From Gemmatimonadota bacterium (GTDB taxonomy: Bacteria > Gemmatimonadota > Gemmatimonadetes > Gemmatimonadales > GWC2-71-9): a stretch of DNA of 64,000 nt. Positions 1 to 64,000 of the stretch are shown here, piece after piece. The position numbers and the translations under genes were made by a program. Under the pieces are notes generated by a model. It saw only the letters and a program-made list of their open reading frames with translations, was not told the origin of the DNA and made no database searches. Every line of letters starts with the position of its first letter. The stretch's first letter is position 1. Location: NCBI GenBank assembly GCA_016874005.1, contig VGVQ01000006.1, positions 62,001 through 126,000 of the forward strand, read 5' to 3'.

Positions 1-793
1 AGCTGTTGGCCGCCTCCCGCACCCGCTTGGCGAGATCGAGAATGGTCACCTCTTCGTCGTTGCCGATGTTGAAGACCTGGCCGACCGCCGCCGGGGCCTC
101 GAGGAGGCGCAGCACCGACTCCACCGCGTCGCCAACGTGCCCGAAACAGCGGGACTGCTCCCCGGTCCCGTACACCGTGATCGGCTCGTTCCGGATCGCC
201 TGGGCCGCGAAGCTCGGCAGCACCATCCCGTACCGGCCGGTCTGCCGGGGACCCACGGTGTTGAAGAACCGCGCGATGATCACCGGGACGCCCTTCTCCC
301 GCCAATACGCCAGCGCCAACCACTCGTCGAGGGCCTTGGAGCAGGCATAGGCCCACCGGGAGTGCGAGGTCGGGCCCAGGGTCAGGTCGTCGCCCTCAGA
401 AAACGGCACCTTGGAGCCCTTGCCGTACACTTCCGACGTCGAGGCCACCAGCACCGGCTTTTGTTTCTTCGCGGCCGCCGCGAGGACGCACTCGGTGGCG
501 CCCACGTTGGTCTCGATGGTGTGGACCGGCTTCTCCACGATCAATCGCACCCCGACCGCGGCGGCCAGATGGACCGTGACGTCGCAGCGATCGGCCAACT
601 CGGTCACCAGCGGCTGGTCGATCGCCGACCCGATCCGGTACTCGAAGCCGGGACGACCCACCAAGCCGGCGATGTTATCCATCGACCCAGTCGACAAGTC
701 GTCGAGGACGATCACCTGATCGCCCCGCTCGATCAGCCGATGGGCCAGATGCGACCCGATGAACCCGGCCCCGCCCGTTACGAACACTTTCAT
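1..793 (-). CDS. NAD-dependent epimerase/dehydratase, 3' end cut by the window edge
   Basis: Short-chain dehydrogenase-type nucleotide-sugar enzyme. The first 264 residues are visible. An N-terminal Rossmann motif TGGAGFIGSH lies at about residues 6-15. The conserved STSEVYG segment and the catalytic pair Tyr-x3-Lys (YACSK) are present, and a late GHVGD segment is typical of the extended SDR family that acts on UDP- or GDP-sugars. The family includes UDP-glucose 4-epimerases, UDP-glucuronate decarboxylases and dehydratases; the sequence does not settle which. The ATG at 791-793 overlaps the stop of the upstream glycosyltransferase (ATGA), so the two are translationally coupled in a polysaccharide operon. 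The C-terminus (probably about 50 residues) lies outside the window. Confidence 0.9.
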   Translation of the reverse strand, partial: MKVFVTGGAGFIGSHLAHRLIERGDQVIVLDDLSTGSMDNIAGLVGRPGFEYRIGSAIDQPLVTELADRCDVTVHLAAAVGVRLIVEKPVHTIETNVGATECVLAAAAKKQKPVLVASTSEVYGKGSKVPFSEGDDLTLGPTSHSRWAYACSKALDEWLALAYWREKGVPVIIARFFNTVGPRQTGRYGMVLPSFAAQAIRNEPITVYGTGEQSRCFGHVGDAVESVLRLLEAPAAVGQVFNIGNDEEVTILDLAKRVREAANS

Positions 794-2106
794 GCCGAGG
801 GACTCCCATTCGCCAGTAGCTCCGCCACGCCGTGAATCGGCGTCGCGGGGTCGAGGCGCGCGAGCACCCCGCTGTTGCCTTTGCGCTCCGCGACCCGCCG
901 CACCACGTCGAGGTACTTCGGGACGACCACCCGCTCCGACCAATAGGTCTGGAAGGCGTTCCGGCCGGCCTCCGCCGAGCGCCGCACCAGACCGGGATCG
1001 GACCCGAACCGATCCATCGCCTGGGCCAGTTCGGCCGGGGTCTCGAAGAGGAGCCCGGCCCCACTCGTCTCGATCAACTCCGGGAACGGGCCGAGCCGCC
1101 GCGCGATGACCGGGGTTCCTTGCCGGAACGCCTCGATCAGGATGATGCCGAAGGTCTCGAAGCACACCGAGGGCACCACCAACGCCATGGCGTGCTGGTA
1201 GTACCGCTTCAAGGCCTCGACCGGAACCCGGCCGAGGAAGTGGACCCGGTATTGGCCGGCGGCTTGGGCCCTGAGGGTTTCACCGTACTCCCCGTCGCCA
1301 GCCACCACCAGATCGGGACCTTCGTCGCCCCGGAAGAGGGGGAGCACGTCGTCGAGCCCCTTGATCTTCTCCAGCCGGCCGACGAACAGGAAGTACGGCC
1401 TCGGATGGGGGGCCGCTCCGAGCGGTGCCGCCGACCCCTCGGTGTCCTCGAGGAAGTACGGCACCACCTCCATCGGCGGCGCGAAGCCGAACTCCCGGTG
1501 TTTCCGGCGGCTGAACTCGCTCATCGCGATGAAGGCGTCGATGTGACGGGACTCCCGCTCCAGGAGGCCGGTCATCCGCCACCACTGGGGCGGCCGCCGA
1601 TAGGTCAGCTGGCACTTGAGGCACTCTCGGCCGGTGCACAGCTCCCGATTGTGGCGCCAGAGCACGTGGCTCGGACAGACCAGCCAATGCTCGTGAGCCA
1701 TGTACAACTTGATCCCCTGACCATAACGGAACAGGCCGGGCCCGCCGACCAGCGAGACGTTGTGGAAGTTGATCACCTCGAAGCGGCCCGCCTCGAGCAA
1801 TCTCCCGATCCGCGGCCCGTTGACGATCGGCCGGCCCAACTGCTGGGTCAAGAACGGCGACAGGGTGCCCAGCCCGCTCCTCAACGAGACCACCTCGACG
1901 CCGGCGGGGTCGACCACGGGGTCGGGGGCCGGGCCGCGACGGAGGGCGCTGAAGGCGTCGGCGTCGTGGATGACGGTGACCTGGTGGCCGGCCCGCACCA
2001 GGCCCCGAGCCAGCCGCTGAATCCCGATCCCGTCGCCGCCGAAGTTGTAGGGCGGATAGAAGGTGGTCAGGAAGGCGAAGCGAAGGCCCGCCGGCGCGCC
2101 GCTCAT
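790..2106 (-). CDS. GT4-family glycosyltransferase
   Basis: Predicted GT-B fold glycosyltransferase of 438 residues acting in surface polysaccharide assembly. The N-terminal acceptor domain begins with a hydrophobic strand followed by FYPPYNFGGDGIGIQ, the usual GT4 loop. A cysteine-rich segment (ELCTGRECLKCQ) follows near the middle, as in a subgroup of GT4 enzymes. The C-terminal donor-binding domain has VGRLEKIKG and the E-x7-E type motif in ETFGIILIEAF. The ATG at 2104-2106 overlaps the stop of the gene before it (ATGA), and its own stop overlaps the epimerase start. Sugar donor and acceptor cannot be told from sequence. Confidence 0.9.
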   Translation of the reverse strand: MSGAPAGLRFAFLTTFYPPYNFGGDGIGIQRLARGLVRAGHQVTVIHDADAFSALRRGPAPDPVVDPAGVEVVSLRSGLGTLSPFLTQQLGRPIVNGPRIGRLLEAGRFEVINFHNVSLVGGPGLFRYGQGIKLYMAHEHWLVCPSHVLWRHNRELCTGRECLKCQLTYRRPPQWWRMTGLLERESRHIDAFIAMSEFSRRKHREFGFAPPMEVVPYFLEDTEGSAAPLGAAPHPRPYFLFVGRLEKIKGLDDVLPLFRGDEGPDLVVAGDGEYGETLRAQAAGQYRVHFLGRVPVEALKRYYQHAMALVVPSVCFETFGIILIEAFRQGTPVIARRLGPFPELIETSGAGLLFETPAELAQAMDRFGSDPGLVRRSAEAGRNAFQTYWSERVVVPKYLDVVRRVAERKGNSGVLARLDPATPIHGVAELLANGSPSA

Positions 2107-3278
2107 GCCGCCGCCTCGGAGAGCGCGTCGAGCGCGGCCCGGGCGCCGCGGTCCCACGACAGTGCCGCCGCCCGTTCCCGGGCCCGAGCCGCCATTCGCC
2201 GCCTGGTGGCCGGCTCGTCGAGCAGCAGCCGCATGGCGGCGGTCAATGCCTCGGCATCGCCAGGCTCGACGAACACTCCCCCTCCCTCGAGCAGCGCCGG
2301 CAATGGACTGGCGGTCGTCGCGATGACCGCGGCGCCACAGGCCGCCGCCTCCACCGCCGGAAGACCGAACCCTTCGCTGGCCGAGGGCAGCAGCAACGCC
2401 ACCGCGCCGCTGTGGAGGTGGCGGAGCGCCTCGTCCGCCACGAAGCCGGGCCAATGGACCAGCTCGCCCACGGCCAGCTCCGCCACCAGAGCCCGGACCG
2501 AGTGCTGGCTGCTGAAGAACACGTCGCCGTCGGTGGCGCCGACCAGGATCAAATGGGGCGGTTCCGGTCGATCGCGAGCCACCTCGGCGAAGGCTTTGAC
2601 CACGATGTCGAGGTGCTTGTGGGGATTGAAGCCGCCGACGTACACGAACCAGGCGGCCGCCGGCGGCACCGCGACCGCTCGGGCCGCCTCGGCGACCTGG
2701 TCCGGCGACTCGGAGGGCCGGAACGCCGGGGCGGGCGCCTCGGTCGCGACCCGAAGCCGGGTCCGGTCGATCCCGAGCACCGCGACGAGGTCATCGGCGG
2801 CGTAGTCGGACACCGTCAACACCAGGCGAGCCTGGAGCAGGGCCGCCTTGACCTTGATGTTCCAGAACAGTCGGGCCCGCCGGGACGGGAAGGTGAGCGA
2901 CGGGAACCGCTCCGCGATGGCATCGTGGACCGTGACCACGGCCCTGAGGCCCGGGGGGAGCGGGTAGTAGGTGTAGACGGTCGGCGAAAAGAAGACGTCG
3001 AGGTCGGCGGCCCAGGTGGCTCGGGTGAGCCGAAGCATGTCCACCGGCGATCGGTGCCCGTCGGCGCTGGCGGCCGCGGTCTGGCTCCGGGCGGTGGCCA
3101 CTTCCACCGGCTCGACGTTAGGCAGATCCAGGTCGAACCGGTTCCGGGCGGCCCGATCGACGAAGCAGACGAACCGGTGTTCCGGCGCCAAGGCGGCCAT
3201 CGCGGGGACCAGGTGCCGGGTGAACCGCCCGTATCCTCGCCCGTTGGCCCAGGAGGTCGCGTCGACCCCGATCCGCAT
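2103..3278 (-). CDS. GT4-family glycosyltransferase
   Basis: A second GT-B glycosyltransferase (391 residues). The start MRIGVDATSW followed by GYGRFTRHL is the pattern of mannosyl- or rhamnosyl-type GT4 enzymes. The middle segment VTVHDAI and the C-terminal donor domain with VGGFNPHKHLD and SEGFGLPAVEAAACG carry the family's nucleotide-sugar contacts. It sits between a UGM-like flavoenzyme (1 nt upstream) and another GT4 (4-nt overlap downstream). One copy of the CGTTAGGC octamer (3116-3123) falls inside the gene, read on the opposite strand as Pro-Asn. Confidence 0.9.
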   Translation of the reverse strand: MRIGVDATSWANGRGYGRFTRHLVPAMAALAPEHRFVCFVDRAARNRFDLDLPNVEPVEVATARSQTAAASADGHRSPVDMLRLTRATWAADLDVFFSPTVYTYYPLPPGLRAVVTVHDAIAERFPSLTFPSRRARLFWNIKVKAALLQARLVLTVSDYAADDLVAVLGIDRTRLRVATEAPAPAFRPSESPDQVAEAARAVAVPPAAAWFVYVGGFNPHKHLDIVVKAFAEVARDRPEPPHLILVGATDGDVFFSSQHSVRALVAELAVGELVHWPGFVADEALRHLHSGAVALLLPSASEGFGLPAVEAAACGAAVIATTASPLPALLEGGGVFVEPGDAEALTAAMRLLLDEPATRRRMAARARERAAALSWDRGARAALDALSEAAA

Positions 3279-3279
3279 C

Positions 3280-4782
3280 CTACCGTCCAGCGGGAGCGGC
3301 CAGCGGGGGCGCCGGCTTCTCGAGCCGCTGCTCCTCGTGATACTCGAAGTCGGTGTTCACCTCCCAGATGTCGTGGCTGGCTCCCATCATGTTCCAGACC
3401 GCCATCATCGCGGTGAGCATCGAGTGGTCTTGATTGTTGTACTTGTGCATCCCGTTGCGGCCGACGGTGTGGAGGTTGCCGATCGCGTCGATGTGGCCCC
3501 GAATGACGTCGAGGTGGCCCCGATACTGGGAATCGTAGATCGGATAGGCCTTCGGCATCCGGATCACCGTCCCGTCGCGGACCATCGAGGCGTTGGCCAG
3601 GCCCAGCGTCTCGAGTTCCGCCGTCGCCCGGGCGATCAGGTCGGCGTCCGAACTGGTCCACAAACCGTCGCCCTCGAAACAAAAGTACGCCAGCCCGAGA
3701 CAGGTCATCCCGGGGATCGGGATCATCGCCTGGCTCCAGTTGTTGAAGTTCTGGATCCGGCCGACCTTGACTCCGGGGGTGTGGATGTAAATCCAGTTAT
3801 CGGGGAAGAGGTCGCCGCTCTCGAGCATCAGCGCCACGGTCACGAAGTCCCGGTAGCCCAGCCCTTCGCCGGCCGCCCGCACTGGAGCAGGCACCTTGGG
3901 ATCGAAGCACCGGACCAGCGCCCGCAAGTCGAGGGTCGAGATGAAGTGGTCGCCTTCGATCCGCCGGTCGCCCTTCGGGGTGCTGACCCGGGCGGCCTTC
4001 ACCCGACCGTCCTCGTGTTCGAGCGAGGTGACCCGGTGCTGGAGGAGGACTTCGCTTCCCATCGCCGCGATCTTGTCGCGACAGGTTTCCCACATCTGGC
4101 CCGGTCCGAGCCGGGGATACTGGAACTCGTTGATCAGGGTCTTGATCTTCGACGACCGGCGATTGAGCGACGCCGCCGAGAGAATCGCTTGGGCCAGCGA
4201 GAGCCCCTGGATCCGCTGGGCGGCCCACTCGGCCCGGATCTCGGTGCAGGGAATCCCCCAGACCTTTTCGGTGTAGGTCTTGAAGAAGATCTGGTAGAGC
4301 CGCTTCCCGAACCGGTTGGTGACCCACTGCTCGAAATTCTCCTCGACCGGGTAGGGCTTCCAGTGCCACTTGAGGTAGCTCAACACGATCCGGACGGCTT
4401 CGACGATGCCGAGGCCGCCGAGGGCGTTCTTGGCCTTGAGGGGATAGTCGAAGTAGACGCCGTTGTAGTGGATCCGGGACATCCGCGGCACCGAGATGAA
4501 GTCGCTGCCCAGGATCTCGTGCCAGAGCCGTTCGACCGGCTCGATCTTGGTGAAGAAGCGGTGGCCGCCGATGTCGAACCGGTAGCCGTTGTATTGCGCG
4601 GTGCGAGAGATCCCGCCGACGATGTCGTCGGCCTCGAGCACGGTGACCCGATACCCGTCTTTGGCGAGCAGATAGGCGGCGGTGAGCCCGGCCGGTCCGG
4701 CGCCGAGCACCACGATCCGGTCGCCCGGTTTCAGCTGGTCGACCTTCCGCGGAGCCGGTCTCTGGTCGTTCGGGTGTGACAT
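3280..4782 (-). CDS. FAD-dependent amine oxidase / UDP-galactopyranose mutase-like protein
   Basis: 500-residue flavoprotein. A dinucleotide-binding motif, VVLGAGPAGLTAAYLL, starts about 30 residues in and is followed by the acidic residue of the second strand (VTVLEADD) and GGISRT, the signature of the phytoene desaturase / protoporphyrinogen oxidase / UGM superfamily. Within glycosyltransferase operons, members of this group usually act on nucleotide sugars or lipid-linked intermediates, so a UGM-like role is inferred from context only. A GGAG-type ribosome site lies in the short gap after the upstream GT2 gene. Start ATG at 4780-4782. Confidence 0.85.
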   Translation of the reverse strand: MSHPNDQRPAPRKVDQLKPGDRIVVLGAGPAGLTAAYLLAKDGYRVTVLEADDIVGGISRTAQYNGYRFDIGGHRFFTKIEPVERLWHEILGSDFISVPRMSRIHYNGVYFDYPLKAKNALGGLGIVEAVRIVLSYLKWHWKPYPVEENFEQWVTNRFGKRLYQIFFKTYTEKVWGIPCTEIRAEWAAQRIQGLSLAQAILSAASLNRRSSKIKTLINEFQYPRLGPGQMWETCRDKIAAMGSEVLLQHRVTSLEHEDGRVKAARVSTPKGDRRIEGDHFISTLDLRALVRCFDPKVPAPVRAAGEGLGYRDFVTVALMLESGDLFPDNWIYIHTPGVKVGRIQNFNNWSQAMIPIPGMTCLGLAYFCFEGDGLWTSSDADLIARATAELETLGLANASMVRDGTVIRMPKAYPIYDSQYRGHLDVIRGHIDAIGNLHTVGRNGMHKYNNQDHSMLTAMMAVWNMMGASHDIWEVNTDFEYHEEQRLEKPAPPLAAPAGR

Positions 4783-4797
4783 CGTCAGCGTGGTCTC

Positions 4798-5682
4798 CTA
4801 GCGGACCTGCCGCATTGCGTCGCCTTCGCCAAACCAACAGCCCACGACCTCCCCGGCCGCCCAGGCCAGGGTAAACCAGGCCAAGAGGGGCAACGACCGG
4901 ACCAGTTCGGGGCGGTGACCCCCCTTCCTCCAGACGGTCGAGACTATTCGGGCAAACAGCACGGGTGGCAGGGCGAAGCTCGCCAGACCCATGATTACTC
5001 GTTTAGCAAGGGGTGCGCCAGCCAGCCTTTTCCCGGCATACGACCGGGAATAGAGGTACCGCTGACTGGTGTAAAGCCAGGCGGTGTAATGCATTTTGTG
5101 CCCCACCACGATCTCGGGATGGCTGATCAATCCCACCCCGTCGGCCCGAATGGCCGCGTGGAGTCGGTCTTCCCAGGCGCCCTGCCCGAGCACCTCGGCG
5201 TACCGGGCCAGGAGGTCCCGGTCATACCCGGTGTTGTTGCCAGGGAGCCCAGCCACCGGCCCCGCCGGGAGCGGGGGGAGCAGGTGGGCGTACTCGCACA
5301 AGAAGGCGGCCCAGTCGACCAGGTTATCGGTGGCGAGGTTCCGAACCGCGCCCCCGATGACCCGTTCCCCGGCGGCTCTCGCGGCCAGCAGCGCCGCCGA
5401 CCAGCCCCTGGGGACGATCACGTGGTCCTCGATAACGGCGACTGTGGGCCCCCGGGCGGCTCGAAAGGCGGTTTGCCGCATCTCGGGGATGGTCTGGCCC
5501 CGCCCGTCGAGAACGGTGACCCAGGGCTGGCCGGCGGCGACGGTCGGGGCATCCCCGACCCGGTCGACCACCAGGACTTCGGTCGGGCGCTCGGCGGCTT
5601 CCGGGGCGAGGGCGGCGAGGCAATCCGCCAGGTCGGCCGGCCCGTTCACATACGGGACGACGATGGTGAGTTCGGGAGTCAT
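4798..5682 (-). CDS. GT2-like glycosyltransferase
   Basis: 294-residue protein of the GT-A fold. The first strand (ELTIVVPYVNG) and second strand (TEVLVVDR) match GT2 enzymes. The position where GT2 enzymes have a DXD metal motif reads VIEDHV, so metal binding may differ from the classical pattern. The segment GNNTGYDRDLL and the WEDRLHAAIR stretch are typical of the acceptor half. Two hydrophobic stretches near the C-terminus (about residues 230-280) suggest membrane attachment. It is followed after 15 nt by the FAD gene and preceded after 17 nt by a related truncated ORF. Confidence 0.8.
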   Translation of the reverse strand: MTPELTIVVPYVNGPADLADCLAALAPEAAERPTEVLVVDRVGDAPTVAAGQPWVTVLDGRGQTIPEMRQTAFRAARGPTVAVIEDHVIVPRGWSAALLAARAAGERVIGGAVRNLATDNLVDWAAFLCEYAHLLPPLPAGPVAGLPGNNTGYDRDLLARYAEVLGQGAWEDRLHAAIRADGVGLISHPEIVVGHKMHYTAWLYTSQRYLYSRSYAGKRLAGAPLAKRVIMGLASFALPPVLFARIVSTVWRKGGHRPELVRSLPLLAWFTLAWAAGEVVGCWFGEGDAMRQVR

Positions 5683-5699
5683 GGCGCTGGCGGAAACGC

Positions 5700-6317
5700 T
5701 CAGCCGGGCGGCCGCGGGACCCCTGCCGCAGTGAGCTGCTCGGTCCAGGGTGCCTTCCGGTCCGGTTCGGCGCCGCCCTGGACGACTTCAAATCGGATCA
5801 GGTCGCCGCCGATGCGTGCTTTGCCCAGTTGTCGCAGCATGCCGGGCGCGACGACGGCCCCCGCGTCGACGACTTCGACACCCAACTGTTGCACCGTTGC
5901 AACATGCGATGGAGTGCCGCTACAGACGATGACGACCTGACAGGCGGGCGCGGCGGCGACGGCTCTGCCGTGGGCGGCCCGAATCGCGGTCAGCTCGGAG
6001 GCCGCGGCAATGATCACGACCGCGCAGCGGGGCTGATCGAGACTGACGCCGTCGGGCGGGGTCTTGGTCTTGATGCCGGTGATCACTGGGGTCGGGGTCG
6101 GGGAGTCATCGACCGGGGTGATGGCAAGGGGGATGCCGGCACCTGCAGTCGGCGCGGAACCTGCGGCTTTCGGTGCCTCCACTTGAATCCGACGGAACCC
6201 TGATCTGGAGGCCCCTGGCCGTGGCCGTCGCTCATTCTGGTCAGCAGTTGCGGAGTCCAAGGCTGTTGGTGCTCGGGTCCGTGGCGGTCGTCGCCTTCGC
6301 GGGGGGGGGGGGGGGGG
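5700..6317 (-). CDS. GT-like ORF with no resolved start; frame split at a poly-G tract
   Basis: An open minus-strand frame ending at 5700 with strong G/C third positions. Its last 110 residues form a Rossmann-like alternation (CAVVIIAAASELTAI, then CQVVIVCSG, then LGVEVVDAG) that resembles the first half of a GT2 domain, and the neighbouring gene is a GT2. No ATG, GTG or TTG exists in this frame upstream of the 17-G tract until far into the divergent kinase gene. A TTG-started frame at 6361 (beginning MQQDISDL) enters the tract in a different phase and then runs into non-coding-like sequence, ending at 6083. A tract of 15 or 18 G would join the two. An internal GTG at 6086 would give 128 residues. 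Either a phase-variable gene, a pseudogene or an assembly length error. Confidence 0.5.
   Translation of the reverse strand, partial: PPPPPPRRRRPPRTRAPTALDSATADQNERRPRPGASRSGFRRIQVEAPKAAGSAPTAGAGIPLAITPVDDSPTPTPVITGIKTKTPPDGVSLDQPRCAVVIIAAASELTAIRAAHGRAVAAAPACQVVIVCSGTPSHVATVQQLGVEVVDAGAVVAPGMLRQLGKARIGGDLIRFEVVQGGAEPDRKAPWTEQLTAAGVPRPPG
6301..6317. repeat. 17-bp poly-G homopolymer tract
   Basis: Seventeen consecutive G on the plus strand, i.e. a poly-C run in the minus-strand GT-like ORF where it encodes a proline stretch. It is by far the longest homopolymer in the window and lies within about 45-60 bp of the probable 5' end of that ORF, the usual place for a slippage-controlled contingency switch. 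Confidence 0.95.
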
Positions 6318-6352
6318 CCCGAGGGACGTTCCGGCGCCAGATCGCTTATATC

Positions 6353-6372
6353 CTGTTGCAATAACGCAACAG
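6353..6372. promoter_or_regulatory. Perfect inverted repeat, candidate operator
   Basis: CTGTTGC-AATAAC-GCAACAG: two perfect 7-bp arms around 6 bp. It lies between the GT-like ORF (minus) and the kinase gene (plus), about 25-45 bp upstream of the kinase -10 box and across the proposed TTG start of the other ORF. No T-run follows, so an operator is more likely than a terminator. The binding protein is unknown; the NtrX-like regulator encoded downstream is one candidate. Confidence 0.5.
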
Positions 6373-6397
6373 TCGCCGTTCGGACCCGCCCGGCGGT

Positions 6398-6403
6398 TAC
6401 CTT
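6398..6403 (+). promoter_or_regulatory. -10 box (TACCTT) of the ntrY-like gene, leaderless type
   Basis: TACCTT fits TANNNT and is separated from the kinase ATG at 6411 by 7 nt, so transcription would begin at or next to the A of ATG. I see no convincing -35 and no ribosome-binding site. Confidence 0.35.
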
Positions 6404-6410
6404 TCAGCCA

Positions 6411-7679
6411 ATGCGACCGCTTTCGTTCCGGAGCCGGATCTCGCTGATTCTCTTGCTGTTGGCGACCCCGACCGCGGCGGTCCTGTTCGGCTGGGCCTAC
6501 ACCACCACCACCACCAACAACGCCCAAGCCGCCCAGGCGGCGATCCAGCCGCTCCAGCGATCCGCGCGGAGCTTGCTCGCCGCGCTCGATACCACCCGGT
6601 TGACGGAGCTGGAGCGAGCCGCCCTCCGAGGGTACCGCGATGACCTTCGGGAGCAGCTGTCGCTGACCCGCCAGGCCAGCTTCTACCAGAAACTCAAGAC
6701 GACCGGGCTGGCGATCAGCCTCGCGTTCCTCGGAACCATCCTGCTCTTGCTGGCGATTACCCTCGGGAGCAACCTCGCCCGCCAGTTGAGCTGGCCGATC
6801 GACGAGCTGGTCCAGTGGACGGGGCTGATCCGCCGTAATGAGCCGCTGCCCGACGACCCCCTGCGACCCCGGTCGAGCGCGCCCGAGTTCACCGTTTTGC
6901 GCGACGCGGTGCGGGACATGGCCACCAGCGTGCAGCAGGCCCGGCGATCGGAACTCGAGTCGGAGCGGCTTCGGGCCTTCCGGGAGGTCGCCCGCCGAGT
7001 GGCGCACGAGATGAAGAATCCGCTCACCCCGATTCGCTTCGCGGTCAGTTCGCTCGAGCGGCAGGCCGCGCCGGAACAAGCGGAAGCGCTCGAGGTGCTC
7101 CAGGCCGAGTCGACCCGACTGGAGCAGTTGGCCAGGGACTTCGCCAACCTGGGCCGGTTGCCGGAGGGTCCCCCGGCGGAAGTGGACCTCGCCGAGCTGG
7201 TGGGCGAGCTGATCCGGACCTCGCTGCCGGCCCAAGTGGAAGGGAACCTCACCGCGGACCCGGCCACCCCTCACGTGGTCGGGCATTACGACTCCCTTCG
7301 ACGAGCCCTCGCGAACATCTTCCGCAACAGCGTCGAGGCGATGCATGGCGTCGGCCGACTCGAGGTCACGGTGCGGCCGTGGCAGGGCGGGGTCCGGGTC
7401 TCGATCGCCGATCAAGGCCCCGGCATCGCTCCGGAGAAACGAAGCAGGATCTTCGAGCCGTACTTTACCGATAAGACCGATGGCACCGGCCTGGGCCTCG
7501 CGATCGTCAAGCAGGCCATCGATCTTCACCATGGGGAGGTCGAGGTCTTGGAGACGCCGGGAGGCGGCGCCACCTTCGCGCTGTGGCTTCCGCTGGTTCC
7601 GGAAAGCGCCCGGACCCGGCCGATCGATCGACCTTTCGTGGAACGCCGGATATCCGACCGGCGAAGGAATTGGCGATGA
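6411..7679 (+). CDS. NtrY-like sensor histidine kinase
   Basis: 422-residue membrane histidine kinase. Transmembrane helices at about residues 9-30 and 98-120 flank a short, mostly helical extracytoplasmic segment; a HAMP-like linker follows. The H-box has the phospho-acceptor His199 in RRVAHEMKNPLTPIR, the NtrY/NtrB-type HEMKNPLTP signature. The ATPase domain shows the N-box (NIFRNSVEAM), G1 (ADQGPGIAP), F-box (FEPYFTDK) and G2 (GTGLGLAIV), all intact. Its stop overlaps the regulator's ATG by 4 nt (ATGA), so the pair is cotranslated. The signal sensed is not evident. Confidence 0.9.
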   Translation: MRPLSFRSRISLILLLLATPTAAVLFGWAYTTTTTNNAQAAQAAIQPLQRSARSLLAALDTTRLTELERAALRGYRDDLREQLSLTRQASFYQKLKTTGLAISLAFLGTILLLLAITLGSNLARQLSWPIDELVQWTGLIRRNEPLPDDPLRPRSSAPEFTVLRDAVRDMATSVQQARRSELESERLRAFREVARRVAHEMKNPLTPIRFAVSSLERQAAPEQAEALEVLQAESTRLEQLARDFANLGRLPEGPPAEVDLAELVGELIRTSLPAQVEGNLTADPATPHVVGHYDSLRRALANIFRNSVEAMHGVGRLEVTVRPWQGGVRVSIADQGPGIAPEKRSRIFEPYFTDKTDGTGLGLAIVKQAIDLHHGEVEVLETPGGGATFALWLPLVPESARTRPIDRPFVERRISDRRRNWR

Positions 7680-9052
7680 CGACGCGGGTCCTGATCGTGG
7701 ATGACGAGGCCAACATCCGGCGGATGTTGGGTGCTCTGCTCAAGTCGGAAGGGTTCGACGTGGCCGAGGCCGGCAACGGCAACGCCGCCTTGCTCGAGAT
7801 CGAAGCCTACCGGCCCGACGCGATCCTCCTCGACCTGATGATGCCTCCCGGTCCCGACGGGATCGCGACGCTCGAGAAGATCCGCGAGCGCGACGGCTCC
7901 ACCCCGGTGGTCATGATGAGCGGCAAGGCCCAGCTCACCGACGCGGTGCGGGCGATCAAGCACGGAGCGTTTCAGTTTCTCGAAAAGCCGCTGACCCCGG
8001 AAGCGGTGCTGGTGACGTTGCGTTCGGCGCTCGAGCTGACTCGGACCCAGGCGGAGAACCGCGCCCTCAAGTCTCAATTGGTCCGGCCCCGAATCGAGTT
8101 GGTCGGCAGCACCCCGGGCATCCAGCGGGTCAAGGAGGCGATCGCGCAGGTGGCCCCGACCGGCGCGCGGGTGATGGTCTACGGCGAATCCGGCACCGGG
8201 AAGGAGTTGGTCGCCAACGCGATCCACCACGCCAGCCGCCGAGCCGGTCGGCCGATCGTCTCGGTGAACTGCGCCGCGATTCCCCGCGACCTGGTCGAGA
8301 GCGAGATGTTCGGGCACGAGCGGGGAGCCTTCACCGGGGCCACCGATCGGCGGTTGGGCCGATTCGAGCTGGCCGATACCGGGACGCTGTTTCTCGATGA
8401 GGTCGGGGACCTCAATCTCGAGGCCCAGGCCAAGCTGCTCCGGGTGCTCGAGGCCGGCGAGATTCAGCGGCTCGGCGCCGAGCGGGTCCAGCGGGTCGAC
8501 GTCCGGATCGTGGCCGCCACTAACCAGAAATTGGAGCAAGCCGTGGCCGCCGGCACCTTTCGGGAAGACCTCTACTTCCGGCTCAACGTCTTTCCGATCG
8601 AGATGCCGCCGCTCCGGCAACGACTCGACGATCTCCCGGCCCTGGTTCGCCACCTGGCCGATCGGGTCCGGCCCAACCAGGCCCCGGAATTCACCGCGGA
8701 GGCGTTGGCGCAACTGGCTTCCTACGACTGGCCCGGCAACGTCCGGGAATTGGCCAACATCGTCGAGCGCCTGGCCATCATCGGCGGGGCCGAGATCGAC
8801 GCGGCCTTGGTCCGGCAGGTGCTGCCCCGGTCCGGGGCCCGGGCGGATCCCGCCGCCACGATCACCGGCCCACCCGTGGCGCAGGCCGATTTCCAGGGTC
8901 GTTCGCTCTCGAACATCCTGGACGACTACGAACGGGCCCTGCTGCAGGACGCCTTGGGCCGCGCCGGCGGCAACGTGGCGGAAGCCGCCCGGGCGCTCCA
9001 AACCGACCGGGCCAACCTCTACCGCCGCATGAAGCGCCTCGGCCTCTCATGA
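7676..9052 (+). CDS. NtrX/NtrC-family sigma54-dependent response regulator
   Basis: 458 residues, start ATG at 7676 overlapping the kinase stop. Receiver domain (about 1-120) with acidic Asp9/Asp10, phospho-acceptor Asp53 (LLDLMM) and the switch lysine in EKPL. AAA+ domain (about 145-370) with Walker A GESGTGKE, an intact GAFTGA loop for contacting sigma54, Walker B LFLDEVGD and the REDLYFRLNVFP arginine region. A Fis-type helix-turn-helix closes the protein (GGNVAEAARAL, then RANLYRRMKR). It should activate sigma54 promoters when phosphorylated by the upstream kinase; targets are unknown. Its stop overlaps the next gene (ATGA). Confidence 0.92.
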   Translation: MTTRVLIVDDEANIRRMLGALLKSEGFDVAEAGNGNAALLEIEAYRPDAILLDLMMPPGPDGIATLEKIRERDGSTPVVMMSGKAQLTDAVRAIKHGAFQFLEKPLTPEAVLVTLRSALELTRTQAENRALKSQLVRPRIELVGSTPGIQRVKEAIAQVAPTGARVMVYGESGTGKELVANAIHHASRRAGRPIVSVNCAAIPRDLVESEMFGHERGAFTGATDRRLGRFELADTGTLFLDEVGDLNLEAQAKLLRVLEAGEIQRLGAERVQRVDVRIVAATNQKLEQAVAAGTFREDLYFRLNVFPIEMPPLRQRLDDLPALVRHLADRVRPNQAPEFTAEALAQLASYDWPGNVRELANIVERLAIIGGAEIDAALVRQVLPRSGARADPAATITGPPVAQADFQGRSLSNILDDYERALLQDALGRAGGNVAEAARALQTDRANLYRRMKRLGLS

Positions 9053-10812
9053 CTGGCCGGCGTGGATGGGGTTGGGCCTGGCTCGCGGCGGCGGCGGTGT
9101 CGTTGTCGCCCGGTGGTCTGTCGGGCCAGGACAGCGTCATCGTCATCCGACCCACGCCGGCCACCGGTGACACGGCGCGGGGCCCCAGCATCGCGCCGGA
9201 AGTCGTCGAGCGGGTGCTGGCGTGGTACAACGATTCGACCACCCTCAGGTTCAACGGCAGCACCGTGGTGCCGGCCGGCAGCCGGCTGGTGGGCCGGGTC
9301 GCGGTGTACCGCGGGACCCTCCGGGTGCTCGGCCGAATCGAGGGGCCCGTGGCGGTGATCAACGGGGACCTGGTCGTCGGGGCCGGCGGCACGGTGGTCG
9401 GCGACGTGCTGGTCGTCGGCGGGGTGATCGACGTTCGCCGCGGGGGGGCGCTCGAGGGCGAGGTCACCAGCTATGAGGCCGCGGCACCGGTGGCCCGGCT
9501 CCCCACCGGACTGCTGACCCAATCGGAACGCCGGCGGGCGTTAGGCGAAATCGCCTCGGCCCAGGCTTCGTTTCGGACCGGCCGGGTCAACACCACCCTG
9601 ACCCTCGAAACCGGCCGGACCTACAACCGGATCGAGGGCCTCCCGATCGTATTCGGGCCGTCGTTGACCGTCCTCGGCACCACCAACGTCGATGCCCGCT
9701 TCGATCTCCGGGGGACCTTCCGTCCCGTCAGCGATCAGACCAGGCTCCGGGACGCGGTCGGGTTCGCCGCCTCCACCGAGTTGGCCGGGGGGGGGCCGCC
9801 AGCGCGGCGCTGGGGCGGGTTCGGCGCCCAAGCCTATCGGAAGATCGTCGCAACCGACGACCAGCCGCTCGGCCGGGGCGAGTCCGGGTGGTCGGCGTTC
9901 CTGCTCCAGCGCGACTATCGGGATCACTACGAGGCTCGCGGGGTCGCGGTCTACGGGTTCCTCCAACCAACCCGCGGTCTCCGGCTCACCGGAGCCCTGC
10001 GGCGAGACCTGGAACGCTCGGTGCCCGCCAGCGATCCGGTGTCGCTGTTCCGCAACGACGCCACCTGGCGGCCCAACCCGTTGATCGACGACGGCCACTT
10101 CCGCACCCTCCGGTTCGGAATCGACTACGACACCCGAGACGATGTCGTCCGGCCGTCGACCGGCTGGTTGATTCACCTCGACTGGGAACAGAGCAGCTCC
10201 AGCGACGCCAGTCCGGTCTCGTTGCCGGCCGAGGTCAGGCCGGCGATCGCGCCGGGCGATTACCGCTACTCGAAGCTCGCCTTCGACATCCGGCGATACG
10301 CCCGATTCAATCCCACCAGCCGGGTCAACCTCCGGATCCTGGGCGGCGGGTGGCTCGGCGGCGACCCCCTCCCGGTCCAACGGCGCCTGGCGTTAGGCGG
10401 ACCCGATGTCCTCCCGGGGCTGCCGTTCCGGGCCTTGAACTGCCGGCCGGCCGGGTTCGAGGACAACGCCGAGACCGCCCTCTGCGAGCGGATGCTCGCC
10501 ATCCAGCTCGAGGTCCGGACGCCGGTTCCGGTAGCGCTGCCGTTTCGGATCCGCCGGCCCGAGATCGCCCTGCTCCAGCAGATCCTCGGGATCGAGCAGG
10601 CCGAGCTGGTGCTGATGGGTAACGCGGGCAAGGCATGGCTCACCGGGGAGGGCCCCGGCCGAGTCCCCAACAACCGGATCCCCAAGTTCAACGAATGGGA
10701 CGCCGACATCGGGGTGGGGCTCGATTCGGGCGGACTGGGGCTCTACCTCGCCAAGGCCGCCGACAGCGAACGGGGGCTCCGATTCACCGTTCGCCTCCAG
10801 CGCCGATTCTGA
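9049..10812 (+). CDS. Outer-membrane D15-type barrel protein with an N-terminal bactofilin-like beta-helix
   Basis: 587 residues. A signal peptide ends near GLSGQ. Residues about 60-145 have short hydrophobic/glycine repeats (SRLVGRVAVYRG, LRVLGRIEGPVAV, GDLVVGAGGTVVGDV) like the polymer-forming bactofilin/DUF583 beta-helix. From about residue 180 the protein alternates beta strands and ends in Phe (RRF), the usual last residue of an outer-membrane barrel; segments such as VVRPSTGWLIHLDWE and RRLALGGPDVLPGLPFR resemble the surface-antigen (D15/BamA) barrel. There are no recognisable POTRA domains. It is co-translated with the NtrYX-like pair. A 9-G run lies inside the gene (9787-9795). Confidence 0.75.
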   Translation: MTGRRGWGWAWLAAAAVSLSPGGLSGQDSVIVIRPTPATGDTARGPSIAPEVVERVLAWYNDSTTLRFNGSTVVPAGSRLVGRVAVYRGTLRVLGRIEGPVAVINGDLVVGAGGTVVGDVLVVGGVIDVRRGGALEGEVTSYEAAAPVARLPTGLLTQSERRRALGEIASAQASFRTGRVNTTLTLETGRTYNRIEGLPIVFGPSLTVLGTTNVDARFDLRGTFRPVSDQTRLRDAVGFAASTELAGGGPPARRWGGFGAQAYRKIVATDDQPLGRGESGWSAFLLQRDYRDHYEARGVAVYGFLQPTRGLRLTGALRRDLERSVPASDPVSLFRNDATWRPNPLIDDGHFRTLRFGIDYDTRDDVVRPSTGWLIHLDWEQSSSSDASPVSLPAEVRPAIAPGDYRYSKLAFDIRRYARFNPTSRVNLRILGGGWLGGDPLPVQRRLALGGPDVLPGLPFRALNCRPAGFEDNAETALCERMLAIQLEVRTPVPVALPFRIRRPEIALLQQILGIEQAELVLMGNAGKAWLTGEGPGRVPNNRIPKFNEWDADIGVGLDSGGLGLYLAKAADSERGLRFTVRLQRRF

Positions 10813-11468
10813 TGACCCGCTACTGGTTCGCGTGCGTCGCGCTGCTTGGCGCCGGGGCGGCGCCATCGCCGGCGCAGTCGACGTCCGTGTCCGTCACCAT
10901 GTCGCTCGAACCGGTCGGTGCCCAGTCGGGGAGTTTTCGCCCGGTCGTGCAGCTCCGGAGCCTCCTGCTCGATCAGCGCTGGTACGATCCGCTCGACAAT
11001 GCCCTGCCCCTAATCCTGACCTATGATCTCAAACTGTGGCGCTCTCGCGACGGCTGGATCGACGAGTTCGTGACCACCTACTCGTGGGAAATGGTCGTTT
11101 CCAAGGAGCCGCTCCAGGAGGAGTACTCGATTGCCCTGGTCAGCGGCGGGCAAATCCGGCGGCTGGCCCGGTTTGCCACTCGCGACTCCGCCAATGTCTC
11201 CCTGAGCCGGCCCCAGCAGGTCGAAGTCGTCCCTCCCCGGCCGGGGCGATTCTATTACACCCTCGATCTCAGGATCACCGCGCTCTCCGACCGCGACATG
11301 GACCGATTGGAGCGGTTCCTCGCCGGCGATGCCGATGGTGACGAGTCGAGCCGGGGGACCGTGGTCGGCCGCGGCTTGCGGCGGGCGTTGCTCCGTCTCG
11401 CGGGCATGCCAAGCCAGATCCTGACGGCCCGGACCACGGTCTTCGAGGTGCGGCCGGAGGAGGAGTGA
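10812..11468 (+). CDS. DUF4390-like secreted protein
   Basis: 218 residues, ATG overlapping the previous stop (TGATG). A signal peptide ends at about SPAQS. The mature part is beta-rich with the pattern of DUF4390 proteins, which in some proteobacteria are encoded beside ntrYX; here too it is the last gene of an ntrYX-like operon. No catalytic motif is visible. Assignment to the family is from general sequence pattern and genomic context, not from an alignment. The stop lies 2 nt before the end of the convergent HNH gene. Confidence 0.6.
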   Translation: MTRYWFACVALLGAGAAPSPAQSTSVSVTMSLEPVGAQSGSFRPVVQLRSLLLDQRWYDPLDNALPLILTYDLKLWRSRDGWIDEFVTTYSWEMVVSKEPLQEEYSIALVSGGQIRRLARFATRDSANVSLSRPQQVEVVPPRPGRFYYTLDLRITALSDRDMDRLERFLAGDADGDESSRGTVVGRGLRRALLRLAGMPSQILTARTTVFEVRPEEE

Positions 11469-11469
11469 G

Positions 11470-12018
11470 CTACCCGCCGATGGCTCGGAGGGCGTCCTCG
11501 CCGTAGAACAGGCGGATGTACTTCGCCTGGGTTACCGTGAGCCGCCTGACCGCCCACGCGAGGTGCACGAAGTGGGGCTCCATCGGCGACCGGGCCGGCT
11601 CCATGCCGCACTCCCCGACCAGGCGATTCCCCTTTCGGGTGTTGCAGCTACTGCAGGCGGTGACCACGTTCGACCACTGGTTGCCTCCACCCCGGGAGAT
11701 CGGCACCAGGTGGTCTCGGGTCAGGCACTCGCGATGGCGGAGTTCGCTCTGGTGGCGGAGACAGTACTGGCAGGTGTACTCGTCGCGCGCGAACAGGAAG
11801 GTGTTGGTCACCTGCCGCCGGAACTTCCGGGGCACGTGGACGAACTTGACCAGCCGGATGATCGCCGGTCTGGGAAGCGCGATGCTCGCCGAACGCACCT
11901 GGTCGACTCCCTCGGCCTCGACGATCTCGGCTTTGCCGTCGATCACGAGACGCAGGGCCCGCCGGAGCGGGACCATGGTGAGGGGTTCGAACGAGGCGTT
12001 CAGGGCGAGGCACCGCAC
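11470..12018 (-). CDS. HNH endonuclease domain protein
   Basis: 182 residues from a GTG at 12016-12018, chosen because AGGAG sits 7 nt upstream and because the family begins with the ALNASFEPL segment. The N-terminal 80 residues are the conserved leader of this widespread stand-alone HNH family. The C-terminal half has zinc-binding CQYC and CSSC pairs and the HNH core TRDHLVPISRGG with N in NQWSNVVTAC. Members are found in many bacteria as solitary genes; the biological role is not established. It has its own promoter overlapping the end of the upstream amidohydrolase gene. Confidence 0.88.
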   Translation of the reverse strand: MRCLALNASFEPLTMVPLRRALRLVIDGKAEIVEAEGVDQVRSASIALPRPAIIRLVKFVHVPRKFRRQVTNTFLFARDEYTCQYCLRHQSELRHRECLTRDHLVPISRGGGNQWSNVVTACSSCNTRKGNRLVGECGMEPARSPMEPHFVHLAWAVRRLTVTQAKYIRLFYGEDALRAIGG

Positions 12019-12051
12019 CGCCGGTCTCCTAAGGGTGTCCAGACGGTAAGG

Positions 12052-12081
12052 ATTGTAGAGTCGACCGCGGTCCCGAATCAA
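12052..12081 (-). promoter_or_regulatory. Sigma70-type promoter of the HNH gene
   Basis: On the minus strand TTGATT (12081-12076) and TACAAT (12057-12052) are separated by 18 nt, giving a start near 12045 and a 5' leader of about 27 nt with an AGGAG site. The -35 overlaps the stop region of the amidohydrolase gene. Confidence 0.55.
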
Positions 12082-13361
12082 GTCACCGGACCAGCCCGGT
12101 ACACGACCCTCCCCGTTGCGTAGGTGGCCACCACCCGATCCGGCGCGGCCGCGAGGACGCCCTCTTCCGGGTCCGGCCGAGGGGGAGGGGGAGGCCCCAG
12201 GTCGACCACCGCCAGGTCGGCCCAGAACCCGGCCTCGAGGGTCCCGAAATCCGGGGCCGAGGAGAGGAGGCGGGCGGCATCGTGGGTCCCCATCGAGAGC
12301 GCCTCCCGGGCCGTCAGGCCGGCGAGGTGCCGGGCGGCCCGCATCTCGGCGAAGAGGTCCAGTCGGTCGACGCTGATGACCGAGTCGGTCCCCACCCCGA
12401 CGCGGAGGCCAGAGCGCCGGAGCGCGGCCAGCGGGGCATCGCCGTGCCGGTGCCGGCGATTGGAGACCGGGCAGTGGGCGATCGGCACTTGGCGGGTGGC
12501 AAGCAGGTCGATGTCGGCCTGGTCGAGTTGGACGGTGTGAATGGCGAGCGTGGTTGGCCCCAATACCCCGTGGGCATCGAGCCAGGCCACCGGCGAGCGC
12601 CGGGCCGCCGGTTCGGGCCATTGGAGCGCAAGCGGGGGAATCGCCCGGGCCCGCCAGGCCGAGCCGAAGGGCCCCCCACCTTCGGTGACGAACGCCGATT
12701 CGGCCGCCGATTCGGCCAGGTGCACCGCCATCGGGAGTCCGCGGGCGTTGGCCCACTCGGCCACGGCCCGGTACAACGCTGCGCTCACGGTGTACGGTGC
12801 GTGGGGTGAGACCCCGACCACGACCCGGGGTCCGGCCGCGCCCTGGGCCCGGGCGATTTGCTCGGCCAGGGCCGCCATGCTCTGGGTGACCTGGTCGGGG
12901 TGGGGTCCGAAGGCCTCCTGGTAGCCGACCCCGGCGCCGCCCTCCGCGGTGAGAGCCGCGAAGATCGCCCCGGAGTCGCCGGTGTCATAGACAAATGTGA
13001 TACCTGCCGCGAAGGCCTCTCGCACTCCCCGGCGGGCCGCCGCGACGAACCACTCGGGCTCGAGACCGGCCTTGAGCTCCCGAACGGCCCGAATCCAGTG
13101 GCTGAACTCGGCTTGGTCGACCCGGCCGGCCAGGCCGGTCAGCTCGAGATGGGTGTGGGCGTTGACGAGGCCGGGGAGCACCGCAGCGTTCGGATAGGGA
13201 TGGTGCCACGCGTCTGGGGGGGCTGGGACGGCCGGCCCGGGTCCGACCGCTTCGATCCGGCCATCGGGGCCGATCAGGATCGCTCCGTCACGGATCGGCG
13301 GCGCCGCGATGGGGAGCACCCAGTCCGCCGTGAGGCGGATCGGGCGCCGGGCTTGGGTCAA
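12078..13361 (-). CDS. Amidohydrolase (cytosine deaminase-like, SsnA/Mtad group)
   Basis: 427-residue metal-dependent deaminase of the TIM-barrel amidohydrolase superfamily. Metal ligands are visible: HTH in GLVNAHTHLEL, His in SPHAPYT, His in HLAES and Asp in GVGTDS. These are the motifs of the ATZ/TRZ group that deaminates purine-like or aminofutalosine compounds; the substrate is not determined, and aminodeoxyfutalosine deaminase is one possibility. I chose the TTG at 13361, which overlaps the PBP1A stop (TTGA) and gives the expected short N-terminus; a GTG at 13409 inside pbp1A would add 16 residues. Confidence 0.85.
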   Translation of the reverse strand: MTQARRPIRLTADWVLPIAAPPIRDGAILIGPDGRIEAVGPGPAVPAPPDAWHHPYPNAAVLPGLVNAHTHLELTGLAGRVDQAEFSHWIRAVRELKAGLEPEWFVAAARRGVREAFAAGITFVYDTGDSGAIFAALTAEGGAGVGYQEAFGPHPDQVTQSMAALAEQIARAQGAAGPRVVVGVSPHAPYTVSAALYRAVAEWANARGLPMAVHLAESAAESAFVTEGGGPFGSAWRARAIPPLALQWPEPAARRSPVAWLDAHGVLGPTTLAIHTVQLDQADIDLLATRQVPIAHCPVSNRRHRHGDAPLAALRRSGLRVGVGTDSVISVDRLDLFAEMRAARHLAGLTAREALSMGTHDAARLLSSAPDFGTLEAGFWADLAVVDLGPPPPPRPDPEEGVLAAAPDRVVATYATGRVVYRAGPVT

Positions 13362-15508
13362 TGGGTCCCGCCGGAGGAGGCCGATTTGCCGCCCCCGTGG
13401 ACCGGGCACCGCTCCGCCGGCTCGGTCCCCGGGAAGAAGAACTCCGGGCGGATCTGGTCCTTGGGGCAGGCGGCGGTCGGCAGGTATCCGGTACTGCCGT
13501 CGACCTCGAGCGAGAGGATTCCCTCCGGCATCGGCCAGGCTCCCGGGGCGCGGCGCCGTTCGTAGACCTCCCGCATCATCGCGGTCCAGGCGGGCGCGGC
13601 GAGGCGCCCCCCTTGGGCGTTAGGCATGATGGTCTGCTTCTTGTCGAAGCCCACCCAGACGCCGGTCACCAGATCCGGGGTGAAGCCGACGTACCAGGTA
13701 TCCATCCCGTCGTTGGTCGTTCCGGTCTTGCCGGCGGCCGGAAGGCTGAACCGGGACCCGACCGCGCCGGCCGCGGTGCCCCGCCGAACGATGTCGCGGA
13801 GGCCGTCGACCACCAGCCAGGCGTGCTCGGGGTCCATCACCCGCACCTGTCGCGACTCCGGCTGCCAGACGATGTTGCCGTGCTGGTCCTCGACCCGGAG
13901 GATCGCGGTGGGCGACACCCGGACACCGAGGTTGGCGAAGGTCCCGAAGGCCGAGGTCATCTCCAGCACGTTGACCTCGGAGGCCCCGATGAAGGTCGAC
14001 GGCACCTTCTGAATCCGGGTGGTGATCCCCATCTTGGCCGCCTCGCTCACCACCGCGTCGATCCCGACCTCGAGGCCGACCTTGACGGCGATGGTGTTCC
14101 GCGAGTCGTAGAAGGCCTTCCGCATGCTCATGGCGCCGACGAACCGGTTGTCGTAGTTCTTCGGCGACCAGGTCGGCTGATCCGGGATCTCGAGCTCGAT
14201 CGGGGCATCCTCGTACACGTCGCTCCACCGGAGCCCGGTTCGAATGGCGGCGGCGTAGACGAATGGCTTGAAGGTCGAGCCGGCCTGCCGTTGGCCCTGG
14301 ACCGCGCGGTTGAACTTCGAGTCGGCGAAGTCCCGGCCACCGACCATCGCCCGGACGAATCCGGTCTTGGACTCGATGGTGACGATGGCACCCTGGAGGT
14401 ACGGCGAGAAGGGCCCCTGCTCGTCTTCTTCGGCGTCCGGGTCTTTGGCGTCGAGATACTGGCGGAACGTCTTGTGGGGGTACCGACCGTTGGCCTTGCC
14501 GTCCTCGATGGCCGTCAGCTGGGCCGAGAGCGCTCGCTCGGCCGCTCGCTGCATGTCGAGGTCGAGGGTGGTGTAGACCCTGAGCCCCGATCGATACAGT
14601 TCGCTCCCGAACCGGGCCTGGAGCAGCTGGCGGACGTACTCGACGAAGTAATCGCCGACCCCGGTGAAGTCGGAGCGGGACGAGAGCGCGAGCGGGTAGG
14701 CCTTCCAGGCTTCGGCCGACTCCCGGGCCAGCTTCCCTTGATCGCGGAGCAGGTTGATGATGAGGTTACGGCGCTGGACCGCGAAATCCGGGTTACGGCG
14801 CGGGTTGTAACGAGTCGGCCCCTTGGGAATCGCCGCCAGCATCGCGGCTTCGGCGACGTTGAGCTGCCGAGCCGGTTTGCCGAAGTACCGCTGCGCGGCC
14901 GTTTCGACTCCGTAGGCCCCATTCCCCATGTTGATCTGGTTGAGGTAGAGCTCGAGGATCTTGTCCTTCTTGTAGTTGCGCTCGATCTCGATGGCCATCC
15001 GGCCTTCCCGGATCTTCCGGGTGATCCCCGCGAAACCGGTCCGCTTGGTTCGATCGATCTGGCTCGGCCAGAGATTCCCCGCCAGCTGCATGGTGATGGT
15101 GGAGAATCCCTGGAGTCGCTTCCCCATGATCACGGTCTTGAGCGATCCGAAGAAACGGACCCAATCGATCCCGTTGTGCTGATAGAAGCGGCGGTCTTCG
15201 GTGGCGATGAAGGCCGCCAGGACCGCGGGGGAGATTTGCCGAAGCGGCACCACGGTCCGGCGTTCGAGGCCGAAGTCGGTGACCAAACGGCCGTCGCCGG
15301 CGTAGACCTTCGACGCCTGATCCGGGTCGTAGGATTCGAGGCTCGCGATAGACGGACAGGCGCCGACCGGGGCGCAGACGTTGAACCAGGCCCCCACCAC
15401 CAAGGCCACGCCGAAAACGACCACCGCGGCCACCGACAGCAGCACCCGGAACCGCCAGGTCGGCGAGTACCACCAGTGCCAGAGCCACCGAATCGCCTTG
15501 GGCGCCAT
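13358..15508 (-). CDS. mrcA: Bifunctional penicillin-binding protein 1A
   Basis: 716-residue class A PBP that polymerises and cross-links peptidoglycan. One N-terminal membrane helix (about 21-41). The glycosyltransferase-51 domain has EDRRFYQHNGID, GFSTITMQLAGNLW and RKIREGRMAIEIER. The transpeptidase domain has the Ser-x-x-Lys nucleophile (GSTFKPF), Ser-x-Asn (DSRNTIA) and Lys-Thr-Gly (AGKTGTTND). I chose the ATG at 15508 so that the helix follows a short basic N-terminus; the open frame extends 28 residues further upstream into the divergent tyrS leader. A CGTTAGGC octamer (13618) lies inside. Confidence 0.92.
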   Translation of the reverse strand: MAPKAIRWLWHWWYSPTWRFRVLLSVAAVVVFGVALVVGAWFNVCAPVGACPSIASLESYDPDQASKVYAGDGRLVTDFGLERRTVVPLRQISPAVLAAFIATEDRRFYQHNGIDWVRFFGSLKTVIMGKRLQGFSTITMQLAGNLWPSQIDRTKRTGFAGITRKIREGRMAIEIERNYKKDKILELYLNQINMGNGAYGVETAAQRYFGKPARQLNVAEAAMLAAIPKGPTRYNPRRNPDFAVQRRNLIINLLRDQGKLARESAEAWKAYPLALSSRSDFTGVGDYFVEYVRQLLQARFGSELYRSGLRVYTTLDLDMQRAAERALSAQLTAIEDGKANGRYPHKTFRQYLDAKDPDAEEDEQGPFSPYLQGAIVTIESKTGFVRAMVGGRDFADSKFNRAVQGQRQAGSTFKPFVYAAAIRTGLRWSDVYEDAPIELEIPDQPTWSPKNYDNRFVGAMSMRKAFYDSRNTIAVKVGLEVGIDAVVSEAAKMGITTRIQKVPSTFIGASEVNVLEMTSAFGTFANLGVRVSPTAILRVEDQHGNIVWQPESRQVRVMDPEHAWLVVDGLRDIVRRGTAAGAVGSRFSLPAAGKTGTTNDGMDTWYVGFTPDLVTGVWVGFDKKQTIMPNAQGGRLAAPAWTAMMREVYERRRAPGAWPMPEGILSLEVDGSTGYLPTAACPKDQIRPEFFFPGTEPAERCPVHGGGKSASSGGTH

Positions 15509-15556
15509 GACTCGCAAGCTACCGATGGCCCGGTTTCGGGACCAGTGGGCACGGTG

Positions 15557-15562
15557 TAGTAT
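15557..15562 (+). promoter_or_regulatory. Candidate -10 box (TAGTAT) of tyrS
   Basis: TAGTAT ends 10 nt before the tyrS ATG; a start near 15568 would leave a leader of only a few nucleotides. No ribosome-binding site and no good -35 are visible. Confidence 0.35.
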
Positions 15563-15572
15563 TCCCGGCCCA

Positions 15573-16838
15573 ATGGGCAACCTGCTCCGCATCCTCGAGC
15601 GCCGCGGCCTCCTCCACGACGCGACCCCCGGGCTGGCCGATCGGCTCGAGCGGGGACCGGTTGCCGGTTACGTCGGCTTCGACCCCACGGCGGACTCGCT
15701 CCACGTCGGTAATCTCCTTCCCGTCATGGCTTTGGTGTGGCTCCAGCGAACCGGAGGCCGGCCGATCGCCCTGGTCGGCGGGGGCACCGGGCTGGTCGGC
15801 GACCCGAGCGGAAAACGGGACGAGCGACCGATGCTCTCGGCGGACCTCGTCGCCCGGAACGCGGCGGCCATCGAACGCCAGCTGGCCAAGTTCCTGGACT
15901 TCAGCGGCCCCGCCGCCGCCCGGCTGCACAACAACCTCGAATGGCTCGGCGGCCTCTCGCTGCTGGAATTCCTTCGCGACACCGGGAAGCACTTCACGGT
16001 CAACTACATGCTCCAGAAGGATTCGGTGAAGAGCCGGATGGACACCGGGATCTCGTTCACCGAGTTCAGCTACATGCTGGTGCAAGCCTACGACTTCTGG
16101 CATCTGTTCACCACGGCCGGCTGCGAGCTGCAGCTGGGCGGCAGCGATCAATGGGGCAACATCACTGCCGGGGTGGAACTGATCGGCCGCCGGGAAGGCC
16201 GTCAGGCTCACGGCGCGGTCGTTCCACTCCTGACGACCTCGAGCGGGGCCAAGTTCGGGAAGAGCGAGGCCGGCAACATCTGGCTCGATCCGGCGAAGAC
16301 CTCGCCTTATCGCTTCTACCAGTTCTGGCTCAACACCGAGGACGGCGACGTGGCCCGGCTGCTTCGGATCTTCACCACCCTGCCGCTCGACGAGATCGAG
16401 GCGATCGCAACCGAGCATGGTTCGGACCCGAGCAAGCGGATCGGACAACGCCGGCTGGCGGGCGACGTCACCGAGCGGGTTCACGGCCGGGCAACGACCG
16501 AACGGGTCATCGGCGCCTCGGCCGTGCTCTTCGGCCAAGCCAGCCTGGTCGAGGCGGACCGGGAGACCTTGGCGATCGTCGCCGCCGAGGTGCCTTGCGT
16601 CGCGGTCGCGCGGAGTCGGATCGACGGGGGGATCGGGATCGTCGAGGCGTTGACCGAGACCGGGCTGGCGGCCTCGAAGGCCGACGCCCGGCGCGGAATC
16701 CAGGCGGGAGGGTTTTCGATCAACGGAACGAGGGTCGGGGCCGCGGAGCGGACCATCCAGCCGGCCGACCTCCTTGCCGACCGTTTCGTCGCTCTCCAGA
16801 AGGGAAAGAAGAGCTACGCCTTCCTCGAGGTAACCTGA
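15573..16838 (+). CDS. tyrS: Tyrosyl-tRNA synthetase
   Basis: 421 residues, class I aminoacyl-tRNA synthetase charging tRNA-Tyr. The HIGH-type motif is HVGN (about residue 46), the tyrosine pocket contains the QAYDFWHL and GGSDQWGN signatures, and the KMSKS equivalent is KFGKSE. An S4 RNA-binding domain forms the C-terminus (ASKADARRGIQAGGFSINGTRV). Length matches bacterial TyrRS. It is divergent from PBP1A with 64 bp between starts. Confidence 0.97.
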   Translation: MGNLLRILERRGLLHDATPGLADRLERGPVAGYVGFDPTADSLHVGNLLPVMALVWLQRTGGRPIALVGGGTGLVGDPSGKRDERPMLSADLVARNAAAIERQLAKFLDFSGPAAARLHNNLEWLGGLSLLEFLRDTGKHFTVNYMLQKDSVKSRMDTGISFTEFSYMLVQAYDFWHLFTTAGCELQLGGSDQWGNITAGVELIGRREGRQAHGAVVPLLTTSSGAKFGKSEAGNIWLDPAKTSPYRFYQFWLNTEDGDVARLLRIFTTLPLDEIEAIATEHGSDPSKRIGQRRLAGDVTERVHGRATTERVIGASAVLFGQASLVEADRETLAIVAAEVPCVAVARSRIDGGIGIVEALTETGLAASKADARRGIQAGGFSINGTRVGAAERTIQPADLLADRFVALQKGKKSYAFLEVT

Positions 16839-16909
16839 CCCGAGGCTTGCGAGTCGCTCCAGAGGCAGTAACTTCGCCGTCCTCTTCGAACCCAGCCGCT
16901 GTTCCCTGA

Positions 16910-16928
16910 CGCCGCGTTTGCCGCGGCG
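16910..16928 (+). terminator. GC-rich hairpin after tyrS
   Basis: CGCCGCG-TTTGC-CGCGGCG, a perfect 7-bp stem with a 5-nt loop, in the 137-bp tyrS-mscL gap. There is no U-run, so it could be a weak terminator or only a structured leader of mscL. Confidence 0.35.
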
Positions 16929-16975
16929 GGATCGGCGGTCGGCTCGAGCAACGATTCCTCCACGAGGAGACGGCA

Positions 16976-17263
16976 ATGGGCAGCGAGTTCATGGCGTTCT
17001 TGAAGAACTATGGCGTGATCGGTCTCGCGATCGGCGTGGTCATCGGCGGCAAGGTCAACGAGTTGGTCGGGAGCATCGTCGAGGGACTGATCAACCCGAT
17101 CATCGGGATGGCGACCGGCGGGGCAGACTTCACCACCCTGACGGCCGGGCCCTTCGCGATCGGCAAGGTGATCACGGCGTTGATCAACTTCCTGATCGTC
17201 GCCTTCCTGGTGTTCTGGTTCGCCAAGAAGGTGTTGCGGGAAGAGACCGTCGCGAAGAAGTAG
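16976..17263 (+). CDS. mscL: Short MscL-family mechanosensitive channel
   Basis: 95-residue inner-membrane protein. TM1 with the glycine/alanine-rich GVIGLAIGVVIGGKVNELVGS and a following NPIIG segment match MscL; TM2 is about residues 62-82 (ALINFLIVAFLVFWF). MscL subunits are usually 130-150 residues; here the periplasmic loop is short and the C-terminal cytoplasmic helix is almost absent (it ends REETVAKK). A GAGGAGA site 5 nt before ATG supports the start. The stop is 4 nt from the end of the convergent ATPase gene. Confidence 0.8.
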   Translation: MGSEFMAFLKNYGVIGLAIGVVIGGKVNELVGSIVEGLINPIIGMATGGADFTTLTAGPFAIGKVITALINFLIVAFLVFWFAKKVLREETVAKK

Positions 17264-17267
17264 CAGT

Positions 17268-18833
17268 CTACCAGCGAGTCCGACGGCGGGTGCTCCGGGG
17301 CGCTTTGCCCTGGAGCATCCCGAGCACGCCGCGGACCAGCTCCCGACCGAGGGTCCGGGCCATGGTCCCGGTGAGCGCTCCCGTGAGCGCCCCGGCGAGC
17401 CCTCCCATCTTGGTCTTCGCTTGCCGCCGCGGCTGGGGTTCCGCTGCTTCCGCCGGGAAGGGCGTCCGGGCCGATGGAGGAGCCGGTCGGGCCTCGAGTC
17501 GTTTGGCGAGGATCTCGAAGGCGCTTTCTCGGTTGACCGCGGTACCGTATTCGGCCAGGAGCCCGGACGCCGCCAACTCGGCCTCGAGTTCTTTCGCCGT
17601 GAGCGGTCCCATCCGCGAAGCGGGCGCCACCATTTTCACGGCCATGACCGGTGTCGGCACCCCCCGCGGTGACAGTCCGGTCACCACCGCTTCGCCGATT
17701 CCCAACGAAGTGATGGTCTGCTGGAGGTCGTAGTGCGGCGTCTTCGGAAAGGTCCGGACGGTGGCCCGAAGGGCGGCCTCGTCGTCCGGGGTGTGGGCCC
17801 GGAGGGCGTGTTGGACCCGGGTCGACAACTGAGCGAGCACGGTCTCGGGCACGTCTTTCGGTGTTTGGGTCACGAAGAACACCCCCACGCCCTTCGACCG
17901 AATCAGCCTAACCACCTGCTCGACTTGTTCCAGGAACGCTTTCGAGGCATCCCGAAAGAGCAGATGGGCCTCGTCGAAGAAGAACACCAGCTTCGGCTTG
18001 GGGAGATCGCCGGCTTCGGGAAGGGTCTGGTACAGCTCCGCCAGTAACCACATCATGAAGGTGGAGAAGAGGGCCGGCTTGTCCTGGCAGTCCGAGAGCT
18101 CGAGGCAGGTGACCACCCCTCGGCCGTCGGCGGTCACGCCGAGCAGATCGGCCACCTCGAACTCCGGCTCGCCGAAGAAGCGCTCGGCCCCCTGCTGCTC
18201 GAGCTCCACCATCTTGCGGAGGAGCACCCCGACCGTCGCCGAGGACATCCCGCCGTATTCCTCGAGGACCGGCTTGCCCTCGTCGCTGGAGAGGAACTTG
18301 AGCACGGCGCGGAGGTCGGCGAAATCGAGCAGGGCGAGCCCTTGATCGTCGCAGACCTTGAAGACCAGGGTGAGGACGCTGGTCTGGGTTTCGTTGAGTT
18401 GGAGTACCTTGGCGAGCAGCAGCGGCCCGAACGAGGCCGCGGTCGCCCGGAGCTGCACTCCCAGTTTCCCGGTCAGGCTGACGAATTCCACCGGGCACGC
18501 CGCCGGCCGCCAGGCGTAACCGATCGCGGCGTTCCGCTGGGCGATCGGCGGCGTCTCGACACCGGGGGCGGCCAGGCCGGTCAGGTCGCCTTTGATGTCG
18601 GCCACGAACACCGGGACGCCTTGGGCCGAGAGTTGCTCGACGAGAAGCTGGAGCGTCTTGGTCTTCCCGGTGCCGGTGGCCCCCGCGATCAAGCCGTGGC
18701 GGTTCATCATCGCGATCGGAACGGCGACCTTGGGCTCCGGCACCGGGGTACCGCCATCGAGCGCGGCGCCTAACGTGATGGTCTGTTGCTCGAATCGATA
18801 CCCCGCGTCGAGGGTCTCACGGAAGCTGGCCAT
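17268..18833 (-). CDS. HerA/YjgR-type P-loop ATPase (DUF853 family)
   Basis: 521 residues. Walker A GATGTGKT at about residue 51, Walker B FFFDEAH, and sensor segment FVTQTPKDVPETVLAQLSTR match the DUF853/YjgR family, related to HerA-FtsK DNA-pumping ATPases. The C-terminal 100 residues are basic and Gly/Ala-rich. Its cellular role is not established; proteins of this family lack a partner nuclease in most genomes, and no NurA-like gene is nearby. Start ATG at 18833 has AGGAG 6 nt upstream. The gene contains one full octamer copy (18768) and one 7/8 copy (17906). Confidence 0.88.
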   Translation of the reverse strand: MASFRETLDAGYRFEQQTITLGAALDGGTPVPEPKVAVPIAMMNRHGLIAGATGTGKTKTLQLLVEQLSAQGVPVFVADIKGDLTGLAAPGVETPPIAQRNAAIGYAWRPAACPVEFVSLTGKLGVQLRATAASFGPLLLAKVLQLNETQTSVLTLVFKVCDDQGLALLDFADLRAVLKFLSSDEGKPVLEEYGGMSSATVGVLLRKMVELEQQGAERFFGEPEFEVADLLGVTADGRGVVTCLELSDCQDKPALFSTFMMWLLAELYQTLPEAGDLPKPKLVFFFDEAHLLFRDASKAFLEQVEQVVRLIRSKGVGVFFVTQTPKDVPETVLAQLSTRVQHALRAHTPDDEAALRATVRTFPKTPHYDLQQTITSLGIGEAVVTGLSPRGVPTPVMAVKMVAPASRMGPLTAKELEAELAASGLLAEYGTAVNRESAFEILAKRLEARPAPPSARTPFPAEAAEPQPRRQAKTKMGGLAGALTGALTGTMARTLGRELVRGVLGMLQGKAPRSTRRRTRW

Positions 18834-18842
18834 CGAGGACTC

Positions 18843-20039
18843 CTATCGGCAGGCGCGATCGAGTAGGTCCGCGACTCGGGCCATCTCGTCGATCGTGTTG
18901 TAGCAGTGCGGGCTGAGCCGGATGGCACCCTCTCGCAGCGAGGCAATCACCCCCGCCGAGGAGAGCTCCGCGAAGACCCGAGCGGTGTCGGGCGGGGCGA
19001 GGCAGACCATCCCGCTCCCCCGCTCACCGAGCGGTGAGGTCCGGGCAATACCAGTCCGCTCCGCCCATTCGACGACCGGTTGGTTGATCTGGGCCAAATG
19101 GCCGGCGATCGACTCGATCGAGAGGTCGAGCAACAGCTCGAGAGCGCGGTTCATCCCGAGCAGATCCTGAAACGGCAGGGTCACCATCTCGAACTTGCGG
19201 GCGTCCGGCAGCCAGTCGCCGGGGTAGTGCAACAGGGTGGAGAAATCCTCGGTGCCTCGGAAGGCCGTCCACCCCGCCATCGGCGGGGTCAGCCGGGGGA
19301 TCAACCCCGACCGAAGGTACAGGAAGCCGGACCCCCACGGCGACAAGAGGTACTTCTGGGCTCCGCACGCCAAGAGATCCACCGGGGTGGTGCGGACATC
19401 GAAGGGCAGCTGACCGAGACCCTGAATGGCATCGAGCACGAAAAAGGTCTCGGTGGCCCGGCAGGCGGCGGACAGCGACGCCACGTCGGCGCGGTATCCG
19501 GTGTGGTACTGCACCAGCGATAGCGCGAGCACCTTGACCCGGGGATCGCCCAGTCGATCCATCAACCGGGCTTCATCGGGCCATCCGGCGGGCGTCGTCG
19601 GGACGAGTTCCAGATGAATCCCGCGGCCGGCCAGGTGTCGCCACGGGAAGACGTTGGCGGGGAACTCGCCATGGCTCGCGACCACGATGTCGCCGGGGGC
19701 GAGCGGGAGCGCCTGGGCGGCGACGTTGATCCCGTAACTGGTGTTGGTGGCGAGGGCGATTTCGCCGGGTTCGGCTCCGATCAGTCGAGCCGCCAGCGAC
19801 CGGGATTGCTCCAAGACCCCGAAGAGATCGGCCTCGGTCAGTCGGTGAGCCGCCGCGCGGCGATCGAGATGGGCGGCCAGCGCGGCCCGGGCTCGCTCCG
19901 GCAAGGGACCGATCCCGGCATGGTTGAGGTAGGTCGTTTCATCGGCCCAGGGGAACTCCGCGGCCCGCAGGGCGCGGACGTCATAACGAGCACCGACGGC
20001 GTTCGGCGGCGAGTGCGGCAGGCCGGTGGCAAGAGTCAC
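18843..20039 (-). CDS. Class V aminotransferase (cysteine desulfurase-like)
   Basis: 398-residue PLP enzyme. The segment TYLNHAGIGPLP at about residue 36, TNTSYGINVAA, a SLVQYHTGYRADV strand and the PLP lysine in CGAQKYLLSPWG place it in the NifS/SufS/isopenicillin-N-epimerase-like group. The loop with the catalytic Cys of cysteine desulfurases is not evident, so a desulfurase function is not shown. GTG start at 20039, 44 bp from the divergent patatin gene. It lies 9 nt upstream of the ATPase gene in the same orientation. Confidence 0.82.
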   Translation of the reverse strand: MTLATGLPHSPPNAVGARYDVRALRAAEFPWADETTYLNHAGIGPLPERARAALAAHLDRRAAAHRLTEADLFGVLEQSRSLAARLIGAEPGEIALATNTSYGINVAAQALPLAPGDIVVASHGEFPANVFPWRHLAGRGIHLELVPTTPAGWPDEARLMDRLGDPRVKVLALSLVQYHTGYRADVASLSAACRATETFFVLDAIQGLGQLPFDVRTTPVDLLACGAQKYLLSPWGSGFLYLRSGLIPRLTPPMAGWTAFRGTEDFSTLLHYPGDWLPDARKFEMVTLPFQDLLGMNRALELLLDLSIESIAGHLAQINQPVVEWAERTGIARTSPLGERGSGMVCLAPPDTARVFAELSSAGVIASLREGAIRLSPHCYNTIDEMARVADLLDRACR

Positions 20040-20069
20040 GAGGTCGTTTTCGGGCCGAGGTTTCGTCGG

Positions 20070-20075
20070 TAATAT
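20070..20075 (+). promoter_or_regulatory. -10 box (TAATAT) of the patatin-ferredoxin gene, leaderless type
   Basis: TAATAT ends 8 nt before the ATG at 20084. The surrounding GGTAATATACC is nearly palindromic and reads TATATT on the other strand, so it could serve the divergent aminotransferase as well. Confidence 0.45.
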
Positions 20076-20083
20076 ACCCGGTC

Positions 20084-21163
20084 ATGGGAACCCGATCGGG
20101 ATTCAGTCTGGTCTTGGGCGGCGGCGGCCTCAAGGGCCTCGCTCACGTTGGGGTGCTCCGAGCGCTCGAGGAGCGGGGGTTGGTGCCGGACGTCATCATC
20201 GGCTGCAGCATCGGATCGCTGATCGGTGGGGCCTGGGCCACCGGGATGTCGATCCAGGAGATGGAGGACCGAGCCCTGGCCCTGAGGCGGGCCGACGTAT
20301 TCCGGGTGGCCCATCTCGACATGGCCCTCAAGCGGATGCTCTCGCCGGCGGTCTATCGGCGCGACCCCCTGGAGGCGCTGATCGCGTCGCTGGTCGGCGA
20401 CCGGACCTTCGACGAGATGCCCCGGCGCCTGGTGGTCAACACCGTCGATCTCAACTCCGGCATCCAGCTGCTCTGGGGCCTCCCGGGCCTCACCAACGCG
20501 CGGGTCGGGGACGCGGTGTTCGCGTCGTGCGCCCTCCCGGGCATCCTCGCGCCCAAGACGATCAACGGTCACGTCTGCGTCGACGGAGCGGTCATCGAGA
20601 ACCTCCCGATTCGAGCGGCGCTCGCGCTCGGCTGCGGACCGATCATCGCCGTCGACGTGGGCAGCTCGGGCAGCCGCCGCCATCACATCGAGCGGCAGGG
20701 CTTCGCGGCGACCTACACCCGCGGCCTGGAGATCGTGATGCAAACCCTGACGGAGGAGCTGCTGCTCGAGTGGACCGCACCGCCGGTCGTGCTGGTCCGC
20801 CCTCGGGTCGAACGGGTCTCGATGTTCGCCTTCAACCGGACCCCGTACCTGATCGCCGAGGGTTTTCGGGCCCTCAACACGACCCTGGACCAGTTGCCGG
20901 TCGACTTGGTCGACCTACCGGAGGGCATTCACCCGCAACGTCGGGTCACCGTCACCGTCGACCAGGATCGGTGCGTCGGGTGCGGTTTCTGCATCGCCCG
21001 CCAGCCGGAGGTCTTTTGTCGGCGCGACGACGGGAAGGCGCAGGTTCGAGTGGCCGAGCAGTGGTGGTCACCGTTGAGCGATCGGGTACTTCGGACCTGC
21101 CCCTCGACCGCTATCGCGGTCTTGCCAACGCATCCCGACGGACCGCGGCCAGATCACGGGTAA
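20084..21163 (+). CDS. Patatin-like phospholipase fused to a C-terminal [4Fe-4S] ferredoxin domain
   Basis: 359 residues. Residues 1-275 are a bacterial patatin (RssA-like): oxyanion loop GGGGLKGLAH, nucleophile Ser42 in GCSIG and catalytic Asp167 in VDGAV. The domain hydrolyses acyl esters in known members. Residues about 287-345 form a small ferredoxin-like module: CVGCGFC (Cys297, 300, 303) and a fourth Cys339 in RTCPSTAIAV, the ligand set for one [4Fe-4S] cluster. The join is in a single uninterrupted frame with uniform codon use, so this is a true fusion unless the assembly is wrong. The last 53 bp overlap the end of the convergent GT gene. Confidence 0.85.
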   Translation: MGTRSGFSLVLGGGGLKGLAHVGVLRALEERGLVPDVIIGCSIGSLIGGAWATGMSIQEMEDRALALRRADVFRVAHLDMALKRMLSPAVYRRDPLEALIASLVGDRTFDEMPRRLVVNTVDLNSGIQLLWGLPGLTNARVGDAVFASCALPGILAPKTINGHVCVDGAVIENLPIRAALALGCGPIIAVDVGSSGSRRHHIERQGFAATYTRGLEIVMQTLTEELLLEWTAPPVVLVRPRVERVSMFAFNRTPYLIAEGFRALNTTLDQLPVDLVDLPEGIHPQRRVTVTVDQDRCVGCGFCIARQPEVFCRRDDGKAQVRVAEQWWSPLSDRVLRTCPSTAIAVLPTHPDGPRPDHG

Positions 21164-22274
21164 CCCGCCCCCAGTTCCGATCCGAGACAACCCACTGCCG
21201 GCCCGCCTCGCCCATCTCCCGTCGCCGGTCGGGGTCTCCCAGCAGTTGGTCCACCGCGGCGGCCGCCGCCGCGACGTCCTCGGGCGGCACCAGGACCCCG
21301 GTGGTGCCGTGATCGACCGCATCGGTGGTGCCCCCGCTGTGTCCGGCGACGACCGGGACACCACTCGCGGCGGCGTCGACCAGCGAAATCCCGAATCCCT
21401 CGACGTCGAGGCCCTCCTCGCGGCTCAGACCGAGATAGACATCGGCCATCGCGTGGAGCGGGGGTAGCTCCGCGTCGGCCACCCCGCCGATCAGATGGAC
21501 CCGATCGGCGACCTCCAGCCGATCGGCGAGCTGGCGGAGCCGGTCGCGGTCGGGTCCCTCGCCCACCACGAGGTAACCGAGCTCGGGGTAGAGATGCCGC
21601 AGGGCCGCCACCGTCTCGATTCCCCGATCGATCCCCTTGTGCGGCACCAACCGCGCCACGGTCAGCAGCCACCGGCGGCCGGCGGGCAGACCCCAGCGGC
21701 GGAGGTCCGCTTCGTGACGGCGTTCGGGACGGAAGACGGTCGGATCCGAGCCTAACGGGACGACCGTGAGTCGATCGGCCACGTCGGTGTCGAACCGCCC
21801 GGCCACCTCGCGAGCGAGGTCGGCGGTGAACCGGCTGTTGGCGATCAACGCCGCTGGTTCGCCGAGGAGCCGCCGGGCCAGGCGACGGCGGCGGGGATTG
21901 CGCCGGTATCGCTCGGCCAGCTGGAGCAGATCGCCGCCGTGAATCATGACGCCGACCGGGATCCGATCCGGCCGGGCGGCCGCCAGCGCGACGCCCGCGG
22001 CGGGGCGGAGGTCGCCGGCCCAGACGAACCCGGGGCGATGCCGGGCGATCAGGCGCGAGACCCGGATCCGCCAGAGCCACCGGGCGGGGAGCGTCTTGAG
22101 CCGGTGACTCGCGATCGGGAGCCGATCGACGCCGCCGGGGAAGCGGGCGTCGGCGGCCCCCGGCATCGCCCCGGTCGACACCACGACCCCCGCCCGGCCG
22201 GCGAACTCCGCCATCCACCGGGCGATTCCTCCGCCTAACGGCGGGAAATCGTGCCCCACCAGCAGGTCGGTCAC
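21111..22274 (-). CDS. GT4-family glycosyltransferase
   Basis: 387 residues from the GTG at 22274, which overlaps the stop of the upstream GT (GTGA). The N-terminal loop FPPLGGGIARW, the donor-domain segments VARLVPHKGIDRG and EGPDRDRL, and the motif EGFGISLVDAAASG are classical GT4. Last gene of the minus-strand glycan operon; its 3' end overlaps the patatin-ferredoxin gene by 53 bp in antiparallel. Two CGTTAGGC octamers (21750, 22233) fall in it, both encoding Pro-Leu-Gly. Confidence 0.9.
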   Translation of the reverse strand: MTDLLVGHDFPPLGGGIARWMAEFAGRAGVVVSTGAMPGAADARFPGGVDRLPIASHRLKTLPARWLWRIRVSRLIARHRPGFVWAGDLRPAAGVALAAARPDRIPVGVMIHGGDLLQLAERYRRNPRRRRLARRLLGEPAALIANSRFTADLAREVAGRFDTDVADRLTVVPLGSDPTVFRPERRHEADLRRWGLPAGRRWLLTVARLVPHKGIDRGIETVAALRHLYPELGYLVVGEGPDRDRLRQLADRLEVADRVHLIGGVADAELPPLHAMADVYLGLSREEGLDVEGFGISLVDAAASGVPVVAGHSGGTTDAVDHGTTGVLVPPEDVAAAAAAVDQLLGDPDRRREMGEAGRQWVVSDRNWGRVTRDLAAVRRDALARPR

Positions 22275-23257
22275 CGGAGGCCCCCGATGAGCCGGCGGCA
22301 TGCCTCGGCGAATCGCCCCACCGCCGCGTCGATCCCGAGGTGACCCAGGGCGGGATTCGCCACGGGCCCGGCGGCTCGGGCATCCCGAATGGCTCGGACC
22401 AATGCCGCGTCGTCGTCGAGCGGCGCGAACCGAACGGCTGAGCCGAGAAACTCGCGGTGGGCCGGGATATCGGAGGCCACCACCGGGGCGCCCACCGCGA
22501 GGCCTTCGATCGGGGTCAGTCCGAAGCCCTCGAATCGGCTTGGGGCCACCACGACGGAGGCCCGTCGATAGGCGGCAACGACCGCCGCGTCGGACGCGCC
22601 GTCGGCATCCAGGCTGAGCGAGACCCCGAGGCGGGCTGCCAGGGTCCTGAGCGAGGCCGCCTCGGGCCCCTGACCGACGAGGTGAACCACCGGGTCCGAT
22701 CCCAGCGCGGCCGCGGCCCGAATGACCGCCCCGTGGTTCTTGTGGGGGACCAGCCGCGAGACCGAAACGAGCCGCCACCCCGGGTCCGGTGACCAGCCGC
22801 CGGCGACGAACCGCGCCGAGTCGTAGCAGTAGGGCAGCACGGTCGCGGTCACTGAAAACCGGCGATCCAGGTCGAGGGCCGTCGCCCGCGAAGGCGCCCA
22901 GACCGCCGCCGCGAGATGGACCAGCTTGGCGAGCCGGCTGTAATAACCGGCCCGCTCCGGATAGCCGCCGCGGAGCCGCGGCAACCGCCAGAGCCGGCCG
23001 GCGATCGGCCAGACGGGGTCGGGGCGACCGCCCTCCAACCGCCAGGGCGGAAGGTCCCAGAGGTAGAGTGCCAGGGGACAGCGGTGCTTGCTGGCGAAGC
23101 GGAACGCCGCCTCGGCGGCCTGGGGGTCGATCGCGACCGCGAGGCCGGCCGGCCCGTCGCCGTCGGTGGCGACGTCGAACCCGGCCTGGCGGAGGCCCGG
23201 GACGACCAGGGCCCCGAACCTGTTAGGGGTGAACCACCGGATGTCGGCCGCGCTCAT
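22271..23257 (-). CDS. Glycosyltransferase, GT4-like
   Basis: 328 residues, ATG at 23257 overlapping the upstream stop (ATGA). The C-terminal donor half is clear: VSRLVPHKNHG, GQGPEAASLRTLA and SRFEGFGLTPIEGLAVG with DIPAHREF. The N-terminal half is shorter and less typical, with a Trp/Pro-rich stretch (YLWDLPPWRLEGG). It probably adds one sugar in the surface glycan built by this operon; donor unknown. Confidence 0.85.
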   Translation of the reverse strand: MSAADIRWFTPNRFGALVVPGLRQAGFDVATDGDGPAGLAVAIDPQAAEAAFRFASKHRCPLALYLWDLPPWRLEGGRPDPVWPIAGRLWRLPRLRGGYPERAGYYSRLAKLVHLAAAVWAPSRATALDLDRRFSVTATVLPYCYDSARFVAGGWSPDPGWRLVSVSRLVPHKNHGAVIRAAAALGSDPVVHLVGQGPEAASLRTLAARLGVSLSLDADGASDAAVVAAYRRASVVVAPSRFEGFGLTPIEGLAVGAPVVASDIPAHREFLGSAVRFAPLDDDAALVRAIRDARAAGPVANPALGHLGIDAAVGRFAEACRRLIGGLR

Positions 23258-24117
23258 CGCAGCTCGTAGTTGCGGAACTCGAACGGCCGCCACCCGGTCA
23301 GCCGCTCGATCCAGTCGGAGCAATAGTACCGCAGGTGGCGAAGCCGAGGCCTGGGCGGCGAGATCCTCCGCTCGGGATCGAGGCTGCGCGCCGCGACCCA
23401 CTCCAGGGCGACCGCGGGATGGCTGCCCCGGAAAGGCCTCAGACCGGGCGCCCACCAGAGGTATGCCGGATCCCCCTCGGGCGCTCCCCGTTCCGGGTAG
23501 AGGGTTCGATCGACCGCGATCCGGTTTCGCATCGCGGCGGCGGAGCGGAGGTAGCCGTAGTGAAACATCTCGGCATCGGCGAGCAGCGCCCGAACCCGCC
23601 GATCGCTCGGTCCAACCCGGAACCCCTGGGCATCGCGGAACGGATGGACCATGGCACTCGGATCGAGCCGGACCGCTCGGACCTCACGCCGGTACCAATG
23701 TCGGTTGGTGGCCTCGAGGTCGCCGCGGCCGAAGATGTGGCGGTACCGAACCACGACACCCTCGATGCTCGGGTCGCGGTCGGCCCGCCCGATGGCGTCG
23801 AGCAACGACGGCACCCCGTGTTCGTGGAGCACCTCGTCGGCCTGGATGTAGATGCCCCATCGGTGGCGGCAGGCCCCCATCGCGCGGGCCGTTTCTTCCG
23901 CGAGCACCGCCGGCCCGCGCGACATGTCCCACCGAGTCTCCAGCACTCGGATCCTGGGATCTCGAAGCGAGCGGACCAGGTCGAGGGTCCCGTCGTCGGA
24001 GCGGCCGACGTTGACGACGACCTCCTCGCAACAGTCGAGAATGGATCGGATGCTCTCGACCACCGGGAAATCGAGCCGCACCGCGTTGGCCACGATGGTG
24101 AACCCGGACACCTTCAT
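23254..24117 (-). CDS. GT2-family glycosyltransferase
   Basis: 287 residues, ATG at 24117 overlapping the upstream stop. It starts MKVSGFTIVANAVRLDFPV with the later GRSDDGTLDLV, the pattern of GT2 proteins such as those related to LPS core enzymes, where the usual DXD region here reads YIQADEVLHE. The C-terminal part has conserved aromatic residues (HYGYLRS, LWWAPGLR). Part of the tightly overlapped glycan operon. Confidence 0.83.
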   Translation of the reverse strand: MKVSGFTIVANAVRLDFPVVESIRSILDCCEEVVVNVGRSDDGTLDLVRSLRDPRIRVLETRWDMSRGPAVLAEETARAMGACRHRWGIYIQADEVLHEHGVPSLLDAIGRADRDPSIEGVVVRYRHIFGRGDLEATNRHWYRREVRAVRLDPSAMVHPFRDAQGFRVGPSDRRVRALLADAEMFHYGYLRSAAAMRNRIAVDRTLYPERGAPEGDPAYLWWAPGLRPFRGSHPAVALEWVAARSLDPERRISPPRPRLRHLRYYCSDWIERLTGWRPFEFRNYELR

Positions 24118-25046
24118 CCGAACACCCGCTCGAACAGTTCCGCGAGCCGGTGCTGCCAGGTGTGCTGGGCGACGGCCCGGGCCCTGGCCCCTGCCGCCAG
24201 TCGAGCCCGCCACTGGTGGTCGGCCAAGAGCCGGAGCGCCTTTTCGCGAAGCTCGTCCGGAGTCCGAAACAGAACGATCTCGCGATCTTCCTCGAAGCTG
24301 GCCGCGATGTCGGCCTTGGCGTCGCACAACTGGGGCGCCCCGATGCCGGCAAGCTCGAAGACCCGCTGGTTCGCGCCGGTTCCGTAGCGGCCGAGGTCGG
24401 CGGGCTCGCCGAAGAACTGATGGATGTTCAAGGCGATCTCGGCCCGGCAGTAGGTCGTCACGAGCCGTTTTCCGAAAAGCGGTCCGCGCGGCCGGCCCGG
24501 CCCCCACACTTCGAGACCGAGGCCATCGAGCTTGGCCAGGGCGGCATCCCGAAGCGGCTCCGCCGAGCCGACGAAAACGATCGGGATCGGCGGGCCGGAC
24601 ACCGGCACCGGCGTGTAGAACTCGGGGTCGAAACCGAGCGGCAAGAAATCGGCCCTTCGGCCGGCGGCTCGGAGCCGGCCAACCAGGTACGAGTCGAAGA
24701 GGAAACAGTGGTCGTACCCCGCGCTGTTGGCGAGGGCCGTGTCGAGCAGGTGGGGGCTGTCGGGAAACCAGTTGACCCACCGGGCCCGGGTCGCCGGACG
24801 GACGTTCGCGATGACCGCCGGGGTGAGTTCGGCCGCCTTGTAGCTCAGGATCAGGTCGGCGCCTGCCGCGGCCCGGCGCAATCGGGCCCCGAGATCGGCT
24901 CCGAGCCACCGCTGCCACGGCTTGGTCCGCAGATCGACTCGGCGAACTCGGCAGCCGAGCCCGGCGAGACCCGCCGCGAGACCATGACCGACCCGGTGAT
25001 AGCTGTCGTTGAACTTGGCGGCCAGGACGACCGAAAGACCGGGCAT
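24114..25046 (-). CDS. CgeB-like glycosyltransferase
   Basis: 310 residues from ATG at 25046 (a GTG at 25058 would add four). It carries the CgeB/DUF3880 pattern: an N-terminal domain with VNWFPDSPHLL, a central LPLGFDPEFYTP, and the C-terminal NQRVFELAGIGAPQL with a late EEDREIVLF segment. CgeB-type proteins are GT-B transferases first described in Bacillus spore coats and common in glycan clusters. It is adjacent to a second, related CgeB-like gene, suggesting a tandem duplication. Confidence 0.82.
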   Translation of the reverse strand: MPGLSVVLAAKFNDSYHRVGHGLAAGLAGLGCRVRRVDLRTKPWQRWLGADLGARLRRAAAGADLILSYKAAELTPAVIANVRPATRARWVNWFPDSPHLLDTALANSAGYDHCFLFDSYLVGRLRAAGRRADFLPLGFDPEFYTPVPVSGPPIPIVFVGSAEPLRDAALAKLDGLGLEVWGPGRPRGPLFGKRLVTTYCRAEIALNIHQFFGEPADLGRYGTGANQRVFELAGIGAPQLCDAKADIAASFEEDREIVLFRTPDELREKALRLLADHQWRARLAAGARARAVAQHTWQHRLAELFERVFG

Positions 25047-25067
25047 CGAAGCTGGCACGCCGGCGCG

Positions 25068-26078
25068 TTACTCGACCGCCGCGTCCGCGATGGGGTCGGC
25101 CTCGTCGATCTTGACGCCCGCCGCGGCCAGCAGGCGACGCATTCGATGCATGTAGGTGTGCTCGTGGAGCGCCCGTCGCCGAGCGGCACCGCCGATTTCC
25201 TCGGTGTGGGCCGGGGTTTGGAGCAGTTCCTGGACCCGCGATTTCAGTTCCCGCGGGGTCGTGAAGGTGATGATCTCGGTCGTGGTGTCGAACAACTTGG
25301 GTAGGTCGGCTCGTTGATCGACGACCTGAGGAACGCCCATGGTGGCCAGCTCGAAGACCCGTTGGTTGCAGAAGGCATAGGAGAGGCCGTTGGACCCGAG
25401 GCCGTGGTGGAGGTTGACCGCGACCGAGGCGCCGCCGTAGGCCCGGACATACTCGGCGGTACTCCGGAGCTCGCCCCGGCAGTAGTCGCGGAGGGTGGAC
25501 TTCCGCCATCCCGGCCCCCACAGCGCCAGCCCGAATTCGACCAATTCGGAGAGGTACTTCTCCCGGGTCGGGGTGGCCCCACCGGCGAAGACGACGTTGG
25601 CCCGGTATTGGTCTTTGGTCCGAAGTGGCCGGTAGACCGAGGGATCGGCGGCATGGGGGAGCACTTCGGGCGCCGATCCAGTGGACCGTTCGAACGCGGC
25701 GGCGACGTCCGAGCCGGCCACGAAGATCTGGTCGTAGCCGCGGGCGACTCGAAACGCTTCATCGATCGACCCGACATCGTCCGGGAACCAGTTGACCATC
25801 CGGGCGCCGGTCGCCGATCGGACCGCTTCGATCAGCGCCTCGTCGAGGTCGTAGCCACCGATGACCAATACCAGGTTCGCTTCGGCCGCTTCGACACTCT
25901 TGATCAGGCGAGAGCGAATGTCGCTGCCCGCCAAGCGCCCCAGCAGCCCCATCCGTTTCCGGAGATCGAAGGTGGTGACGTCACAGCCGAGCCGCTCCAG
26001 TGCCCGGGCCCGCTGGGTCGAGTGAGCGTGTTCGGCGTCGTCGAACGGCGCGATCAGCAGGATCGAGGGGGCGCTCAC
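25068..26078 (-). CDS. CgeB-like glycosyltransferase
   Basis: 336 residues, GTG at 26078 overlapping the ABC transporter stop (GTGA). It shares with its neighbour the order of motifs VNWFPDDVGS, LPHAADPSVYRP, ALWGPGWRKS and NQRVFELATMGVPQVV, so the two are paralogues with divergent sugar-binding loops. Likely a GT-B sugar transferase in the same glycan pathway. Confidence 0.83.
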   Translation of the reverse strand: MSAPSILLIAPFDDAEHAHSTQRARALERLGCDVTTFDLRKRMGLLGRLAGSDIRSRLIKSVEAAEANLVLVIGGYDLDEALIEAVRSATGARMVNWFPDDVGSIDEAFRVARGYDQIFVAGSDVAAAFERSTGSAPEVLPHAADPSVYRPLRTKDQYRANVVFAGGATPTREKYLSELVEFGLALWGPGWRKSTLRDYCRGELRSTAEYVRAYGGASVAVNLHHGLGSNGLSYAFCNQRVFELATMGVPQVVDQRADLPKLFDTTTEIITFTTPRELKSRVQELLQTPAHTEEIGGAARRRALHEHTYMHRMRRLLAAAGVKIDEADPIADAAVE

Positions 26079-27892
26079 GCGTCCTCCGGGACCGTGCGGA
26101 ACTGCATCTCATAGAGACGGCGATAGAGCCCGTTGGCGGCAAGCAAAGCGGTGTGGTCTCCCCGTTCCACGATTCGGCCCTGGTCCAAGACTAGAATGTC
26201 GTCGGCATGCTGCACTGTCGCCAGTCGGTGGGCCACGACCAGGACGGTTCGGTCGGCCATCAGCCGGTCGATGGCCTCCTGCACCAGCCGCTCCGATTCG
26301 GTGTCGAGCGCGCTGGTGGCTTCGTCGAGGATCAGGATCGGCGGGTCGCGCAGCAGCGCTCGGGCAATGGCGATCCGCTGCCGCTGGCCACCGGAGAGCC
26401 GCGTTCCCCGCTCTCCGAGACTGGTGTCGAACCCGTCCGGCAGGCGCTCGATGAACTCGAGGGCGTTGGCGGCCCGGGCGGCGGCGATCACCTGCTCGCG
26501 AGTGGCCTCGGGGCGGCCGTAAGCGATGTTGGCATGGACGGTGTCGTTCAGCACCACGGTGTCTTGTCCCACCAGCCCAATCAGGGCCCGAAGCGACGAC
26601 CGGGCCAGCGCGGTCGTGGCCACCCCATCGATCAGGATCGAGCCCCGAGCCGGGTCATGGAACCTCGGCACCAGTTCGAGCAGGGTGGTTTTTCCGGCAC
26701 CGGACGGCCCCACCACCGCCACGATGCTTCCCCGGGGAATCGTAAAGGACACCTCGGCGAGAACCGGCTCCTGGCCGTAGGAGAAACCAACCCCCCGAAA
26801 CTCGATCTGGCGTTGGAACCGGGCCACCGCGAGGCCGGACTCGTCTTGGTCCGCGGCCGGCAAGTCGAGCCACCGAAACACCCGTTCCGCGCTCGCCAGG
26901 GCCACCGCGAGATTGGTCGGGAACTGCGACAGCGACTTGATCGGGGCCATCATCTTGAGGGCGACCGCCAGGAACCCGATGGTCACGGCTGGCCCGAGGG
27001 TCACTCCGCTGATGGATGGATTACTGGCCGCCACGATGATCAGGATGATGACCAGGCCTCCGAACACTTCACTCACGGGACTGGTGAGCGACGAGTATCG
27101 CTGAGTGCGGATCACCCGCTTCCGATACCGGGCGGTTTGCGCGGCGAATCGGTCGGACTCGGTATCTTCGGCGCCGTAGGCCCTGATCAGCTTGATGGCG
27201 CCCAAGCGTTCGGTGACCGTCGACGTGAGCAAGCCCCGTTCGTCGGCCCAGGCGCTGGCGTGATGCCGGAGCCGTTGGAGCAGTTCGCGAATGCCCCAGA
27301 CCATGACCGGGGCCGCGGCGAGAGTGATGAGGGTGAGCCGCCAGGAGGTGAGCCCGAGCACCGTCAGCGACCCGGCGATCAGCACCAGGTTCTGGAAGAA
27401 CGCCGCCAGCGCCGCCGAGACGACCTGCTTCGACTGGTCGACATCCGCCAAGAGCCCGGAGATCAGCTCGCCCTGTTTGGTCCGCTGAAAGAAGCCCAGA
27501 TCGAGACGAAGGAGATGACGGAAGAGGCGGGTCCGGAGGTCCCGGACCAAGCTCTCCTGTACCGCCACCGAAACCTGGTTCGAGGCGTAAGTCAGGGCGT
27601 TCTTGATCACCAGGAGCACCGCCAGCAAGACGACCAATCGCGCCCCAGCCTCGCGCGGGCCGATTCCTCCGATCAGGGGGGCCAGGATGGCGTTGGTCAC
27701 CGCCTCCAACGTGGTGTTCGACACCGAGAGCGTGCCCGCGGTGCCGAAGAGGGCTTCGAGCAGCGGAATCAGGATGACGATGGTGGCGCTGTCGAGCAGC
27801 GACGCGAAGAACGTCGCCAGGAGTCCGAGCCCGAAGAGGCCGCGGTACGGTCGAGCGACGTCGAGCAGCCGCAGCTCCACGTGACGATGCAT
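26075..27892 (-). CDS. ABC exporter, MsbA-like (fused membrane and ATPase domains)
   Basis: 605 residues. Six transmembrane helices occupy about residues 15-320; the nucleotide-binding domain has Walker A VGPSGAGKTT, Q-loop, signature LSGGQRQRIAIARAL, Walker B PILILDEATSALD and H-loop VAHRL. Half-transporters of this type dimerise and flip lipid-linked glycans or lipid A. Being the first gene of the glycan operon, it probably exports the lipid-linked product made by the downstream transferases. Start ATG at 27892, 32 bp from the divergent GT9 gene. Confidence 0.92.
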   Translation of the reverse strand: MHRHVELRLLDVARPYRGLFGLGLLATFFASLLDSATIVILIPLLEALFGTAGTLSVSNTTLEAVTNAILAPLIGGIGPREAGARLVVLLAVLLVIKNALTYASNQVSVAVQESLVRDLRTRLFRHLLRLDLGFFQRTKQGELISGLLADVDQSKQVVSAALAAFFQNLVLIAGSLTVLGLTSWRLTLITLAAAPVMVWGIRELLQRLRHHASAWADERGLLTSTVTERLGAIKLIRAYGAEDTESDRFAAQTARYRKRVIRTQRYSSLTSPVSEVFGGLVIILIIVAASNPSISGVTLGPAVTIGFLAVALKMMAPIKSLSQFPTNLAVALASAERVFRWLDLPAADQDESGLAVARFQRQIEFRGVGFSYGQEPVLAEVSFTIPRGSIVAVVGPSGAGKTTLLELVPRFHDPARGSILIDGVATTALARSSLRALIGLVGQDTVVLNDTVHANIAYGRPEATREQVIAAARAANALEFIERLPDGFDTSLGERGTRLSGGQRQRIAIARALLRDPPILILDEATSALDTESERLVQEAIDRLMADRTVLVVAHRLATVQHADDILVLDQGRIVERGDHTALLAANGLYRRLYEMQFRTVPEDA

Positions 27893-27912
27893 GGAAGGAA
27901 GCTAACACCGCG

Positions 27913-27918
27913 TTATCT
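27913..27918 (+). promoter_or_regulatory. -10-like box (TTATCT) of the GT9 gene, leaderless type
   Basis: TTATCT (or TATCTT shifted by one) ends 6 nt before the GTG at 27925. Only 32 bp separate the divergent starts, so no room remains for a leader with a ribosome-binding site. Confidence 0.35.
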
Positions 27919-27924
27919 TCGGTC

Positions 27925-28932
27925 GTGGCCCCTCGCATCGTGCTCGTGCGATTCAGCTCGATGGGCGATATCCTGCTCACGACCCCTCTGATCCGCGCGA
28001 TTCGGCGGCGACATCCCGACGCCTGGATCACCTTCATCACCAAGGCGGCCTTCGTACCGCTCTTGGCCGGCAACCCGCGGCTCAACGAGATCGTCGGCCA
28101 CCAGCCCACCACGCCGCTCTCGGCCCTGGCCCGCCGGGTCCGCGCCGGTGGTTTCACTCACCACCTCGATCTCCACGACAGTCTCCGCAGTCGTGCCCTG
28201 GCGGCGCTGACTGCCCGGCGCTGGCACCGCTACCCCAAACATCGGTTTGCCCGCGCCGTGCTGATCCGGTTCAAGCGCGACATCTATCGCGACCGGCGCC
28301 ACGTCGTCGAGCGTTACTTCGACGCGGCCCGGGAACTCGACGTCCAACCCGACGAAGGGCCGCTCGAGTTCTTCGTTCCTCGCACCGGCCTCGAGCAGGC
28401 TCGCCGGTTCCTGGCCGATCAACGGCTCGACCCGGTGGCGACCTTCGTGGCTTTGGTGCCCGGCGCCGCCCATGCCACCAAGCGATGGCCGGTCGGCCAC
28501 TGGCAACGGCTGGCGGCGCTGCTGACGGCGCAGGGCGTCCAAGTCGTCGTCGTGGGCGGGGAGGCTGAGCAGGCCGCCTGCGAGGATATCGCCACCGCGG
28601 CCGGCGACCTCGCGACCAGCGCGGCCGGCCGATTCGACCTCGCCGGGAGCGCCGCGCTGCTCAAGCTGGCTCGCTGTGCCGTTGCCGGGGACACCGGTCC
28701 GATGCACTTGGCCACCGCGGTCGGGACACCCGTCGTCGCGCTCTATGGACCGACGGTGCGGGCGTTCGGCTTCTTTCCCTATCGGGCTCGCGCCACGGTC
28801 CTCGAGCGGGACCTTCCCTGCCGGCCCTGCAGCAGCATGGGCGGGCCAGCCTGTCCGCTCGGTCACCATCGATGCCTGGTAGACCTCACCCCCGAAACGG
28901 TCCTCGACCAGGTCCGGAGACTTCCCCGGTGA
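27925..28932 (+). CDS. GT9 heptosyltransferase-family protein
   Basis: 335 residues, GTG start. Typical of ADP-heptose:LPS heptosyltransferases: N-terminal RFSSMGDILLTTPLIRAIR, central LVPGAAHATKRWP and the C-terminal GDTGPMHLATAVGTPVVALYGPT. The family transfers heptose or similar sugars to LPS inner core. Near the C-terminus is a Cys-rich stretch (LPCRPCSSMGG). The stop overlaps the next small gene (GTGA). It is divergent from the exporter operon and likely works with it. Confidence 0.9.
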   Translation: MAPRIVLVRFSSMGDILLTTPLIRAIRRRHPDAWITFITKAAFVPLLAGNPRLNEIVGHQPTTPLSALARRVRAGGFTHHLDLHDSLRSRALAALTARRWHRYPKHRFARAVLIRFKRDIYRDRRHVVERYFDAARELDVQPDEGPLEFFVPRTGLEQARRFLADQRLDPVATFVALVPGAAHATKRWPVGHWQRLAALLTAQGVQVVVVGGEAEQAACEDIATAAGDLATSAAGRFDLAGSAALLKLARCAVAGDTGPMHLATAVGTPVVALYGPTVRAFGFFPYRARATVLERDLPCRPCSSMGGPACPLGHHRCLVDLTPETVLDQVRRLPR

Positions 28933-29297
28933 CCGGCTTGACGCCGGCATGCCGGGTCGTGATCGAGCTGCTCGCGGTGGCCCCGCGCGGCCCTCGCCGC
29001 GATGGACTGTTCGCGCTGTGGCTCGTCCTCAGAGTGCTGGATGACCTCGGTCGCGACCCTCCCTTCGCCGATCGATCCCTGCGCCGCCGGGTCACCCTCC
29101 TGGAACGCCGCCTGACCAGCCTGGCCCTGCCGTTGTCGCTGAAACGGGCCTTTGCCGCGACCATCGGAACCTTGAAGGCCGAGCTTCGCCCCAGCGAAGC
29201 GGGCCACCTGCTCCTCCAGCTGGTCAGTCCGGTGAAAGACGGCCTCGGCCAGGACGCCGCCGACGCGGTTCACCGAGCGGCCCGAGGCCTCCGCTGA
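28929..29297 (+). CDS. Small alpha-helical protein of unknown function
   Basis: 122 residues from the GTG at 28929 that overlaps the GT9 stop. Predominantly helical and Arg/Leu-rich, without a signal peptide, transmembrane helix or metal motif that I can see. I do not recognise a family. Position and codon use (high G/C third positions) argue that it is real and co-translated with the GT9 gene. Confidence 0.65.
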   Translation: MTGLTPACRVVIELLAVAPRGPRRDGLFALWLVLRVLDDLGRDPPFADRSLRRRVTLLERRLTSLALPLSLKRAFAATIGTLKAELRPSEAGHLLLQLVSPVKDGLGQDAADAVHRAARGLR

Positions 29298-29304
29298 GGC
29301 GGCC

Positions 29305-29332
29305 TTGCCACCCGTTCGGGGGCCTCTATAGT
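29305..29332 (+). promoter_or_regulatory. Sigma70-type promoter before yebC
   Basis: TTGCCA (29305-29310), 16-nt spacer, TATAGT (29327-29332). The expected start near 29339 gives a leader of about 22 nt containing AAGGA before yebC. It probably drives the yebC-ruvCAB chain. Confidence 0.55.
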
Positions 29333-29361
29333 TGTGACGCGCTGTCCCGCAAGGAATGAGC

Positions 29362-30111
29362 ATGGCTGGCCATAGCAAGTGGAAGCAGATCAAGCGGAAG
29401 AAGGCCGTTGCGGACTCCCGGAGGGCCTCGGTCTGGACCAAGTGCATCCGCGAAATCACCGTGGCGGCCCGAGCTGGCGGTGGAGACCCCAACGGCAACC
29501 CGCGGCTGCGTACCGCGGTCGACGCGGCCCGCGCCGTCAACATGCCGAACGACAACATCGAGCGCGCCATCAAGAAAGGCACCGGAGAGCTCGAGGGCGC
29601 GGTCTATGAAGAGGTGACCTACGAGGGATACGGTCCCGGCGGCGCGGCGATCTTCGTCGAAGGGACCACCGACAACGCCAATCGGACCGTGGCCGAGATC
29701 CGGCACGCCTTCACCCGCAACGGTGGCAACTTGGGCGCCTCGAATTCGGTTGCCTGGATGTTCGACCGCAAAGGACAGATCTACCTCGACGCCGGCAAGA
29801 GTCCCGAAGACGCCACCCTGGAGGCGGCCTTGGAGGCCGGCGCCGAGGACTTCGCCAAAGAGGGCGACCAGTACCTGGTCACGGCTTCCCCGGCCGATTT
29901 CCACGGGGTGCAGGATCGCCTCCGTGCCAGCGGCTACACCGTCGAGTCGGCGGAAATCGCCCTGGTACCCAAGAACACCGTCAGGGTCGAGGGCGACGAT
30001 GCCACCAAGCTGCTCAAGCTGGTGGAGATGCTCGAGGAGCTCGACGACGTCTCCAAGGTCTTCGCCAACTTCGACATCGACGCCGCAACCCTGGCCGAGA
30101 CCGAGGCGTAG
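29362..30111 (+). CDS. yebC: YebC/PmpR-family translation or transcription factor
   Basis: 249 residues. The ATG at 29362 is preferred over one six bases upstream because AAGGA lies 6 nt before it and the family begins MAGHSKWKQIK. Conserved segments include KTGGDPNGNPRLR-like (here RAGGGDPNGNPRLR), NIERAIKKGTG and YEGYGPGGAAI. YebC proteins bind DNA or ribosomes and in some bacteria relieve stalling at proline runs. The yebC-ruvC-ruvA-ruvB order is a common bacterial arrangement. Confidence 0.95.
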   Translation: MAGHSKWKQIKRKKAVADSRRASVWTKCIREITVAARAGGGDPNGNPRLRTAVDAARAVNMPNDNIERAIKKGTGELEGAVYEEVTYEGYGPGGAAIFVEGTTDNANRTVAEIRHAFTRNGGNLGASNSVAWMFDRKGQIYLDAGKSPEDATLEAALEAGAEDFAKEGDQYLVTASPADFHGVQDRLRASGYTVESAEIALVPKNTVRVEGDDATKLLKLVEMLEELDDVSKVFANFDIDAATLAETEA

Positions 30112-30120
30112 CCCGGGCCG

Positions 30121-30612
30121 ATGACGGTACTCGGCATCGACCCTGGCACCGCGACCGTGGGCTATGGGGTAGTCGGGCCGGGCGGGCCGGGGAGGGTGGG
30201 CCGGTTGATCGAGTGCGGGGTCATCCGGACCAGCCCCCGCGCCGCGCTGCCGCAACGGCTCAGGTCGATCCACGAAGGAATGCTCGACCTGCTGGCCAGG
30301 CACGAGCCCGACGCGATGGCGGTGGAGGACATCTTCTACGGATCGAACGCCCGAACCACCGCGGTCCTGGGCCACGCTCGCGGGGTCATCTTGCTGGCGG
30401 GGGCTTCCGCCGGGGTGCCGGTGTTCGAATACCCGCCGGCGATGGTGAAGAAGGCGATCGTCGGCCGCGGCAGCGCCCTCAAACCCCAGATCGGCTTCAT
30501 GGTCGCCAAGCTGCTCGGCCTGAAGACCGCCCCAACCCCGGCGGATGCCGCCGACGGTGTGGCCGTGGCGCTGACCCATTTGATGCGCGGGAGCAAGCGG
30601 GCCAGCCGATGA
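30121..30612 (+). CDS. ruvC: Holliday-junction endonuclease RuvC
   Basis: 163-residue dimeric resolvase that cuts Holliday junctions. The four catalytic acidic residues are in place: Asp7 (GIDPG), Glu69 (VEDIFYG), and Asp142/Asp145 (PADAADGVAVA). Nine bases separate it from yebC; its stop overlaps the ruvA ATG. Confidence 0.95.
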   Translation: MTVLGIDPGTATVGYGVVGPGGPGRVGRLIECGVIRTSPRAALPQRLRSIHEGMLDLLARHEPDAMAVEDIFYGSNARTTAVLGHARGVILLAGASAGVPVFEYPPAMVKKAIVGRGSALKPQIGFMVAKLLGLKTAPTPADAADGVAVALTHLMRGSKRASR

Positions 30613-31214
30613 TCGCGACCGTGACCGGGGTCCTGGCCGATCGGAGCGGTGAAACCGTGGTGATCGCCACCGACGGCGGGGTCGGGTACGCGGTCACGGT
30701 CCCGGTGGGCGTGCTGGAGCGGCTACCACGAGCCGGCCAACGGTGCTCATTGTTCACCGAGCTGGTGGTTCGGGAAGACGGCTGGACCCTTTTTGGTTTC
30801 GATCGCGCCGTGGACCGGGCCATCTTTCAGCGGTTGCTCTTGGCGAGCGGATTCGGGCCCAAGCTGGCGCTGGCGCTGTTGTCGAACCTGGGTGGCGAGC
30901 GGACGGTCCGGGCGATTCAGGGCCGGGACGTCGCGGTGTTGTCGACCGTCCCGGGCATCGGACGGAAGAAGGCCGAACGGCTGATCCTGGAGTTGTCCGA
31001 TCGGTTCGCCGACATCCCGGTGGCGGCCGGGCCCCGGAGCGGCTCAGCGGCCGAAGAGGCGCAACGAGCCCTTCTGGCGCTGGGGTTCCCGCCCGCCGCC
31101 GCCGACGAGGCGGTGCGCTCGGCGGTAACCGCGGGCCCGGCCGACGACGCCGCCACCCTGATCAAACGGGCATTGCAGTTGGTTTCGACCCCCAAGACCG
31201 GAGGCACCCGATGA
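30609..31214 (+). CDS. ruvA: Holliday-junction branch-migration protein RuvA
   Basis: 201 residues. OB-fold domain I (MIATVTGVLAD, YAVTVP), domain II with tandem helix-hairpin-helix motifs (LLASGFGPKLALALL, VLSTVPGIGRKKAERL), and domain III at the end (EEAQRALLALGFPPAAADEAV) that contacts RuvB. ATG overlaps the ruvC stop and the stop overlaps the next small ORF. Confidence 0.95.
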   Translation: MIATVTGVLADRSGETVVIATDGGVGYAVTVPVGVLERLPRAGQRCSLFTELVVREDGWTLFGFDRAVDRAIFQRLLLASGFGPKLALALLSNLGGERTVRAIQGRDVAVLSTVPGIGRKKAERLILELSDRFADIPVAAGPRSGSAAEEAQRALLALGFPPAAADEAVRSAVTAGPADDAATLIKRALQLVSTPKTGGTR

Positions 31215-31399
31215 TCGCCGCGTTGGCCCAGCCGCCCCATCGCACGGCGGAGTGGCAATGCACCAAGTGCAGCGTCACCAATCGGAAGTTGGTCCCGAAA
31301 CAGACCGCGGTGACCGACGACCGCTGCCTGGCCTGCCACGCCAAGCACCTCGTCTGGGTCGGGACGCGGCCGGTGCGATGGAACGCGGAGGCTCGTTAG
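31211..31399 (+). CDS. 62-residue zinc-ribbon protein between ruvA and ruvB
   Basis: ATG at 31211 overlaps the ruvA stop (ATGA) and the frame ends 6 nt before ruvB. Two Cys pairs, CTKC (about residue 17) and CLAC (about residue 39), spaced 18 residues apart form a four-Cys zinc ribbon. The rest is basic and aromatic (KHLVWVGTRPVRW). I do not recognise a named family. Placement inside ruvA-ruvB and overlap suggest co-translation and perhaps a nucleic-acid or RuvAB-related role, which is inference. The stop codon TAG is part of a CGTTAGGC octamer (31394-31401). Confidence 0.75.
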   Translation: MIAALAQPPHRTAEWQCTKCSVTNRKLVPKQTAVTDDRCLACHAKHLVWVGTRPVRWNAEAR

Positions 31400-31405
31400 G
31401 CAGTC

Positions 31406-32431
31406 ATGGCCCGGGTCGAGATCACCACACCGGATGAGCTCCCCGAGGAGGGCGGCGCCGATGCCGCCCTTCGCCCGTCGCGACTCGACGAGTTCGTCGG
31501 CCAGGAGGGGGTCAAGACCTCGCTCCAGATCGCCATCGACGCGGCCCGGGGTCGCGGCGAGAGCCTCGATCACATCCTCTTCTTCGGCCCTCCCGGCCTC
31601 GGCAAGACGACCTTGGCGATCCTGATGGCCCGGGAGATGGGAGTCCAGATTCGGACCACCTCGGGCCCGGTCCTCGAGAAGCCCGGCGACTTGGTGGGTC
31701 TCCTCACCGGGCTTGGCAAGGGCGACATCCTCTTCATCGACGAGATCCACCGGCTCCGTCCGGTCCTCGAGGAGTTCCTCTACCCCGCCATGGAGGACTT
31801 CCGGATCGACGTTCGCATCGCCGACGGGCCGAACGCCCAGACCATCCCGATGGCCATCGAGCCATTCACCTTGGTCGGCGCCACGACCCGGTTCGGACAG
31901 CTCACCCCGCCGATGCGAGCCCGGTTCGGGATCGTCGAACGGCTCAACTTCTATCGCCCGGACGAGCTCGCCACCATCGTGGCCAGGTCCGCGACCATCC
32001 TGAACGTCCCCACGGACCCGGAAGGCGCGCTCGAGGTCGCCCGGCGAAGTCGAGGGACCCCGCGAATCGCCAATCGGCTGCTGCGGCGAGTCAGGGATTA
32101 CGCCCAGGTCCGGGCCGGCGGGGTGATCACCGCCGCCGTCGCCGCCGAGGCGTTGGCGCGACTCAACGTCGACGAGTTCGGCCTCGACGACATGGACGCC
32201 CGGATCCTGGTCACCATCATCGAGAAGTTCGGGGGCGGCCCGGTCGGCCTCCAAACGTTAGGCGCCGCCGTGAGCGAAGATCCCGGTACCCTGGAGGAGG
32301 TCTACGAGCCCTACCTCCTCCAGCAAGGGTTCCTGGAGCGGACCCCACGGGGCCGAGTCGCGACGGCCCACGCTTATCGCCGGTTCGGGATGCAACCGCC
32401 GGCCAACCAGGGCACGCTGTTTGGCGGATGA
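31406..32431 (+). CDS. ruvB: Holliday-junction branch-migration ATPase RuvB
   Basis: 341-residue AAA+ motor. Walker [10 protein letters not shown], Walker B FIDEIHRL, sensor/arginine-finger region [18 protein letters not shown] and the C-terminal winged helix ([17 protein letters not shown]) are present. Length matches the family. The stop lies inside the start of queA. Confidence 0.96.
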
Positions 32432-33458
32432 GCCACTTCGGACGGCCGACTTCGACTATCAGCTGCCGTCCGAGCTGATCGCCCAGACCCCCACCGCGGA
32501 ACGCGGCGCCAGTCGCCTCCTCCTGGTCGATCGCCAAACGGGCACCTTCACCGACGGGACCTTCACCGACCTGGCAAGCCTGATTCCCCCGGGAGACCTG
32601 CTGGTCCTCAACAGCACCCGGGTTCGGCGGGCTCGCCTGATCGGCCAGCGGCCGTCCGGCGCCCCGGCGGAAGTCCTCCTGATTCACCCGGACCGTGACG
32701 ACACCTGGATCGCCATGGGCCAACCAGGGAGCGCGCTCAAGCCGGGAAAGCGGATCGCATTGGGCGGCGGCATCGCGGTCGAAACGGTCGAGGTCCTCGA
32801 CGGCCCCAACCGCCGGGTCCGCTTCCTCGGCGGGACGGCCGCGGAGGCAATGGAGCGGTTCGGGGTGTTGCCGCTGCCTCCCTACATCGATCGGGCCACG
32901 ACCGAGGCCGACGCCGACCGCTACCAGACCGTTTTCGCCGAGCGCGAGGGCAGCGTCGCCGCACCGACGGCCGGCCTGCACTTCACCGCGGACTTGCTCG
33001 ACCGCCTCGCCGGCCGCGGGGTTCGGATCGAACGCCTCGACCTCGAGGTGGGCCCGGGCACCTTCCGGCCCGTCGAGGTCGCCGATCCCCGCGAGCATCA
33101 GATGCACCGTGAGCGGTTCGTCATTCCCGAACCGCTCGCGCTGGCCTTTGCCGCCGTCCGGGCGGCGGGCGGTCGGGTCTGGGCCTGCGGCACTACCGTG
33201 GTGCGAGCGCTCGAGTCGGCGGCAACGAGCGACGGGCGGCTGGTGCACGGCCCCGGCTCGACCGACCTGTTGATCTTACCGGGCCATCGGTTCCGGGCCG
33301 TCGATCGCCTGATCACCAACTTCCACCTCCCCCGATCGACCCTGCTCATGCTGGTGGCGGCCTTCGGTGGCGGGGAGACGGTGCGGGCCGCCTACCGCCA
33401 CGCCATCGCCGCGCGGTATCGGTTCTATTCGTACGGCGATGCCATGGTCATCCGCTAA
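32421..33458 (+). CDS. queA: S-adenosylmethionine:tRNA ribosyltransferase-isomerase
   Basis: 345 residues; makes epoxyqueuosine in tRNA by transferring ribosyl from SAM. The family start [39 protein letters not shown] and the C-terminal [16 protein letters not shown] are present. In-frame start is TTG at 32421, 11 bp inside ruvB; the ATG at 32428 is out of frame. Together with tgt downstream it completes two steps of queuosine synthesis. Confidence 0.93.
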
Positions 33459-33465
33459 CGCCGCG

Positions 33466-35863
<2,398 letters not shown>

Positions 35864-35864
<1 letters not shown>

Positions 35865-36397
35865 TGGCGCTGCGCGACATCCATCTCCTGGGCTCGCCGG
35901 CGCTGCGAGCCCGTTGCGCCGAGATCGCGACGGTGGACGACGAACTCCGCCGGCTGATCGACGATCTCTTCGAAACCATGGATGCCGCCAAGGGCGTGGG
36001 ACTCGCCGCCAATCAAGTCGGGATCACCCGACGGGTCGCGGTGGTTGGCGTCGAAGACGACCGGTTCGTCATGATCAACCCGGTGATCACCAGCGCCGAG
36101 GGCCGGGTCCGGGCCGAAGAAGGCTGCCTCTCGATTCCCGAGGTCTACGGTGAGGTGACCCGGCCCGAACGGATCGTCCTCGAGGCGCTCGACCGCGAGG
36201 GGAAGCCGTTCCGCCGGGAGTTGGAAGGGTATCTGGCCCGGGCGGCCCAACACGAGATCGACCACCTCGACGGAATCATCTTCCTCGACCATTTGAGCTT
36301 GCTCAAGCGGGAGCTCCTGCTCCGGCGCTGGAAAAAGGAGCACCGCGGCGGCGAACTGGTCCGCAAGGTGACGCCGGAGCGCGATTCCCGCGGGTAA
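35864..36397 (+). CDS. def: Peptide deformylase
   Basis: 177 residues. All three metal-site motifs: GVGLAANQVG, EEGCLSIPE (metal Cys) and HEIDHLDG (two His and catalytic Glu). Removes N-formyl from new polypeptides. The start overlaps the yajC stop (TGATG) and it is followed directly by fmt, the opposite activity of the same cycle. Confidence 0.96.
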
Positions 36398-37317
36398 TGC
36401 GGATCGCCTTCTTCGGCACGCCGGCTTTCGCGGTTCCGAGCCTCGACGCGTTGCTCGAACTCGGCGAGACCGTCACGGTCGTGGTCACCCAGCCGGATCG
36501 GCCCAAGGGCCGGCTCCGGGAAGTCGCCCCGCCCCCGGTCAAGCTCCGCGCCCTCGAGGCCGGGATTCCGGTGCTCCAGCCGGAACGGCCCACTGGCGAT
36601 GCCTTCCTCGCCACGCTCGGAGCCGCCCAGCCCGATCTCGGCGTGGTGGTCGCCTATGGCCACATCCTCCGCCCCGCGGTCCTCGCGTTGCCGCCGCTCG
36701 GAATGATCAACGTCCACGCCAGCCTGCTGCCGGCCTGGCGCGGAGCGGCACCGATCCAGTGGTCCATTGCCCAGGGCGACCGCGAAACCGGCGTCACCAT
36801 CATGCGAATGGAGGCCGGCCTCGACAGCGGGCCCATCATTCTCGCCCGGTCGACGCCGATCGAGCCGTCCGACACCGGTGGCACCCTCACCGATCGGCTC
36901 GCCGAGCTTGGGGCGAGAGCCCTCCGCGACGTGATCCTCCAATTTCGGGCCGGCCCCGTCACGGAGGTGGCCCAGGACCACACCCGCGCAACCCACGCGC
37001 CGAAGATCGGCCGCGGCATCGCTCGGGTGAACTGGACCCTGCCGGCCACCGACGTCGTCAACCAGATCCGGGCCTTCGACCCGGTGCCGGGGGCGTGGTC
37101 GGTCCTGGGTAACACCGAGGTGAAGCTGTTCGGCCCGAGCCGGGTGGGCTTCGGCGGCCCGCCGGGAACGGTGCTCACGGTCGTACCCGACCTGGTCGTC
37201 GCCGCGGGCGACGGCGGCGTCCGGGTCGAAACGGTTCAGCCCGCCGGCAAACCGCGGATGGCGGCCGCCGATTGGGTTCGGGGGCGGGCGGTCCGAAGGG
37301 GCGATCGGTTCGAGTGA
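36397..37317 (+). CDS. fmt: Methionyl-tRNA formyltransferase
   Basis: 306 residues. FFGTPAFAVPSL at the N-terminus, the catalytic NVHASLLPAWRGAAPIQW with the Asn-His-Asp set, and a C-terminal domain starting near RGIARVNW. ATG overlaps the def stop (TAATG). It formylates initiator Met-tRNA. Confidence 0.96.
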   Translation: MRIAFFGTPAFAVPSLDALLELGETVTVVVTQPDRPKGRLREVAPPPVKLRALEAGIPVLQPERPTGDAFLATLGAAQPDLGVVVAYGHILRPAVLALPPLGMINVHASLLPAWRGAAPIQWSIAQGDRETGVTIMRMEAGLDSGPIILARSTPIEPSDTGGTLTDRLAELGARALRDVILQFRAGPVTEVAQDHTRATHAPKIGRGIARVNWTLPATDVVNQIRAFDPVPGAWSVLGNTEVKLFGPSRVGFGGPPGTVLTVVPDLVVAAGDGGVRVETVQPAGKPRMAAADWVRGRAVRRGDRFE

Positions 37318-38624
37318 GCTCGGCGCCAGGGTTGGCTCCGCGGTTCGCCGCGTGGCGGATTCTCCATGACGTTCGCCGCGGGGTTCCCCTGGATGGGGCG
37401 CTCGATCGGGGACTGGTCGGCCTGGAGGACGCGGACCGCCGCCTGGCCCACGAGATCGCCGCGGGGGTGTTCCGTCACCGGGCCGACCTCGACGAGGCGT
37501 TAGGCGGAGCGGTCGACCGCGGCCTTTCTTCGGTCCGGCCCGATACCCTCGACATCCTCCGAGTCGGGGCGTTCCAGCTGCGCCACCTCGACCGGATTCC
37601 CCCCCACGCGGCGGTTCAGACCACCGTGGCCGTCGCCAAGCGGCTGGGCGGCGATCGGGTCGCGGCGTTCGTCAATGCGGTCCTCCGCCGGGTCCCGCGC
37701 ACCCCGCCGGCGGTGGCGGCGCCGCCAGCGGACGACCCGGTCGCGGGACTGGCCCGCTCGGCCTCCCACCCGGCCTGGCTGGTCGAACGGTGGCATCGTC
37801 AGTTCGGGGCCGAGGCGACCGCGGCTCTTCTCCAGTGGAACAATCAAAAAGCTCCCCTGGTGGTGCAGCCGGGTCGGCTCGGTCTGGCGGAACTCGAGAG
37901 GATGTTCGCGGACGCCGGAATCGCGACCAGACCGGCGCCGCTGGGCGCCGGCCTCATCGTCGAAGGAAGCGCCCCGACTCGATTGCCCGGATTTCGGGCC
38001 GGGGCATTCGTCGTCCAGGATCCGGCCCAAATGCTGGTGACTCGGTACCTCGCGCCGGACCGGGGCGGATTGCTGGTCGACGCCTGCGCCGCCCCCGGCG
38101 GGAAAACCGTCGCCCTCGCCGCCCAAACGCGCTGGGTCCTCGCCGCCGACCTCCGGCGAACCAGGACCGCTCGGCTGGTCGAGACGGTGCAACGGGCCGG
38201 CTCCGCCAACGTCTCGATCGTCGTGGCCGACGCCCGCCACCTCCCGGTCCGCCAGGCCGATGCCGTCTTCCTCGATGTCCCCTGCCTCGGCACCGGGACC
38301 TTCGCCCGGAACCCGGACGCCCGCTGGCGAGTTTCGGCGGCCGCGCTGGTCAGCTTGGTAAGCCAGGCGTCCGAATTCCTTTCCGCCAGCGCTGAGGTCG
38401 TTCGCCCCGGCGGCTTGTTATTATTCGCGACGTGTTCCCTCGAACCAGAAGAAAATCAGCTCCAGATCGACCGGTTCCTCGCTCGCGACAGCCGCTTTCG
38501 GCGAGAGCCGACGGACATCATGCCGGCTGACTACCTCTCGCCGGAGGGCGACCTCCTCATCCTCCCCCACCGCCATGGGATGGACGGCGCTTATGCGGCC
38601 CGTCTCCGCCGGATCGCCGGATGA
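37314..38624 (+). CDS. rsmB: 16S rRNA m5C967 methyltransferase
   Basis: 436 residues from the GTG at 37314 that overlaps the fmt stop. The N-terminal NusB-like RNA-binding domain has the DILRVGAFQLRHLDRIP helix. The Rossmann methyltransferase domain shows DACAAPGGKTVALAA, the catalytic-Cys motif DVPCLGTGTF and the second Cys in ATCSLEPEEN. Fmt-RsmB pairing is common. One octamer (37498) encodes Ala-Leu-Gly. Confidence 0.94.
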   Translation: MSSAPGLAPRFAAWRILHDVRRGVPLDGALDRGLVGLEDADRRLAHEIAAGVFRHRADLDEALGGAVDRGLSSVRPDTLDILRVGAFQLRHLDRIPPHAAVQTTVAVAKRLGGDRVAAFVNAVLRRVPRTPPAVAAPPADDPVAGLARSASHPAWLVERWHRQFGAEATAALLQWNNQKAPLVVQPGRLGLAELERMFADAGIATRPAPLGAGLIVEGSAPTRLPGFRAGAFVVQDPAQMLVTRYLAPDRGGLLVDACAAPGGKTVALAAQTRWVLAADLRRTRTARLVETVQRAGSANVSIVVADARHLPVRQADAVFLDVPCLGTGTFARNPDARWRVSAAALVSLVSQASEFLSASAEVVRPGGLLLFATCSLEPEENQLQIDRFLARDSRFRREPTDIMPADYLSPEGDLLILPHRHGMDGAYAARLRRIAG

Positions 38625-39370
38625 GTCGGCGTGGACTCGGTCTCCCGCTGCCCAAAACCGTACCGGGTCGCCGCCGGCTGACGGCCACGTTGGTCGTGCT
38701 CGGGGCCGGCCTGACCGGGTACCTGACCACCTGCATCGCCTACCCCCGACCGCTCTTCGGCCGCGATCACGCCGTGGCGCGGGTGGTCGGCCTGCCGGTC
38801 TCCGAGGCCGAGCAGCAGCTCGCGGCCCAGGGCTTCAAGGTGGAGATCGAGGGGGAGGAACCGGACCCGGAGGTCCCCGCGGGCGCCGTGCTGGCCCAGG
38901 ACCCCCCGCCGGACCTCGTAGTGCCGGAGGGGACCATCGTCACCTTGACCAGAAGCGGCGGGCCGTCGCCGGTCCCCGTCCCGGACGTGATCGAGTTCGA
39001 GACCGAGCTGGCGACCAGGGTGGTCCTGGCCGCCGGCCTCAGGCTAGGTGACGTCGATTCCGTTCCCAGCGCCACCCCGGCAGGCGTCGTCGTCGCCACC
39101 CGTCCCGCGGCCGGGACGATGGTGCCCGGGAGCACCATCGATCTGGTGGTGAGTCAGGGACCGGTCGCGGTCGAAGTACCGAACGTGGTGGGGCTGACCC
39201 GCGCCCAGGCAACGGCCCGGCTCGCGGCGGCCGGATTTCGGCTCGGCCGGGCGATCCGGGCCGAAGGCCGGCGGGGCGACCCTAACATTGTATTGGAGCA
39301 GCGACCCGCCGGGGGCGAACGGACCACCCCAGGCAGCCGGGTCGACCTGATCTTCGGGGAGAATCCTTGA
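38621..39370 (+). CDS. Membrane-anchored PASTA-domain protein
   Basis: 249 residues. A basic N-terminus and one transmembrane helix (about residues 21-44) lead into three PASTA-like repeats (about 53-110, 118-178 and 180-247), each with the V-P-[DN]-V pattern and a G-x-x-V ending. In many bacteria the kinase domain of PknB is attached to such repeats; here no kinase domain is present. PASTA repeats bind muropeptides or serve as wall-facing sensors. ATG overlaps the rsmB stop (ATGA). Confidence 0.85.
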   Translation: MSRRGLGLPLPKTVPGRRRLTATLVVLGAGLTGYLTTCIAYPRPLFGRDHAVARVVGLPVSEAEQQLAAQGFKVEIEGEEPDPEVPAGAVLAQDPPPDLVVPEGTIVTLTRSGGPSPVPVPDVIEFETELATRVVLAAGLRLGDVDSVPSATPAGVVVATRPAAGTMVPGSTIDLVVSQGPVAVEVPNVVGLTRAQATARLAAAGFRLGRAIRAEGRRGDPNIVLEQRPAGGERTTPGSRVDLIFGENP

Positions 39371-40041
39371 TGCCGGTACGCATCGCACCCTCGGTGCTCG
39401 CCGCCGACCTCGGCCGGCTCCGAGAGCAGATCGCGGCCGCGGCCGCGGGGGGAGCCGACTGGATCCACGTCGACGTCATGGACGGTCGTTTCGTACCGAA
39501 CCTGAGCTTCGGCGGTCCGGTCATCGCCGCCCTCCGCCGGATCACGGACCTCCCGCTGGACGTCCACCTGATGGTGACCGAACCGGAGCATTACCTCGAC
39601 GAGTACGCCGATCTCGGGGTCCGGGTCTTCACCTTTCATCCCGAGGCAACCACCCACGTCCAGCGACAATTGGCCCGGGTCCGGGAACGCGGCATGCTCG
39701 CCGGCCTGGCCCTGAATCCGGCCACCCCCCTCGCGGCGATCAGCGAAGTGCTGCCCGACCTCGACTTGGCGCTCATCATGTCGGTCAACCCCGGATTCGG
39801 CGGCCAGCGTTACCTCCCGGGGGCAACCGACAAGATCCGGCGGCTTCGGGCCATGCTCGATAGCAGCCGGTCGGCGGCGGCTCTGGAGGTGGACGGGGGC
39901 GTCACCCCCGAGACGATCGGCGAGGCCTTCCGGGCCGGGGCCGACACTTTCGTTGCCGGCACAGCGGTCTTCGGGCAGGCCGACCCGGCCGCGGCGATCC
40001 GGGACCTCCGATCCCGCTGCAGCGACCTCCGCCTGGCCTGA
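39370..40041 (+). CDS. rpe: Ribulose-phosphate 3-epimerase
   Basis: 223-residue TIM-barrel enzyme of the pentose phosphate pathway. Metal and catalytic residues appear in APSVLAAD, WIHVDVMDGRFVPN (Asp and His), DVHLMV and VDGGV. ATG at 39370 overlaps the PASTA gene stop (TGATG). Confidence 0.95.
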   Translation: MPVRIAPSVLAADLGRLREQIAAAAAGGADWIHVDVMDGRFVPNLSFGGPVIAALRRITDLPLDVHLMVTEPEHYLDEYADLGVRVFTFHPEATTHVQRQLARVRERGMLAGLALNPATPLAAISEVLPDLDLALIMSVNPGFGGQRYLPGATDKIRRLRAMLDSSRSAAALEVDGGVTPETIGEAFRAGADTFVAGTAVFGQADPAAAIRDLRSRCSDLRLA

Positions 40042-40066
40042 TTCCCACCAGAACGGGCCCCGCCGG

Positions 40067-40072
40067 TATATT
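40067..40072 (+). promoter_or_regulatory. -10 box (TATATT) of the TlpA-like gene, leaderless type
   Basis: TATATT ends 6 nt before the ATG at 40079, so the transcript would start at the initiation codon. No Shine-Dalgarno sequence is present. Confidence 0.5.
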
Positions 40073-40078
40073 TGGGAC

Positions 40079-40660
40079 ATGCGAAAACAGTGGCTTTCCG
40101 TCATCACCATCGTCGCCGGGCTCCTGCTCGGCGTGTATGGTCTGGTCAAGTTCGGCAACCGGTCGGGCCCGATCGAGGTCGGGAGCGATGCTCCCGAGGT
40201 GAGCGCGGTCCGGCTATCCACCGGCGACACGGTGTCACTCACGGAGAAATACCGCGGCAACGTGGTGTTGGTGAACCTCTGGGCGACCTGGTGCACCCCG
40301 TGCCGCAAGGAAATGCCGGCCATGGAGAAGCTCTACCAGGAGTTCGCCGCCAAGGGCTTCGCGATCGCCGCGGTCAGCGTGGACGAGGGCGACACCAAGG
40401 ACGTTCTGGCCTTCGCCGAGGAGCTCGGCCTCAGCTTCGACATCCTCCACGATCCGGACGGGTCGGTCCAGAAGGCATATCAGACCATCATGTTCCCGGA
40501 GAGCTTCTTGATCGACAGGAACGGAGTCGTCGTCAAGAAGGTGATCGGCGAGCACCCGTGGAGCTCCAACGCGAGCCGGCGGACGGTCGCCGAGTTGCTC
40601 GGCGTCTCGCTCGATCGGGCGCCCGACTCGGCGGCGGCGGTCCCAACGCCCGGTGGCTGA
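40079..40660 (+). CDS. TlpA-like membrane-anchored thiol-disulfide oxidoreductase
   Basis: 193 residues. N-terminal anchor or uncleaved signal helix (about 6-24), then a thioredoxin fold with redox-active Cys72/Cys75 in ATWCTPCRKEMP, and the cis-Pro region MFPESFLIDRNG. Proteins of this type reduce or oxidise periplasmic thiols, often for cytochrome c maturation. Overlaps tsaD by 8 bp. Confidence 0.92.
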   Translation: MRKQWLSVITIVAGLLLGVYGLVKFGNRSGPIEVGSDAPEVSAVRLSTGDTVSLTEKYRGNVVLVNLWATWCTPCRKEMPAMEKLYQEFAAKGFAIAAVSVDEGDTKDVLAFAEELGLSFDILHDPDGSVQKAYQTIMFPESFLIDRNGVVVKKVIGEHPWSSNASRRTVAELLGVSLDRAPDSAAAVPTPGG

Positions 40661-41720
40661 ACGGTTTCTCGGCATCGAGACGAGTTGCGACGAGACGTCG
40701 GCCGCGGTAATCGAGAGGCACGGCGGTGCCGTTGAACTGAAGAGTCTGGTAATCCTCTCTCAAGACGTTCACCGAGTATTCGGTGGTGTCGTCCCGGAAT
40801 TAGCCAGCCGGCAACATCTCAAGGTCATCGACCCCGTCGTCACCCAGGCGCTCGCCGAGGCCGGGACCGAGCTCGACGACCTCGCCGCGGTCGCGGTCAC
40901 CGCGGGACCCGGGCTGATCGGCGCCCTGCTGGTCGGGGTGATGTATGCCAAGGGACTCTCGCAGGCCGGCGCCCTGCCGCTGATCGGGGTCCACCATCAC
41001 GAGGGGCACCTCTTCGCCCCGGTCTTCGAGGACCCGCTGTTCGCTCCGCCGTTCGTGGCCCTCCTGGTGAGTGGCGGCCATACCATGCTGCTCGACGTCC
41101 CCGCCTGGGGCGAGTATCGCCTCCTCGGCCAGACCATCGACGATGCGGCTGGCGAGGCGTTCGACAAGGTGGCGACGATGCTCGGCCTTCCCTACCCGGG
41201 CGGGGCGGCGCTGGAACGGTTGGCCGCGACCGGTCGGGCCGACCGGTACCGCTTTCCCCGACCACTCCTCAAGCATGCCCAGCAGCCGCATCAGCACCGC
41301 TGCAACTTCTCGTTCAGCGGCCTCAAGACGGCCCTGCTCTATGCCTGCCGGGACAGCGGCGATCTCGACGCCGACCGGGCTGACCTGGCCCGGGGCTTCC
41401 AGGACGCGCTGGTCGAGGTGCTGGTGGAGAAGACCGCCCTCGCGGTCCAACTGACGGGGCGACCCCGCGCCGCCGTCGTCGGTGGGGTGGCCTGTAACCG
41501 AACCCTGACCCACCGACTCCGGGAGCGGTTAGCGGGTCTCGCCACGGTCACGGTGGCGACGCCCCGGCTCAACACCGACAATGCCGCCATGATCGCGGCC
41601 GCGGGCGCCTGGCGGATGGCCCGGGGCGAGCGCCACGACAGCCGCCTCGAGCCGTTCGACTGGCGGCCGTTGCCGGGGCTGGTGGCCGTTCCCCTCGGGG
41701 AAACCATCGCCACGCGCTAG
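40653..41720 (+). CDS. tsaD: tRNA N6-threonylcarbamoyladenosine transferase TsaD
   Basis: 355 residues, GTG start. Signature GIETSCDETSAAV, the metal-binding HHHEGHL, LVSGGHT and the nucleotide-binding GVACNRTL are all present. It completes t6A37 in tRNAs reading ANN codons. One TTA codon near 40798 lies outside the octamer. Confidence 0.95.
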   Translation: MAERFLGIETSCDETSAAVIERHGGAVELKSLVILSQDVHRVFGGVVPELASRQHLKVIDPVVTQALAEAGTELDDLAAVAVTAGPGLIGALLVGVMYAKGLSQAGALPLIGVHHHEGHLFAPVFEDPLFAPPFVALLVSGGHTMLLDVPAWGEYRLLGQTIDDAAGEAFDKVATMLGLPYPGGAALERLAATGRADRYRFPRPLLKHAQQPHQHRCNFSFSGLKTALLYACRDSGDLDADRADLARGFQDALVEVLVEKTALAVQLTGRPRAAVVGGVACNRTLTHRLRERLAGLATVTVATPRLNTDNAAMIAAAGAWRMARGERHDSRLEPFDWRPLPGLVAVPLGETIATR

Positions 41721-41723
41721 ATT
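41718..41723 (+). promoter_or_regulatory. -10 box (TAGATT) of lgt, leaderless type
   Basis: TAGATT overlaps the tsaD stop and ends 6 nt before the lgt ATG at 41730. The same hexamer is used by the rpoD promoter at 59599. Confidence 0.45.
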
Positions 41724-41729
41724 GCTGCC

Positions 41730-42563
41730 ATGACCACGGTCTATCCCTTGGTGTTCAAGATCGGCTCATTCGAGGTCACCGGGTTCGGCATTCTGATGAT
41801 GCTGGCGTTCGTCGTCAGCGGCTGGCTGGTAAACCTCGAGTTGCGCCGGAAGAAGTGGAACGAGGACTTCGGCGGCGATATCGTGGTCGCGGCGGTCATC
41901 GGTGGGATCATCGGGGCCAAGTTGTGGTACGTGGCCCTCACCGGCGACCCGGACGCGCTGTTCTCCCGAGGCGGCCTGGTCTGGTATGGCGGCTTCTTGG
42001 GAGGCGTGCTCGCGGTGATCGCCAACGGCGCCCGGCGACAGGTCCCAATTCGCATTACGATGCACTTGGCCGCGCCGGCGCTGGCTGCCGCCTATGCCAT
42101 CGGCCGGGTCGGATGCTTCGTGGTCGGCGACGACTACGGGGTTCCAACCACGCTGCCCTGGGGGGTCAAGTTCCCGCAGGGGATTCCACCGACGACCGCC
42201 GGCAACCTGGCCACGATGTTCAAGGTCACCATCCCGGCCGGGACCGATCCCTCCACCGTGCTGGCCGTCCACCCCACCCAACTCTACACCGTGGTGGCGA
42301 TGATCGCGGTGTTCATGGCGCTGTGGCGCTGGCGATTGTCGAACCGGCCCTACGGCTGGTTGTTCGGCGCGTTCCTGGTCTTCATGGGGATCGAGCGGTT
42401 CCTGGTCGAGATGCTCCGCGCCAAGGACGATCGCTTCCTGGGTGCTTTCACGATCGCGCAGGCTACCAGCGTTCCGATCGTCATCGTTGGCTTGCTCTTG
42501 CTCACCCGGTATGCCACCGCGCCAAACCCCGATCCGGGCCGCTACCTGACCTCAAAGGGCTAG
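41730..42563 (+). CDS. lgt: Prolipoprotein diacylglyceryl transferase
   Basis: 277-residue polytopic membrane enzyme that adds diacylglycerol to lipoprotein cysteines. The signature GRVGCFVVGDDYG (family: GRxGCFxxG) is present, as are GKLWYVA-like (here AKLWYVAL) early helices and the late PTQLYT and ERFLVEMLRAKD segments. Seven predicted helices. Last intact gene of the long plus-strand chain. Confidence 0.93.
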   Translation: MTTVYPLVFKIGSFEVTGFGILMMLAFVVSGWLVNLELRRKKWNEDFGGDIVVAAVIGGIIGAKLWYVALTGDPDALFSRGGLVWYGGFLGGVLAVIANGARRQVPIRITMHLAAPALAAAYAIGRVGCFVVGDDYGVPTTLPWGVKFPQGIPPTTAGNLATMFKVTIPAGTDPSTVLAVHPTQLYTVVAMIAVFMALWRWRLSNRPYGWLFGAFLVFMGIERFLVEMLRAKDDRFLGAFTIAQATSVPIVIVGLLLLTRYATAPNPDPGRYLTSKG

Positions 42564-42591
42564 TGGCTCACCACTGACACCTCAACGAGGG

Positions 42592-42723
42592 GCTGGTGGC
42601 GTCGGTCTCGTCTCGGCCCTGGCTCGCCCCTCGCGGGAGGACCCGGCGGTCTTCGCGATCAAGGACCGGGTGAGCTACCTGGTGCTCATGGCGATGGGGT
42701 TGGTGACGTTTCTGGCGACCTGA
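42592..42723 (+). pseudogene. Possible remnant of a UbiA-family prenyl/ribosyl transferase C-terminus
   Basis: A 43-codon open stretch with a protein-like end, DPAVFAIKDRVSY followed by a hydrophobic run LVLMAMGLVTFLAT and a stop. The D-P-x-V-F-A-x-K-D pattern and a terminal hydrophobic helix resemble the C-terminus of decaprenyl-phosphate phosphoribosyltransferase-like UbiA proteins. There is no start codon of its own and the rest of the gene is missing. Its end overlaps the FTR1 gene by 38 bp. Evidence is thin because the stretch is short. Confidence 0.35.
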
Positions 42724-44629
42724 GCTCCGGAAGCCGAGCGCTCGCCCGGCGCGGCGACAGCACGAAGGTCCAGACCAGCGCCAGGACGGCGAGGACCACC
42801 AAGATCGCCTGGGCGAGGGTCGATTCGAGCGTGGGGTAGATCCCGAACATCGGCAGCCGACCCATCCAGGCCAGCGCGGTGCTCGTCATCAAACCGCCCT
42901 CCTGCAGCTCGGCGATGGCCTTGCCGGCGAACACGAATGCCATCAGGTAGAGGAACCCGCTCGTCACCGCGAAGAATGGCTTGAGCGGAAGTCGGACCCC
43001 GAATCGGTTGACGGCCAGATAGATGACGGCCAGCATCACCGCGGCCAAGATGAACCCTCCCACCAGGGGGCCGGCCACCGTTCCCTGGCCCCCGGCCGAT
43101 ACCGCGAGCGCCTTGTAAAAGAGGACCGTCTCGAACCCTTCGCGATACACGGCAAGAAACGCCACCGAGGCCAGGGCAACCATCGACCGGCGGGACAGCG
43201 CGTCAGATAACCGACTCCGGACGAAGGCGTTCCAGCGCTGAATCTCCATCTTCGACACCAGCCAGTAACTCACCGAGAACAACATGGCGGTCGCCACCAC
43301 CATGGTGATGCCCTCGAGCACCTCCTGGTGGGCCGGCGTCATCCGGAACACCGTCTCGATGGCCACGGCGGTCGCCACGCTCGCGAGCAGCGCCGCGCCC
43401 ACGCCGAGGTGGATCTCCCGCTTGCGGTGGGCCGCGCCGAGCTTGGCGAGTACCGCGATGAGCGCGCCGACGACCAAGATGGCCTCCAGGCCCTCCCGGA
43501 GGAGAATCAGCGCCGACTGCGCGAACACGGCGACCGGTGTCATCGAGCCGCCGACCACCCGCTCCGCCTTGTCCAGCCCGCGAGCGAGTTCTTCCCGTGG
43601 CGCGGCGAGGCGGGCCGGTTGGGCGGTGAAGTCGCGTACCGAGGCGAACGCCGCCTCCATCCGGGCCACCAGAGCGGGGTCCTTGACTCTGAGTTGCCGC
43701 TCGACCGCCTCGAACGCCATGTAGGCGTCGAGCGCGGCGCTCCTGGCCTCGCCGGCGGCCCCTCGCCTCGCCAGAACCCACGCCGAGTCCAGGTGGGCCC
43801 GAACGGCGGCGAAGACCGGCCGGTAGTCCCGGGCACCGCCGGAACTCCGTCGCACCGCGGCAACTCGGCCCAGGTCGGTCGTGCCTAACGAATCGAGCAA
43901 GGCCGCGTCGGAGAGCCCGACCGTCGCGGTGGGATCGGCCAAGTGGGCCGGAACGCTGCCCCCGGCGGCCGGAAGCCGCAGGGTGCTGGCGTACAACGCC
44001 ACGGCCCATCGATCCGCTGGGGACAAGGTGTGCTCGTAACTCGGCATCGCGGTCCCGACGACGCCGAACGTCACTCGGCGATAGAAGTCGACCGGACTCG
44101 CCCCGGCGAGCGCCGACCGATCAGCGAGATTGGCGGGTTTGGGCTCGAGGCCGACGGAGGCGGGACCGGCACCGTCGCCGCGCTCGCCGTGACAGCTGGC
44201 GCAGCTCGACAGGTAGATCGCTTCCCCCCGCCCGAGGGACGGCGGGGCGTCGGGCCGCTCGGCCAAGGTGACACCCAACTCGGACGCGAGACTCGAGACC
44301 AGTCGTTCGACCCGGGTCTTGGCGCTGTCCGGAACGCCGATGGCGTCGACCCAGCGAATCAAGCCGTCGACTTCGGCGATGACTCGACTTCTGGCCGGCT
44401 CGGGCAGTTGGGCGGCCGCCTTCTTGGCCTCGCCGAAGAACAGCCGGGCCTCTTCGACCTCCGGTTCGAGGACCACCCGTCCGTCGACCACGCCCAGGGC
44501 GTACTCATCGGCCGCGAGCCTTGCCGTGGTCGCGATTCGCGACACGGTGGCGGTTCGGTCTTGGGCCAGGACCGGTTGTGTCAGCCCGGCTCCGGCGATG
44601 AGAATGAGTATCAAGTGATTTCGCGACAT
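42686..44629 (-). CDS. Cytochrome c-FTR1 fusion iron permease
   Basis: 647 residues. A signal peptide ends at LTQPVLAQ. A helical region is followed by a c-type haem domain with CASCH (Cys143-His147) and a probable Met ligand in TAMPSYEH. A second helical stretch precedes an FTR1-type permease of about seven transmembrane helices, with two iron-binding REGLE-type motifs, LLREGLEAILVV and VYREGFETVLFY. Such fusions are thought to couple ferrous iron oxidation to uptake. Start ATG at 44629 gives a normal signal peptide. Confidence 0.88.
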   Translation of the reverse strand: MSRNHLILILIAGAGLTQPVLAQDRTATVSRIATTARLAADEYALGVVDGRVVLEPEVEEARLFFGEAKKAAAQLPEPARSRVIAEVDGLIRWVDAIGVPDSAKTRVERLVSSLASELGVTLAERPDAPPSLGRGEAIYLSSCASCHGERGDGAGPASVGLEPKPANLADRSALAGASPVDFYRRVTFGVVGTAMPSYEHTLSPADRWAVALYASTLRLPAAGGSVPAHLADPTATVGLSDAALLDSLGTTDLGRVAAVRRSSGGARDYRPVFAAVRAHLDSAWVLARRGAAGEARSAALDAYMAFEAVERQLRVKDPALVARMEAAFASVRDFTAQPARLAAPREELARGLDKAERVVGGSMTPVAVFAQSALILLREGLEAILVVGALIAVLAKLGAAHRKREIHLGVGAALLASVATAVAIETVFRMTPAHQEVLEGITMVVATAMLFSVSYWLVSKMEIQRWNAFVRSRLSDALSRRSMVALASVAFLAVYREGFETVLFYKALAVSAGGQGTVAGPLVGGFILAAVMLAVIYLAVNRFGVRLPLKPFFAVTSGFLYLMAFVFAGKAIAELQEGGLMTSTALAWMGRLPMFGIYPTLESTLAQAILVVLAVLALVWTFVLSPRRASARLPELRSPETSPTPSP

Positions 44630-44636
44630 CGCCCCC

Positions 44637-44642
44637 AAACTA
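44637..44642 (-). promoter_or_regulatory. -10 box (TAGTTT) of the FTR1 gene, leaderless type
   Basis: On the minus strand TAGTTT is followed by 7 nt and the ATG at 44629. It lies in the 60-bp gap after acpS. Confidence 0.4.
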
Positions 44643-44689
44643 GAGCGCGCCGCTCGGAATTGGAAGAACCCCCCGCCAGCCGATCGAGA

Positions 44690-45073
44690 TTAGATCTCGA
44701 CCAGGGCCACCGCCACCGCCGATCGATCGGAGTGGGTGAGCGAAATGTGGATCCGGGCGCCGGCCATCGCCGACAGGCACCTCTCAGCCAGGCCGTGGAG
44801 TTGGATCGAGGGCTTGCCATGCTCGCCACGGCGGACCTCGATCTCCCGCCAGCCGATCCCCCGGCTCTCCGGGAGCGACTGTAGCGCCTTGTAGACCGCC
44901 TCTTTCGCCGCCAGCCGCACCGCCAGGTGGCGGGCCGGATACCGCATCCGCTCGAGGTACCCCAGTTCCTCGCTCGTCAGGAGTCGCTCGAGCGCCCGGC
45001 GTCGCCGAGCGACCATCATCGCCTCCGCCCGTTCGACGTCGACCACGTCGATCCCGAGCCCGACTACGGCCAC
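44690..45073 (-). CDS. acpS: Holo-[acyl-carrier-protein] synthase
   Basis: 127 residues, GTG start at 45073. AcpS attaches 4'-phosphopantetheine to ACP. Motifs: VVGLGIDVVDVER with the metal Asp, RLAAKEAVYKAL with the metal Glu, and the end ISLTHSDRSAVAVAL. Overlaps the unknown upstream gene by 10 bp. Confidence 0.93.
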   Translation of the reverse strand: MAVVGLGIDVVDVERAEAMMVARRRRALERLLTSEELGYLERMRYPARHLAVRLAAKEAVYKALQSLPESRGIGWREIEVRRGEHGKPSIQLHGLAERCLSAMAGARIHISLTHSDRSAVAVALVEI

Positions 45074-45759
45074 GGCAGGCTCCAAAAGACCCGGTGGAGG
45101 CCGTCGAGCCACCCCGGCCGGGGCAGGAAGCCGCCTAACGCCAGACCGAGCCAGCCCGCCAGAGCCACCGCGCCAGTCCCCGCCACGATTCGAGGGATCG
45201 GCGAAGGACGCCAGGCCGCCACCGGGCGGGCCCGCTCCGCCGCCGCCAAGAGTTCGCGACGGACCAGGTCTTCGAGGTCCTCCCAGGCGTCGTCCAGCGC
45301 CACCGCCGCCTGGCGGATCTGGTCCCACCAGCCCTGATCCGAAGCGGCCGGCCGAGCCGTCCGCTCCTCGAGGGCGATGCCGGCCGCTTCGAACTTGGTG
45401 GCCAGGATCTCGCCGTCTTCGGCCGTCGGGGCGTACCGTCGCGCCACCCGGGGTGGACATCGGCTCTCCCGTCGGGCCCGGTCAAAGCGGTCGCGAATCA
45501 CCACCGTGGTTCGTTCGGCGGCTCGGCTGGCAGCGTCTTGCCAGAGCGCGAGCCAACTGGCCCGATCGAGCGACCCCCGCGCCCCGGCGGTGTCCCCCAC
45601 CGCGAGAAAGCTCCGGGCAGCCTGGGCCCGCTCGAACAGGGTCGAGACCAGGGTCAACCGGATCGAGTCGAGTCCGACGGCGGGATCCTCGAACCGGCGG
45701 GTGACGTCGGTCAGCCGACCCAGATACGGCCCGATCTCCGGGAGGGTGAACCCGGTCAT
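45064..45759 (-). CDS. Unknown protein with a C-terminal membrane anchor
   Basis: 231 residues, ATG at 45759 overlapping the CYTH gene stop (ATGA). Largely helical, Arg/Glu/Ala-rich, no signal peptide. One hydrophobic segment near the C-terminus (about 190-212, VAGTGAVALAGWLGLALGG) would leave only a short tail outside, the layout of a tail-anchored protein. A low-complexity acidic/Trp region precedes it (WWDQIRQAAVALDDAWEDL). I do not recognise a family. Confidence 0.7.
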   Translation of the reverse strand: MTGFTLPEIGPYLGRLTDVTRRFEDPAVGLDSIRLTLVSTLFERAQAARSFLAVGDTAGARGSLDRASWLALWQDAASRAAERTTVVIRDRFDRARRESRCPPRVARRYAPTAEDGEILATKFEAAGIALEERTARPAASDQGWWDQIRQAAVALDDAWEDLEDLVRRELLAAAERARPVAAWRPSPIPRIVAGTGAVALAGWLGLALGGFLPRPGWLDGLHRVFWSLPWP

Positions 45760-46343
45760 TCCGATGCGGCCTGCCAAGTGGCGGGGGCCCGGTCGAGTGC
45801 CTCGACCGTCAGGATCGCCTTGGTCCCCCTTGCCTCGTAGCGGGCTACGAAGTCGATCAACGACTCCGCCGAGAAAGCGGCCCGAGGAATCCCGCTGGAA
45901 TCGATCGCGCGTTCGATATCGGCATGATCCCCTTCGATTTCGACCAGCACGTCCATCCGGGGGTACCACTCGAGCCGCACGGTCGCCGCCCCGAGCCGGT
46001 ACCACTCGACGTAGCGATCGATCCGGTGGACCGGCTCGAACCCCGCGGCCTCGAGCCAACCGCCGACATCCCCCCGGGCCTCGATCTCGATTTCCCGGCG
46101 GAGCTTCGTTCCCGCTTCCACCGCGACCGGGCCCTTCCAGCCAAGCACTTCGCGAGGCGGATCGCCCTCGCCCCGGTAAACTCGACGCCGAATCACTTCA
46201 TCGCGGGCCGTGAATTCGCCGGCTCGATCGTAGCGGGTGTCGTCCATCCGGCCGCGGTAGATCCGCTCGGCCCCCGCGGCAACGAGGCGCGCGGCGACCG
46301 CGGCCGGGTCGGGAACCACCGCCTTGACTTCCCGTTCGATCAC
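45756..46343 (-). CDS. CYTH-domain protein (class IV adenylate cyclase / thiamine triphosphatase-like)
   Basis: 195 residues from the GTG at 46343 that overlaps the HAD gene stop. The N-terminal ExExK motif (EREVKAVV) and the later basic/acidic strands (RRRVYRGEG, KLRREIEIEA, VEIEGDHADIERAI) define the CYTH triphosphate tunnel, which binds ATP or a triphosphorylated substrate with metal. It may be a CyaB-type cyclase or a triphosphatase; sequence does not decide. Confidence 0.85.
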   Translation of the reverse strand: MIEREVKAVVPDPAAVAARLVAAGAERIYRGRMDDTRYDRAGEFTARDEVIRRRVYRGEGDPPREVLGWKGPVAVEAGTKLRREIEIEARGDVGGWLEAAGFEPVHRIDRYVEWYRLGAATVRLEWYPRMDVLVEIEGDHADIERAIDSSGIPRAAFSAESLIDFVARYEARGTKAILTVEALDRAPATWQAASE

Positions 46344-47047
46344 GGCCCCTCGGCGATGCATCGGTGAACCTCGTCGACCGCGGTGAAGTCGGCGAATACC
46401 GCTTGCGCGCCGGCGGCCGCGAGGTCGGCCTCGGCGAAATTGCCGGTGGTGACGCCGATCGCCCGAGCCCCGATCCCGTTGCCGCAGGTCATGTCGGCCG
46501 GGGTATCGCCGAGGATCACCACCTCCCGCCCGCCGACCGCGCGGCCGAAGTACTGCCGGGCCCGCTCGACGGCGATGGGCGGAAGCGCCGATCGTTCGGG
46601 ATGATCGGATCCGTATGCCCCAACCGCGAATCGCTCCGGTGCGATCCCCACGGCGCGAAGCTTGACCGCGGCACCGTGGCTCACGTTGCCGGTGAGCAAT
46701 CCCACCACCAAGCGGCGATCGGCCCACAGTCGGTCGAGCAGGCTCGCGACGCCGGGCATCACCTTGGCACGATGGGCGTTGACCGCCAGGTCGGCCTCCA
46801 GATGCCAGAGGTACCGCTCGATCACCCTGGCCATTCGCGTCGGGGTACACTCCGAGCCCCGCCCGGCGGCGTGGAACAGCTCCGAGACGATCGCGGGATC
46901 TGTCTTGCCGTCGAACCGAACTCGTTCGAGGTGCTCGGCGTCGATTCCGGTTTCGTCGTGGAGGGCCCGGAGTACGGCCCGTTTGCCCGCGCCACCCGAA
47001 AGCAGCAGAGTACCGTCGATGTCGAACAGAACCAGCCGCTCCCTCAC
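46340..47047 (-). CDS. HAD-superfamily hydrolase (phosphoglycolate phosphatase-like)
   Basis: 235 residues from the GTG at 47047 overlapping the zinc-ribbon stop. Catalytic DxD motif FDIDGTLL, motif II LLTGN, and motif IV GDTPADM. Small C1-cap typical of the Gph/PGMB group. With glcDEF at the far end of the window a glycolate link is conceivable but not shown. Confidence 0.88.
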   Translation of the reverse strand: MRERLVLFDIDGTLLLSGGAGKRAVLRALHDETGIDAEHLERVRFDGKTDPAIVSELFHAAGRGSECTPTRMARVIERYLWHLEADLAVNAHRAKVMPGVASLLDRLWADRRLVVGLLTGNVSHGAAVKLRAVGIAPERFAVGAYGSDHPERSALPPIAVERARQYFGRAVGGREVVILGDTPADMTCGNGIGARAIGVTTGNFAEADLAAAGAQAVFADFTAVDEVHRCIAEGP

Positions 47048-47235
47048 GGTGCGGTCTCGCTGGCCGGGGTTTCTCCGCCCGAGCAGGCTCGACATTCGAC
47101 CACGCCTTTGAAGGTGCACATCAGGCAAATGAAGGTGCCACACTTGACGCAGGGGTAGCCCTCGGAGGCCCGTTCTTCCCGACCGCAGACCCGACAGATC
47201 ATCATGTCGACCGCAGGTTTCGATGGCGTGGTCAC
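47044..47235 (-). CDS. 63-residue zinc-ribbon protein
   Basis: GTG at 47235 with AGGAG 6 nt upstream. Four Cys pairs or near-pairs: CRVC, CVKC, CLMC and CRAC, enough for two zinc sites. Short hydrophobic stretches link them (GYPCVKCGTFICLMC). Overlaps the HAD gene (GTGA). No family recognised; likely a small regulatory or scaffold protein. Confidence 0.75.
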   Translation of the reverse strand: MTTPSKPAVDMMICRVCGREERASEGYPCVKCGTFICLMCTFKGVVECRACSGGETPASETAP

Positions 47236-47244
47236 CGCGTTCTC

Positions 47245-48582
47245 CTAGTCCGAGATATTGTAGAGCTTGATCTTGTTGATCAGCGTCGCCCGGGAGATCC
47301 CCAGCTCCTTCGCGGCCCGGGTCCGGTTCCCACCGTGGTACCGGAGCGTTCGATCGATGTGCTGTTGCTCGAGCGCCTCGAGGGTCATTGGCGTGTGGCG
47401 CCGATCGCCGACTCCGGACCGAGCCCGGAATTCACCGGGAAGATGCTCCACGTTGATGGTGACCTGACCTCGGGCCACCAACATCGACCGCTCCAACACG
47501 TTGCCCATCTCCCGAACGTTGCCGGGCCAGGAGTAGCCGAGGAACCGTTCGTGAACGTCGACGGCCAGCTGGGCGGGACCCTCCGGCAGCTCGAGTCGGA
47601 GGTCTTGATGGATCGAGGTGATCAGCCCCAGTTTGTCTTCCTGGGAGCGATCCCGCACCGGCGGCACGTGCAAGGGCATCACCGAGAGGCGGTAGAAGAG
47701 ATCCTCGCGGAGCCGTTCGGCCGCGACATCCTCGGAGAGCGGCCGCCGTGCCGTCACCATCAGACGGGTGTCGACCACGATGTCGTCCGACCCCCCCAAC
47801 CGGCGAAAGGTGCGGCTTTCCAGCGCCCGGAGCAGCTTCGGCTGCACCTCGGCGGGGAGGTCACCGATCTCGCGCAGCAGCACGGTCCCACCGTCGGCGG
47901 TCTCCATCAGACCGCGGCGCCGTTCGGTGGCCTCCACGAAGACGCCTTGCTCGTGGCCAAAGAGGAGCGATTCGAGGTAGGCGGCGTTCATCCCGGTGCA
48001 GCGGACCTCGAAGAATGGCTTCTTCGCTCGGCTGCCCAAATCGTGGATCAGCCGGGCCGCCCACGCCTTGCCCACCCCGGCCTCGCCCTGGACGAGGATG
48101 GTGGTGCGGTCGCTCTGGGCGTGGAGCCCGATCTGCTGGGCGACCTGCTTCATCGCGTTCGAGGTTCCCAGCGAATCGAGGCCGTGCCGCGGCGCGGTCA
48201 TGGCGAGTTGGGTCTCGATCACCCGTTGCGCCTTGGCCGCCCGGGCCGACGTCTTGGCAACCGAGACGACAGTCGCGAAGTCCGCCCCGACATCCACCAC
48301 CAGCTGCGCCCCGGCCTCGAGACCCCGCTTCACGGTGCCTCGATCGGGTTGCTCCCCGAACAACACGACTGGAATGCCGTGCCCCCCGAGCCGCCCGATG
48401 GCTTCCGGCGCGGCCAGCGAGGTCGCGAGCAGGATGGTATCGGGCCGCGACCTGGTGAGGGTGGCCGCCGCGGTCTCCACCGAAAGCTCCCGCACGATTT
48501 CGCTTCCGGTTTCTTCGAACCGGGCACCGACGGCTCGGAGCAACGACGGGTCGTCATGGACCAGCAGAATGCAGTCGGTCAT
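47245..48582 (-). CDS. NtrC-like regulator with degenerate receiver and AAA+ motifs
   Basis: 445 residues with the order receiver, AAA+, Fis-type HTH. The receiver keeps Asp10/Asp11 but Ala53 replaces the phospho-acceptor and the switch-lysine segment is absent. In the AAA+ domain the P-loop lysine is kept (GEAGVGKA, 166-173) but the sigma54-contacting GAFTGA loop is GVFVEA (213-218) and the Walker B aspartate is Arg237 (LLREIGD). The arginine-finger region REDLFYRLSVMP and the C-terminal HTH (NRTRAAKELGISRATLINK) are well preserved. It should bind DNA but is unlikely to drive sigma54 promoters. GGGGAG precedes the ATG. Confidence 0.88.
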   Translation of the reverse strand: MTDCILLVHDDPSLLRAVGARFEETGSEIVRELSVETAAATLTRSRPDTILLATSLAAPEAIGRLGGHGIPVVLFGEQPDRGTVKRGLEAGAQLVVDVGADFATVVSVAKTSARAAKAQRVIETQLAMTAPRHGLDSLGTSNAMKQVAQQIGLHAQSDRTTILVQGEAGVGKAWAARLIHDLGSRAKKPFFEVRCTGMNAAYLESLLFGHEQGVFVEATERRRGLMETADGGTVLLREIGDLPAEVQPKLLRALESRTFRRLGGSDDIVVDTRLMVTARRPLSEDVAAERLREDLFYRLSVMPLHVPPVRDRSQEDKLGLITSIHQDLRLELPEGPAQLAVDVHERFLGYSWPGNVREMGNVLERSMLVARGQVTINVEHLPGEFRARSGVGDRRHTPMTLEALEQQHIDRTLRYHGGNRTRAAKELGISRATLINKIKLYNISD

Positions 48583-48607
48583 CGTCTCCCCTTGGAAACG
48601 GCCTGCG

Positions 48608-49510
48608 TCAGAGTGTGGGCGCGAACACCGCGAGCGCGCCGGGTTGGATTTCCGCCGTCACCGGCGTCACGCCGGCCAGATCGCCATCGTATTGCACCGG
48701 CTGCGGGACCGGCATCTCCACCGTCACCACCCGGCCCCGCCCATAACGAAGGTACGGGGTCTCCCCGCCGCCGGTGACGAAGTTCAAGAAAGTTCGAGAG
48801 GCCCCCCGAAGGACTTCCCAGGGTGAGTTCGCCGACAGAATCAAGACATCCAGCCAGCCGTCGTCGAAGGCCGCGTCGCGTCGAACCGCCACCAGGGGCG
48901 GGATCACCTCGGGGCAATTGAGCACCAGCACCACCGCCGCCTCGGTCTCGATTCGCTGGTCATCGACCGTCACGACGCAGGGCGTCGACCGGAGCTCGGG
49001 AATGACCCGGAACAGGGTTTGGAAGTAACCGCCGATCCCCAGCCGGCGCTTGTCGCCGGTGGCGGTTTCGCCCATGACCCGGGCGTCGGCCCCGGCACCG
49101 CAGGCCACCCCGAAGTAATGCACCCCATCGTCCCTGGTGAGTCGCCCCAGGTCGACTCGCCTGATCCGGCCCTCGAGGATGATCTCGGCGGCCTTGAGCA
49201 TCGTCCTCGGAAGCCGGAGGTTACCGGCCAGCACGTTGCCGGTACCCCCCGGAAGCAGGCCGATCGGTACTCCTGTGTTCGCGACCGCGGCGGCGGCCTG
49301 CATCGTGGTCCCGTCGCCCCCCATCACCAAGATGGCCTCGGCGCCGTCTCGGACCGCGGCGGCGGCGAGGTCCCGAGCGTGCCCGGGACCTCGGGTGGCC
49401 TCCCACTCGACCCTCCAACCGGCCAGCCGAAAGGTCCGCAGCAGTACCTCGAGGGCCTCGGGACTGGCGCGGCCGGCGACCGGGTTGGCGATCAGGAAGG
49501 CGCGCGGCAT
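48608..49510 (-). CDS. YegS/DgkB-type lipid kinase
   Basis: 300 residues. GGDGT nucleotide-binding motif in VMGGDGTTMQ, then GLLPGGTGNVLA, and the C-terminal AAFDDGWLDVLI and QYDGDLAG segments. Such enzymes phosphorylate diacylglycerol or related lipids at the membrane. It follows tamB by 2 nt and precedes the regulator gene, so it may share its transcript. Confidence 0.88.
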   Translation of the reverse strand: MPRAFLIANPVAGRASPEALEVLLRTFRLAGWRVEWEATRGPGHARDLAAAAVRDGAEAILVMGGDGTTMQAAAAVANTGVPIGLLPGGTGNVLAGNLRLPRTMLKAAEIILEGRIRRVDLGRLTRDDGVHYFGVACGAGADARVMGETATGDKRRLGIGGYFQTLFRVIPELRSTPCVVTVDDQRIETEAAVVLVLNCPEVIPPLVAVRRDAAFDDGWLDVLILSANSPWEVLRGASRTFLNFVTGGGETPYLRYGRGRVVTVEMPVPQPVQYDGDLAGVTPVTAEIQPGALAVFAPTL

Positions 49511-49512
49511 CG

Positions 49513-52500
49513 CTAGTACTCGCGGTCCCAGCGCAGGTCGGCACCGAACTGATAGCGGCTCGCCGCCACCAGGGTGCTGGCCGCTTGCGTCAAGCAGGTC
49601 TGGACCGGCTCCGCGGCCGCCTGGAGCTTGAGCGAGCTATGGAGCCGATACTCGATGGTGGCGCCGAAGTACCGGGCGTTCAAGTAGTCGCCGGTCCGCA
49701 GGCAGGTTCCCAAGTTAACCGTCGCGAAGAGGTTGCGGCTGAGTTGGCGGCCCAGCGCCAGCGTCGTCACGGTGCCACCCGTCGCGAAAGACCCGCTGCC
49801 CTGGAGGAACCCGGGCCGGATCTCGACCAGATCGAGCGGCAGCCCGATATCGGAGATCAGCGATCGCTGCAGCTCGGTGGACAACACCGTCGACGCCAGC
49901 GAGGCGGCGCTGGTCAGATCGAAGTCGTTCAGCACCCCGCCGCTCAAGAAGGCGTTCGAGGGGCTCCCGGTCACCAGAAGAGCCACCAGGTCTTTTTCGG
50001 GCAAGGCGGGTCGGCCGGGCTCCGACGCCAGTGTCAGCTTGGGCACCAGCAGGGTCCCGCTGATCCGCGCGATGACCGGGTAATCGTCGCCGGCGGTCCG
50101 CACCAAGTACCGCGCCCGCAAGTCGAGACTCGCGTTCAAATCCGCGGTGTTGAAGTACCGGACCGTCCCCTGCTCGACGGCGAAGGTCCGGAACACCGGT
50201 CCGAGCTTGAGGATGTAGGTGCCCCGCCCGGTGACGAATTCGCCGCTCACCCGATACTCGCTCCGGCGAGCCCGGCGCCGCTCCTTGTTGACCACGACCT
50301 GGCCTTCGAGCGACACGTTGGCCTCGTTGGAACGAAGCCAGACGTCTTCGCCGACCCGGAACCGGAGGTCGCGAATCGTGAGCGAATCGAGAAATCGGCT
50401 CTGGAATTGGGCCCGCAGCCGCTGAGCCCGGAGCGCCGTGGTATCGACCAGATCGACGTTGAGGGGGTCCTCCAAATTGACGATGTCCTTGGTGATCAGG
50501 TCGGCGAAGTACACCACACTGTTGGTGGCCAGCGCTTGACCGGTCAGCACCGGACGTTCGATCGGCCCGGTCAGGGCCACCTCGCCCCGAGCCCGGAGCG
50601 TGAGGTAGTCGCGAACGTCGATCAGCGGAAAATCGAACGCGGTCAGGCGGAGATCGAGGACCGGCCGGGTGAGCCGCTCGAGCCGCACCGCTCCCCGAAT
50701 CACCGCCTGCCCGATCCCCCCACCAATCACCAGCGAGTCGGCAACCAAGGAATCGCCGGTGAGCCGAATGGTGCCGTCGATCGGGCCATACCCCACCCCG
50801 AGTCCGGGGACGTAGCCCGATCCGTTCCGGAAGCTCACCGATCCGCCCAGCCGAGGCGCATCCCAGGTCCCCGCGACCACCACGTCGATCCCGAGGCTCC
50901 CGGCGACCCGACGAACGTTTGGCGTGAGCGCCTCCACCACGCCCAGATCGACGCTGTCGGCGCGGCCTCGAATCGTAAGCCGCCCGGGAAGCTGCCGTTT
51001 CCCGGCGGCATCGAACGCGAGGTCGAGCGGCAACTCCGCGTCGACGTCGAGCACCGGCCGGCCGGTTCGCCATAAGGTGAGATTGCTTTGGAACCGCCGG
51101 TCTTCGTAGTTGTACACTCCCCGGACCAAGGGCGCGAACACATCGCCGATGGCCGGTCCCGTCACCGAGACCGATCCGCGAAGCGTCGGCGCCGCCCGGG
51201 TCCCGCCAACCCGGGCATCCAACGCCACCGTACCGCCGACGCCCGCGGTATCCCGTTGGGCCAAGGCGTAGAGGTCGCGAAGCTCCACCCCGATGGCCGA
51301 GATCGCCGCCAGGCCCGCGGACCGGCCGGGGATCGCGCCCTCGAGGCGAATCGAGCCCGATCCATCGGAGGTCTCGACCACCGCCGTGTCGGTGGCTGCC
51401 ACCGAATCGAGATGGATCCGAATGGGCCGCGCCAGTTGCCAACGCCGGTCGAGCAGATCCAAGGAGAGAGAGTCCACCCCGACCACGGTCGTGCCGTCGC
51501 CGGGTTGCCACCTGCCGCCCACGGCGACCGACGCCGTCTGTCCGAGCGATCCGACCACGTTCCAGGCGAGATCCTCCACCGCCCCTGCCGCTCGGCCCCC
51601 GAGCCCGGCGAATCGGAACCTGCCCCGTTCCAGCGAATCGATCTCGACCTGGACATCGACCCGGGTCGGTGCGAGGCGGCCGGCATCCACGAACGCCGCG
51701 GCCCGGGCCGAGCGGATCTTCGCCTCGAGCCAGGCCACCGAGTCGGCTCGCCCTTGGCCTTCGAGCCGCCATCGATCGAGCGAACCGGTGACGGTCGCCG
51801 CCCCAGCGCTGCGCCCCGAAAGAAGCTCATCGTCGAACACTTCCTGGCGCGCCAGCCCGACCACGGTCGCGAGCAACGAATCGAACGGCGACAGGGTCCG
51901 CGCCACCCAACCGATTTCGAGCCTCCCGCTGCGACCCTCCGCCCATCCCAAGGCGCCGGCGGCCCCGCTCCCGCCACCTTCCCACTGGAGCGCCGCGGTG
52001 TCGACCCGGATCATGCTGTCGGCGATGGCGAGGGTGGTCCAGGCCGAATCGATGGTCAGCTCACGAATCGTCCCGCGCCGCAATTCGAGGCGGAGATCCG
52101 TCTCGGGGGCTCGGAGGGTATCGAGAGAGCCTCGAAGCCGGAGTCGGCCCGCGAGCCGGGAAACCGGCCCGCGGCCGCCTAACGCCGCGAGATCGGCATT
52201 CTCGAAATCGATCAGCAGCGAATCGGCCGCCCACTTCGGCGGCTGGAGCGTGGTAACGCCACCGAAACGGTACTGACCGATCGCCCCCGTCAACGCCCCC
52301 GCCATTTCCAACCGGGCGAGATCGCCTCGCAGGTCCACTCGCCCCCTCACCCGGCCCCGCATCGGGGTGCTCGGGAAACTGGGCCGAATCCCGTCGAACT
52401 CCAGGGTATCGACGACCAGGTTGGCCTCGATGCCGAGGATCGGACCGCGGGTGTCGAGGCGGGTCCGCCCGGTCACCGCCGACATCGGCAGCCCGCCGTG

Positions 52501-53958
52501 CCGGTGTTCGGCCCGGCCGTCGAACACGACATCGCGGAGGGGACCTTCCAGGACCCCGGCCAGGCCGAGCCGGCCCTCGAGCGCCGCTCCCGGCGCCACC
52601 AGCCGGACGGTCCCGAGGTCGAGGTCCGACCGCATCAGCCGAGTTCCGTGAAACGTCAGTCCCTCCGGCCCGCCAAGGGTCAGGTCCCCGGCGAACGTCA
52701 GGCGATTCTCCGGCTCGCCCGCCACTCTGGCATCACGGAAGGTCCAGTCCGCGTCGACCGTCATCCGGTCGAAGAACCCATCCGCCCGCAACGAACCGGT
52801 CAATCGGCCCGCGAACGGCAAGGTGTCGAGATAGGGCCGAATCGCCTCGAGGTCGACATTGTCCAGTCCAACATCCAGGCCCCGGAACCCGAGCCCTCGA
52901 TGGACGTCGAGAATGGCGGTCAGGCTGCCCTCGACCCGCGAGGTCCGGTCGCCGACCGCCAGGTCGGTCATCCGATATTCGGTTCGACTGCCGGCGATCG
53001 GCGAGGAGCGAACCTTGGCCGCCCCCTGCCACGACGGGAACAGGGGGGAGATCCAGCGGAGGTCCGCGAGGTCCATCTCGGGCACCTCGAGGTCGATCGA
53101 GTAGAGCACCGTGTCCGCCGGCCAGTCGAGCCGGCCGGATCCCCGGGCGACGGTCCGCGGAAGCGACACTTGCTCCAGCGTGAACAGGAGACTGTCGGCG
53201 CCCTGAACGATGGTGCCGGTCAGGTCACGAACCGAGATCCCGGGGTCGCTCACCACGGCCGCCAGGGTGTCGATGGTTGCCGTGAACGGGGTGCGGTCGG
53301 GCGAGGAGAGCAACATCATCGGCATCGTCGCGCGGAGCCCTGACACCGTCCGCCGGAGCATCAGGCCATCGGAGCCCAATCCGCCCGGCTCGATGATTCG
53401 CCCCGGTTTGGCCCGCTCGGCGACGAGAGCGGAATCGCGCTGTCGCGCGGTGCGAAGCCGACCATCGGGATTCCACGGGGTTCGGACGATGGCATGGCCA
53501 TCGACGATCGTCAGGTTGTCCAACCGAATCAGCGGCGACGGTCCGCCGCCGCCAATCCCCTCGCCGAGTCGGAGGACCTCCTGGTAGTTCATCCGGCCGC
53601 CCCGGTGCTTGACGATCTCGAGCCGCGGGCCGGTTGCGATCACCGAATCGAACACGAACCGCCGAGCGAGCAGCGTCCGGAGCCGATAGCGGATCTCGAG
53701 CCGACCGATGTCCGCCAAGAGGGCGCCGGTGGTGTCGCGAATGACCACGGAGTCGAGCGAAAGGCGCGAGAGGAAGTCCCCGCTGATCCGGCCGAGGTGG
53801 ACCGAGCCGCGCACCAGCCGATTGGACTCCTCGGACAGCAGCCGGGCCAAGAGGTCCTTGCCGGGTCGCGAAATGACCAGGGCCGCGGCGGTCCCCATCA
53901 CCGCGGCGAGCGCCGCCGCGATGAAGACGAAGGTGGCCCGAGCCAGGGTGCGGCGCAT
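49513..53958 (-). CDS. tamB: TamB-like translocation and assembly protein
   Basis: 1481 residues. One N-terminal membrane helix (about residues 8-30), then a very long beta-rich periplasmic region, and a C-terminal DUF490 domain (from about residue 1130: PLNVDLVDTTALRAQRL, EANVSLEGQVVVNKE, GRGTYILKLGP, KDLVALLVTGSPS). TamB forms a hydrophobic groove between inner and outer membrane for lipid or barrel-protein transfer. ATG at 53958 overlaps the barrel gene stop (TGATG), the TamA-TamB pairing seen in many diderms. Confidence 0.9.
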   Translation of the reverse strand: MRRTLARATFVFIAAALAAVMGTAAALVISRPGKDLLARLLSEESNRLVRGSVHLGRISGDFLSRLSLDSVVIRDTTGALLADIGRLEIRYRLRTLLARRFVFDSVIATGPRLEIVKHRGGRMNYQEVLRLGEGIGGGGPSPLIRLDNLTIVDGHAIVRTPWNPDGRLRTARQRDSALVAERAKPGRIIEPGGLGSDGLMLRRTVSGLRATMPMMLLSSPDRTPFTATIDTLAAVVSDPGISVRDLTGTIVQGADSLLFTLEQVSLPRTVARGSGRLDWPADTVLYSIDLEVPEMDLADLRWISPLFPSWQGAAKVRSSPIAGSRTEYRMTDLAVGDRTSRVEGSLTAILDVHRGLGFRGLDVGLDNVDLEAIRPYLDTLPFAGRLTGSLRADGFFDRMTVDADWTFRDARVAGEPENRLTFAGDLTLGGPEGLTFHGTRLMRSDLDLGTVRLVAPGAALEGRLGLAGVLEGPLRDVVFDGRAEHRHGGLPMSAVTGRTRLDTRGPILGIEANLVVDTLEFDGIRPSFPSTPMRGRVRGRVDLRGDLARLEMAGALTGAIGQYRFGGVTTLQPPKWAADSLLIDFENADLAALGGRGPVSRLAGRLRLRGSLDTLRAPETDLRLELRRGTIRELTIDSAWTTLAIADSMIRVDTAALQWEGGGSGAAGALGWAEGRSGRLEIGWVARTLSPFDSLLATVVGLARQEVFDDELLSGRSAGAATVTGSLDRWRLEGQGRADSVAWLEAKIRSARAAAFVDAGRLAPTRVDVQVEIDSLERGRFRFAGLGGRAAGAVEDLAWNVVGSLGQTASVAVGGRWQPGDGTTVVGVDSLSLDLLDRRWQLARPIRIHLDSVAATDTAVVETSDGSGSIRLEGAIPGRSAGLAAISAIGVELRDLYALAQRDTAGVGGTVALDARVGGTRAAPTLRGSVSVTGPAIGDVFAPLVRGVYNYEDRRFQSNLTLWRTGRPVLDVDAELPLDLAFDAAGKRQLPGRLTIRGRADSVDLGVVEALTPNVRRVAGSLGIDVVVAGTWDAPRLGGSVSFRNGSGYVPGLGVGYGPIDGTIRLTGDSLVADSLVIGGGIGQAVIRGAVRLERLTRPVLDLRLTAFDFPLIDVRDYLTLRARGEVALTGPIERPVLTGQALATNSVVYFADLITKDIVNLEDPLNVDLVDTTALRAQRLRAQFQSRFLDSLTIRDLRFRVGEDVWLRSNEANVSLEGQVVVNKERRRARRSEYRVSGEFVTGRGTYILKLGPVFRTFAVEQGTVRYFNTADLNASLDLRARYLVRTAGDDYPVIARISGTLLVPKLTLASEPGRPALPEKDLVALLVTGSPSNAFLSGGVLNDFDLTSAASLASTVLSTELQRSLISDIGLPLDLVEIRPGFLQGSGSFATGGTVTTLALGRQLSRNLFATVNLGTCLRTGDYLNARYFGATIEYRLHSSLKLQAAAEPVQTCLTQAASTLVAASRYQFGADLRWDREY

Positions 53959-56096
53959 CAGAACGCCTGACCCACGGAGAATTGGATGTTGAACGGGAAG
54001 CTCGAACGCTGGACCTTGCGGAAGTCGTCCCGCACCCGGAACAGGTCGTTGCTGGTCGCGGCGAACAACACCCCGGTCGGCAGGTCGGATTTGTTGTAGG
54101 CGAGGTCGAAGCGCATCGGGCCGAGGGGAGTCGCGAACCGGAACCCGAACCCCGGGGTCACCCGGAACACGGCACCGGTGGCGAAGGCGCCCCCCCGTTC
54201 CCAGACGCCGCCCCCGTCCACGAACAGCGCCCACCGTAACCGACCGGCCAGCAACGGCGAGGGCAGTCGCAGCTCGACATTGGCCAGCGCCAGGGTGTTG
54301 CCCCCGGTCGGCGCGACCTGCACCTCGTCGAGGTCGATCACGGTGCTGTCGGGCCGGAGATTGCTTTCGTCGGTCAGGTAGACGACCGGGCCGAGCTGGT
54401 TGCGGTCGAACCCACGGACGTCGTTCGCACCGCCGGCGTAGAATCGCTGATCGGGCGGCACGAAGTTGCCAGCGGCGCCACCGAGCCTGAGCCGGGGCGC
54501 GAAGGTGATCCCCCCCTTGAGCCGCGCGGCGAGAACCACCTCGCTGCCTAACGGCCGGTACCACGACCCCTCGGCGACCAGCCGAGTGAACTCGGAGAAC
54601 CGGGTCGACCCGAGCCACGGCGCGCTCACGGTGGCTTCGAAACTGTAGATCGAGCCCCGGCTCGGATCGAGGAGGTTGTTGACCCGTTGTCGCGCCACCG
54701 ACCCGGTCAGGGTCGCTCCGATTCGCCGATCACTCAGCTGAGCCACGTCCTCCGCCAGGCAGGCGAAGAAGAAGGCGCAGAACCGAACCGGATCGGCCTC
54801 CGTCGCGCCATAGGAGATCCGATACGCCAGCGACACCGGCACACCCAGGGCGCCCTCCCGGGTGAAGGTCAGGCTCGCCCCGATGTCGTCCCGAGAAAAG
54901 ACCCGGAACTCCGAACGCCGCTCGGCGAACAACGAACCGGTGAGCGCGTTGGCCGGCGACAGGAAGGCCGGCCGCCGGAGGGAGGCGGTCAACCCGTAGT
55001 TCATCCGGCGAGAGCCCAAGGTGTCCTCCTCCAGCTTGTCGCAGACCGTGGAGCGGAACGGATCCACGGTCACCCCGATCTTGGAAACCTGGCCACTGAA
55101 GTCTACCTGGCGGCCACGCCCCCCGACGTTTCGAGCGGTCCAGCCGGCCGCCGCGCGAATGCAGTCGTTGGTCGCGATGCCAAGTCCGGCCCGAGCCCGA
55201 TGGAGGGGACCTTCCTGAACTCGTACCAGCAACGGAACGGTTTGATCGCCGATGGCGAACCGGGTGGTGTCCGTCCCAACCGACGCGAAGCGGAACAAAC
55301 CCGATTGGTAGAGGTTGAGCTGACTTCGGTACAGCTCGGCGTAGCGGAACGGCCGGCCGGTTCGGGTCGCCAGGAGCTCGCGCACCAGCGAGGAGTCCAC
55401 CGCCTCGGTGCCCTCGACCCGAACCGACCCGATGGTCGCCGGTTGCCCGAGCTCGGCCGTCAGCTCGACGACCACACTCCTGGCCGTTCGGTCCACCTCC
55501 GGCCGGCGCAACAGCACCGAGGCGGTCGGAAAGCCGCGATCCCAAAGGCGCAGCTGCACCGTGTCGATCGCCGCGAGCAGTCGGTACCGGTTGAAGGGCA
55601 TTCCTTCCCGGAGCGGCAGATCGCGAACCACTTCGGCGCGATCGGCCAGGGAGTCGAGCCCCGCCACCACGACGGACCGCACCCGGATCGGCTCCCCCTC
55701 GGTGATCCGCATCGTGATGAACGCGTCAGTCGCCGTGCGCACGACGGTGGTGTCGACCCGAGCGTCGAGAAACCCGCTCATCTGGTAGAACAGCCGAATC
55801 CGGGCGACATCAACCCGGAACTCCCGCTCGTTGAGCCGGCGCTTCTCCCCGAGCCCGAGCCAACGGACCAGGGAGCTCCGGGCAAACCAGCTCGACTTCG
55901 TCGTCGAAATCGCTGCCTCGAGGGCCAGCGCGTCGATCGACGCGTTCCCTTCGAAGTCGAGCCGACGAATGACCAAACCCGCGTCTTGAGCCCGTAACGG
56001 TTCAGTGACCCCACCAACCGCGACCACTGCCAAAATCCAGAACATGGCAGGGCCCCAACAGGGCGGCGGGCGACGCGCTCCCGGAATTGACCACAC
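53958..56096 (-). CDS. BamA/TamA-family outer-membrane barrel protein
   Basis: 712 residues. A signal peptide ends near PLRAQD; POTRA-like repeats (IRRLDFEGNASIDALAL, RVRSVVVAGLDSLA, IGSVRVEGTEAVDSSLV) precede the D15 barrel with GGANDVRGF (the conserved L6-type loop, normally VRGF/Y) and a terminal Phe (VGQAF). Partner of the adjacent TamB. I chose the GTG at 56096 because TACATT lies 6 nt upstream (leaderless pattern); an ATG at 56045 would remove 17 residues before the hydrophobic core and is also possible. Confidence 0.87.
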   Translation of the reverse strand: MWSIPGARRPPPCWGPAMFWILAVVAVGGVTEPLRAQDAGLVIRRLDFEGNASIDALALEAAISTTKSSWFARSSLVRWLGLGEKRRLNEREFRVDVARIRLFYQMSGFLDARVDTTVVRTATDAFITMRITEGEPIRVRSVVVAGLDSLADRAEVVRDLPLREGMPFNRYRLLAAIDTVQLRLWDRGFPTASVLLRRPEVDRTARSVVVELTAELGQPATIGSVRVEGTEAVDSSLVRELLATRTGRPFRYAELYRSQLNLYQSGLFRFASVGTDTTRFAIGDQTVPLLVRVQEGPLHRARAGLGIATNDCIRAAAGWTARNVGGRGRQVDFSGQVSKIGVTVDPFRSTVCDKLEEDTLGSRRMNYGLTASLRRPAFLSPANALTGSLFAERRSEFRVFSRDDIGASLTFTREGALGVPVSLAYRISYGATEADPVRFCAFFFACLAEDVAQLSDRRIGATLTGSVARQRVNNLLDPSRGSIYSFEATVSAPWLGSTRFSEFTRLVAEGSWYRPLGSEVVLAARLKGGITFAPRLRLGGAAGNFVPPDQRFYAGGANDVRGFDRNQLGPVVYLTDESNLRPDSTVIDLDEVQVAPTGGNTLALANVELRLPSPLLAGRLRWALFVDGGGVWERGGAFATGAVFRVTPGFGFRFATPLGPMRFDLAYNKSDLPTGVLFAATSNDLFRVRDDFRKVQRSSFPFNIQFSVGQAF

Positions 56097-56102
56097 GATC
56101 TA

Positions 56103-56108
56103 AATGTA
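56103..56108 (-). promoter_or_regulatory. -10 box (TACATT) of the tamA/bamA-tamB unit, leaderless type
   Basis: TACATT on the minus strand is 6 nt before the GTG at 56096. The 110-bp gap to the divergent dacB gene contains no other clear promoter. Confidence 0.4.
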
Positions 56109-56206
56109 GTAGCCTGATGGCGTTACGTCACCCGTTTCCAGAGGGGCACCGATGCCAGCCGCAACCAGCACGCCGTCCAGGTCCCGTTTCAGCCCCGGAT
56201 CGGTCG

Positions 56207-57760
56207 GTGACTAGCCCTAAGACAGTCGCCGCCTTGGCGATCGCGGCGATGACGCTCGCCGGGTCAACCGCGACCGGCCAGCCGTTGGCGCGCCGCCTAA
56301 CGGCCCGACTCGACTCGACGCCCCTCGACCGCCACGTCTGGGGCGTGGCGGTACTCGGCCGGACCGACCGGCTGATCTTCGGTCGCAACGCCGATCGGCT
56401 CTTCATGCCGGCCAGCAACAACAAGCTGCTGGTGACCGCGGTCGCCAGTCGCCGGCTCAAGGCCGGATGGACGACGACCACGTCCGTCTATGGGTCGGGG
56501 CCGGTTGTTGCCGGCATCCTCGGCGGCGACTTGATCCTCTATGGCCGGGGGGATCCCACCTGGACCCGGCGTTGTTACGCCATCGAACCCACCCCCCCGG
56601 AGGCCTGCGAGCCCTCGAGCGACGCCCGCCTGCGACGCCTCGCCGGCCAGCTTCGAGCCGCGGGGATTACCACCATCGCCGGGGCCCTGGTCGGCGACGG
56701 GAGCTACTTCGAGCCCACCTTGACGCACCCGACCTGGGAGCAGGACGATCTGGTCTGGGGGTTTGCCGCTCCGGTATCGGGCCTCGGCTTCAACGAGAAC
56801 GTCGTCGTGGCGACGGTGACCGCCGGCTCCGCCCCGGGACAACTACCGCAGGTCGCGCTGGATCCGGACATCGGCGGTCTCGCGGTCGAGGTTCGAGCCC
56901 GGACCGTGCCGGCCGGCCAGCCCGCCGACCTCACCTGGCGACGCTCCGAAGATGGTCGCCATGTCGTGGTCGAAGGAACGATTCGGGTTGGCGATTCCGA
57001 TCGCTCGTCCCTCGCGGTGCCAGACCCCAATCGGTTCGCGGCCCTCGCGTTCGCCCGAGTGCTCGCCGACTCCGGCATCGTCATCAGGGGCGGCGTCGCA
57101 GGCACCACCGACTCGCTCGTCACTCGGGCCGCCCGGGCAGGTACCCCCCTCGCGACCGTGGAGTCCCGCCCGGTCGAGGATTGGATCTTCGCGATTCTGA
57201 ACGTCAGTCAGAATTGGTTCGCCGAGACCCTCCTCAAACAACTCGGCGCCCAATTCGGCACCGGCGCCAGCTGGGCCGAGGGGCTTCGAATCGAGCGGCG
57301 GTTTCTGGTCGACTCGATGCGGCTCGACTCGACCCAGTTCTTTCCCCACGACGGTTCGGGCCTCTCGGCCAAGAACCTGGCCTCGCCGCTGGTATTCGCA
57401 ACGGTGCTGGCCGCGATGCGCCGACATCCGCGATACCCGGCGTTCGCGGCCGGGATGCCTCGGAGCGGGGCAACCGGCTCTCTCAGGAATCGGTTCCAGA
57501 CGACCCCGGTGATGCACCAGGTCCGGGCCAAGACCGGAAGCATCGGCCAAGTGAACACCCTGTCGGGCTATCTCGACGCCGATTCGACTCTCGCGGCCCG
57601 ACCCCGCCCCTGCCGGACCTTCAGCGTGCAAGCCAATCACCATACTCTGGGCGGCAGGACCATGATCCAGGCGATCGACAGCGTCATCGTCGAGATCGCC
57701 CGCGATACGCCCTGCGCCCAGGCGCCGCCGGGAGTTGCCAAGCCGGTATCTTCCCCCTGA
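56207..57760 (+). CDS. dacB: D-alanyl-D-alanine carboxypeptidase/endopeptidase (PBP4)
   Basis: 517 residues from GTG at 56207, which gives a normal signal peptide (cut near STATG); an ATG at 56117 would add a 30-residue basic leader. Class C PBP: Ser-x-x-Lys in MPASNNKLL, Ser-x-Asn-like DGSGLS, Lys-Thr-Gly in RAKTGSIG. It trims and opens peptidoglycan cross-links in the periplasm. One octamer (56295) falls inside. Confidence 0.9.
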   Translation: MTSPKTVAALAIAAMTLAGSTATGQPLARRLTARLDSTPLDRHVWGVAVLGRTDRLIFGRNADRLFMPASNNKLLVTAVASRRLKAGWTTTTSVYGSGPVVAGILGGDLILYGRGDPTWTRRCYAIEPTPPEACEPSSDARLRRLAGQLRAAGITTIAGALVGDGSYFEPTLTHPTWEQDDLVWGFAAPVSGLGFNENVVVATVTAGSAPGQLPQVALDPDIGGLAVEVRARTVPAGQPADLTWRRSEDGRHVVVEGTIRVGDSDRSSLAVPDPNRFAALAFARVLADSGIVIRGGVAGTTDSLVTRAARAGTPLATVESRPVEDWIFAILNVSQNWFAETLLKQLGAQFGTGASWAEGLRIERRFLVDSMRLDSTQFFPHDGSGLSAKNLASPLVFATVLAAMRRHPRYPAFAAGMPRSGATGSLRNRFQTTPVMHQVRAKTGSIGQVNTLSGYLDADSTLAARPRPCRTFSVQANHHTLGGRTMIQAIDSVIVEIARDTPCAQAPPGVAKPVSSP

Positions 57761-57777
57761 CCTCGCGAGGAGCCCGC

Positions 57778-58323
57778 GTGAAGATCTACACCAGGACTGG
57801 CGACGGCGGCACGACCGGACTCTTCGGCGGGGGCCGGGTCAGCAAGCATCACGTTCGGGTCCAAGCGTACGGCGAAATCGACGAGTTGAACGCCTCCCTC
57901 GGCGTGGCCCGTTCGACACCGCCGACCGACTTCCACGACGAACTCCTCGAGTCGATCCAGCGCGATCTCTTCTCCATCGGGGGCCACCTGGCTACCCCCG
58001 ATCCGACCAAGGTGGCAGCGGCGCTGGCCAAGGCCGACCTGTCCGCTGAGCGGGTCGCCACCTTCGAACGGACCATCGACGCGGCCGACGGAGAGATGCC
58101 CGCGCTCACCGCTTTCATACTGCCGGCGGGCAGTCCCAAAGCCACGGCCTTGCACCTGGCCCGAACGGTCTGCCGCCGGGCCGAGCGGAATGTCGTCGCG
58201 CTGGCGGCCGACGAGCCGGTTCCGCCCCAGTTCCTGATCTACCTCAACCGCCTCTCGGATCTCCTCTTCTCGCTGGCGCGGCTGGCCAACCACCGGGCCG
58301 GATTCGGCGACGTGACGTGGTGA
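57778..58323 (+). CDS. PduO-type cob(I)yrinic acid a,c-diamide adenosyltransferase
   Basis: 181 residues, GTG start with GAGGAG upstream. Motifs: IYTRTGDGGTTGLFGG, YGEIDELNASLG, and the C-terminal RRAERNVVAL with YLNRLSDLLFSLAR. It makes adenosylcobalamin from ATP and reduced cobalamin. Its stop overlaps aroB (GTGA). Confidence 0.94.
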   Translation: MKIYTRTGDGGTTGLFGGGRVSKHHVRVQAYGEIDELNASLGVARSTPPTDFHDELLESIQRDLFSIGGHLATPDPTKVAAALAKADLSAERVATFERTIDAADGEMPALTAFILPAGSPKATALHLARTVCRRAERNVVALAADEPVPPQFLIYLNRLSDLLFSLARLANHRAGFGDVTW

Positions 58324-59447
58324 GCCGAGGGCGCCGCCTCGTCGTCAGGCACGCTCTCGGTCGCTACCCGGTCCTCATCGAGCCCGGAATCAGCCGGCGC
58401 CTGGCGAGCGCGGTCGCCGCCCTGGCGCCTGGGCGTCCCGCGGTGCTGGTCACCGACCGGCTGGTCTCCCGGGTGGTCCCAGTGGGTGGCCGCTGGCCGT
58501 CGATCGTGGTGCCCCGCGGAGAGGCGGCGAAGTCACGGCGGGTCTGGGCCACGGTGACCGACGCCCTCCTCGCTCGACGGGTCGGGCGAGACGCGGTGGT
58601 CGTCTCGCTGGGCGGCGGAGCCGTGAGCGACCTCGCTGGCTTCGTGGCGGCGACCTATCTCCGGGGAATCCCCTTCATCGCGGTGCCGACCACCCTGCTC
58701 GCGATGGTCGATGCCTCGGTCGGCGGCAAGACCGGGGTGAACTCGCGGTTCGGGAAGAACTTGGTCGGGAGTTTCTGGCCCCCGATCGGCGTGGTGGTTG
58801 ACCCGGAAGTGCTGAGAACGCTCGCGGCGGTTCATTACCGCGGCGGGCTGATCGAGGCGATGAAACACGGCCTCGTGGCCGACCGCGGGTACCTCCGCTG
58901 GATCCTCCGCAACCGGGACCGGCTGATCGCCCGCGACCCCGGGGCGGTCGGACGCCTGGTGGCCCGGAGCGTCGCGATCAAGGCGGCCATCGTCGAGCGG
59001 GACGAGCGGGAGCGGGGGCCCCGCGCCACGCTGAACGCGGGGCACACGGTGGGACACGCGATCGAGCAGGCGACCGGATACCGGATCGGTCACGGCGATG
59101 CGGTGGCGCTGGGACTCGTCGCCGAGACCCTCCTGGCGGAGCGGCTGGGCTGGCGACCCGACCCCACCGCGGCGGAGCTGGCGGACTGGCTCGCGGGATT
59201 CGGGTGTCCGCTCCGGTGGCCCTCGGTGTCGGATCGGGCGTTGCTCGGCGCGATGGGCCGCGACAAGAAGTCGACCGGCGGCGCGATCGGAATGGCGCTG
59301 CCTCGGGGCGACCGTCCGGCGGCCGGGCGCCGGGGCCGGTGGACGGCGGCGGTGGACCGGCTCAGCGTTAGGCAGGCTCTCGGCGACGTTCGGCGGCTCC
59401 TGGCGAGCCGCCTTCCCACACGTTATCAACATCGCCGTGACGGTTAA
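58320..59447 (+). CDS. aroB: 3-dehydroquinate synthase
   Basis: 375 residues from the second of two adjacent GTG codons. NAD/metal-dependent sugar-phosphate cyclase: VVSLGGGAVSDLAGFVAATY, VPTTLLAMVDASVGGKTGVN, EAMKHGLV and NAGHTVGHAIE carry the metal and substrate ligands. Second step of the shikimate pathway. A CGTTAGGC octamer (59366) lies near its end. Confidence 0.94.
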   Translation: MSRGRRLVVRHALGRYPVLIEPGISRRLASAVAALAPGRPAVLVTDRLVSRVVPVGGRWPSIVVPRGEAAKSRRVWATVTDALLARRVGRDAVVVSLGGGAVSDLAGFVAATYLRGIPFIAVPTTLLAMVDASVGGKTGVNSRFGKNLVGSFWPPIGVVVDPEVLRTLAAVHYRGGLIEAMKHGLVADRGYLRWILRNRDRLIARDPGAVGRLVARSVAIKAAIVERDERERGPRATLNAGHTVGHAIEQATGYRIGHGDAVALGLVAETLLAERLGWRPDPTAAELADWLAGFGCPLRWPSVSDRALLGAMGRDKKSTGGAIGMALPRGDRPAAGRRGRWTAAVDRLSVRQALGDVRRLLASRLPTRYQHRRDG

Positions 59448-59510
59448 CGCCTTTCGAATCAAAGCGTTAGTCGTTTTCGTCCACACCCATCCACAACGGA
59501 GTTCTCCACG
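59423..59510. promoter_or_regulatory. Cluster of DnaA-box-like 9-mers
   Basis: TTATCAACA (59423-59431) is one base off TTATCCACA; three weaker matches follow: TCGTCCACA (59477), CCATCCACA (59487) and TTCTCCACG (59502). It begins inside the aroB 3' end and lies upstream of the sigma-factor promoter. Not enough to call an origin. Confidence 0.25.
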
Positions 59511-59539
59511 TTCGTAGACAAAACGGCCAAGTCGTTGCT

Positions 59540-59592
59540 GCCTAACGGCATGACGTGTTGAAAGCCTAACGCTATTGACATCGAGCCTAACA
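59540..59592 (-). repeat. Three-copy GCCTAAC array at the sigma-factor promoter
   Basis: GCCTAACG at 59540 and 59564 and GCCTAACA at 59585, same orientation, spaced 24 and 21 bp (about two helical turns). The third copy sits between the -35 and -10 boxes. A related CGTTAGTC is at about 59465. The layout suggests operator sites. Confidence 0.7.
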
Positions 59593-59604
59593 CTTTCCTA
59601 GATT
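59575..59604 (+). promoter_or_regulatory. Sigma70-type promoter of the sigma-factor gene
   Basis: Perfect TTGACA (59575-59580), 18-nt spacer, TAGATT (59599-59604). Start expected near 59611, with a leader of about 85 nt and GAGGTG just before ATG. The GCCTAAC copy at 59585 lies in the spacer. Confidence 0.65.
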
Positions 59605-59696
59605 GCTCGGCGTTCCCGGTATACAATTGCGTTCGAACGCCGCTGCGCGGCTTCATCATTCCTTGCGAGTCGGTACATCTCACTTTTCGAGGTGCT

Positions 59697-60587
59697 ATGC
59701 GCGCCGTTCGAGAACGGCGGCCCCGAACCATGGGCCGATCGTCCCCCGGTAGTTCGTTCGACCAGTACCTGCTCGACATCCGCAAGCTCCCGATGATCTC
59801 GGACCCCAAAGAAGAGGTCCGAATCGCCAAACGCGCCCGCAAAGGCGACCCCGACGCGATGGATCGATTGGTCACCGCCAATCTCCGCTTCGTCATCTCC
59901 TACGTGAAACGGTTCCAAGGCCACGGACTCGACCTCGCCGAGCTGGTCGCCATCGGCAACGAAGGCTTGCTCAAGGCGGTCCGGAAGTTCGACCCCGCCC
60001 ACGGCGTCAAGTTCATCAGCTACGCGGTGTGGTGGGTCCGCCAGTGCGTCCTCAAGGCGCTCGCCGAGCAGACCCGGACGGTTCGAATTCCGCTCAATCA
60101 GAACGCGGCACTGCTTCGGATGGCCAAGATCGAGAGCCTCCTGGCCCAGGAACTCGGCCGCTCACCGACGGATGCCGAGACCGCCCGGGTCCTCGACGAG
60201 TCGGTCGACACGATCCGGGCCTCCCGCCTGGTGTCGTCGGTCGAGATCTCTCTCGATGCCCCGATCGAACGGAGTGACTCCGGCTCGGCCACCTACGGCG
60301 AGCGGGTGCCCGGCACCATCGGCGGGGAGATCGAGGACTTCGTCGACGCCCGCCTCCAGAAGGAGTTCCTGGCTCGGATGTTCGCCGAGTACCTGACCCC
60401 CCGAGAACGGCGGATCCTCTCGCTCTACTACGGGCTCGAAGAGGGCTCGGAGGCCCTCACCCTCGAGGGAATCGGCGCCCTCCTCGGTGTGACCCGGGAA
60501 CGAGTCCGCCAAATCCGGGAGCGAGCGTTCGAGAAGCTCCGGAACTCGCCCGAAGTGAAGTACCTCCAGCGCACCAAGCTGGCCTAG
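59697..60587 (+). CDS. Primary-type (RpoD/SigA-like) RNA polymerase sigma factor
   Basis: 296 residues. Region 1.2 (FDQYLLDIRKLPMIS), region 2 with the core- and -10-binding segments (NLRFVISYVKRFQGHG, FDPAHGVKFISYAVWWVRQ), region 3 (ELGRSPTDAETARVLDES) and region 4 with the -35-reading HTH (LTLEGIGALLGVTRERVRQIRERAFEKLR) are complete. There is no long region 1.1, so it is either a short primary sigma or a group 2 paralogue. It has its own strong promoter. Confidence 0.93.
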   Translation: MRAVRERRPRTMGRSSPGSSFDQYLLDIRKLPMISDPKEEVRIAKRARKGDPDAMDRLVTANLRFVISYVKRFQGHGLDLAELVAIGNEGLLKAVRKFDPAHGVKFISYAVWWVRQCVLKALAEQTRTVRIPLNQNAALLRMAKIESLLAQELGRSPTDAETARVLDESVDTIRASRLVSSVEISLDAPIERSDSGSATYGERVPGTIGGEIEDFVDARLQKEFLARMFAEYLTPRERRILSLYYGLEEGSEALTLEGIGALLGVTRERVRQIRERAFEKLRNSPEVKYLQRTKLA

Positions 60588-60616
60588 CGGCCCCGAGCCA
60601 CCTCGCCAGTCGCCCA

Positions 60617-60641
60617 GGGCCGACCCATTACTGGTCGGCCC
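60617..60641 (+). terminator. Hairpin after the sigma-factor gene
   Basis: GGGCCGACC-CATTACT-GGTCGGCCC: a perfect 9-bp stem 30 nt after the stop, no U-run. The next gene begins 23 nt later, so it may separate the two units. Confidence 0.45.
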
Positions 60642-60663
60642 GGTGCCGTCGTACCTTTCGGGG

Positions 60664-61305
60664 ATGCCGCGGCTGCCGCTGTTCCCCCTCTCGACGGTCC
60701 TCTTCCCAGAGGAAAGCATCCCGCTTCACATCTTCGAGCCGCGGTACCGCCGGATGCTGGCGGCGGCCATCGAGGATCGGCATCGGTTCGTGCTGCTGCC
60801 GCCAGGACCCGATGGCGCCGATCCTACCCCCGGGCTGGTCGGAACGGTCGCCCGGATCAGAGCGGTTCAGCCCCTCGAGGATGGTCGGTCGAACATCGTG
60901 GTAACCGGCGAGAACCGAGTGATCCTCCGTTTCGCCGAGGCGGTCGAGGGCGGGTATTTGGTCGGCGAGTTCGACGAGTTCCTCGACCGCGTCGACACCG
61001 AGGGTGTCTCCCGCGCCGACGCCGCCCGGCTGTCGGCGCTGACCCTCCGCCTGGCCACGGCGGTCGCGACCCTGGCCGACCGGGAAGCGGAGAGCGAATA
61101 CAGCGTCGAGCCGGCGACCCTGAGCTTTCAAGCCGCCGCCCTGGTCGATTGGGACCACCCGACCAAGCAGCGGTTTCTCTCGATCCGATCGCCGGCGGAA
61201 CGGGTGGCTCGGCTCCTCGCCTCGTTGCCTGGGCAGGTGGCCCGGTTCGAGGCGCGGGCCCGAGTTCATCAACGGGCGACCACCAATGGCACCGGCAAAC
61301 ACTGA
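60664..61305 (+). CDS. Lon-protease N-domain (LON substrate-binding) protein
   Basis: 213 residues from ATG at 60664. Starts PRLPLFPLSTVLFPEESIPLHIFEPRYRRM, the classic LON N-domain, followed by GTVARIRAVQPLEDGR and the helical bundle, but without the AAA+ and protease domains. Stand-alone LON-domain proteins are common and of unknown role. Overlaps glcD by 20 bp. Confidence 0.9.
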   Translation: MPRLPLFPLSTVLFPEESIPLHIFEPRYRRMLAAAIEDRHRFVLLPPGPDGADPTPGLVGTVARIRAVQPLEDGRSNIVVTGENRVILRFAEAVEGGYLVGEFDEFLDRVDTEGVSRADAARLSALTLRLATAVATLADREAESEYSVEPATLSFQAAALVDWDHPTKQRFLSIRSPAERVARLLASLPGQVARFEARARVHQRATTNGTGKH

Positions 61306-62719
61306 CCGGCCCGACCCGGGTCTGCTCGCGGCGCTCGGCGCGATCGTCGGGCCCAAGTGGGTTCGCTCGCACCTCACCGAACGGCGGCCGTTCGAGGCCG
61401 ACGGCCTGCCGACCCACGCCTCGGTCCCGATGGCGGTCGTTCTTCCCTCCTCCCGCGAGCAGGTCATCGCGGTCCTCAAGCTCCTCGCCGAGCGGAACGT
61501 CCCGTGGGTGGCTCGGGGTGCCGGGACCGGACTGTCGGGGGGTGCCCTCGCCGGCGGGAACGCGGTCTTGATCCCGCTCACCCGAATGAACCGGATCCTC
61601 TCGATCGATCCGGTGCGCCAGCGGGCCGTGATCGAACCGGGCGTCGTCAACGCCAGGTTGTCGGACGCGGCCGCGCCGTTCGGGCTCCAGTACGCCCCGG
61701 ACCCGTCCAGCCAAACCGCCTGCACGATCGGCGGAAACGTGGCCGAGAACGCCGGTGGCCCTCACTGTCTCAAGTACGGCACCACGACCAACCATGTGGT
61801 GGCGCTCGAAGCGGTGTTGCCGGATGGATCGTTGGCCCGGCTCGGTAGCCCGCATGGCGAGCCGTGGGGACCGGATCTGGTTGGACTGTTCGTCGGCTCG
61901 GAAGGTATGTTCGGCATTGCTCTCGAGATCACCGTTCGGTTGGTCCCGCTTCCCACGACGATTCGGACCCTGCTAGCGGATTTCGCCACGGTGCGGGACG
62001 CCACCGAGGCGGTCGGGAGCATCGTGGCGGCCGGTATCGTGCCGGCCGCGCTCGAGATGATGGACCAGGCGTGCATCGCCGCCGTCGAAGCGTCGATCTA
62101 CGCCGCCGGCTATCCGACCGACGCGGCGGCCGTGCTCCTGGTGGAACTCGACGGTGCCACGGCGAGCGTCGAGGCCGAAGCGGCGCTGGTCCACGAGCTG
62201 CTGCGGGCCCACCGAGCTCGGGGCGTCAGGTCGGCCGAGACCGCGACGGACCGGGCCCGGCTCTGGCAGGGGCGCAAGAAGGCGTTTGGAGCGATGGGAC
62301 GGGTGGCCCCCGACCTGGTGGTCCAAGACGCGGTCGTACCCCGCTCGAGCCTCCCGTCGATTCTCGAGACCATCGGCACGATCGGCCGGAAATACCGACT
62401 CACGGTCTGCAACGTCTTCCACGCCGGCGACGGGAACCTCCACCCGAACATCTGCTACGATCGACGGGACTCGGCGCTCGCGGACCGGGTCGCCCGGGCC
62501 AGCGCCGAGATCATGGAAGCGTGCGTGGCGGCGGGCGGTTCGATCACCGGCGAGCACGGTGTCGGGGCTGACAAGATCGACTACATGCCGATGATCTTCG
62601 ACTCCACCAGCCTGGCCATGATGTGTGATGTCCGGCGGGTCTTCGACCCGGCCAACCGGGCCAACCCCAACAAGGTCATTCCGATCCACGCCTGCCGGGA
62701 ATGGCGGGAGCCCCAATGA
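61286..62719 (+). CDS. glcD: Glycolate oxidase subunit GlcD (FAD-linked oxidase)
   Basis: 477 residues. PCMH-type FAD-binding domain (VARGAGTGLSGGALAGGNAVLIPLTRMN; GGNVAENAGGPHCLKYGTT) and the C-terminal cap (FHAGDGNLHPN, TGEHGVGADK). Oxidises 2-hydroxyacids such as glycolate or D-lactate. Followed by glcE (ATGA). Confidence 0.92.
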   Translation: MAPANTDRPDPGLLAALGAIVGPKWVRSHLTERRPFEADGLPTHASVPMAVVLPSSREQVIAVLKLLAERNVPWVARGAGTGLSGGALAGGNAVLIPLTRMNRILSIDPVRQRAVIEPGVVNARLSDAAAPFGLQYAPDPSSQTACTIGGNVAENAGGPHCLKYGTTTNHVVALEAVLPDGSLARLGSPHGEPWGPDLVGLFVGSEGMFGIALEITVRLVPLPTTIRTLLADFATVRDATEAVGSIVAAGIVPAALEMMDQACIAAVEASIYAAGYPTDAAAVLLVELDGATASVEAEAALVHELLRAHRARGVRSAETATDRARLWQGRKKAFGAMGRVAPDLVVQDAVVPRSSLPSILETIGTIGRKYRLTVCNVFHAGDGNLHPNICYDRRDSALADRVARASAEIMEACVAAGGSITGEHGVGADKIDYMPMIFDSTSLAMMCDVRRVFDPANRANPNKVIPIHACREWREPQ

Positions 62720-63927
62720 GCGTCTCGATCCTCGAATCCCTTCGGTCTATCGCCAAGAGTGCCGTGATCAGCGGTCCCGACGGAGTTCCGGTGGTCCGGC
62801 CCGACTCGGCCGAGGCGATCGCGGCGGTCTTGGGGCACGCGTCGGAACAGGGCTGGCGGGCGCGGGTCGAGGGTCGCGGAAGCTGGATGCCGACCGACGC
62901 CCCTGCCGACTTCGTGATCAGGACCGGGGGCCTCGACCGGGTAGTGTCGGTCGCCCCGGCCGACCTGGTCGCCACCGTGCAGGCCGGGGCGACTCTCGAG
63001 ACCATCGACCAGTCGCTCGCGGCTCATCGATGCTGGCTCCCGATCGACCCTCCAGGCGGCGACAGCCGATCGTTAGGCTCGGTCCTCGCGACCGCCACCG
63101 CGGGACCGCTTCGGCACCGATTCGGGCCCGTCAAAGACCACGTCCTCGGCACCACGGTGGTGACCGGCGACGGCCGGATCGTCAAGGCTGGCGGGATCGT
63201 GGTGAAGAACGTCGCCGGCTACGACCTCACCAAAATCCAAATCGGGGGCTTTGGCGCGTTCGGGGTCGTCGTGGAAGCCAACCTTCGGGTTCGGGCGGTG
63301 CCGGCGGCACGGGCCTTGGTCGTCGCGACCGGAACCCTGGACCTCTTGCTCGACCAGGCCCGACTCCTCCGCGAGGCGGCGATCGACTTGGCGTCCCTCG
63401 AGCTGTGCTCGCCAACCCTGCTCGGCGGGGATCGGTGGACCCTGATCGTGCAAGCCACCGGCACCGCCCCTGGCGTGGCCGCGGAAATCGACCGGGTCCG
63501 TTCGGTCGCGAGCGGGGCGTCGTTCGAGGGGCTCGGCCCGGGGCAGGCCAGCCGGCTCAATCGGGCCGTCGCCCAGGCGGCCCTCGACGGGCCGGTGTCT
63601 CTCCGGGCCGGCGTCCTCGCGGCCGGCACGCCGGACTTGGTCGACACGTTAGGCGAGACCATCGGGCACCGGCGGCTCTCGGCGAGCCTCGGCGCCGGGG
63701 GCGTTCGCTGGGTCGGGAACCCGACCGAGGCCCACGTCCGAGCGCTCCGGCATCGATTCGCCGAGCGCGAAGTCCCCCTCACCCTCGAACGGGCCCCCTG
63801 GGCGTTCCGCCGGGCGGTGGGTCACTTCGGCGCGTTCCGCGAGGGCGTCCGCCCGATCGCGGCGCGGCTTCGGAGCACCTTCGACCCGAAACACGTCCTG
63901 GTCTCGGCCATCGAGGCAACCGAGTGA
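62716..63927 (+). CDS. glcE: Glycolate oxidase subunit GlcE
   Basis: 403 residues, ATG overlapping the glcD stop. A second FAD-binding half-domain (VEGRGSWMP, LPIDPPGGDSRSLGSVLATATAGPLRHRFG, VKNVAGYDLTKIQIGGFGAFG), the usual shorter paralogue of GlcD. Two octamers (63071, 63647) encode Ser-Leu-Gly and Thr-Leu-Gly. Confidence 0.9.
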   Translation: MSVSILESLRSIAKSAVISGPDGVPVVRPDSAEAIAAVLGHASEQGWRARVEGRGSWMPTDAPADFVIRTGGLDRVVSVAPADLVATVQAGATLETIDQSLAAHRCWLPIDPPGGDSRSLGSVLATATAGPLRHRFGPVKDHVLGTTVVTGDGRIVKAGGIVVKNVAGYDLTKIQIGGFGAFGVVVEANLRVRAVPAARALVVATGTLDLLLDQARLLREAAIDLASLELCSPTLLGGDRWTLIVQATGTAPGVAAEIDRVRSVASGASFEGLGPGQASRLNRAVAQAALDGPVSLRAGVLAAGTPDLVDTLGETIGHRRLSASLGAGGVRWVGNPTEAHVRALRHRFAEREVPLTLERAPWAFRRAVGHFGAFREGVRPIAARLRSTFDPKHVLVSAIEATE

Positions 63928-64000
63928 CCGGCACCCGGGGCGGTTTCGAGGCGCTCGATCCGTGCGTCCATTGCGGCTTCTGTCTGCCCGCTTGCCCGAC
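63924..64000 (+). CDS. glcF: Glycolate oxidase iron-sulfur subunit GlcF, 5' end only
   Basis: GTG overlapping the glcE stop (GTGA). The 25 visible residues contain CVHCGFCLPACP (Cys14, 17, 20, 24), the first [4Fe-4S] site of GlcF-like proteins. The gene runs out of the window. Confidence 0.85.
   Translation, partial: MTGTRGGFEALDPCVHCGFCLPACP

Follow-up and report, generated by a model that had tools for sequence, protein, structure and literature searches.

The window analysed here is a whole stretch of 64,000 nucleotides from a Gemmatimonadota bacterium, and the gene of interest, which is read on the minus strand from an ATG at position 48582 down to 47245, encodes an NtrC-family regulator (Table 1). 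Its REC-AAA+-HTH architecture is supported by Pfam and by structure, with the receiver sub-threshold in Pfam: Sigma54_activat (E 1.3e-50), HTH_8 (E 1.3e-13) and the AAA lid are matched, and Response_reg is found with an E of 0.011 only, under the cut-off. An AlphaFold model of the whole regulator shows an intact fold (pLDDT 89.5), which matches NtrC1 (1ny5, Z 33.4, rmsd 5.2, 378 aligned) and, over nearly its full length, Brucella NtrX (5m7p, Z 31.7, rmsd 6.3, 423 aligned), which ranks with the best matches at full length; VpsR and FleQ are matched as well.

Table 1. Features of the regulator and its conserved neighbours, in positions of the window.
Feature	Position	Strand	Remarks	Basis
HAD hydrolase	46340..47020	(-)	conserved downstream neighbour; start approximate	
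Double-zinc-finger protein, 63 aa	47044..47235	(-)	unannotated; directly downstream, 9 nt past the regulator stop codon	
NtrC-family regulator, REC-AAA+-HTH, 445 aa	47245..48582	(-)	remodelled	ORF reading, Pfam
Fis-type HTH, aa 398-445	47248..47391	(-)	conservation of 97-99% in most columns (119 orthologues)	
AAA+ domain, aa 136-375	47458..48177	(-)	retains Walker A and arginine fingers but not the catalytic or sigma-54-contact residues	
Codon 279	47746..47748	(-)	Arg replaces sensor I Asn; Arg in 6/6 of genus	
Codon 237	47872..47874	(-)	Arg replaces Walker B Asp; Arg in 10/10 genomes, five genera	
L1 loop GVFVEA, aa 213-218	47929..47946	(-)	replaces GAFTDA/GAFTGA; key Thr216 is Val in 6/6 of genus	
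Codon 194	48001..48003	(-)	Arg replaces switch Asn	
Walker A GEAGVGKA, aa 166-173	48064..48087	(-)	Lys172 kept in 118/119 orthologues	
Pseudo-receiver domain, aa 1-118	48229..48582	(-)	D9H, D53A, T76G, K98V	Pfam, orthologue alignment
Codon 53	48424..48426	(-)	Ala replaces phospho-acceptor Asp; genus A5/S1; D in 44/44 canonical orthologues	
dagK/YegS-type lipid kinase	48608..49510	(-)	conserved upstream neighbour	
tamB	49513..54618	(-)	conserved neighbour; exact start codon unsure, with the listed ORF overlapping that of tamA	
tamA-like Omp85 protein	53958..56096	(-)	conserved neighbour	

The first-pass annotation had reported three losses in this reading frame, of the phospho-acceptor (Ala53), of the sigma-54 contact motif (GVFVEA at 213-218) and of the Walker B aspartate (Arg237), and all three are present. 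However, the list was incomplete, as D9H, T76G, K98V, N194R and N279R have to be added. Of the receiver phosphorylation set only D10 is left, next to H9, A53, G76 and V98; the contact motif is absent, with Thr216 changed to Val; and arginines at 194, 237 and 279 stand in place of catalytic AAA+ residues. The nucleotide-binding P-loop (GEAGVGK, with K172 of Walker A), E238 of Walker B, the arginine fingers R292 and R298, sensor II R357 and the HTH are all kept, the last as had been noticed from the sequence of this one gene.

Around the regulator the gene order is tamA-tamB-dagK-regulator-small zinc protein-HAD, and a fusion of a cytochrome c domain and an FTR1-type iron permease (42686-44638 of the window, minus strand) is conserved near this cluster. 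The zinc protein carries eight invariant cysteines in the pattern CRxCGxEERASEGYPCxxCGTFICxxC...CxxC; it matches no Pfam family above the cut-off, with weak matches only, to RING/PHD/C1 and TraR, and a cross-brace zinc fold is predicted. Of 298 genomes sampled from the phylum, 140 encode it; the matches listed all belong to this order, and it persists even in genomes without the regulator. In two genomes (G217 and G180; L246, L247) the regulator is missing, and a protein of 560-590 amino acids, possibly a hybrid kinase, lies beside the zinc protein instead; its C-terminal part matches the receiver of the regulator. No histidine kinase adjoining the regulator was recognised by eye among the neighbouring open reading frames of 15 genomes. 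Upstream of tamA, promoter-like blocks are found (window 56096-56140, L266-L284), each conserved in its own lineage, such as TGGCGTAAC-N~18-ATTTAGA in one group and GTGTCGAAAAGGTTGACA in another; an operator or dyad shared across the lineages compared was not found there.

The regulator is found across the Gemmatimonadales, with a strong match in 79 of 102 genomes of the family and in 185 of 288 genomes of the order, the weakest of which may be paralogues. As the order tamA-tamB-dagK-regulator-HAD is conserved in three families, I take these matches to be true orthologues. Plasmid-borne relatives were not found at E<=1e-70. A second orthologue in the same genome that could compensate for the losses was ruled out, as the next matches are paralogues of 28-38% identity; the genome encodes seven other NtrC-type activators, and in each of those covered by the motif table the loop is of the GAFTGA type and the Walker B Asp is present.

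A tree was made from 119 proteins (117 syntenic or near-syntenic orthologues and two outgroup rows) by quick maximum likelihood with the motif columns removed, and many of its inner branches are weak. Of the 119 rows, 46 have an intact GAF/YTxA loop motif, which reads GAFTDA or GAYTDA in the orthologues. Both are listed as functional, activation-competent variants in D. vulgaris (PMC4641369); VfmH of Dickeya also carries GAFTDA, and sigma-54 was not found in a VfmH pull-down (PMC10714721). In all 44 orthologues with an intact GAF/YTDA loop, positions 9, 53, 76, 98, 194, 216, 237 and 279 are canonical, which suggests that the ancestor was most likely a phosphorylated, ATP-hydrolysing activator of the sigma-54 type. 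Not one of the 46 intact-loop rows is without sensor I Asn, switch Asn, Walker B Asp or receiver Asp, whereas among the 73 rows that have lost the loop, sensor I Asn is missing in 68, switch Asn in 41, Walker B Asp in 18 and receiver Asp in 12. By these raw counts, the sigma-54 loop appears always to have been lost ahead of the catalytic residues. In a second family of the order, the loop motif is missing in all members read. On the tree the loop was lost at least about nine times, or 11 times if regain is forbidden, and the independent losses amount to about seven for Walker B Asp, 9-13 for sensor I Asn, 10-17 for switch Asn and about five for the receiver Asp. Sign tests of correlated loss on the phylogeny have low power (five supported independent pairs, p>=0.06), so that the nested order of losses rests on the raw counts. 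Throughout, 118 of the 119 rows retain Walker A Lys, and one arginine finger is present in 116 and the other in 115.

Within the genus of the window, all six genomes have a full-length open reading frame with H9, V216, R237 and R279, and residue 53 is Ala in five and Ser in one. These six form a clade with G057, G069, G075 and G097 (SH-aLRT 95), and R237 is found in all ten genomes of this clade, which span five genera. Pairwise dN/dS in the genus lies between 0.08 and 0.21, and by domain it is 0-0.08 in the HTH, 0.08-0.22 in the AAA+ domain and 0.14-0.36 in the receiver, values that are approximate because dS is near 1. Compared to the canonical set, the window clade has a higher identity in the HTH (0.83 vs. 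0.73) and in the linker 376-397 (0.86 vs. 0.57), while the receiver and the AAA+ domain are less conserved. The fixation of the losses in the genus, the low dN/dS and the strong constraint on the HTH indicate a regulator that is not decaying: it appears to be under purifying selection with its centre of gravity shifted. Judged from these alignments, the regulator of this lineage of soil bacteria has lost the residues needed to be phosphorylated, to cleave ATP and to contact sigma-54, and its DNA-reading part has stayed nearly constant. This agrees with the initial proposal of a remodelled protein rather than random decay. The same proposal held that canonical residues in orthologues would mark this copy as a decaying gene; such residues do occur in other genera, but the pattern is one of an ancestral canonical state and a lineage-wide loss, not of decay of one copy.

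Several relatives have gone further. In G008 (L239:3941-4534), a relative of genomes with a canonical regulator, a protein of 197 amino acids lies between dagK and the zinc gene, in which the receiver, its phospho-Asp changed to Gly, is fused in frame to the HTH and the AAA+ domain is excised. Candidates for further AAA+-deleted versions were rejected, as the short frames in G189, G199 and G026 are contig ends, which leaves G008 as the sole clean case. Three genomes of genus g48 (G141, G142 and G143; L242, L248, L261) have lost the receiver and kept AAA+-HTH. Remnants of the regulator are found in G062 and G286, and in at least seven genomes (G052, G087, G070, G032, G088, G099 and G033) dagK adjoins the zinc gene with no regulator in between, so that some lineages can do without its function. 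Loss of rpoN as a cause of these changes was ruled out, as rpoN is present in the genome itself, in 91 of 102 genomes of the family and in 49 of its 50 high-quality genomes; thus the regulator departed from sigma-54 and not the reverse.

Taken together, the protein is probably a working transcription regulator that does not depend on sigma-54 and descends from a two-component activator of the NtrC type. I infer the lost functions from the residue changes. In the lineage of the window, as the sequences show, the sigma-54 contact loop was lost first, followed by catalysis and then by the receiver site. The DNA-binding HTH was retained through these losses, as were the lysine of the P-loop and both arginine fingers. 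The regulator would bind its DNA sites without phosphorylation, and its AAA+ domain, probably a nucleotide-binding scaffold, would not hydrolyse ATP and would serve in oligomerisation, possibly fixed in one nucleotide-bound state. The Walker B Asp is needed for ATP hydrolysis and not for ATP binding, and NtrC proteins without GAFTGA act at sigma-70 promoters, that of R. capsulatus needing ATP binding and not hydrolysis (PMC10274813). Control would be exerted at sigma-70-type promoters through contact or occlusion, and a role as repressor is possible, alongside that of a sigma-70 activator. The targets are probably local, namely the tamA-tamB-dagK envelope-lipid cluster and possibly the adjacent small zinc protein. 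A bolder reading, which I consider tentative and rather doubtful as a whole, is that one syntenic regulator was converted many times in parallel from a sigma-54 activator into a motor-free DNA-binding regulator in a fixed order (contact loop, catalysis, phosphorylation, and finally domain excision or gene loss), and that in the window clade the change of the Walker B Asp to Arg was selected, locking the AAA+ ring with nucleotide bound but no magnesium, a state in which the HTHs are held on the DNA.

Alternatively, the AAA+ domain and the receiver may be under relaxed constraint in a gene that is slowly heading for loss, as in the sister lineages. The remnants and the seven genomes without a regulator could be its later stages, and the nested order in which losses pile up and the fast evolution of the receiver within the genus fit as well. 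However, slow decay is unlikely to have left full-length frames in all six genomes of the genus, new residues that are identical between genomes (R237 in 10 of 10; V216, R279 and H9 in 6 of 6), the low dN/dS of the HTH and also of the AAA+ domain, and a linker that is better conserved than in the canonical set. At the opposite end, the protein could still be a sigma-54 activator whose loop and Walker B, though divergent, function by a non-canonical mechanism. The presence of rpoN agrees with this, and one EBP of D. vulgaris with GVATGV is predicted to act at sigma-54 promoters (PMC4641369), but with Thr216, Walker B Asp, sensor I Asn and switch Asn all gone I find it hardly credible, as changes of the loop Thr/Phe reduce or mostly abolish activation (PMC3162934) and hydrolysis requires the Walker B Asp (PMC10274813).

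A protein that keeps its arginine fingers and AAA+ fold but lacks hydrolysis and the contact loop is what a dominant-negative anti-activator would look like, poisoning mixed rings with an intact sigma-54 activator; the seven other NtrC-type activators of the genome, whose loop is intact wherever the motif table covers it, would provide partners. The partner named in the first-pass annotation, the NtrX-like protein at 7676 (G000:C6:69676), is indeed intact as had been stated, with its phospho-Asp, GAFTGA and LDEVGDL. Yet it is only about 29-32% identical to the regulator (28-38% for these paralogues), the HTH segments differ (NRTRAAKELGISRATLINKIK in the regulator vs. NVAEAARALQTDRANLYRRMK in the NtrX-like protein), and the fixed tamA-tamB-dagK context is unrelated to the NtrX-like gene, so that the suggested pairing found no support. 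Since the HTH, which is unnecessary for poisoning rings, is the most conserved part and persists in G008 with no AAA+ domain at all, I regard such a role as highly improbable in general. A ligand-binding regulator of sigma-70 promoters such as VpsR or FleQ, with the AAA+ pocket as the sensor of c-di-GMP or another nucleotide, seems very unlikely too. The P-loop is retained, both VpsR and FleQ turn up as structural matches, and the new arginines at 194, 237 and 279 fall in motifs from which the nucleotide pocket of this family is built. In c-di-GMP effectors of the FleQ/VpsR type, the binding arginines include those of the LFRS motif and RxxxR. However, the window protein has GLDSLG, in which the Arg of the FleQ LFRS motif seems to be missing by inspection, and G008 does without the pocket entirely.

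While individual examples of sigma-54 activators that became sigma-70 regulators have been described, motor loss without regulon loss is not understood. As intact, loop-less, catalytically dead, AAA+-less REC-HTH and gene-loss states are all on offer in one order, this path is testable stepwise. Domain libraries place such proteins in families of sigma-54-dependent regulators despite the missing contact motif, which is a warning for annotation.

EBP homologues without the GAFTGA loop are known, among them TyrR, DhaR, HupR, VpsR and YplP (PMC3162934). The NtrC of R. capsulatus resembles the window protein in its REC-AAA+-HTH layout without GAFTGA and in that ATP binding without hydrolysis suffices (PMC10274813); however, its receiver phosphorylation is kept and required, while the window protein lacks the phospho-acceptor and has Arg in Walker B. 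The same layout is found in Caulobacter NtrC and in Brucella and Caulobacter NtrX, and the two Caulobacter proteins lack GAFTGA, but Caulobacter NtrC depends on its phospho-Asp and on Walker A and B (PMC10274813). HupR, TyrR, DhaR and YplP share the loss of GAFTGA, and the first three are sigma-70 dependent (PMC3162934), but they have other input domains or phospho-state logic, other targets and a context that is not orthologous. VpsR and VspR are EBPs with an altered GAFTGA; VspR works at sigma-70 promoters independently of both phosphorylation and ATP (PMC10274813), but it senses phosphate via its Asp site, and VpsR differs in binding c-di-GMP (structure entry title). As the loop motif and the catalytic residues are absent, the window protein falls outside the sigma-54-dependent activators; with its loop 1 motif lost and its HTH conserved, the best reading of its sequence is a mode of action like that of the EBP-derived regulators independent of sigma-54 (R. 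capsulatus NtrC, HupR, TyrR, VspR). Regulators of the RegA/PrrA/ActR type have a REC-HTH layout and are phosphorylated. The G008 orthologue, with REC and a Fis-type HTH after the loss of AAA+, resembles these but has lost its phospho-Asp, and the window protein still has its full AAA+ domain. What appears new in comparison to all of these systems is, first, that a receiver and an ATPase that both seem dead are combined with a lost loop in one protein, with the Walker B Arg fixed, and second, that one syntenic orthologue has been dismantled repeatedly and by degrees, as far as the excision of its AAA+ domain.
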